Source: a virus
Length of the DNA stretch: 26,294 bases
Direction: 5' to 3' (one strand)
Virus record (IMG/VR): IMGVR_UViG_3300025655_000245
Coordinates: 1-26,294 of that record
Shown here: positions 1 to 26,294 of the stretch, piece by piece
Layout of the letters: each line of letters starts with the position of its first letter
Numbering within the stretch: the first letter of the stretch is position 1
Notes under the pieces: model-generated
The model's database searches: none
What the model was told of the DNA's origin: nothing
Seen by the model: the letters and a program-made list of their open reading frames with translations, nothing else
Program-made: the position numbers and the translations under genes

Positions 1-339
1 AAATTATGGGATGAGTTTCAGTATGGGGGTTATGTGGAGGTACCAATTTCAAATCATAGGTTTTATAGAAGTGAGTTAGAGAATATGAATCCTGGAAAAC
101 TGTTGAATTATGTTTTGCAGGCTACAGAGACGGCTTTGAATATAAAATTAATGTGGGAGATATTTAGAGTTTTGAGGGGTAAAAAAACTAAATTAATATT
201 AGTGGTATATGATTCATTTTTGTTTGATGTAGATAAGGAGGAGAAACAAACCGTAAAAGAAATATTAGAGATATTTAAAAAATATAAATTAAGTGTAAAA
301 TTTAAACAAGGAATAAGTTATGATTTTAATGGAAAATAG
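1..339 (+). CDS. DNA polymerase family A, C-terminal fragment (partial, 5' end outside window)
   Basis: The reading frame is open from the first base of the window, so only the last 112 residues of a longer protein are present. The segment NYVLQATETALNIKLMW followed by the strand LILVVYDSFLFDV matches the end of the family A polymerase palm: helix Q region, then motif C, where the usual VHDE is replaced by VYDS. The motif C aspartate is encoded at 211-213 and is expected to bind the catalytic metal. The role would be phage replicative DNA synthesis. The T4 replicase gp43 is family B, so this phage pairs a PolA-type enzyme with a T4-like recombinase and helicase. A GTG at 34 exists but is internal to the frame. 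The next gene overlaps the 3' end by 20 nt. The family call is from motif recognition only. Confidence 0.75.
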   Translation, partial: KLWDEFQYGGYVEVPISNHRFYRSELENMNPGKLLNYVLQATETALNIKLMWEIFRVLRGKKTKLILVVYDSFLFDVDKEEKQTVKEILEIFKKYKLSVKFKQGISYDFNGK

Positions 340-781
340 TCATATGTATGACGTAGAACAGGGGTGGAATTCACCCATAAACCAGATTGATTTGGAGAAT
401 AGACTAGTGTGTACTTTTTCTACTTTAAATGAAGTAGAGAATGTAGTGGGTTACATAAAGTCTACTTATGATATAAAGTATAATAAAATGTTTATACTTC
501 ATGTTCAGAGTAATGACGAGTATGCCGTTACGTATAACGTAGAACAGGGTAATGTAAGCAATCTGCCTGAAAATACTATTTTAGTTCATAGAAAGAAAGA
601 TTCAAATACTTTATATACGATAAATGCTTTGAATGAGTTAATTAAGTCTTTAAATGGGGGGGTAGTTGATACTAGGTTTCCTATAGAATGGAAACACTAT
701 AGAAATACTATTTTACTTACCCAACATAATGAGTTAAAGCAGTTGAAAACAAAAATACATAAAATTATTGATTTGAATTGA
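320..781 (+). CDS. Conserved phage protein of unknown function downstream of the polymerase
   Basis: This is a 153-residue soluble protein without signal peptide or membrane segment. It overlaps the polymerase by 20 nt, so the two are probably co-transcribed and translationally coupled. ATG codons at 320, 329 and 344 are all possible starts; 320 gives the maximal overlap. Visible features are an alternating beta strand MFILHVQSNDEYAVTYNV near residues 57-74, a segment YTINALNELI, and a basic C-terminal helix rich in Lys and Leu. The position next to the polymerase recalls T4 regA, but I see no RegA similarity. Function unknown; the association with replication is inferred from position alone. 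Confidence 0.8.
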   Translation: MILMENSHMYDVEQGWNSPINQIDLENRLVCTFSTLNEVENVVGYIKSTYDIKYNKMFILHVQSNDEYAVTYNVEQGNVSNLPENTILVHRKKDSNTLYTINALNELIKSLNGGVVDTRFPIEWKHYRNTILLTQHNELKQLKTKIHKIIDLN

Positions 782-798
782 TTTTTTTTGTATATTTA
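768..798 (+). promoter_or_regulatory. Bacteroidota-type promoter (TTG, 20 nt, TATATTTA)
   Basis: A TTG at 768-770 is followed by exactly 20 nt and then TATATTTA at 791-798; the ATG of the next gene lies 21 nt further on. The upstream part overlaps the last codons of the preceding gene. The spacer ends in a T-run followed by G, as in several other promoters of this window. The -33 box is only TTG with ATTG context rather than full TTTG, so this is a weaker match than the copies at 2607 or 3381. Confidence 0.6.
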
Positions 799-819
799 TA
801 GCAAATAATAAATAAATAA

Positions 820-1104
820 ATGAAAGACTTTGACTTAAAAAAATACCTTAAAGAAGGTAAATTGTATGAGATTGAGTCTTTAGATGATATTAAGTCTATA
901 GAGGTTACTTACACTGAACGTGGGCGTTTTTATAAAATTGATGTTGAATATAAAGATGGTTCTAGTGATAATTTTAAAGATATAAATGCTTTAGGTATTG
1001 ATTTGCCTTATCGTTATAGTAATTCTAGTTTAGAAAAAATTGCTAAAGAAATGGAGCAAAAAGGTATTATGTTTAATTATAATGATGCTTTTGATCCTTC
1101 TTAA
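820..1104 (+). CDS. Hypothetical protein, 94 aa
   Basis: A small acidic and lysine-rich soluble protein starting MKDFDLKKYLKEGKL. The central part alternates charged and hydrophobic residues (SIEVTYTERGRFYKIDVEY), suggesting a small beta-sheet. The start is the first ATG in frame, 21 nt after a promoter -7 box and preceded by an A/T-rich leader (AAATAAATAAATG). It forms a one-gene transcription unit, because an intrinsic terminator starts 26 nt after its stop codon. I do not recognise a family. Confidence 0.75.
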   Translation: MKDFDLKKYLKEGKLYEIESLDDIKSIEVTYTERGRFYKIDVEYKDGSSDNFKDINALGIDLPYRYSNSSLEKIAKEMEQKGIMFNYNDAFDPS

Positions 1105-1130
1105 GAAAAAAATTATAAAATGATTGTAAG

Positions 1131-1157
1131 AGGGTTTGGCTATGTCAAACCCTTTTT
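1131..1157 (+). terminator. Intrinsic terminator that overlaps the next promoter
   Basis: An 8-bp perfect stem AGGGTTTG (1131-1138) pairs with CAAACCCT (1146-1153) around a 7-nt loop GCTATGT, followed by a T-run (1153-1157). It should end the transcript of the 820-1104 gene. The last four bases of the left arm, TTTG, are also the -33 box of the next promoter. The same architecture with the identical loop recurs at 12471-12499, with compensating changes in the stem. Confidence 0.85.
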
Positions 1158-1166
1158 GTATATTTA
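1135..1166 (+). promoter_or_regulatory. Promoter embedded in the terminator hairpin
   Basis: TTTG at 1135-1138, 20-nt spacer, TATATTTA at 1159-1166, with the downstream ATG starting at 1187. The spacing equals that of the stand-alone promoters in this window. The spacer contains the hairpin loop, right arm and T-tract of the terminator. It should start the operon 1187-2327. Confidence 0.75.
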
Positions 1167-1186
1167 TGTTTTGAAATAAAAAGGTT

Positions 1187-1393
1187 ATGATAAAAATTAA
1201 TTCAAAATTCCAACACTTTATCGGTAAAAAAATTGAATGTATTAGTCGAGGTAAACGATACGTTGGAACTTTACAATTTGCAGGTGTTAATGGTTTGCAT
1301 GGACAATTCCAAGTAACTGTTAATAGGATGCCAATATGGCCTGTTAATCCAAACACAATTAAACTATATCAACATTGGTCACAAGAATTATAA
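1187..1393 (+). CDS. Hypothetical protein, 68 aa
   Basis: A short basic soluble protein with several beta-type stretches (KKIECISRGKRYVGTLQFAG, then FQVTVNRMPIWPV). The size and alternation could fit a small SH3- or OB-like barrel, but no family is recognised. The start follows the leader AAAAAGGTTATG typical of this phage and lies 20 nt after the -7 box. It is the first gene of a four-gene unit; the next gene starts 4 nt after its stop. Confidence 0.75.
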   Translation: MIKINSKFQHFIGKKIECISRGKRYVGTLQFAGVNGLHGQFQVTVNRMPIWPVNPNTIKLYQHWSQEL

Positions 1394-1397
1394 AATT

Positions 1398-1742
1398 ATG
1401 AAATCAATTAATCCAGAACAAATTTGTTACATTGAGACATTTGTTAAATCAAAAACAAATTGGTATAAAATTATACCAGAAAGAAAAACATGGTGGGGTA
1501 AGGTTAAACCTGAGTGTGTAGTAGGTATGAGTAGTCTTCTGAAAGATTACAATTCAATTGAAGAATTTTTAAAAGCGAATTCAAATTATAAAGTTGAAGA
1601 TGGTGTAATTTATCATAAACCTCATATTGAAATGTATTTTAGTAATCAAGCTACAATTACTAAATATTTTGATTCAGTATATGAAATGAATGATTTTATC
1701 GGTGATGAATTAAGTGGAATCAATTTAAAAATTATAGGATAA
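1398..1742 (+). CDS. Hypothetical protein, 114 aa
   Basis: A soluble protein with mixed charge, a tryptophan-rich part near residues 20-36 (NWYKIIPERKTWWGKV) and no signal or membrane segment. It follows the previous gene by 4 nt. Its last base is shared with the start of the next gene (overlap TAATG), which indicates translational coupling. Function is not recognisable. Confidence 0.75.
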   Translation: MKSINPEQICYIETFVKSKTNWYKIIPERKTWWGKVKPECVVGMSSLLKDYNSIEEFLKANSNYKVEDGVIYHKPHIEMYFSNQATITKYFDSVYEMNDFIGDELSGINLKIIG

Positions 1743-2005
1743 TGAATAAAGGTATATTTAAAATGGTTTTTGCTATAATAACATTGATATTTATAGGTTC
1801 AATGTTATTCAAAGCTAGATTAATAATTGGTAACTTTTCAGATAATAAACCTGTTTATGAAATTAAAGTACCAGATTATAATGGTGGGTATAATTCATAC
1901 CTTACATCAGAATACTCAATTGAAAATGGATGTGTAAAATTCATAGATGAGTTTAAATTCGAACAAGAAGTATGTGATAAGTTTACAATCTCAAAATGGA
2001 AATAA
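1742..2005 (+). CDS. Small membrane-anchored protein, 87 aa
   Basis: One N-terminal hydrophobic segment (about residues 7-24, FKMVFAIITLIFIGSMLF) is followed by a polar domain rich in Tyr, Asn and Glu with two cysteines. There is no lipobox, so an uncleaved anchor with a periplasmic tail is likely. It is coupled to the preceding gene by a 1-nt overlap, and the next gene starts 1 nt after its stop. Possible roles include superinfection exclusion or envelope change, but nothing in the sequence decides this. Confidence 0.72.
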   Translation: MNKGIFKMVFAIITLIFIGSMLFKARLIIGNFSDNKPVYEIKVPDYNGGYNSYLTSEYSIENGCVKFIDEFKFEQEVCDKFTISKWK

Positions 2006-2006
2006 A

Positions 2007-2327
2007 ATGAAATTTAACGATAACCCGTATTATTCACCCGAAAAGTGTAATTTAGAAATTTTTATAGATATTGATACAGCAGGTTCTTATGAATTTGATA
2101 TGTTTGCAATATGGAAAAAACTTGATGATAATACACTTTGGTGGGACACTGACAGTGGTTGTAGTTGTCCCGTACCATTTGATAATTCAGACAATGGTCA
2201 TGATTTAAAACCAATTACTAAAGAAACTTGGTATTCATTTACAGAAGCATTAAAAAATCATTATAACATATCACAGCAAGATATTTTAAGAATTCAAACT
2301 AAAGTAAAAAATTATTTGAATATATGA
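2007..2327 (+). CDS. Conserved phage protein with DSGCSCP motif (DUF7574-like)
   Basis: A 106-residue protein. The N-terminal NPYYSPEKCNLEIFIDID, the central YEFDMFAIWKK and the motif DSGCSCPVPF strongly resemble a small protein family common in phages of many hosts (DUF7574, from memory). The closely spaced cysteines could bind metal or sit at a surface, but this is inference. ATG 2007 is chosen because it leaves 1 nt after the previous stop and begins where the family similarity begins; an in-frame upstream codon at 1947 would lie deep inside the previous gene. Its last codons overlap the next promoter. Confidence 0.75.
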   Translation: MKFNDNPYYSPEKCNLEIFIDIDTAGSYEFDMFAIWKKLDDNTLWWDTDSGCSCPVPFDNSDNGHDLKPITKETWYSFTEALKNHYNISQQDILRIQTKVKNYLNI

Positions 2328-2346
2328 AATATTTTTCTTATCTTTA
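2315..2346 (+). promoter_or_regulatory. Bacteroidota-type promoter cassette
   Basis: TTTG at 2315-2318, 20 nt, TATCTTTA at 2339-2346; the ATG starts at 2366. The -33 box lies inside the end of the preceding coding region. The spacer part ATATGAAATATTTTTC is shared almost exactly with the promoters at 2607 and 3381. Confidence 0.85.
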
Positions 2347-2365
2347 AATATAAAATAAAAAGGTT

Positions 2366-2569
2366 ATGAAACATAAAAAAGAATTTGCGGTGTTTGAAAC
2401 AAAAACATCAACTTGGAACAATGGGGCAAGAAATCTTGTTGGTGAATTAATTAAAGATGGTTTTGAAACTATTGAAGATGCTGAAGATTTTTTGATTGAT
2501 AGATTAGACAAAATTTCTGACAAGAGTGTTAGATGTTTCATATTACCTATTTATCAAAGTAAAAATTGA
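2366..2569 (+). CDS. Hypothetical protein, 67 aa
   Basis: A small soluble protein beginning MKHKKEFAVFETKTSTWNNG, with an acidic helix (FETIEDAEDFLIDRLDKI) in the second half. It is a single-gene unit between two nearly identical promoter cassettes. The start follows AAAAAGGTTATG, 19 nt after the -7 box. No family recognised. Confidence 0.72.
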   Translation: MKHKKEFAVFETKTSTWNNGARNLVGELIKDGFETIEDAEDFLIDRLDKISDKSVRCFILPIYQSKN

Positions 2570-2570
2570 A

Positions 2571-2610
2571 TATAACATCTATTAAGTCTATGTTTCACAA
2601 AAAAAATTTG
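2571..2610 (+). repeat. Direct repeat upstream of promoter, copy 1
   Basis: The 30 bases at 2571-2600 match those at 3328-3357 at 28 of 30 positions. In both places the element runs into a promoter cassette, after 6 nt here and 23 nt in copy 2. The two copies flank the metallophosphoesterase gene, which suggests that a promoter plus upstream segment was duplicated as a unit. Confidence 0.8.
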
Positions 2611-2638
2611 GATATATGAAATATTTTTCTTATCTTTA
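2607..2638 (+). promoter_or_regulatory. Bacteroidota-type promoter cassette
   Basis: TTTG at 2607-2610, 20 nt, TATCTTTA at 2631-2638; the ATG of the metallophosphoesterase starts at 2658. Spacer and -7 box are nearly identical to the copies at 2315 and 3381. Confidence 0.88.
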
Positions 2639-2657
2639 AATATAAAATAAAAAGGTT

Positions 2658-3305
2658 ATGAAATTAGTATTAGAAAAAGGACAAAGATTATTCTTCACAT
2701 CAGATACTCATTACGGACATCGCAACATCTGTAGTGCTACCACTCAATGGGTGCCTGCCGATCGAAATACTCGTCAATTCAATTCATTGGAGGAAATGAA
2801 TGATACATTGGTAAACAACATCAATGAAACGGTTGGTGAGAATGATATCCTAATCCATTTAGGTGATTGGTCATTTGGTGGTTTTTTCAACATTCAAAGA
2901 TTCAGAAATAGAATTAATTGTAAGAATATCCATATAGTATTAGGTAATCACGACCACCACATTGCTAAAAACAAATGGGGTGTTGCTGAATTGTTTAAAT
3001 CAGTTCATCACTATTTGGTATTGAATGTAAGACGACCAAGCGGTAATGGTAGAGTTGATAAATTCAATTTTGTATGTATGCACTTCCCAATCGCAAGTTG
3101 GATTGATATGAATGCTGGCTTTATTCATTTACATGGGCACGTTCATTTACCATCATATGACAGGTTAGCTGAAGGCAAGGCGATGGATGTAGGTGTTGAT
3201 GGTAACGGATTGTATCCTATCAGTATGGATAAAGTGTTACAAATTATGAGTAAACAACCAATTAAGAAGTTGAGTTTACCTTCAGACCATCATGAAATCG
3301 ATTAA
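2658..3305 (+). CDS. Calcineurin-like metallophosphoesterase, 215 aa
   Basis: It carries the full metallophosphoesterase signature in order: SDTHYGH (D16, H18), a GD motif in HLGDWSFGG (D70), GNHDHH (N97, H98), MHFP, and HGHVH near residues 157-161. These residues bind two metal ions and catalyse phosphoester hydrolysis. The size fits the small phage enzymes of this superfamily. The protein is soluble. It is a one-gene unit between two copies of the same promoter cassette. Substrates in this superfamily range from nucleotides to 2',3'-cyclic phosphates and RNA ends, so the substrate cannot be fixed here. A second, different family member lies at 7536-8219. Confidence 0.93.
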   Translation: MKLVLEKGQRLFFTSDTHYGHRNICSATTQWVPADRNTRQFNSLEEMNDTLVNNINETVGENDILIHLGDWSFGGFFNIQRFRNRINCKNIHIVLGNHDHHIAKNKWGVAELFKSVHHYLVLNVRRPSGNGRVDKFNFVCMHFPIASWIDMNAGFIHLHGHVHLPSYDRLAEGKAMDVGVDGNGLYPISMDKVLQIMSKQPIKKLSLPSDHHEID

Positions 3306-3327
3306 CAAATAAATCTTATAGATTGCT

Positions 3328-3384
3328 TATAACATCTATTAAGTACATGTTTCACAAATAATAATGTTTCACAAAAAAAATTTG
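3328..3384 (+). repeat. Direct repeat upstream of promoter, copy 2
   Basis: Counterpart of the element at 2571-2610. This copy additionally contains a short local duplication: ATGTTTCACAAA occurs at 3347-3358 and again at 3364-3375, before the promoter begins. Confidence 0.78.
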
Positions 3385-3412
3385 GATATGTGAAATATTT
3401 TTCTTATCTTTA
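3381..3412 (+). promoter_or_regulatory. Bacteroidota-type promoter cassette
   Basis: TTTG at 3381-3384, 20 nt, TATCTTTA at 3405-3412; the ATG starts at 3432. It should drive the three-gene unit 3432-4485. Confidence 0.88.
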
Positions 3413-3431
3413 ATGTATAATTAAAAAGGTT

Positions 3432-3833
3432 ATGAAAAAATTATTCTTACTTCGCGGATTGCCAGGTAGCGGTAAATCAACATTGGCGAAATCATTATCA
3501 ATAGAAACGACCTGTCATGTTGAAGCTGATATGTTCTTCATTAATGATAAAGGTGAATACAACTTTGATGCTTCTAAATTAAAGGAAGCACATGAGTGGT
3601 GTAGAAAAGAGGCTGAAGAATATATGAAACCTTATGGCTTTAATACAGTTATTGTTTCAAATACATTTACCCAAGAATGGGAAATGAAACCTTACTATGA
3701 ATTGGCTGAAAAGTATGGTTATGTAGTATTCTCATTAGTAGTTGAGAACCGTCACGGTGGAGTCAACGAACACGGAGTACCTGATGAGACTTTGGATAAA
3801 ATGGAAAAGAGATTTGAATTAAAACTTAGATAA
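3432..3833 (+). CDS. P-loop kinase, polynucleotide-kinase / N4BP2-like
   Basis: A 133-residue single-domain P-loop protein. Walker A is GLPGSGKST (residues 9-17). D33 in VEADMFF sits where the acceptor-binding Asp lies in T4 Pnkp-type kinases. The later pattern AHEWCRKEAEEYM, then VSNTFTQEWEMKPYYELAEKYGY, and a C-terminal HGVPDETLDKMEKRFE (lid-type basic residues) matches N4BP2/Pnkp-like 5' kinases. The predicted reaction is transfer of ATP gamma-phosphate to a 5'-OH nucleic acid end; this is inferred from family. It lacks the C-terminal HAD phosphatase of T4 Pnkp, but a separate HAD protein is encoded at 9402. First gene of a three-gene unit. Confidence 0.85.
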   Translation: MKKLFLLRGLPGSGKSTLAKSLSIETTCHVEADMFFINDKGEYNFDASKLKEAHEWCRKEAEEYMKPYGFNTVIVSNTFTQEWEMKPYYELAEKYGYVVFSLVVENRHGGVNEHGVPDETLDKMEKRFELKLR

Positions 3834-3835
3834 GG

Positions 3836-4063
3836 ATGAGACGAGAACTATGTTTTAAACAGGGTATTATAAGCGGTGATATGGTAAGAGATGTGCTATC
3901 AGTTTGGCCTCATCTTAAAAACTCATTTGAACAGAGAAAATCATATGATGAATATTACTACTCAGATAAAGTAGTTGTTGATATTTCAATAGATGACTTA
4001 CAAAAATTAAGTGAACTTTATATCAACATTAATATTAACTTTCAAGAAATACGTTTGGATTAG
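3836..4063 (+). CDS. Hypothetical protein, 75 aa
   Basis: It starts 2 nt after the kinase stop, with GGATG as context, and ends 2 nt before the next gene, so it is clearly in the same operon. The protein is soluble, with aromatic and acidic residues (SYDEYYYSDKVVVDISIDDLQKL). No family recognised. A role linked to the kinase is possible from position only. Confidence 0.72.
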   Translation: MRRELCFKQGIISGDMVRDVLSVWPHLKNSFEQRKSYDEYYYSDKVVVDISIDDLQKLSELYINININFQEIRLD

Positions 4064-4065
4064 TT

Positions 4066-4485
4066 ATGAAACAAATTAAAGATGCACTTCAATATGCTTT
4101 AAAGTTATTAAAACACGAAGCAGAGCAAGGTAGATACCCAGAATTAGCATTTCAAGAAAATGGTGGTAAAGGTTTTCTACCAATTTCCAAGGCTATTGAT
4201 TTAATTGAAATTGATAACCAACCTATTAACTTCAACCTTAACTGGAAAGTAAAAGTAAAAGTAACCGAATCAGGTTACAAACAATGGTTAGACCATGAAA
4301 ACCAATTCTGTGAATTCTCACCATCAATTGAAAAACAGGAACTAAAACATCTTAAAGAAAAGGAAGATAAGGATGGATATGTTACTTTTCAATTATGGGA
4401 ATTGATGGAAATCTTTGGACATCATATGAGAGTGGGTTTTTCAAATCCAATTGACACAAATATTATTCTTTTACCAGAAAATTAA
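4066..4485 (+). CDS. Hypothetical protein, 139 aa
   Basis: A soluble protein with an N-terminal helix (KDALQYALKLLKHEAEQG) and a mixed region with a beta stretch LNWKVKVKVTESGY. The start follows TTAGTTATG, 2 nt after the preceding stop. It is the last gene of the kinase operon; a new promoter begins 10 nt after its stop. I cannot assign a family. Confidence 0.75.
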   Translation: MKQIKDALQYALKLLKHEAEQGRYPELAFQENGGKGFLPISKAIDLIEIDNQPINFNLNWKVKVKVTESGYKQWLDHENQFCEFSPSIEKQELKHLKEKEDKDGYVTFQLWELMEIFGHHMRVGFSNPIDTNIILLPEN

Positions 4486-4503
4486 CAGAATAAATTTGGA
4501 TAT
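4480..4503 (+). repeat. 24-nt direct repeat around a gene end and promoter start, copy 1
   Basis: The 24 bases at 4480-4503 are identical to 6187-6210. In both places they contain the stop codon of an unrelated gene, read in different frames, followed by the -33 half of a promoter. This indicates that promoter cassettes have been copied together with flanking coding bases. Confidence 0.85.
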
Positions 4504-4526
4504 CTCAATTATTTTTCTTATCTTTA
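4495..4526 (+). promoter_or_regulatory. Bacteroidota-type promoter cassette
   Basis: TTTG at 4495-4498, 20 nt, TATCTTTA at 4519-4526; the ATG starts at 4546. It should drive the unit 4546-6200. Confidence 0.88.
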
Positions 4527-4545
4527 AGTATAAATTAAAAAGGTT

Positions 4546-5235
4546 ATGAAAAACATACACATATTACCAACAGATAAACCAAGTAGGTTAGTTCGATTTT
4601 TTAGTAATAAATATCATTTATGTAAAGAGGTATTACCAATACAAGATGAAGAACGATACCAACACATTTACATTACTTCTTATGAAGAAGTTAAAGATAG
4701 GAATTGTTGGGTAATAAATGGTGTAGAAATTTTTAAACCATCAGATTTACCTGAATATTCATTGGAATACTCAAATAGGTATTGGGAAAAAATCATCCTA
4801 ACAACAGACCAAGACTTAATCAAAGATGGTGTACAAGCTATTAATGATGAGTTTTTAGAATGGTTTGTTAAGAATCCTAGTTGTGAATTTATTGAAATAT
4901 ATTATCAAACCACAGGGCTTAAGGATGGTATTTGGCAATATGATTACAAAATCATCATTCCAAAAGAAGAACCTAAACAAAATTCTTGTGATATAATTTT
5001 TGAAATAGCAGCTTTACTTGATAATGAACAAGAAACACTTTTACAAATAGCTAATAGAAAGTTAATGTCTAATGATTGGTTAAATGGTGCTGAATTTGGT
5101 GCCAAATGGCAAGCTGAAAAGATGTATAGTGAGGAAGCAATGTATAAATTAATGGATGATTATCAAGATTATTTATTTAAAACAAACGTGCCTGTTAAAA
5201 CTTTTAAAGAATGGTTTGAACAATTTAAAAAATAA
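4546..5235 (+). CDS. Conserved phage protein of unknown function, 229 aa
   Basis: It begins with MKNIHILPTDKPSRLVRF, then HIYITSYEEVKDRNCWVI, IILTTDQDLIKDGVQAINDE and EFLEWFVKNPSCEFIE. I recognise this as a widespread modular protein of phages infecting Bacteroidota and other marine hosts, without assigned function. The C-terminal third (residues 150-229) is a separate helical region with NGAEFGAKWQAEKMY, also found as a tail on other phage proteins. Soluble, no catalytic motif visible. First gene of a transcription unit, with the start 19 nt after the -7 box and after AAAAGGTTATG. Confidence 0.82.
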   Translation: MKNIHILPTDKPSRLVRFFSNKYHLCKEVLPIQDEERYQHIYITSYEEVKDRNCWVINGVEIFKPSDLPEYSLEYSNRYWEKIILTTDQDLIKDGVQAINDEFLEWFVKNPSCEFIEIYYQTTGLKDGIWQYDYKIIIPKEEPKQNSCDIIFEIAALLDNEQETLLQIANRKLMSNDWLNGAEFGAKWQAEKMYSEEAMYKLMDDYQDYLFKTNVPVKTFKEWFEQFKK

Positions 5236-5238
5236 GTT

Positions 5239-5841
5239 ATGATTGACAACATAAATTTAATAAAATCATTACTCAATTTTGAGAATGAAGGTGATTTCTA
5301 TATGCTTTATGTATTTAAGCGTAAGAAAGACCAAACTACCGATAAAAGTAACCACCAATCAGTAAGAACTATTAAAACATACACAATTGGTTCAATTGAG
5401 TATCTTGAAAAAAGATATGATGAAATCAAACAACTTTGTGAAATGTTTGAGGCAAGAGCTTACATTCATATTCAAAAACAAAACCATAAAGATGTGGCAA
5501 TGAATATGATTAAGGCAATTGTAGACAGAGTAGAGAGTGGTCAAATCAATCAACAACACGTTTTTGATTCAGTTGTAGGTCAATTGAAAACTTATGAAAA
5601 GAGTTGGATCGTCGATATTGACACTAAGGATATTATAGAGATTGGTAAAATTACATATGTAATTGATCGCTTATGTAGACCTTTAGGTAGTAAAATTATC
5701 ATAACTATTCCAACTAAAAGCGGAGTACATTTAATTACTGAAAGATTTGATGTGATGGAGTTTAAGAAACACTACCCTGATATCGATATCCAAAAGAAGA
5801 ACCCAACTTTACTTTATTTACCAACAAGTTTAGAGTTATGA
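5239..5841 (+). CDS. Unknown protein with archaeo-eukaryotic-primase-like motifs
   Basis: A 200-residue soluble protein. Residues 123-128 read WIVDID (a hydrophobic DxD, like AEP motif I) and residues 157-166 read IPTKSGVHLI (like the sxH motif II that binds the nucleotide phosphate). The following ERFDVMEF and the end IQKKNPTLLYLP recall small AEP-like phage proteins. If this is right, it could act in primer synthesis or nucleotidyl transfer; no DnaG-type primase is visible in the window. The third AEP motif is not clear, so the call is tentative. It starts 3 nt after the previous stop, and its stop overlaps the next ATG (ATGA). Confidence 0.75.
   Translation: MIDNINLIKSLLNFENEGDFYMLYVFKRKKDQTTDKSNHQSVRTIKTYTIGSIEYLEKRYDEIKQLCEMFEARAYIHIQKQNHKDVAMNMIKAIVDRVESGQINQQHVFDSVVGQLKTYEKSWIVDIDTKDIIEIGKITYVIDRLCRPLGSKIIITIPTKSGVHLITERFDVMEFKKHYPDIDIQKKNPTLLYLPTSLEL
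5805..5832 (+). repeat. 28-nt direct repeat, copy 1 (3' end of the AEP-like gene)
   Basis: Twenty-eight bases coding the end of the AEP-like protein (residues PTLLYLPTSL) are repeated exactly at 6021-6048. Each copy lies directly upstream of a tiny membrane protein gene, which points to a local tandem duplication. Confidence 0.9.
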
Positions 5842-6005
5842 AAACAAATTTTCAAAGATTGATGACAGGTATTAGTATATCATCATTTGTAGCCTCTATA
5901 ATTATAGGAATAGACACTATAGTAGGTCATGGAAATAGTTGGTTTGGATTGATTTTACTAATAATAGGTATTATAACCTCTCAGTTTTCTGATGACATTG
6001 TATAA
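5838..6005 (+). CDS. Tiny membrane protein, 55 aa, paralog 1
   Basis: The frame starts at the ATG of the ATGA overlap with the previous gene and encodes MKTNFQRLMTG, then a hydrophobic segment (ISISSFVASIIIGI), a short loop GHGNSWFG and a second hydrophobic segment (LILLIIGIITS), ending FSDDIV. Two membrane helices are likely. The protein at 6051-6200 has the same plan, and both follow the same 28-nt sequence. Function unknown; such small phage membrane proteins often act in exclusion or lysis control. Confidence 0.7.
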   Translation: MKTNFQRLMTGISISSFVASIIIGIDTIVGHGNSWFGLILLIIGIITSQFSDDIV

Positions 6006-6009
6006 AAAA

Positions 6010-6048
6010 ATGAACTTAGAAACTTTACTTTATTTACCAACAAGTTTA
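6010..6048 (+). repeat. Chimeric recombination scar: RNA ligase start joined to AEP-like gene end
   Basis: Bases 6010-6024 equal the first 15 bases of the RNA ligase gene (6251-6265). Bases 6021-6048 equal 5805-5832, the 3' end of the AEP-like gene. The two meet at a shared AACT. The result is a 14-codon frame MNLETLLYLPTSLL that is probably not a functional gene. It looks like a relic of an unequal recombination that duplicated the region. Confidence 0.8.
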
Positions 6049-6050
6049 TT

Positions 6051-6200
6051 ATGATAGATAAAATTTTAAACGGATTAGCCATGTCACTATTTTTTTCAAC
6101 AGTTATATTATTTATAGGTTGGATATTTTCTAATATAAGTGGTTGGTTTTGGTTTATAGCACTTATATTATTCGTATTTGTAAATGAATTAACAGAATAA
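6051..6200 (+). CDS. Tiny membrane protein, 49 aa, paralog 2
   Basis: Starts at the ATG 2 nt after the 28-nt repeat. It encodes MIDKILNGLAMSLFF, a hydrophobic segment to about residue 26, a turn with NISGW, and a second hydrophobic segment FWFIALILFVFV, ending NELTE. The two-helix plan with a GW turn parallels the protein at 5838-6005. The last 14 nt of the gene belong to the 24-nt repeat shared with 4480-4503, so the C-terminus was apparently set by insertion of a promoter cassette. Confidence 0.68.
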   Translation: MIDKILNGLAMSLFFSTVILFIGWIFSNISGWFWFIALILFVFVNELTE

Positions 6201-6201
6201 A

Positions 6202-6233
6202 TTTGGATATGTGAATTATTTTTCTTACATTTA
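6202..6233 (+). promoter_or_regulatory. Bacteroidota-type promoter cassette
   Basis: TTTG at 6202-6205, 20 nt, TACATTTA at 6226-6233; the ATG of the RNA ligase starts at 6251. The 5' part is identical to the promoter at 4495. Confidence 0.87.
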
Positions 6234-6250
6234 CATATAATTAAAAGGTT

Positions 6251-7273
6251 ATGAACTTAGAAACTCTACATAAATACCAATCAGATGGTTTATTGTATTC
6301 ACAAACTCATCCAACCCTACCTTTAACTATTTGGAACTATACTGAAAAGGTTCAATATGAAGGTTTGTGGGATGAAGTTACTTTGTCTTGTAGAGGTTTA
6401 GTAACCGATGATAAAGGTAACATTGTGGCAAGACCATTCCGTAAATTCTTTAATATTGAAGAAGGTAAACATACACCAACTTCTGAGTTTGAGGTTTATG
6501 AAAAGATGGATGGTTCACTTATCATTCTATTTTGGTATGATGGTGTATGGGTTGTAGCAACAAGAGGTTCATTCACATCAGACCAAGCAGTTGCTGCATC
6601 TAAAATCTTCTTTGATAAATTAGAGCATAACTTTTCAATTGGTATCACTTATCTTTTTGAATTTACTGCAGGTTGGAACAGAATTGTGGTAGATTATGGT
6701 GATGAAGATAACTTAACTCTGTTAGGTGCAATCCGAACTGATGATGGAACTGAAGCAATATACAAAACCTTGAAACTAATTGCACGTGGTGCTAATTGTG
6801 ATGTAGTAAAAAGATATGATGGTATCTCAGATTACTCTACATTAAAAGGTATGGTTGAAGATAACCACGAGGGCTTTGTAGTTCGATTCTCAAATGGAGA
6901 TAGAATGAAAGTGAAAGGTGAAGAGTATATCAGATTACATCGAGTAATGACTAACCTTTCTACTACTGCAGTATGGGAAGTATTGGCAAATGGTGGTTCA
7001 ATGGATACTTTGTTGAAAGATGTTCCTGATGAGTTTTACGATAAAGTAAATGAAGTAGTTAAAGACTTATCTATCAGATTTGAAAACATCAAAAAAGATT
7101 ATATGTCTTACTTCCTTGATATTACTAACCGGGTAGTTTCAACTAACCGTAAAGGATTTGCGGAAGAAGCTAAAAGATATAATCATCCATCGCTACTTTT
7201 TGGTCTTTTGGATGGTAAAGATATCAATCAATCAATTTGGAAAATATTAAAGCCAGAATTCAGAAAACTTTAA
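6251..7273 (+). CDS. rnlA: T4 RnlA-type RNA ligase (Rnl1 family)
   Basis: A 340-residue ATP-dependent nucleotidyl transferase. Motif I is KMDGSL with the adenylated lysine K85. Motif IIIa lies in YLFEFTAGWNRIV (about 134-146), motif IV in HEGFVVRF (E207) and motif V in MKVKGEEY (K220, K222). A C-terminal helical domain of roughly 100 residues follows. The spacing and the segment CRGLVTDDKGNIVARPFRKFFN resemble T4 RNA ligase 1 (374 aa). In T4 the enzyme seals tRNA cut by a host anticodon nuclease. The enzyme joins 5'-phosphate to 3'-OH RNA ends using ATP. It forms a one-gene unit with its own promoter. Kinase (3432) and HAD phosphatase (9402) genes nearby fit a repair pathway. Confidence 0.92.
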   Translation: MNLETLHKYQSDGLLYSQTHPTLPLTIWNYTEKVQYEGLWDEVTLSCRGLVTDDKGNIVARPFRKFFNIEEGKHTPTSEFEVYEKMDGSLIILFWYDGVWVVATRGSFTSDQAVAASKIFFDKLEHNFSIGITYLFEFTAGWNRIVVDYGDEDNLTLLGAIRTDDGTEAIYKTLKLIARGANCDVVKRYDGISDYSTLKGMVEDNHEGFVVRFSNGDRMKVKGEEYIRLHRVMTNLSTTAVWEVLANGGSMDTLLKDVPDEFYDKVNEVVKDLSIRFENIKKDYMSYFLDITNRVVSTNRKGFAEEAKRYNHPSLLFGLLDGKDINQSIWKILKPEFRKL

Positions 7274-7280
7274 TTAAAAA

Positions 7281-7312
7281 TTTGGATATCTGAATTATTG
7301 TTCGTATATTTA
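7281..7312 (+). promoter_or_regulatory. Bacteroidota-type promoter cassette
   Basis: TTTG at 7281-7284, 20 nt, TATATTTA at 7305-7312; the ATG starts at 7334. It should drive the tightly packed unit 7334-10004. Confidence 0.86.
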
Positions 7313-7333
7313 TATTATTAAAAATAAAAGGTT

Positions 7334-7546
7334 ATGATTAAAGGTTTAATAGAAACTATAGCTACTCAAGTTTTGGCTAGTGAATTTAATGAAATGTTAA
7401 TTGAAGATAACATATCTCATATTGTTATAAATTCTACTCCTAATTTATTAGATATAGGATATTATCAAGTTTTTTTACCAATATTAGGAATAACTGTTAA
7501 TTATTACAATGGAACTTTTTCAAATTTAAAGTCAGATGAAGAATAG
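7334..7546 (+). CDS. Hypothetical protein, 70 aa
   Basis: A small, mildly hydrophobic protein starting MIKGLIETIATQVLASEFNE. It contains no clear transmembrane helix or catalytic motif. The start follows AAAAGGTTATG after a promoter. Its 3' end overlaps the metallophosphoesterase start by 11 nt, implying coupling. Not recognised. Confidence 0.7.
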   Translation: MIKGLIETIATQVLASEFNEMLIEDNISHIVINSTPNLLDIGYYQVFLPILGITVNYYNGTFSNLKSDEE

Positions 7547-8219
7547 AATTACATTTATATCAGATACACATACTAAACACGAACTATGTGAAGCAGATTT
7601 ACCAGGTGGTGATATCTTAATCCATTCTGGTGATATTATGGGTAGTGGTTATCGGTGGACTGAGTTACAAGACTTTTTATATTGGTTTAATAGTTTAGAT
7701 CAATACAAACACAAAATCTTTATTGCTGGTAATCATGATAGATTGTTTGAATCAAATTACAATGATGTTACCCAAATGGTTAGAGAGTATCCAAATATTA
7801 ATTACTTACAAGATTCATTTTGTAATATTGAAGGATTAAGAATTTGGGGTTCACCATGGCAGCCTGAATTTTTTGATTGGGCATTTAACTTACCACATAA
7901 TGGTGAAGATTTAAGAGAGAAGTGGAGTTTGATTCCAAACCCAATTGATATCTTAGTGACTCACGGGCCTGCTTTCGGTCATTTAGACATATCAGGTTAT
8001 GGTAATCAGAATGTAGGTTGTGAATTACTTAGAGAACGAATTAATGTAGTAAAACCATTAATACATTGTTTTGGACATGTTCATGGAAGTGCAGGTTATA
8101 AGTTTGATGGAACAACTCATTATTTTAATGCTTCAGTATTAGATGAAAGATATGAGTATAGAAATAAACCAATGACAATTGATTTAGATTTAGAAACAAG
8201 AGAAATAGAATTTGTATGA
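7536..8219 (+). CDS. Calcineurin-like metallophosphoesterase, MPPED/Ser-Thr-phosphatase type, 227 aa
   Basis: Motifs in order are ISDTHTKH (D10, H12), IHSGDIMG (D33), IAGNHDRL (N66, H67, D68), VTHGPAFG and FGHVHGSAG. Together they form a complete two-metal site. The later segment THYFNASVLDERYEYRNKP is typical of the MPPED1-like branch of metallophosphoesterases. It is clearly distinct from the protein at 2658, so this phage carries two different members. Substrate unknown; activity against 2',3'-cyclic nucleotides is known in the MPPED branch and would suit RNA-end healing, but this is inference. It overlaps the preceding gene by 11 nt and the next gene by 4 nt. Confidence 0.93.
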   Translation: MKNRITFISDTHTKHELCEADLPGGDILIHSGDIMGSGYRWTELQDFLYWFNSLDQYKHKIFIAGNHDRLFESNYNDVTQMVREYPNINYLQDSFCNIEGLRIWGSPWQPEFFDWAFNLPHNGEDLREKWSLIPNPIDILVTHGPAFGHLDISGYGNQNVGCELLRERINVVKPLIHCFGHVHGSAGYKFDGTTHYFNASVLDERYEYRNKPMTIDLDLETREIEFV

Positions 8220-8647
8220 AAGAATATCTAGTTAAAGTTTACGAAGACAGGACAGAGTGGTACCTAAACGGCAAACTTCACAGAGAAGATGGTCCTGCCA
8301 TTGAATGGGCTGATGGTGATAAATCATGGTACTTAAATGGTAAACTTCATCGAGAAGATGGACCAGCTCGTGAATGGGCTAGTAGTGGTAAATCATGGTG
8401 GTTAAACGATAAACGCCACAGAGAAGATGGTCCTGCCATTGAATGGGCTGATGGTAGTAAATCATGGTTCTTAAACGGTAACCGTCATAGAGAAGACGGC
8501 CCTGCAATTGAATGGGCTGATGGTAGTAAAGAATGGTGGATTGAAGGCAAGCGATTAACCGAAACTGAGTTCAATCAAAGAACAAAATCATGCTCAGGTA
8601 AGATAGTAGAAATAGATGGTAAAAAGTACAAATTAACTGAGTTATGA
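8216..8647 (+). CDS. HREDGPA-repeat protein, four repeats, 143 aa
   Basis: After a 14-residue N-terminal strand (MKEYLVKVYEDRTE) the protein consists of four 23-residue repeats (residues 15-106), each of the form W-x-LNGK-x-HREDGPA-x-EWA-x-G-x-KS. A partial fifth unit and a C-terminal segment FNQRTKSCSGKIVEIDGKKY follow. The pattern recalls MORN-like or beta-meander repeats found in phages and giant viruses; no enzymatic function is known to me. The start overlaps the preceding stop (ATGA), and the identical N-terminal sequence of the paralog at 10058 supports it. The Arg/Glu/Asp-rich faces suggest a binding surface. Confidence 0.88.
   Translation: MKEYLVKVYEDRTEWYLNGKLHREDGPAIEWADGDKSWYLNGKLHREDGPAREWASSGKSWWLNDKRHREDGPAIEWADGSKSWFLNGNRHREDGPAIEWADGSKEWWIEGKRLTETEFNQRTKSCSGKIVEIDGKKYKLTEL
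8258..8533 (+). repeat. Tandem coding repeat, 4 x 69 bp
   Basis: Four consecutive 69-bp units encode the 23-residue HREDGPA repeats. The units remain similar at the DNA level (for example GAAGATGGTCCTGCCATTGA recurs), so the copy number could change by slippage or recombination, also with the three-unit paralog at 10100-10306. Confidence 0.9.
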
Positions 8648-8757
8648 GTGGGTTAGAATTATATATAGCATTACTACCAATAATAGTTGGTATAATCGGT
8701 ATTGCATTTGAATTACAAAAGATTCGTAAACTATTAGAAAGGAATGAGAAACTTTAA
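8644..8757 (+). CDS. Tiny membrane protein, 37 aa
   Basis: A short frame starting at the ATG of an ATGA overlap with the repeat-protein gene. It encodes MSGLELYIALLPIIVGIIGIAFEL, one membrane helix, followed by a basic amphipathic tail QKIRKLLERNEKL. It overlaps the next gene by 14 nt. The overlap on both sides and the clean topology support a real gene. Function unknown. Confidence 0.62.
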   Translation: MSGLELYIALLPIIVGIIGIAFELQKIRKLLERNEKL

Positions 8758-9223
8758 TTACATAAAAGTATTTAATTCACCTTTTAAAAGACCGAAACTG
8801 AAATGGTATTTTGGTAAGATTGCAATTGGGACACCTTACTTCTTTCCAAGAAGGTGGATTAATAATCCTGATAAACCAGGTTACCAAAAAGCAGTTCCAA
8901 AAAAGATTGGATTTGATTTTGTTGGATTAGGATACAAAACTAAATGGGATGAACATGATTATAGATTTGAATATGGTCCGCTTATTTCATTTGTATTCTT
9001 TAAATGGCAGATTGCTCTAATGTTAGATGTTCCATATCCAGAACATTATTGGGTTTGTTGGTTGACTTACGAAAATGATACAGATAAAGATTTGTTATCT
9101 ACAGAAGCACGAATTAAAATAGCAAAAGAAATTAATCCTGAAGTTTGGTTATCGAGTCAAGGAATTGGTAAACAAGAAACAATTTGTTATTGGGATAAAG
9201 TTTTAAAAGATAAGTGGTTATGA
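8744..9223 (+). CDS. Conserved phage protein of unknown function, 159 aa
   Basis: It is rich in aromatic residues, with KWYFGKIAIGTPYFFPRRW (about 20-38), GFDFVGLGYKTKWDEHDYRF, FVFFKWQIAL and PYPEHYWVCWLTYENDTD. I recognise this pattern as a recurrent hypothetical protein in many phages, where it is fairly well conserved, but no function is assigned. Mostly soluble despite the aromatic content. ATG 8744 overlaps the previous small gene by 14 nt, and the stop overlaps the next ATG (ATGA). Confidence 0.82.
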   Translation: MRNFNYIKVFNSPFKRPKLKWYFGKIAIGTPYFFPRRWINNPDKPGYQKAVPKKIGFDFVGLGYKTKWDEHDYRFEYGPLISFVFFKWQIALMLDVPYPEHYWVCWLTYENDTDKDLLSTEARIKIAKEINPEVWLSSQGIGKQETICYWDKVLKDKWL

Positions 9224-9405
9224 AACGAGAAATAATTGATAAACTAAAAGACTTCATTGATGCATTTGAAACTGAGTATGGTGATGTTGAAGGATTTGAA
9301 ATCAGTTTGGAACATCCTATTGTGGGTGGTGAACGACAGAGTTTTGCAGACATCAAAGAGTTTGTAGTAAAAAGAATTGTAAGAGAAGAAATTGAATTAA
9401 AATGA
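9220..9405 (+). CDS. Hypothetical protein, 61 aa
   Basis: A small acidic, largely helical protein (MKREIIDKLKDFIDAFETEYGD). ATG 9220 is preferred over the GTG at 9214, because ATG gives the ATGA overlap with the previous gene and the usual GGTTATG context. Its stop again overlaps the next start. No family recognised. Confidence 0.72.
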   Translation: MKREIIDKLKDFIDAFETEYGDVEGFEISLEHPIVGGERQSFADIKEFVVKRIVREEIELK

Positions 9406-10004
9406 AAGTAATATTTTTAGATAATGATGGAGTAATCTGCCTTTCTAACAATTGGGGTAGTAGATTCAAAAAGCAGAGGGCATTCTTTACTAAAGATAAT
9501 CCACGTAAAGGTCTTGCAAAGAATGGCCCTGTTGAGGTTCGTTTTGATAACTTTGATAAGAAAGCAATTGAAGTTCTTAATTCAATCTTAGAAGAGACTG
9601 GAGCAGAGATAGTAGTATCATCAGATTGGCGACTTCATGCAAATCTCGAAGAGCTAGGTGATTACTACCAAGCTCAAGGTATCATCAAACGTCCAATTGG
9701 AGTTACTGAAAGATTTAAGGATATCTTCCCAAAAGAATGGTCTGTGTTAAGATTCAGAGCTGATTTGGAATTAGAACGAAGTATGGAAATTCAACATTGG
9801 GTAGATGCACATACAGAAATTACACAATGGGTTGCAATTGATGATTTAGATATGAGTGTTAAGTTCTTAGGAGCTCATTTTGCTGCAAAAGATGCATCTG
9901 ATAAAAAGCCAGGTTTAAAAAACTTTGTTCATACACCTCGTATTAGAGAAGGTATCAAACAAACAGGAGTTAAAGAAAAAATAATTAACTTTTTAATAAA
10001 ATAA
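9402..10004 (+). CDS. HAD-superfamily phosphatase (HAD_SAK-like), 200 aa
   Basis: Motif I is FLDNDGVI with D7 (nucleophile) and D9 (acid/base). Motif II is VVSSDWR (residues 71-77), and a motif IV acidic pair lies in AIDDLDM (D147, D148). This layout with SSDWR matches the HAD domain found in swiss-army-knife RNA-repair proteins (HAD_SAK). T4 Pnkp uses an analogous HAD domain to remove 3'-phosphates. A lone HAD phosphatase in the same phage as a lone Pnkp-like kinase (3432) and an Rnl1-type ligase (6251) suggests a divided end-healing system. Last gene of the 7334 unit; the start overlaps the previous stop. Confidence 0.87.
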   Translation: MKVIFLDNDGVICLSNNWGSRFKKQRAFFTKDNPRKGLAKNGPVEVRFDNFDKKAIEVLNSILEETGAEIVVSSDWRLHANLEELGDYYQAQGIIKRPIGVTERFKDIFPKEWSVLRFRADLELERSMEIQHWVDAHTEITQWVAIDDLDMSVKFLGAHFAAKDASDKKPGLKNFVHTPRIREGIKQTGVKEKIINFLIK

Positions 10005-10005
10005 A

Positions 10006-10037
10006 TTTGGTTCCCTGAAAAATTATTCGTATATTTA
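10006..10037 (+). promoter_or_regulatory. Bacteroidota-type promoter cassette (divergent spacer)
   Basis: TTTG at 10006-10009, 20 nt, TATATTTA at 10030-10037. The spacer differs from the other copies in its first half, while box spacing is unchanged. Transcription should start after about 10040, so the ATG at 10040 would lie at or before the transcript start; this favours ATG 10058 for the next gene. Confidence 0.84.
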
Positions 10038-10057
10038 CAATGTTAAAAAATAAAGTT

Positions 10058-10420
10058 ATGAAAGAATATCATGTAAAAGTTTACGAAGACAGGACAGAAT
10101 GGTTCTTAAACGGTAAACGCCACAGAGAAGATGGTCCAGCTCGTGAATGGGCTGATGGTGATAAATCATGGTATCTTAATGGTCAACTTCACCGAGAAGA
10201 TGGACCTGCCTATGAAGGGGCTAGTGGTACTAAATCATGGTTTATTAATGGTCAACGCCACCGAGAAGGAGGCCCTGCCATTGAATGGGTTGATGGTAGT
10301 AAAGAATGGTGGATTGAAGGCAAGCGATTAACCGAAGAAGAATTCAACCAGAGAACAAAATCTTGTAACGGAAAGATAGTAGAAATAGATGGTAAGAAAT
10401 ACAAATTAACAGAAATATGA
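10058..10420 (+). CDS. HREDGPA-repeat protein, three repeats, 120 aa (paralog of 8216-8647)
   Basis: Same architecture as the protein at 8216: N-terminal strand MKEYHVKVYEDRTE, three 23-residue repeats (residues 15-83) and an almost identical C-terminal 37 residues ending in KKYKLTEI. One repeat is degenerate (HREGGPA) and another has EGAS in place of EWAD, so it is diverging. ATG 10058 is chosen because it aligns with the paralog start and lies 20 nt after the -7 box. An upstream in-frame ATG at 10040 is too close to the promoter. The stop overlaps the lipoprotein start. Function unknown. Confidence 0.87.
   Translation: MKEYHVKVYEDRTEWFLNGKRHREDGPAREWADGDKSWYLNGQLHREDGPAYEGASGTKSWFINGQRHREGGPAIEWVDGSKEWWIEGKRLTEEEFNQRTKSCNGKIVEIDGKKYKLTEI
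10100..10306 (+). repeat. Tandem coding repeat, 3 x 69 bp
   Basis: Three 69-bp units homologous to those at 8258-8533. Together with the shared flanks this shows duplication of the whole gene and loss or gain of one unit. Confidence 0.88.
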
Positions 10421-10677
10421 AACAAACACTTATAGCAGTAACAGTTGCTTTATCACTTGCATCATGCACCGAAAATGCTCGTGTAAAACGATTTGGCGGA
10501 AATGGTGATATTGAATTAGAACCAGGTCAAAAATTAGATATGGTAACTTGGAAAGGTAATGCTTTATGGATTCTAACATCTAATAGACCAGATTCAGTTA
10601 AACCACAAACTTATCAATTCTCTGAGAAATCATCTTGGGGTGTTATTGAAGGTAATTATACAATCATAGAAAAATAA
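10417..10677 (+). CDS. Small lipoprotein, 86 aa
   Basis: An N-terminal signal MKQTLIAVTVALSLASC has a lipobox (LASC) with Cys17 as the likely lipidated residue. The mature part, TENARVKRFGGNGDIELEPG then VTWKGNALWILTSNRP, forms a small beta domain. I recall similar small lipoproteins in diverse phages, without known function. It starts inside the ATGA overlap of the repeat-protein gene. A lipoprotein in the accessory region could alter the host envelope, for example in superinfection exclusion; this is inference. Confidence 0.82.
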   Translation: MKQTLIAVTVALSLASCTENARVKRFGGNGDIELEPGQKLDMVTWKGNALWILTSNRPDSVKPQTYQFSEKSSWGVIEGNYTIIEK

Positions 10678-10713
10678 ACAAAATCAATAAAAACCAATTT
10701 AAAAAAGGAAAAC

Positions 10714-10998
10714 ATGAGAGAAAATGAAGTATTACAACCTGCAATTGAAGTAGCAGAACAACCAATGGACGAAGCAATGACAGAATCAGCATCAAAAAAT
10801 TATCGCCGAAGTGATAGAGAAGTGTTAAGAGACTACGAAATCGGTATTAAATTTTTATCAGGTAGAGGATGTATCATTAATGTAGGATGTAAACAAATTG
10901 CATTTGAAGATAATCAAAAGGCAATGGAAGCATTAAATGCTTATGTATCAAATCCATTTGAAGAATCAGAAAAGTGGAATCAAATTTTTAATCAATAA
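10714..10998 (+). CDS. Hypothetical protein, 94 aa
   Basis: An acidic, soluble protein. The N-terminal 35 residues are Glu/Ala-rich and probably disordered (EVLQPAIEVAEQPMDEAMTE). A small globular part follows with GIKFLSGRGCIINVGCKQIAFED and a helix KAMEALNAYVSN. The start is unusual here in having an AAAAAAGGAAAAC leader, which resembles a Shine-Dalgarno site. It lies in the same transcription unit as the lipoprotein and the SPFH gene. No family recognised. Confidence 0.75.
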   Translation: MRENEVLQPAIEVAEQPMDEAMTESASKNYRRSDREVLRDYEIGIKFLSGRGCIINVGCKQIAFEDNQKAMEALNAYVSNPFEESEKWNQIFNQ

Positions 10999-11019
10999 TC
11001 AATTTAAATTTTATAAGTT

Positions 11020-12444
11020 ATGTTAACATTTATCGGACTATTAGTAATCACCTTAGGTATTACAGCATTAATTTGGAATAACATCAAACGACAAAAAGAT
11101 GCTGAAGATATTAAAAACCAAGAGTATAATGAGAGTAGAAGAGATTCTTATTACCACAAACGCATAGTAAATATGCCAGCCTTCCCAATTGGTATGAAAC
11201 CATTATATCTATTCATTATAGGTATTGCTATCATTGGATTAAACGGTTTATTCTTTTGGGCAAATGCAGGAACAGCATACGCAGTTCAGTATCCTTGGGG
11301 TGGAGATAAAATGATTAAAACTCAAGGTTTGAAATTTATGGGATGGGGTAGAGTTATTCCTCTATCATATGAAATTTCAATTAAGGATATTATACCACAG
11401 GTAGATTCAGATGGTGATGAAAAACGTATACCAGAATCAGAAGATGGTATCTATAATCGTAGGTCATCATTGTGGGAGTTCTCAGATGCAATTAAAGCAA
11501 AAATTGCAACAGCAGTTGTAGTTGGTATTAATGTGGATGATGAAGAAGTATTCCTTAATATGGCAGACCGTAACCGAAGTGAATCTAAATTAATTCAAGG
11601 TAGGGTAATTCCAAATATTGATGCGGCTTTAAAGAATACTTGTAAGTTAATGGATGCACAAGAATATATCTCAGGTAAAGCATCTGATTTTGATAGATAC
11701 TTTAGAGACCAATTAGAAAATGGTATGTATTTAGTTGAAGAATATACAGCAGAATCCTCAGACCCAGAAGTGATTGGTGATACTACAACTATTAGAACCA
11801 TTAAAGCATCTAATACCAATAAACAAACCAAATATAGAATCAAACGAGATGAACAAGGTAATATTATGCGAGATAATAAATCTAATACCTTAAAACAATA
11901 TGGTATTGTTATTTATCAGGCACAGGTTACAGGTATTGATTGGGAAGATTCATTTGATGAAAGATTACAATTACAAAAAGAGCAGGTTGCTCAAACTCAA
12001 TTAGAAAAGCAAGAAGCTGAAAAAGAATTCTATAGAGCAAAGAAAGAGATTGCTAAAGGTGAATCTGAAAAGGCAGCTGAAAGAGCTAAGTTGGAAAAGG
12101 AACAAATCAAATTGACTATTGCAGCTGAAACGGAAGCTAAGGTTGCTGAACAGAATCTAATTGCAGAACGTAAAAAGTTAGAAGTAGCTAAATTGGCAGC
12201 ACAATCTAAGAAAGTGGCAGCAGATGCTCAATACTATGAAAACTCTAAGTTGGTTAGTGCGGGTTTAACTCCACAAGAAAAAGCTCAATTAGAATTGGAT
12301 AAAGCAATTGGTGTAGCAGCAGAGTTTGCTAAAATGTCAACACCACAAGTTATCATTAATAATGATGGTAATGGTAAAGGTGGTGATTTAACCAATGCAC
12401 TTATACAAGCTGAAATGGCTAAACGGTTAATTAATAAACAATAA
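11020..12444 (+). CDS. SPFH/band-7 family membrane protein, 474 aa
   Basis: Two N-terminal hydrophobic segments (about residues 1-20 and 62-82) are followed by a domain of about 200 residues with band-7-like features (VVVGINVDDEEVFLNM, VIPNIDAALKNTCKLMDAQEYISGK, IVIYQAQVTGIDWEDSFDERLQ). A long Ala/Glu/Lys-rich coiled coil spans about 320-415 (repeated EKEQ, AAE, AKVAEQ), with a C-terminal VIINNDGNGKGGDLTN segment. This is the organisation of stomatin/prohibitin/HflK-like proteins that form large membrane rings. Its role in a phage is unknown; membrane microdomain formation or protection of phage proteins from FtsH-like proteases are possibilities. Last gene of its unit, with a terminator 26 nt after the stop. 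Confidence 0.85.
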   Translation: MLTFIGLLVITLGITALIWNNIKRQKDAEDIKNQEYNESRRDSYYHKRIVNMPAFPIGMKPLYLFIIGIAIIGLNGLFFWANAGTAYAVQYPWGGDKMIKTQGLKFMGWGRVIPLSYEISIKDIIPQVDSDGDEKRIPESEDGIYNRRSSLWEFSDAIKAKIATAVVVGINVDDEEVFLNMADRNRSESKLIQGRVIPNIDAALKNTCKLMDAQEYISGKASDFDRYFRDQLENGMYLVEEYTAESSDPEVIGDTTTIRTIKASNTNKQTKYRIKRDEQGNIMRDNKSNTLKQYGIVIYQAQVTGIDWEDSFDERLQLQKEQVAQTQLEKQEAEKEFYRAKKEIAKGESEKAAERAKLEKEQIKLTIAAETEAKVAEQNLIAERKKLEVAKLAAQSKKVAADAQYYENSKLVSAGLTPQEKAQLELDKAIGVAAEFAKMSTPQVIINNDGNGKGGDLTNALIQAEMAKRLINKQ

Positions 12445-12470
12445 AAACTCTGTGTTTGTAACTATATGGG

Positions 12471-12499
12471 GGAGATTTGGCTATGTCAAATCTCCTTTG
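12471..12499 (+). terminator. Intrinsic terminator overlapping a promoter, second copy
   Basis: A 9-bp perfect stem GGAGATTTG (12471-12479) pairs with CAAATCTCC (12487-12495) around loop GCTATGT, then TTTG. Loop and architecture equal those at 1131-1157, while the stem differs with base pairing kept. It should end the SPFH transcript. The T-tract is short (three T), so read-through is likely. Confidence 0.8.
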
Positions 12500-12507
12500 T
12501 ATATTTA
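12476..12507 (+). promoter_or_regulatory. Promoter embedded in the terminator hairpin, second copy
   Basis: TTTG at 12476-12479 is the 3' end of the left hairpin arm; after 20 nt comes TATATTTA at 12500-12507. The only in-frame ATGs of the following gene are at 12512 and 12515, so a transcript from here would be leaderless or nearly so. Confidence 0.7.
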
Positions 12508-12511
12508 TAAA

Positions 12512-12649
12512 ATGATGAAAAAGTTAAAAGAAATAGAATTAACACAACACGAATGGTTTGATGCTCTTAAAGTGCCAACTCCTCATCGAAATAAGAAAAA
12601 ATATTTTCGAAAAGAAAAGCATAAAAAGGTTTGGAGTAGCGAGGGATAA
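12512..12649 (+). CDS. Hypothetical basic protein, 45 aa
   Basis: Encodes MMKKLKEIELTQHEWFDALK followed by a very basic half (PHRNKKKYFRKEKHKKVW). The coding frame extends upstream through the terminator, but that part cannot be sensible coding, so ATG 12512 (or 12515) is chosen. Only 4-7 nt separate these ATGs from the -7 box, pointing to leaderless translation or to reading from an upstream transcript. The basic composition could suit nucleic acid binding. The next promoter begins inside its last codons. Confidence 0.6.
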   Translation: MMKKLKEIELTQHEWFDALKVPTPHRNKKKYFRKEKHKKVWSSEG

Positions 12650-12661
12650 TTCGTATATTTA
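12630..12661 (+). promoter_or_regulatory. Bacteroidota-type promoter
   Basis: TTTG at 12630-12633 lies inside the preceding coding region; after 20 nt comes TATATTTA at 12654-12661. The ATG of the next gene is at 12689, a somewhat longer leader than elsewhere. Confidence 0.82.
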
Positions 12662-12688
12662 TGTATTAAAGAAATAAAAATAAAGGTT

Positions 12689-12964
12689 ATGTTAAAAAAA
12701 GAGTATCACAAACAAATTAATAAAAGGTTTTATGCCTTTGTAGAAAATGAATTTCCTCAATACACTATTGATAGTGGTGAAGGATATGGGAGAATTTATC
12801 TAATTCCTAAAGAAGGGATTATGGATGATTCAATTATGTATCATCAATCTGAACATTATGTTCAAGTTTTAAACTTTGCTTCTGAACAAGCTAAACAAGA
12901 TTGTTTAAGAATGCAGGATTATATAGTTAACAATATTGTACCATTTGTAAATCTTCACTTATAA
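12689..12964 (+). CDS. Hypothetical protein, 91 aa
   Basis: A soluble protein with mixed alpha/beta character (KQINKRFYAFVENEFPQYTI, then RIYLIPKEGIMDD). It has the standard AAAGGTTATG start context. The stop and the next start overlap by one base (TAATG), so it is coupled to the next gene. Not recognised. Confidence 0.74.
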   Translation: MLKKEYHKQINKRFYAFVENEFPQYTIDSGEGYGRIYLIPKEGIMDDSIMYHQSEHYVQVLNFASEQAKQDCLRMQDYIVNNIVPFVNLHL

Positions 12965-13176
12965 TGAATTTATACGACCAATTAAAACCAGAATTTAGAG
13001 AACAATTAGAAAAGGATAAAGAAACATATCCTATATCGTGTGGTGGTTTAGTTAATACCCTTAAAAATAAAAAATTTGTAATAGAATTAACAATAGGAGA
13101 AGTTGGAGATTTAGTTAGATTTCTTCCATCTCTTTCTTTTGATATTAACGAAATTTATAAAGCTTTTAATAAATAA
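12964..13176 (+). CDS. Hypothetical protein, 70 aa
   Basis: Starts at the TAATG junction. It encodes MNLYDQLKPEFREQLEKDKE, an ISCGGLVNTLKNKKFVIELT segment and IGEVGDLVRFLPSLSFDIN. It looks like a small helical regulatory or adaptor protein, but I cannot name a family. A lipoprotein gene follows 4 nt after the stop. Confidence 0.74.
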   Translation: MNLYDQLKPEFREQLEKDKETYPISCGGLVNTLKNKKFVIELTIGEVGDLVRFLPSLSFDINEIYKAFNK

Positions 13177-13180
13177 AAAT

Positions 13181-13879
13181 ATGAAAGATATAGTTAGATT
13201 GTTTTGGTATTCATTACTGTTTTTTGCTCTTGCAAGTTGTGAAAAACATGACCCTTATGCTGATACCCCTGAAACTGCTTGTCCTGGGGGAGAGTGTGAA
13301 TATAGTTTTAAAATTAACCCCCAACAACAACCCAATGCCTACTTAGATGAAGAAGGTTATTGGCATGTTTATACTGGAGGTCTTCGATATTTTCAAATTA
13401 TTGGTGAATTAGAAGAACCCTATGATTTTTACCACATAAATGAGATACCAGATGTAAGTACAGCAATGGATTCAGATTATTGGGTAACCTTTGGTAACAT
13501 TTCATTTACTACCCCCATGTACGGTATTTTAAGTTGGTATAGTACCCCAGGCATGAATACCCCTTTACCTATAGGAGATACAACTTATACTATTAATGAA
13601 TTAATTTTAAATGATCAATCCATTACTAACTTAGTAGGATATGAAATTACCCCTAATACTTGTTTAGATTGTCCCTATTCTAGTGGTTTATTTGCAGTTT
13701 ATTCTAAATATAATACTCATCCTACATTTAATATTTTTAACTTAGGTGAATTGAAAGGTGATACTGCTACTTTTTTTATAGAAATTAGTTATGCTTATGA
13801 ATGGCAATATTCAATGAATACTCATGCCTCTAATGCAAATGTAACTTATAAAACTGATTTAAAAGTAATTTTTGAATAA
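13181..13879 (+). CDS. Secreted lipoprotein, 232 aa
   Basis: ATG 13181 gives a classic lipoprotein signal: MKDIVRLFWYSLLFFALASC, lipobox LASC with Cys20. An upstream in-frame start at 13139 would place 14 extra residues before the signal and is rejected. The mature protein has a Cys-bearing linker (CPGGECEYSFKINP) and beta-rich, aromatic sequence (EEGYWHVYTGG, DSDYWVTFGNISF), plus LDCPYSSG. The beta-sandwich-like composition suggests a surface protein of the host envelope. Codon use includes several CCC proline codons, rare in the neighbours. Function unknown. Confidence 0.82.
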   Translation: MKDIVRLFWYSLLFFALASCEKHDPYADTPETACPGGECEYSFKINPQQQPNAYLDEEGYWHVYTGGLRYFQIIGELEEPYDFYHINEIPDVSTAMDSDYWVTFGNISFTTPMYGILSWYSTPGMNTPLPIGDTTYTINELILNDQSITNLVGYEITPNTCLDCPYSSGLFAVYSKYNTHPTFNIFNLGELKGDTATFFIEISYAYEWQYSMNTHASNANVTYKTDLKVIFE

Positions 13880-13886
13880 TTTACAT

Positions 13887-13907
13887 AGCCTATCAATTTG
13901 ATAGGCT
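13887..13907 (+). terminator. Hairpin after the lipoprotein gene, weak terminator
   Basis: AGCCTATC (13887-13894) pairs perfectly with GATAGGCT (13900-13907) around AATTT. It starts 7 nt after the stop codon, the right place for a terminator, but it is followed by CCTAAAAATAA rather than a T-run. It may stabilise the mRNA 3' end, or act as an attenuator before the next small gene. Confidence 0.5.
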
Positions 13908-13922
13908 CCTAAAAATAATAGA

Positions 13923-14072
13923 ATGAAAAAAATTGATCTTATTATTAATATAACAGCAATAATTGCTGGGATTACAAATTTTTATTTTCCTAATCTTATA
14001 AGCTATTGGTTAGTTTCATTTAGTTTAGGGTGGTGGTTAGGAAGTATTATAATTGATTTAAAAAAAGGATAA
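13923..14072 (+). CDS. Tiny membrane protein, 49 aa
   Basis: A frame of 49 residues, MKKIDLIINITAIIAGITNF then FPNLISYWLVSFSLGWWLG, ending SIIIDLKKG, predicts two membrane helices with a short loop. It resembles in plan the small membrane proteins at 5838 and 6051, including tryptophans near the interface. It lies between the hairpin and the promoter of the replication block. No function can be given. Confidence 0.62.
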   Translation: MKKIDLIINITAIIAGITNFYFPNLISYWLVSFSLGWWLGSIIIDLKKG

Positions 14073-14077
14073 TAAAA

Positions 14078-14109
14078 CTTGTATTTTATAATTATAATTC
14101 GTATATTAC
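14078..14109 (+). promoter_or_regulatory. Promoter of the replication block (variant boxes)
   Basis: CTTG at 14078-14081, 20 nt, TATATTAC at 14102-14109. Box spacing is the same as in the consensus promoters but both boxes deviate. The leader is longer (ATG at 14142) and A/T-rich. It is the only promoter candidate I see before the six-gene block 14142-21208. Confidence 0.6.
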
Positions 14110-14141
14110 TGTATATAAACATTAAAAATTAATAACAAATT

Positions 14142-14984
14142 ATGGATTTAAATGTAATTAAAGCCCGCTTGGAATCACTGAACAAGCAATCAAACAGCAG
14201 TGGAAGTGGAGGTAATAACAAAAATATTTTTTGGAAACCCTCAATAGGTAAACAAACAATTCGTGTTGTTCCTTTTAAGTATAATAAATCAAACCCTTTT
14301 ACTGAAATGCAGTTTTATTATGGGATTGGTTCTAAAAAAGTAATGGCATCACCTTCAAATTGGGGTGAAAAAGATCCTATTGCTGAATTTGCAAAACAAC
14401 TTCGTGGTACTAATGATAAGGAAAATTGGCGTTTAGCTAAAAAACTTGATGCTAAAGTTCGTGTTTTTGCTCCTATTATAGTTCGTGGTGAAGAATCTGA
14501 AGGAGTTAGATTATGGCAGTTTGGTAAAGAAATTTATCAAGAATTTTTAAATATGGCTGCTGATGAAGAAGTAGGTGATTTCACTGATATCCTTTCAGGT
14601 CGTGATATTAAATTAACAACCGTGGGTCCGGAAGTTACTGGTACTAAATACAATAAAACTTCAATAGGACCTTCAATGAAGATTACTACATTAAGTGATG
14701 ATGAAACTCTACTTCAATCATTACTTGATAACCAACCAGATCCTATGAAAGTATTTAAAGCTCTTTCTTATGATGAAATGAAACAAGCACTTCAAGAATG
14801 GTTATCACCTGAGGATAATGAAGAAGAAGGAGATATTGTTTCTGAGCCTGCTGAGGGTTTTGATTCAGATGAAAAAGAAGAAACTAAATCAAATTACTCA
14901 TTAAACGTTAAATCAAAAACTACCAAAGCGGATGAGTTTGATAAAATGTTTGATGGTGATGAAGATGATGATTTACCATTTTAA
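14142..14984 (+). CDS. Single-stranded DNA-binding protein, T4 gp32-like
   Basis: A 280-residue protein. The N-terminal region KARLESLNKQSNS resembles the gp32 cooperativity segment. The core starts with NIFWKPSIGKQTIRVVPFKY, typical of gp32-like OB folds in T4-related phages. The C-terminus is strongly acidic (EDNEEEGD, and GDEDDDLPF at the end), the usual tail that recruits replication partners. I do not see the gp32 zinc-finger cysteines, which are missing in many distant relatives. It protects ssDNA and coordinates the polymerase, helicase and recombinase. It opens the replication operon, with UvsX 10 nt downstream. Confidence 0.88.
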   Translation: MDLNVIKARLESLNKQSNSSGSGGNNKNIFWKPSIGKQTIRVVPFKYNKSNPFTEMQFYYGIGSKKVMASPSNWGEKDPIAEFAKQLRGTNDKENWRLAKKLDAKVRVFAPIIVRGEESEGVRLWQFGKEIYQEFLNMAADEEVGDFTDILSGRDIKLTTVGPEVTGTKYNKTSIGPSMKITTLSDDETLLQSLLDNQPDPMKVFKALSYDEMKQALQEWLSPEDNEEEGDIVSEPAEGFDSDEKEETKSNYSLNVKSKTTKADEFDKMFDGDEDDDLPF

Positions 14985-14994
14985 TTTATAAAAT

Positions 14995-16077
14995 ATGTCA
15001 AGAGGAAAAACTAAAAAATCTTTATCGGAAGCAGTCTCTTCAGAAATTAAAGCAAATTTTAATTTAGATAGTTTTAAAAATAAAAAAGGACTTACATCAA
15101 AAGCTAAATTTAAAGAACAAACTTGGATTCCACTTTCAGAAGCATTCCAAGAAGTCACATCAGTTCCAGGTATTCCTCAAGGTCATATTGTATTGCTTCG
15201 TGGGCATTCTGATACGGGTAAAACTACTGCTTTAATTGAAGCAGCCGTATCAGCCCAAAAGCGAGGCATTTTACCTGTGTTTATCATTACTGAAATGAAA
15301 TGGAACTGGGAACATGCTATCCAAATGGGTCTTGAAGTGAATGAAGTTGTTGATGAAGAAACAGGAGAAATTTTAGATTATAATGGTAATTTTATTTATG
15401 TTGACCGTGAAAGTATTAATACTATTGAAGATGTAGCTGCATTTATTCTTGATTTACTTGATGAACAGAAAAAAGGTAATTTACCTTATAATTTATTATT
15501 TTTATGGGATTCAATAGGTTCAGTTCCTTGTGAATTATCAATTCGTTCAAACAAAAATAATAATGAATGGAATGCTGGGGCTATGTCAACTCAATTTGGT
15601 AATAATGTTAACCAACGTATTGTAATGTCTCGTAAGGAAAGTAATCCTTATACTAATACTTTAGTATGCATTAATAAAGTATGGACTTTAAAACCAGAAT
15701 CTCCAATGGGTCAGCCCAAATTAATGAATAAAGGGGGATATGCTATGTGGTTTGATGCTACATTTGTTGTTACATTTGGTAATGTGATGTCTGCAGGTAC
15801 TTCTAAAATTAAAGCTATTAAAGATGGTAAACAAGTAGAATTTGCTAAACGTACTAACATTCAAATTGATAAAAATCACATAAATGGTGTTACTACTAGA
15901 GGTAAAATTATAATGACCCCTCATGGTTTTATTGAAGATACTGATAAAGCTTTAAAAGTTTATAAAGATAACCATGCTGATGCTTGGAAAGCAATTTTAG
16001 GGGGTGTAGATTTTAATATTGTTGAAGAAGATCAAGATTATACTGATATTACTTCATACGAAAACGAACCAGAATAA
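14995..16077 (+). CDS. uvsX: UvsX/RecA-like recombinase
   Basis: A 360-residue RecA-fold ATPase. Walker A is GHSDTGKTT (residues 70-78, K76), the presumed catalytic glutamate is E100 in FIITEMKW, and Walker B is LLFLWDSIGSV with D172. The sequence PGIPQGHIVLLRG before the P-loop and AMWFDATFVVTFG later match UvsX-type phage recombinases. It forms filaments on ssDNA and drives strand exchange for recombination-dependent replication and repair. Adjacent to the ssDNA-binding protein and the 5' nuclease, as expected for a T4-like replication and recombination operon. Confidence 0.9.
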   Translation: MSRGKTKKSLSEAVSSEIKANFNLDSFKNKKGLTSKAKFKEQTWIPLSEAFQEVTSVPGIPQGHIVLLRGHSDTGKTTALIEAAVSAQKRGILPVFIITEMKWNWEHAIQMGLEVNEVVDEETGEILDYNGNFIYVDRESINTIEDVAAFILDLLDEQKKGNLPYNLLFLWDSIGSVPCELSIRSNKNNNEWNAGAMSTQFGNNVNQRIVMSRKESNPYTNTLVCINKVWTLKPESPMGQPKLMNKGGYAMWFDATFVVTFGNVMSAGTSKIKAIKDGKQVEFAKRTNIQIDKNHINGVTTRGKIIMTPHGFIEDTDKALKVYKDNHADAWKAILGGVDFNIVEEDQDYTDITSYENEPE

Positions 16078-16080
16078 AAT

Positions 16081-17106
16081 ATGAATAGAAAAGAATTACT
16101 TAAGCTTCTTGATAATCTTGAGGAGCAAGGTGAAGAGACTGTAGAAGGACAAAGAGTTCTAATGATAGATGGTTTAAATTTGTTCTTTAGAAACTTTGCA
16201 ATGCTTAACATGGTTAATCCTGATGGAATACATATTGGGGGGCTTGGAGGATTTTTTCGTTCATTAGGTGCTTTAATAAAACAAATTGAACCTACTAGTG
16301 TTTATGTAATATTTGATGGGGCAGGTTCTGCTAATAATCGTAAGAACCTGCTCCCCGAATATAAATCAGGAAGAAATCTTCAACGTATTACTAATTGGGA
16401 AGTATTTGATAGCCATGAAGATGAAGATGATGCCAAAATAGATCAAATCATCCGTATAATCCAATACTTAAAAACTTTACCTGTTAAGACTATATCTATT
16501 GATAAAGTAGAAGCAGATGATATTATTGCTTATTTGAGTAATATTTTACCTAAACAAGAAAAAGATAAAGTATTTATTGTTTCTTCAGATAAAGATTTTA
16601 TTCAACTTATAAGTAAAAATGTTATTGTTTATAGGCCTATTGAAAGAGAATTTTATACTGAAGATACTGTTAAAGAAAAATTTAATATGTCCCCTTCTAA
16701 TTTTATTATTTATAAAACTCTTATGGGTGATAATTCTGATAAAGTTAAAGGTGTTAAAGGTTTAGGTGAAAAAAAGTTATATAAATTATTTCCTGAATTA
16801 CAGGAAAAAGATTTAACATTAGATGATATTTATAATATTTGTGAATCTAAATTTAAAGATCATGTAGTTTATGCTCGAATTATTCAAGAAATTGATTCAT
16901 TAGAAAAAAACTACAGGATTATGGATTTATCAAATCCTATGTTAGATGAAAATGATAAAAAATACTTACAACAAGTTGTTAAATCAAAAGAATTAAATTA
17001 TATTCCTAGTCAGTTTATAGCTATGTATAATGAAGATAAGTTAGGAGGGATGATTAGAAATGTAGAGTTTTGGATTAAAGAAGTTTTTGAAAAATTAAAA
17101 AATTAA
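16081..17106 (+). CDS. FEN/T4 RNase H-like 5'-3' nuclease
   Basis: A 341-residue protein with the flap-nuclease acidic set: D30 in VLMIDGLNLFFR, D79 in VYVIFDGAG, E144/D146/D147 in KVEADDIIAYL, D170/D172 in SSDKDFIQL, and D217/D220 in LMGDNSDKVKG. A helix-hairpin-helix GVKGLGEKKLYKLF follows. This is the order seen in T4 RNase H and 5' exonucleases. It should remove RNA primers and 5' flaps during lagging-strand synthesis. It starts 3 nt after uvsX and is followed by the helicase. An N-terminal extension of about 24 residues before the first strand is slightly unusual. Confidence 0.9.
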   Translation: MNRKELLKLLDNLEEQGEETVEGQRVLMIDGLNLFFRNFAMLNMVNPDGIHIGGLGGFFRSLGALIKQIEPTSVYVIFDGAGSANNRKNLLPEYKSGRNLQRITNWEVFDSHEDEDDAKIDQIIRIIQYLKTLPVKTISIDKVEADDIIAYLSNILPKQEKDKVFIVSSDKDFIQLISKNVIVYRPIEREFYTEDTVKEKFNMSPSNFIIYKTLMGDNSDKVKGVKGLGEKKLYKLFPELQEKDLTLDDIYNICESKFKDHVVYARIIQEIDSLEKNYRIMDLSNPMLDENDKKYLQQVVKSKELNYIPSQFIAMYNEDKLGGMIRNVEFWIKEVFEKLKN

Positions 17107-17112
17107 AGTTAT

Positions 17113-18480
17113 ATGACACTTGTATCATTAGACCAGTATGGGCACAATTTCCAGATAAAAGTTATATCTGTTTTACTAACTAATAAAGAATTTTTGACTA
17201 ATATCCATGATGTAATCTCAGAAGAATATTTTTCAAATCAGGCACATAAATGGGTTATTAAAGAAATTTTAAAGTATTATGATAAATATCATACTACTCC
17301 TTCAATGGATGTACTAAAAGTAGAATTAAAAAAAGTAACAAATGAGGTTCTTAAAGTTTCTATTAGAGAACAACTTAGGGAAGCTTATGAAGCCTCAGAT
17401 GAAGATTTAAATTATGTAAGAGAAGAATTTGCTACTTTTTGTAAAAACCAACAATTAAAATCAGCTTTACTCAATAGTGTAGATTTATTAAAAGCAGGAG
17501 ATTATGATTCAATTAAATTTATGATTGAAAATGCTTTAAAATCAGGACAAGATAAAAATGTTGGACATGAATATAATAAAGATGTAGAATCTCGTTATAG
17601 GGAAGATCATAGAACTGTTATACCTACTCCTTGGGAGAAAATTAATGATTTACTTCAAGGAGGTTTAGGTAATGGAGATTTTGGTTTAATATTTGGTAAT
17701 CCTGGAGGAGGTAAATCTTGGACTTTAGTTGCTTTAGGAGGATATGCTGTACGTTTAGGATATAATGTTATTCATTATACTCTAGAATTAGGTGAGGCAT
17801 ACGTTGGTAGACGTTATGATGCTTTTTTCACTAATATTCCAGTAGATCAAGTAACTAAAAATAGAAATAAAGTTGAAGAAATTATTACGGGTTTACCTGG
17901 AGAGTTAATTATTAAAGAATTCCCAACAGGTAAAGCAACAATTAATACAATTGAATCTCATATTAAGAAGGTAACTGATTTAGGTATTAAACCTGATTTA
18001 GTAATTATTGATTATGTTGATCTTCTTTCAACAAAAAAACGTACTGTTGATCGTAAAGGGGAAATTGATGATATTTATATTAGCACTAAAGGACTTGCTA
18101 GAGAATTAAACATCCCAATTTGGAGTGTTTCTCAAGTAAATAGAGCAGGTGCAAAAGATGATATTGTAGAAGGAGATAAAGCTGCAGGATCATATGATAA
18201 AATCATGATTACTGATGTTTGTATTTCTCTTTCAAGAAAACGAAAAGATAAAGTTAATGGGACAGGTAGATTTCATTTTATGAAAAACAGATATGGAATG
18301 GACGGTTTAACATTTAGTGTCAAAGCTGATACTTCTACAGGTCATTTTGAAGTTGGTGATTATGATCCTGATGAAGAATCTGAAGTAGATACTAATTCAA
18401 CCAACTCAAATAGTTTTGATAACTTTGATACATTTGATAAACAAATGTTGAAGAGTAAATTTTTTCAATTAAACTCTTAA
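17113..18480 (+). CDS. DnaB-type replicative helicase, T4 gp41-like
   Basis: A 455-residue protein with an N-terminal helical domain (residues 1-150) and a RecA-like C-terminal motor. Walker A is GNPGGGKSW (195-203, K201), Walker B is LVIIDYVDLL (296-305), and the sensor-like segment PIWSVSQVNRAG matches the DnaB/gp41 H3 motif. The C-terminus is Ser/Asn/Asp-rich and probably a flexible partner-binding tail. It unwinds DNA at the fork as a hexamer. No DnaG-type primase (gp61) lies beside it in this window. Confidence 0.9.
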   Translation: MTLVSLDQYGHNFQIKVISVLLTNKEFLTNIHDVISEEYFSNQAHKWVIKEILKYYDKYHTTPSMDVLKVELKKVTNEVLKVSIREQLREAYEASDEDLNYVREEFATFCKNQQLKSALLNSVDLLKAGDYDSIKFMIENALKSGQDKNVGHEYNKDVESRYREDHRTVIPTPWEKINDLLQGGLGNGDFGLIFGNPGGGKSWTLVALGGYAVRLGYNVIHYTLELGEAYVGRRYDAFFTNIPVDQVTKNRNKVEEIITGLPGELIIKEFPTGKATINTIESHIKKVTDLGIKPDLVIIDYVDLLSTKKRTVDRKGEIDDIYISTKGLARELNIPIWSVSQVNRAGAKDDIVEGDKAAGSYDKIMITDVCISLSRKRKDKVNGTGRFHFMKNRYGMDGLTFSVKADTSTGHFEVGDYDPDEESEVDTNSTNSNSFDNFDTFDKQMLKSKFFQLNS

Positions 18481-18499
18481 TTAATTAAAATTATTAAAA

Positions 18500-19483
18500 A
18501 TGGCAAAGTTAGATTTAACTAAGGAAAGAATTATCTATAAACCGTTTGAGTATGATCAAGCTTATGATTATTGGCTTAAACAACAACAAGCACATTGGCT
18601 GCATACTGAAGTACCTATGATGTCTGATTTAAATGATTGGAAACAAAATTTAAATGAAACAGAAAAAAATATTATAGGTTCTATTTTAAAGGGATTTGCT
18701 CAAACCGAAACAATTGTTAATGATTATTGGTCAGGATTAGTTACTAAATGGTTTCGTAAACCAGAAATTATTATGATGGCCACAACATTTGGAGCATTTG
18801 AAACTATTCATGCTGAGGCTTATTCATTGTTAAATGAAACTTTAGGGTTAGATGATTTTTCTGAATTTTTAGAAGATGAAACTACAATGGCTAAAATTGA
18901 AAATTTAATGAATGTAAGAGATTCTTTTAATGGTGAAGTTAACTGGCACGAAAGAGCCAAATCATTAGCAATATTCTCAGCATTTACAGAAGGAGTAAAT
19001 TTATTCTCTTCTTTTGCAGTTTTATTATCTTTTAAAATGCAGAATAAGCTTAAAGGAGTAGGACAAATTGTTGAGTGGAGTATTAGAGATGAATCTATGC
19101 ACTCTGAAGCAGGTTGTTGGTTATTTAGAACTTTAATTAAAGAAAAACCAGAATTAAAAACACCTGAATTAGAAGCAGCTATTAATGAGGCCGCTCTTTT
19201 ATCTCTAAAACTTGAACTTGATTTTATTGATAAAGTTTATGAATTAGGTGATTTAGAGGGTTGTAACAAGTATGATTTGCAGAATTTCATCAAAAATAGA
19301 GTAAATACTAAATTAGGAGATTTGGGTTATAAACCTATTATAGATGATATTGACATGAATGCTGTTAATAGAATGAAATGGTTTGATGCTCTTTCAGCAG
19401 GGAAACAACATTCTGATTTCTTTGCCACAAGGGTAACTAATTACTCTAAAGGACATATGCAATGGGATGAAAGTATTTTTTAA
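18500..19483 (+). CDS. nrdB: Class I ribonucleotide reductase, beta subunit
   Basis: A 327-residue R2 protein. All metal ligands are present with exact family spacing: E70, E101, H104, E164, E198 and H201. Y108 stands four residues after H104, the position of the radical tyrosine (E. coli Y122). A tyrosyl-radical di-iron enzyme is therefore likely. There is no N-terminal ATP-cone fusion. It makes the radical used by the alpha subunit, encoded 12 nt downstream, to reduce ribonucleotides. Part of the replication block, supplying dNTPs in the infected cell. Confidence 0.95.
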   Translation: MAKLDLTKERIIYKPFEYDQAYDYWLKQQQAHWLHTEVPMMSDLNDWKQNLNETEKNIIGSILKGFAQTETIVNDYWSGLVTKWFRKPEIIMMATTFGAFETIHAEAYSLLNETLGLDDFSEFLEDETTMAKIENLMNVRDSFNGEVNWHERAKSLAIFSAFTEGVNLFSSFAVLLSFKMQNKLKGVGQIVEWSIRDESMHSEAGCWLFRTLIKEKPELKTPELEAAINEAALLSLKLELDFIDKVYELGDLEGCNKYDLQNFIKNRVNTKLGDLGYKPIIDDIDMNAVNRMKWFDALSAGKQHSDFFATRVTNYSKGHMQWDESIF

Positions 19484-19495
19484 ATATATATAATA

Positions 19496-21208
19496 ATGGA
19501 TAATAACTTAATAGCAGATTATAAACAATGGGAGAGAGGTAAAGACTTTCCTGAAAATATGGATGAAGTAGCCTTATCAACTATTTCTAAAGGTTACCTT
19601 TTACCAGGGGAAACACCCCGAAAAGCGTATAGACGCGTAGCTAATGCTGTAGCTGAAAGATTAAACAGACCAGATTTAGCTAATAAATTTTTTAAATATA
19701 TTTGGAATGGATGGATTGGACTTGCAAGCCCTGTTCTCTCAAACACGGGAACAGACCGTGGATTGCCAATCAGCTGTTTTGGCATCGATACTCCGGATTC
19801 AATCAGAGGTATTGGTCTCACAAACGCTGAACTCATGCGACTTACCTCTTATGGTGGAGGGGTTGGAATCTCAGTCTCAAGAATTAGACCAAGAGGAACA
19901 GAAATTAAAGGAAATGGAAAATCAGAAGGAGTAGTTCCTTGGTGTAAAATTTATGATTCTACAATTATTGCCACTAATCAAGGTTCAGTAAGAAGAGGAG
20001 CAGCTTCAGTTAATTTAGATATTAATCATCTAGATGTAAAGGAATTTTTACAGATTAGAAGACCTAAAGGAGATCCTAATAGACAGTGTTTAAATTTACA
20101 TCAATGTGTAGTTGTAGATGATCCTTTTATGAAAAGGTTAAATGATAGAGATCCTGAGGCTATGAATTTATGGCTTGAAATTTTAAAATCTAGAGTAGAA
20201 ACAGGTGAACCTTATATTATGTTTAAAGATAATGTTAACAAACATAATCCTTTAGCATATATGATGAATAATTTAAATGTTTCTATGACTAATATTTGTA
20301 CTGAAATTACACTTCATACAGATGAAGAACATTCATTTATTTGTTGTTTATCATCTTTAAACTTAGCAAAATATGATGAGTGGAAAGATACAGATGTGGT
20401 TGAAACCGCTGTTTATTTTTTAGATGGTGTGATGGAAGAATTTATTGAAAAAACTAATGGTAAAGAATCAATGATTCGTACTCATAGACATGCTAAAAAA
20501 GGTAGAGCATTAGGTTTAGGAGTAATGGGGTGGCACTCATTTTTACAACAAAAGAATTTACCTTTTAATTCAATTGCCTCTACAGCATGGACTCATACTA
20601 TTTTTAGTGATATTAAAAATAAAGCAGAAGCTGCCTCTCGTCAACTAGCTCAAGAATATGGAGAACCTATTTGGTGTAAGGGTACAGGTATGAGAAATAC
20701 CCATTTATTAGCAATTGCACCTACAGTATCTAATTCAAGAATTAGCAATTGTTCAGCTGGAATTGAACCTTATCCTGCTAATGTTTATGTATTTAATGGA
20801 GCTAAAGGTACTTTTATAGTTAAAAATCCTTATTTAGAAAAAATATTAGAAGAAAAAGGATATAATATTAGCAAAGTTTGGGATCAGATTTTAGCTGATA
20901 ATGGTTCAGTACAAAATTTATCTCATGAAATCTTAAGTGAAAATGAGAAAGAAGTATTTTTAACTTTTGCTGAAATAAATCAATTAGGATTAGTACAACA
21001 AGCAGCTATCCGCCAAAGATATATTGATCAAACTCAATCACTTAATTTAGCATTTTCTCCTACTGATTCCCCAAAATGGATTAATCAAGTTCATATGGAA
21101 AGTTGGAAATTAGGTATTAAAACTCTTTATTATTTAAGAACAGATTCAGTAATTAAAGGTGATATTGGTTCAAGAACATCGGATGGGTGTCTTAGTTGTG
21201 ATGGTTAA
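19496..21208 (+). CDS. nrdA: Class I ribonucleotide reductase, alpha subunit, short form without ATP-cone
   Basis: A 570-residue catalytic subunit, much shorter than E. coli NrdA (761 aa). The active-site residues are all present: C94 in GLPISCFG, N266/C268/E270 in TNICTEI, C284 in CCLSSLNL, the radical-path pair Y545-Y546, and a C-terminal redox pair C565/C568 in CLSC. The N-terminal ATP-cone is missing: the protein begins only about 90 residues before the first active-site Cys. dATP feedback inhibition through a cone should therefore be absent. A patch around 19720-19880 has a far higher G+C content than the rest of the gene. Last gene of the block, followed by a terminator. Confidence 0.95.
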   Translation: MDNNLIADYKQWERGKDFPENMDEVALSTISKGYLLPGETPRKAYRRVANAVAERLNRPDLANKFFKYIWNGWIGLASPVLSNTGTDRGLPISCFGIDTPDSIRGIGLTNAELMRLTSYGGGVGISVSRIRPRGTEIKGNGKSEGVVPWCKIYDSTIIATNQGSVRRGAASVNLDINHLDVKEFLQIRRPKGDPNRQCLNLHQCVVVDDPFMKRLNDRDPEAMNLWLEILKSRVETGEPYIMFKDNVNKHNPLAYMMNNLNVSMTNICTEITLHTDEEHSFICCLSSLNLAKYDEWKDTDVVETAVYFLDGVMEEFIEKTNGKESMIRTHRHAKKGRALGLGVMGWHSFLQQKNLPFNSIASTAWTHTIFSDIKNKAEAASRQLAQEYGEPIWCKGTGMRNTHLLAIAPTVSNSRISNCSAGIEPYPANVYVFNGAKGTFIVKNPYLEKILEEKGYNISKVWDQILADNGSVQNLSHEILSENEKEVFLTFAEINQLGLVQQAAIRQRYIDQTQSLNLAFSPTDSPKWINQVHMESWKLGIKTLYYLRTDSVIKGDIGSRTSDGCLSCDG

Positions 21209-21241
21209 AAAGTCTTAAGTATTTTTTGTTGTTATTTAGGG

Positions 21242-21269
21242 AAGGGAGTACAATAGTACTCCCTTTTTT
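21242..21269 (+). terminator. Intrinsic terminator after nrdA
   Basis: GGGAGTAC (21244-21251) pairs with GTACTCCC (21256-21263) around AATA, extended by two A-T pairs, and is followed by TTTTTT (21264-21269). It is the strongest terminator of the window and closes the replication block. No composite promoter is built into it. Confidence 0.92.
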
Positions 21270-21307
21270 AATATTTATAATAAATTGTTTCACCTAAAAG
21301 TTTTTTT

Positions 21308-21565
21308 ATGAACAAATATATAAAAAATAAACTTATGGCATTTAGAGACATGTTTAAAGACAGCAATGATCTTAACGAAAAAAATATCGTTGGGTTTGCT
21401 TCATTTGCAGTAATGGTAATTTTTGCGGGTGCTGATGTTGTAACAGGCATTTTAGGTAAAGAACTTATCATTAGTGATACTATTTTTAACTCATTTGTTA
21501 TTATCACTTTGGGTTCATTTGGTATTGATGGTATAACTAAAATATTTAAAAAAGGAGAAGAATGA
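21308..21565 (+). CDS. Holin-like membrane protein, 85 aa
   Basis: Two hydrophobic segments, VGFASFAVMVIFAGADVVTG (about 29-48) and TIFNSFVIITLGSFGIDGIT (about 57-76), lie between a charged N-terminus and a short basic/acidic tail (KIFKKGEE). Size and topology fit class II holins or the small phage membrane proteins seen beside endolysins. It overlaps the endolysin gene by 4 nt, which supports a lysis role. A second holin candidate of another family lies at 23161, so one of the two may be an antiholin. ATG 21308 follows TTTTTTT; no clear promoter was found. Confidence 0.75.
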   Translation: MNKYIKNKLMAFRDMFKDSNDLNEKNIVGFASFAVMVIFAGADVVTGILGKELIISDTIFNSFVIITLGSFGIDGITKIFKKGEE

Positions 21566-22173
21566 GTTTAAAAAGTCTACAGAAAAAAATTGGTGTTACA
21601 TCTGATGGTTTGTTTGGCCCTGGTACATTAAAAGCTGCAATGGTTCACTATAAAATGAGTCCTGTAAGAGCAGCTCATTTCTTTGCACAAACTGGACATG
21701 AAACAGGTAATTTCAAACTATTTACTGAAAATTTAAATTATTCAGCAAAATCATTAAAAGCAGTATTTGGAAAATATTTTCCAGGTGAGTTAGCTGAATC
21801 ATATGAAAGAAAACCAGAGAAGATTGCTAATAGAGTTTATGCCTCAAGAATGGCTAATGGTGATGAAGCTTCGGGTGATGGTTGGAAATATAGAGGTAGA
21901 GGTGCTCTTCAATTAACTGGCAAAGCAAATTATCAAGCATTTGCTGAATATTTAAAAAAACCAGAATTAATTGAATCACCAGATGCAGTTGCAGAAGAAT
22001 ATTCATTTGAATCAGCATTTTTCTTTTTTGATAAAAATAATCTATGGTCAATTTGTGATGCTGGGGTTAATGACGATACTATTCTTAAATTAACAAAACG
22101 AATTAATGGTGGGACTAACGGATTAGATCATAGAAAAGAATTAACTTACAAATATTATAATTGGGTGAAGTAA
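21562..22173 (+). CDS. Endolysin, glycoside hydrolase family 19 (chitinase/lysozyme type)
   Basis: A 203-residue protein. The first 25 residues (SLKSLQKKIGVTSDGLFGPG) resemble a minimal peptidoglycan-binding repeat, although they are shorter than a full domain. The catalytic part contains FFAQTGHETGNF with the presumed acid E47, LNYSAKSLKAVFGKYFP, and the GH19 segment YRGRGALQLTGKANY. These are hallmarks of GH19 phage lysozymes. It has no signal peptide, so release should depend on a holin. It overlaps the holin-like gene by 4 nt and the next gene by 1 nt. Confidence 0.93.
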   Translation: MSLKSLQKKIGVTSDGLFGPGTLKAAMVHYKMSPVRAAHFFAQTGHETGNFKLFTENLNYSAKSLKAVFGKYFPGELAESYERKPEKIANRVYASRMANGDEASGDGWKYRGRGALQLTGKANYQAFAEYLKKPELIESPDAVAEEYSFESAFFFFDKNNLWSICDAGVNDDTILKLTKRINGGTNGLDHRKELTYKYYNWVK

Positions 22174-22442
22174 TGATAAAAATGCCGGTATCATATAAGG
22201 AATTTAAAAAAGACCCAGTAAAGGCTTTGTTATTTATAACATTATCTGCTATTGGTTATCTTTATATTGATAACAAAATGAATTATCAAGGGCAAGTTGA
22301 AGCTTGTCAAGAAAGAACAGTTTTATTAGAAACTAAAGTAGAAACATTAACAGAAAGAATGATGAAGGCAGATTCTTCGTTAGCGGTTGCAACCACAAAG
22401 TTAAAAGTATTAGCACAATTAAATAAAATAGAGGATATATGA
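22173..22442 (+). CDS. Inner-membrane spanin-like protein (Rz-type candidate), 89 aa
   Basis: It starts at the TAATG junction with the endolysin gene. A basic N-terminus (KEFKKDP), one membrane helix (ALLFITLSAIGYLYI) and a long charged coiled coil (QVEACQERTVLLETKVETLT onward) make the typical plan of an i-spanin. Together with the lipoprotein next to it, the pair would bridge inner and outer membranes at lysis. The assignment comes from topology and position, since spanins have little sequence conservation. It overlaps the lipoprotein gene by 4 nt. Confidence 0.75.
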   Translation: MIKMPVSYKEFKKDPVKALLFITLSAIGYLYIDNKMNYQGQVEACQERTVLLETKVETLTERMMKADSSLAVATTKLKVLAQLNKIEDI

Positions 22443-22816
22443 AAAATGTTGTTTTTGTATTGTTTTTAGTTATTATAGGTTGTAATTCAAAACCCCTTTC
22501 AACCCCAATAGATTATTCTATAGAATCATTATATGATTCTCCTAATGATAGTTTAGAGGAAATGATGGAGTTTATAAGTTTTGTAGATAGTAGTGGTTTA
22601 GTGGAAAAGGTAAGTAATGATTTTACAGAATTGAAAGAAACCAATGAAAAACTTGAAACAACTCTTGAAGAAACTAAGCAAGAACTTGCAACAACAAAAG
22701 AAGAACTTGTTGAAACTAAAGTTACTCTTAAAAAAGCAGAAAACATTGTTAAAGCTATCACAGGTGATAGTTCTACTAATGCTACCGGCTTTGAGTTACT
22801 CCCAATCAAAAAGTGA
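22439..22816 (+). CDS. Outer-membrane spanin-like lipoprotein (Rz1-type candidate), 125 aa
   Basis: A signal peptide MKNVVFVLFLVIIGC has a lipobox IIGC with Cys15. The mature part has a Ser/Pro/Asp-rich linker and then a striking heptad coiled coil (TELKETNEKLETTLEETKQE onward) up to about residue 105. It fits an o-spanin, though it is longer than classical Rz1. The 3' half overlaps another coding frame (22644-23138) in a different register, similar to the nested Rz/Rz1 arrangement. Confidence 0.78.
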   Translation: MKNVVFVLFLVIIGCNSKPLSTPIDYSIESLYDSPNDSLEEMMEFISFVDSSGLVEKVSNDFTELKETNEKLETTLEETKQELATTKEELVETKVTLKKAENIVKAITGDSSTNATGFELLPIKK

Positions 22817-23138
22817 GAAATATCCAAAGCAAACAGTAATTAACGGAGATACTGTAGTAATTCTATCTTTATCGCAAGCTAATGAAATGAATGAATCCTT
22901 TATGGAAATGCAAGCTAAAATTGATTCTATAAACTCAATTGCAGATACATTACAGAGTGTAGTTATAAATAAAGATTCTGAAAATAAAAACTTGCAAGTT
23001 GAATTAATTCAAACAGAAAATCGTTTAGATAAACGATACATCAGAAAAGAAAGATTTGATACTGTTAGTGATGTTATATTAGGGATTGGAATATTTGCTA
23101 CATTTTTTCTTATAACTAATCATTTGAATCAATATTAA
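22644..23138 (+). CDS. Exported coiled-coil protein with C-terminal membrane helix, overlapping the lipoprotein gene
   Basis: The frame carries a Lys/Leu-rich n-region and a signal-like stretch LSQVIVLLMLPALSYSQS, then KYPKQTVINGDTVVILSLSQ, a motif I recall from Bacteroidota phage proteins near endolysins. A helical region follows, and a C-terminal membrane helix (VILGIGIFATFFLITNHL). ATG 22644 gives an over-long n-region of about 40 residues; a start at TTG 22710 or TTG 22746 would give a normal signal peptide, so the 5' end is uncertain. Whichever start is used, the signal is encoded inside the lipoprotein gene in another frame. A spanin or other lysis role is inferred. Confidence 0.72.
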   Translation: MKNLKQLLKKLSKNLQQQKKNLLKLKLLLKKQKTLLKLSQVIVLLMLPALSYSQSKSEKYPKQTVINGDTVVILSLSQANEMNESFMEMQAKIDSINSIADTLQSVVINKDSENKNLQVELIQTENRLDKRYIRKERFDTVSDVILGIGIFATFFLITNHLNQY

Positions 23139-23160
23139 CATATATTTATTCTCAAATAAA

Positions 23161-23607
23161 ATGCAATCAAAAATGGAATTATTAAAATCAGCGTGGGTGC
23201 TTACAGCAATGACATTAAGCACTACCTGTGCTTTTATAGGTTCATATTTTATGAATTTAACAGCAGATAATACAGAACAGTATCTTGCTGTAGTAGCAGT
23301 AGTTCTATTAGATGGATTTTTTGGTCTTATTGCTGGGGTTAAAAGAGAAGGATTCAAAACATATAAAGCATTAAAAGTTTTAAAAACATTATTTGCTTGG
23401 GTATTAATACTAACAGTAATTCTTTCAGTAGAATTAGGATTTAAAGGCACATCTTGGTTATCAGAAACCATTTTGATGCCTTTTATTATATTTCAACTTA
23501 TATCGGCATTGAAGAACGCTTCTATGTCTGGTTTCATCAAAACAGAGTTATTGAATAAGATTCTGGATAAGATTGACCAACATAAAGGTGAAAGAGATGG
23601 AAAATGA
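23161..23607 (+). CDS. Phage holin, holin_4 (toxin secretion/phage lysis) type, 148 aa
   Basis: Three or four hydrophobic segments are seen: SAWVLTAMTLSTTCAFIGSY, YLAVVAVVLLDGFFGLIAG, LFAWVLILTVILSVELGF and ETILMPFIIFQLISALKNAS. The motif LLDGFFGLIAGVKREGFKTYKA and the final SGFIKTELLNKILDKIDQHK match the holin_4 family of temperate and lytic phages. It would form pores that release the GH19 endolysin. ATG 23161 (MQSKMELL) is the first in frame; a second ATG at 23173 is possible. It overlaps the next gene by 11 nt. Confidence 0.85.
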   Translation: MQSKMELLKSAWVLTAMTLSTTCAFIGSYFMNLTADNTEQYLAVVAVVLLDGFFGLIAGVKREGFKTYKALKVLKTLFAWVLILTVILSVELGFKGTSWLSETILMPFIIFQLISALKNASMSGFIKTELLNKILDKIDQHKGERDGK

Positions 23608-23872
23608 GACAATTATTACTTTATTAATATCATTAGTAGGAGCACTTGGTATAAAAGAGATATGGTCAATTTGGAAAAAGAAAATTGATGTAAGTGCTAT
23701 AGCTAATAAAGATAAAAGCGATAAAAAAGTTGATAGAGTTACTTTATTAGAACAACGATTAGATGAGTTATACGAAGAAAATGCTGAATTAAAAGCAAAA
23801 GTTGCAAGGTTGGAAGAAAGATTATTACACATAGCCAAAACAAGAACTTCTAAAAAAATTCCTAATACTTAA
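23597..23872 (+). CDS. Membrane-anchored coiled-coil protein, 91 aa
   Basis: ATG 23597 gives MENETIITLLISLVGALGIK, an N-terminal membrane helix, then KEIWSIWKKK and a strong coiled coil (DRVTLLEQRLDELYEENAEL onward) with a basic tail. The plan is again spanin-like or that of phage proteins found next to holin_4. An upstream in-frame GTG start at 23573 would lie further inside the holin gene and precede the hydrophobic segment with charged residues; it is less likely. Role in lysis inferred from position. Confidence 0.75.
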   Translation: MENETIITLLISLVGALGIKEIWSIWKKKIDVSAIANKDKSDKKVDRVTLLEQRLDELYEENAELKAKVARLEERLLHIAKTRTSKKIPNT

Positions 23873-23915
23873 AAAATATTTTGAAAAAATAAAAATTTTT
23901 TATATATTCATAGTT

Positions 23916-25130
23916 ATGAAACAAAAATTATTCCCTTTTTTAATAGCTTTATCAGCTCTATCAGTAAGTGCTTCTGCAGCTTTTTATTCTGTTAGTGGTT
24001 TAAGTAAATTGTTTGCAGGTGCCTCTATTGCTGTAATTATAATGGCTTCTTCCCTAGAAGCTGGAAAATTAGTAATTGCTTCTTTACTATATCAATATCG
24101 AAAAACTTTACCACTATTACTTAAGCTTTATCTTACATTAGCTTGTATAGTATTAATTGGAATTACTTCAATGGGTATTTATGGCTTTTTATCAGCTGCT
24201 TACCAAGAAACAGCTAGTAAAGCAGGTAATATTGATGCTCAAATTGCTTTAATAGAAGTCAAACGAGATAATATTAAGGAACAGTTGGCGGTATATAATG
24301 CTGAAAAAAGTACCATTAACGGGGCAGTATCCGATTTACGTTCTGGTTTATCTAACAATACTATACAATATAAAGATAGAGAAACAGGTCAAATTATTAC
24401 AACTACTTCTAGTTCAACTCGTAAAGCTTTAGAAAAACAATTAGATCAAGCTATTGAACGTCAAACTGAATTAAATAGGAAAGTAGATGAACTTAATACC
24501 CAACTATTTAATTATGAGACTGAAATTGTTGAAGTTAAAACAGGTAATGATTTAGCAGGTGAATTAGGCCCACTTAAATATCTTTCAGGACTAACAGGTG
24601 TTCCTATGGATAAGATTATCAATATCTTACTTTTAACTATTATATTTGTATTTGATCCTTTGGCTATTGCTCTTGTAATTGCCGCTAATTTTGCTTTTGA
24701 ACAAATTAAAAAGGAATATAAAGAAAATCTTTATGGAGAAAAAGTTCCAATTTCTAAAGAAGAACAATACCAGCATATAGTTGATATGATGAAAGCTGAT
24801 GAAGAAGATGGGTTATATGATCCTATGCAAGTTATTATAGATAATGATCAAGAAATGGGATTGTGGGATTCTACTTTAAATGATGGTCTTGATGATTTGG
24901 AAGATGAAGAATTAACTACAGATGATAAAGAGTTCTTAGAAAACTTAGCTAAAAAAGAATTATCAGAAGAAGATAAAAAATGGGATTTTAATAATGATGG
25001 TGTTTTAGATAGAGAAGAATTAAAAAGAAGAGAAGATGCTATGTTAAATGATCCTTCTATATCCCAATGGAGAAAAAAGAAAATTTTAAGACAAAGAGAA
25101 GAAGAAAATCCAAACCAAATTACATATTAA
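23916..25130 (+). CDS. Phage membrane protein with coiled coil and a C-terminal EF-hand, 404 aa
   Basis: Four hydrophobic segments: residues 6-24, 33-57, 70-92, and 233-262 (IINILLLTIIFVFDPLAIAL and beyond). Between the third and fourth lies a charged coiled-coil ectodomain (about 95-215). The cytosolic-type C-terminal region is acidic, with a perfect EF-hand loop at 357-368 (DFNNDGVLDREE; D357, N359, D361, D365, E368). I recall homologous membrane proteins in large marine phages (SVSASAAFYSVSGLSKLFAGAS is partly conserved), but no function is known. Calcium binding is inferred from the loop. The promoter upstream is poorly defined (TTTG at 23880, 19-nt spacer, TATATTCA), only 5 nt from the ATG. 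Confidence 0.82.
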   Translation: MKQKLFPFLIALSALSVSASAAFYSVSGLSKLFAGASIAVIIMASSLEAGKLVIASLLYQYRKTLPLLLKLYLTLACIVLIGITSMGIYGFLSAAYQETASKAGNIDAQIALIEVKRDNIKEQLAVYNAEKSTINGAVSDLRSGLSNNTIQYKDRETGQIITTTSSSTRKALEKQLDQAIERQTELNRKVDELNTQLFNYETEIVEVKTGNDLAGELGPLKYLSGLTGVPMDKIINILLLTIIFVFDPLAIALVIAANFAFEQIKKEYKENLYGEKVPISKEEQYQHIVDMMKADEEDGLYDPMQVIIDNDQEMGLWDSTLNDGLDDLEDEELTTDDKEFLENLAKKELSEEDKKWDFNNDGVLDREELKRREDAMLNDPSISQWRKKKILRQREEENPNQITY

Positions 25131-25131
25131 A

Positions 25132-25163
25132 TTTGGATATTTAAAATAAGTTTTGTATATTTA
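25132..25163 (+). promoter_or_regulatory. Bacteroidota-type promoter cassette
   Basis: TTTG at 25132-25135, 20 nt, TATATTTA at 25156-25163, with the ATG at 25179. The first part (TTTGGATAT) equals the cassettes of the accessory region. It should drive 25179 to at least the thyA start. Confidence 0.86.
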
Positions 25164-25178
25164 GGTAAATAAAAGTTA

Positions 25179-25688
25179 ATGATATATAAAACTCATTCAA
25201 AAGAAATTGTATTAGAAAAGTTATCTACTTTACAACCTCTTAACTACAACCAATTTAGATGGTGGAGAAGATGGGATTCTAAAAATAAACCTCTTCATAA
25301 ATTAAAACCTTTATTAGATAAAATCCAAAATGGGGATTTTGATTACTCTCATTATTACTGGCAAGCTCAATTTTGTGAAATTGAAATGAATGAGAAATAT
25401 CTTGAACATTATGATTCTAGAAGGTGGATAGAAGAAACTCAAGTAGATAGAGCCCGAAGAAAACGTTTATACGAAGATTTTGAAAAAGATGAGACTGAAA
25501 AGTTAAAACAACTTCAAAAAGAATTTATTTTAACCTTTAGAATGAGTAAAGAAGATTATGAAAAAGAAGTAATAGAATTTGATGGTACATTAGAGGATTT
25601 TTATTTTTATTGTAAACAGAAATTTGGTACTTATATTGTACCTTTAAATTCAAAACGTGGAAGAAAACCAAAATATGGAATTAATTAG
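25179..25688 (+). CDS. Hypothetical protein, 169 aa
   Basis: A soluble, highly charged protein. The N-terminal half is aromatic (NYNQFRWWRRWDSKNK, SHYYWQAQFCEIEMNEKYL). The C-terminal half is a long helix (YEDFEKDETEKLKQLQKEF), ending in a basic GRKPKYGIN tail of AT-hook-like composition (RGRKPK). This may indicate DNA binding, but only as inference. It overlaps the thioesterase gene by 14 nt. No family recognised. Confidence 0.75.
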   Translation: MIYKTHSKEIVLEKLSTLQPLNYNQFRWWRRWDSKNKPLHKLKPLLDKIQNGDFDYSHYYWQAQFCEIEMNEKYLEHYDSRRWIEETQVDRARRKRLYEDFEKDETEKLKQLQKEFILTFRMSKEDYEKEVIEFDGTLEDFYFYCKQKFGTYIVPLNSKRGRKPKYGIN

Positions 25689-26067
25689 CACTCACCCAAT
25701 AAAAAAATCCGATTTAGGATTTCATGGAAATCTTTTTGGTGGTAAACTATTAGCATGGATTGATGCTTCTGGGGCTGCATTTGCAGCTGAAGCAGCTGAT
25801 ACTCCACGAATGGTAACTTTAAAAATTGATGAATGTATTTTCAAAAAACCAGCTAAAGAAGGACAACTTCTTAAAATATATGGTAAAGTAAAAAAGATTG
25901 GAACTACAAGTATGGTTTTAGAGTTAGAAGCCAGAAGCCATAATGTTTATAATGGTAATCAGAATGTAATTCTTTCTACTAATATCACATTTGTTAGAAT
26001 TGATGAACAAGGTGAACCAATTCCGATTGCTGAAAGAGTAAAACAAAGATTTAATTTAAATGAATGA
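25675..26067 (+). CDS. Hotdog-fold acyl-CoA thioesterase (YciA/BACH-like), 130 aa
   Basis: The N-terminal motif HGNLFGGKLLAWIDASGAAF (residues 17-36) is the signature of acyl-CoA thioesterases with the catalytic Asn-Gly-Asp arrangement. It is followed by VTLKIDECIFKKPAKEGQLL and the strand SMVLELEARSHNV. Length is normal for a single hotdog domain, which forms dimers or hexamers. The predicted reaction is hydrolysis of acyl-CoA to free acid and CoA, so this is a metabolic gene in a phage. ATG 25675 is chosen over an in-frame GTG at 25657 because family similarity starts there. It overlaps the gene before it by 14 nt and the one after it by 8 nt. Confidence 0.9.
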   Translation: MELISTHPIKKSDLGFHGNLFGGKLLAWIDASGAAFAAEAADTPRMVTLKIDECIFKKPAKEGQLLKIYGKVKKIGTTSMVLELEARSHNVYNGNQNVILSTNITFVRIDEQGEPIPIAERVKQRFNLNE

Positions 26068-26212
26068 TTTAGTATTATTAACACTTATGTTTGGTATTCT
26101 TTTTTTTATAGGAATATCATTCATATTAATTATTGGAGTATGGAAAGCATACCAACATTCCAATTTAACTTTTACAGAACGAATACGCAAATTTTTTGAA
26201 AATGAATCCTAA
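26060..26212 (+). CDS. Tiny membrane protein, 50 aa
   Basis: A frame starting at ATG 26060 encodes MNDLVLLTLMFGILFFIGIS continued by FILIIGVWKA, one long membrane helix, followed by a polar tail (YQHSNLTFTERIRKFFENES). It overlaps the thioesterase by 8 nt and thyA by 11 nt, a density that fits real phage genes. No function can be given. Confidence 0.6.
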   Translation: MNDLVLLTLMFGILFFIGISFILIIGVWKAYQHSNLTFTERIRKFFENES

Positions 26213-26294
26213 CATTGAACACCAATATCTAAAACTTTTAGATGATATTCTACGAAATGGCGTAGAAAAGAAAGACCGAACAGGTACAGGTACA
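26202..26294 (+). CDS. thyA: Thymidylate synthase, N-terminal fragment (3' end outside window)
   Basis: Only the first 31 residues are inside the window: HQYLKLLDDILRNG and then KKDRTGTGT. This is the conserved N-terminus of ThyA-type thymidylate synthase, where the Arg of DRTGTGT binds the dUMP phosphate. The reaction is dUMP plus methylene-tetrahydrofolate to dTMP. It belongs functionally with nrdA and nrdB. The start overlaps the small membrane gene by 11 nt. Confidence 0.9.
   Translation, partial: MNPNIEHQYLKLLDDILRNGVEKKDRTGTGT

Follow-up and report, generated by a model that had tools for sequence, protein, structure and literature searches.

Promoter-early stem-loop (PeSL) cassettes reportedly occur in the phages RB49, phi1, PST and nt-1 (Arbiol 2010, Comeau 2014). 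Composite promoter-terminator motifs of this name are carried by T4-type phages, as noted in two reports (PMC4503421, PMC5931544), and the idea of a composite element is therefore not wholly new. In a related line of work, E. coli RNA polymerase was found to diffuse on DNA after termination and to reinitiate at nearby promoters in vitro (Kang 2020, PMC6978380). Here, we analyzed a stretch of 26,294 nucleotides (hereafter the window) that forms a piece of a virus record and encodes a gp32-like SSB, a UvsX-like recombinase, a DnaB-like helicase, ribonucleotide reductase and a T4-type RNA ligase. Judged by these sequences, the window is part of a T4-type phage, and its nearest annotated relative, a distant one, is Flavobacterium phage vB_FspM_immuto (immuto). 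The original prediction placed a terminator stem and loop holding TTTG exactly one promoter spacer (20 nt) before the -7 box TATATTTA at positions 1131-1166, and a second copy with the same loop and spacing on a different stem at 12471-12507; both are present as described (Table 1).

Like the PeSLs, these elements combine a compact promoter with a stem-loop terminator in an intergenic cassette of T4-type phages, with many copies and small genes. Promoter-plus-gene units are gained and lost between immuto and the related contigs L383, L348 and L431. In the 60-76 kb region of immuto, each such indel comprises a promoter together with a single small gene, the pattern to be expected if cassettes drive shuffling. 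The geometry of three RB49 cassettes, whose terminator hairpin stops 16-17 bp short of the -35 box TTGAC, is different, since in the present elements the stem contains the -33 box and the spacer is taken up by the T-run; the promoter type, a Bacteroidota-like -33/-7 pair, also sets them apart. Three sigma70-type promoters of RB49 (L289; at 25338, 33335 and 43031) have a perfect hairpin that fills the -35/-10 spacer without a T-run, as in TTGACA-GGGGATCGGTGATCCCC-TATACT, so the overlap itself has precedent. The superimposed terminator-promoter is a tighter version of the known T4-type promoter-terminator cassettes. It is best read as a variant of the PeSL kind and not as a proven member, because the -33 box is inside the stem, and it may be PeSL-like in action and descended from the same habit. 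As in intrinsic (Rho-independent) terminators, a GC-containing hairpin is followed by a U-rich tract past a stop codon; unlike in the usual ones, the tract runs into a -7 box and the left arm contains a -33 box. Our literature search, whose coverage was incomplete also for the PeSL originals, returned no Bacteroidota phage described as having its -33 box within the stem of a terminator.

The composite elements and their promoter family

In copy 1, the arms AGGGTTTG (1131-1138) and CAAACCCT (1146-1153) enclose the loop GCTATGT (1139-1145) and are followed by the T-run, with exactly 20 nt between TTTG and TATATTTA. Wobble and flanking pairs extend the helix to 13 pairs with a UAU loop. Its folding energy (hairpin energies throughout are predictions) is -15.8 kcal/mol, with a z-score of -5.5 and 0 of 200 shuffles equally stable, and the tract directly 3' of the hairpin reads TTTTTG, which is U-rich in the RNA. 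Copy 2, with its loop at 12480-12486, folds at -17.1 kcal/mol (z -6.2 versus shuffled sequence). Its T-run is short (TTTG, then TATATTTAT), giving a U-tract weaker than that of copy 1, and termination at copy 2 may therefore be weak. Both hairpins contain GC pairs and are far stabler than shuffled sequence, and searches of the window against Rfam and for tRNAs gave no match. Between 12500 and 12517, an ATGATG begins 5 nt past the -7 box of copy 2; because this box is so near the start codon, the copy 2 transcript is probably leaderless, as far as the distance from box to ATG indicates.

Table 1 Positions of the composite elements, their flanking genes and same-family promoters in the window
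Feature	Position	Strand	Remark
Copy 1 hairpin, predicted intrinsic terminator	1128..1156	+	core AGGGTTTG/CAAACCCT at 1131-1153
Copy 1 -33 box TTTG	1135..1138	+	within left arm of hairpin
Copy 1 T-rich tract	1154..1158	+	between hairpin and -7 box
Copy 1 -7 box TATATTTA	1159..1166	+	
Copy 2 hairpin, predicted intrinsic terminator	12466..12497	+	core GGAGATTTG/CAAATCTCC, lengthened by wobble pairs
Copy 2 -33 box TTTG	12476..12479	+	within left arm of hairpin
Copy 2 -7 box TATATTTA	12500..12507	+	
94-aa gene, transcript predicted to end at copy 1	820..1104	+	
68-aa gene, predicted to be started by copy 1	1187..1393	+	ATG 1187, 20 nt past -7 box
Band_7-like gene, 474 aa, transcript predicted to end at copy 2	11020..12444	+	
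45-aa small gene, predicted to be started by copy 2	12512..12649	+	
Same-family promoter without hairpin	2315..2346	+	internal control
Further same-family promoters without hairpin (starts)	2607, 3381, 4495, 6202, 7281, 10006, 12630, 25132		internal controls

Bacteroidota promoters have a consensus of TTTG or TTG at -33, a spacer of about 19-21 nt and TAnnTTTG at -7. The promoter of the window shares the TTTG and the TAtaTTT- core, and its N20 spacing fits this consensus; its last -7 base is A where the consensus has G. Within the window, TTTG-N(18-22)-TATATTTA occurs at six sites (0.43 expected), each of which is on the + strand and has a spacer of 20. In immuto, TTG stands at spacer 20 upstream of 34 of the 102 TATMTTTA boxes and upstream of at most 6 at any other spacer, and since this peak is sharp we take TTG-N20-TATMTTTA to be a real promoter there. 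The fixed spacer of 20 combined with TATMTTTA is unlike Bacteroidota promoters: no such peak was present in 800 kb of the Flavobacterium luteum chromosome (a single genome, which may not be the one that these phages infect), where 0 of 121 promoter-like sites had a hairpin of -10 kcal/mol. Across bacterial genomes, the window-type promoter matched at 52 scattered sites, and no strong hairpin accompanied any of them.

Seven of the non-hairpin promoters (2315, 2607, 3381, 4495, 6202, 7281 and 25132) carry the extended motif TTTGGATATnTGAAA or a near match. The perfect TTTGGCTATGTCAAA is found in the record only at copies 1 and 2, and differs from this extended motif at just two positions, A6->C and G12->C, which in both copies add one stem pair each; the outer arms are also complementary. 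The extended promoter motif, TTTGGmTATnTsAAA, is a near-palindrome whose inner pairs come free. Because the seven promoters without a hairpin share most of it, the common loop GCTATGT is largely the promoter's own extended motif, and the identity of the two loops is therefore no independent evidence for a hairpin.

Recurrence of hairpin-bearing promoters in related phages

We folded 644 distinct TTG-N20-TATMTTTA promoters from all phage loci fetched; since they were collected by sequence pattern and partly from related contigs, the counts given here are not fully independent. Hairpins with dG ≤ -12 kcal/mol were found at 75 of the 644 promoters, compared with 6.0 in shuffled sequences and 11.6 when left flanks were swapped between promoters. 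In registers 43/44, in which TTG directly precedes the loop, as at both copies of the window, 34 promoters reached this threshold versus 0.5 (shuffled) and 1.1 (flanks swapped), in line with the prediction that terminator and promoter are superimposed in one module. Two further geometries recur, a UUCG hairpin that has TTG at its base and a hairpin that has TTG in its loop, and across promoters the hairpin register is variable while the promoter spacing is constant. Many of the immuto promoters have a hairpin; conversely, TTG lies inside the hairpin in 10 of the 11 terminator-like intergenic hairpins of this phage that have such a promoter within 80 nt.

The composites, 43 in number, come from 29 contigs or genomes, and 42 of them fall outside ORFs. 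The median distance between the upstream stop codon and TTG is 22 nt, and that between the -7 box and the following ATG is 26 nt. In composites of registers 43-45, the seven spacer positions nearest the -7 box hold on average 4.53 T compared with 3.35 (p=4e-9). The architecture recurs in relatives as foreseen; the exact hairpin followed by TATATTTA was found only in this window and one near-identical contig. For copy 1, this contig (3300025646_000185) was the only orthologue found. For copy 2, the closest relative that carries Band_7 (L464, 75% identity) has a terminator-like hairpin after this gene, and no TTG-N20 promoter was found beside it.

The motif itself is more widely scattered. We gathered 66 distinct motif relatives from IMG/VR, most without a stem. 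The exact 15-mer alone occurs in 118 IMG/VR stretches, most without a stem and without a -7 box, and the majority of these look like chance matches and were set aside. A separate clade of marine T4-type phages (L039, L094, L095, L123, L031, L125 and L030) has the same 15-mer, TTTGGCTATGTCAAA, at the junction of gp19 and the next gene, within a GGGAG/CTCC-type terminator 3' of the tail-tube gene that is mostly followed by TATATTGRTATTTATA and lacks a standard -7 box.

Covariation and alternative readings

Covariation was assessed in 17 ungapped elements in the register of the window (44), picked by folding energy. TTGG never changes in the four -33 columns, whose partners vary by wobble alone, bar one unpaired cell; the six outer pairs vary on both sides, with 31 compensated cells versus 9.4 in shuffled sets, in agreement with the covariation that the hairpin had been predicted to display. 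The covariation score was 0.656 versus 0.355 shuffled (0 of 500) and dropped sharply on sliding the helix. Because these elements had been picked by folding energy, we added a second test free of such selection, in which promoters were picked solely by three inner pairs. All four outer pairs matched in 26 cases in register 43 and 25 in register 44, versus 8.4 and 6.9 after swapping, and in both registers the observed number was above all 2000 swaps; registers 38-42 and 45-49 were near chance.

Orthologous sites show the stem coming and going. At the promoter in front of the immuto gene at 73379 and its homologues, no hairpin is present in immuto or L431, whereas the stem is GCCTC-TTCG-GAGGC in L383 and GCCCC-TTCG-GGGGC in L348, a compensated change. 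At another orthologous site, the hairpin is present in immuto and L383 and absent in L348. By these comparisons, the terminator would be an optional overlay on a retained promoter. The case for selection on both functions, which had been argued from the two copies of the window, is supported in that compensated stems recur in 29 contigs or genomes; the identical loop, being promoter motif, drops out of that argument.

These data bear on three other explanations. If the promoter alone were functional, the inverted repeat would be a by-product of its near-palindromic motif in AT-rich DNA, and such a motif does supply inner pairs at no cost, while most promoters in both the window and IMG/VR have no stem. 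Yet the long GC-containing outer arms in registers 43/44 are ~30- to 70-fold above the shuffled and flank-swapped controls, the outer pairs covary and T-tracts are enriched, which together make a promoter-only origin improbable. The converse, that only the terminator functions and the -33/-7 match is fortuitous with late-type promoters lacking a -33 box nearby, we judge very improbable: the N20 spacing peak is sharp, TTTGGCTATGTCAAA fits the extended motif of the non-hairpin promoters bar two positions that both build the stem, and the -33 TTGG is invariant while the remaining stem varies. In its favor, the terminator in the gp19 region of relatives lacks a -33 box in its stem and is followed by ATATTTATA, and the L039 clade carries the 15-mer in a terminator that has no standard -7 box. 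Binding of a dimeric phage regulator to an operator that overlaps the -33 box would account for a two-fold symmetric site that spans the promoter with a core identical in copies 1 and 2, but we reject this reading because the arms vary freely within one genome as long as pairing is kept, which a sequence-specific protein would forbid, and the hairpin register also varies and the T-rich tails point to termination.

Proposed mechanism and genomic context

We therefore favor, with a probability of roughly 80%, an intrinsic terminator and a promoter superimposed within a single stretch of ~36 bp. The sequences themselves show the two signals and the constant geometry that links them, as well as recurrence, covariation and an intergenic position, and we infer that both signals are functional and that the element has an insulating role. 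Polymerase exiting the upstream gene would transcribe the inverted repeat, and the RNA hairpin with its U-rich stretch would release the transcript while polymerase covers the promoter spacer. Holoenzyme would read the same bases as duplex, recognizing TTTG (-33) and TATATTTA (-7) 20 bp apart, so that a new transcript would begin just downstream and leave the hairpin out. In this way each gene or small gene group would be insulated from its neighbors and have a start of its own. The termination half of this scheme draws on the established mechanism of intrinsic termination and the initiation half on promoter anatomy. Such elements could have evolved by lengthening of the promoter's existing near-palindrome (TTTGG...sAAA), with the -33 bases staying fixed and the outer stem free to vary in compensated pairs.

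In comparison with the recycling described for E. coli (Kang 2020, PMC6978380), the promoter of a composite would sit at the termination site itself. Polymerase might then stay on the promoter after RNA release and restart there, a relay that we consider unlikely; if true, restart in place would couple successive phage genes by local polymerase recycling and not by fresh recruitment. The composites offer a clean natural system for asking whether a just-terminated polymerase can reinitiate on the spot. They would also represent natural 36-bp insulated promoters for Bacteroidota, and they suggest that selection can act on the same bases both as a promoter box and as a terminator stem, and that across a widespread group of phages it has done so repeatedly and in a constant geometry.

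The genes of this genome are nearly all in one orientation, and the phage of the window and its relatives are thought to have Bacteroidota hosts. The terminase of PP395634 (Microcystis phage Mel-JY01) shares 51% identity with its counterpart in a Flavobacterium phage, and the stated Microcystis host may be wrong, the actual host perhaps being a co-cultured bacterium. In most immuto-like contigs (among L209-L288), a terminator hairpin 3' of gp19 (the tail-tube gene) is closely followed by ATATATTTATATATA or a similar sequence, a candidate late promoter. At 21236-21290 of the window, the strong hairpin GGGAGTAC/GTACTCCC (-18.8 kcal/mol with flanks) and a T-run lie 3' of the ribonucleotide reductase genes and are directly adjoined by the late-promoter-like ATATTTATAATAAATT, without a -33 box.
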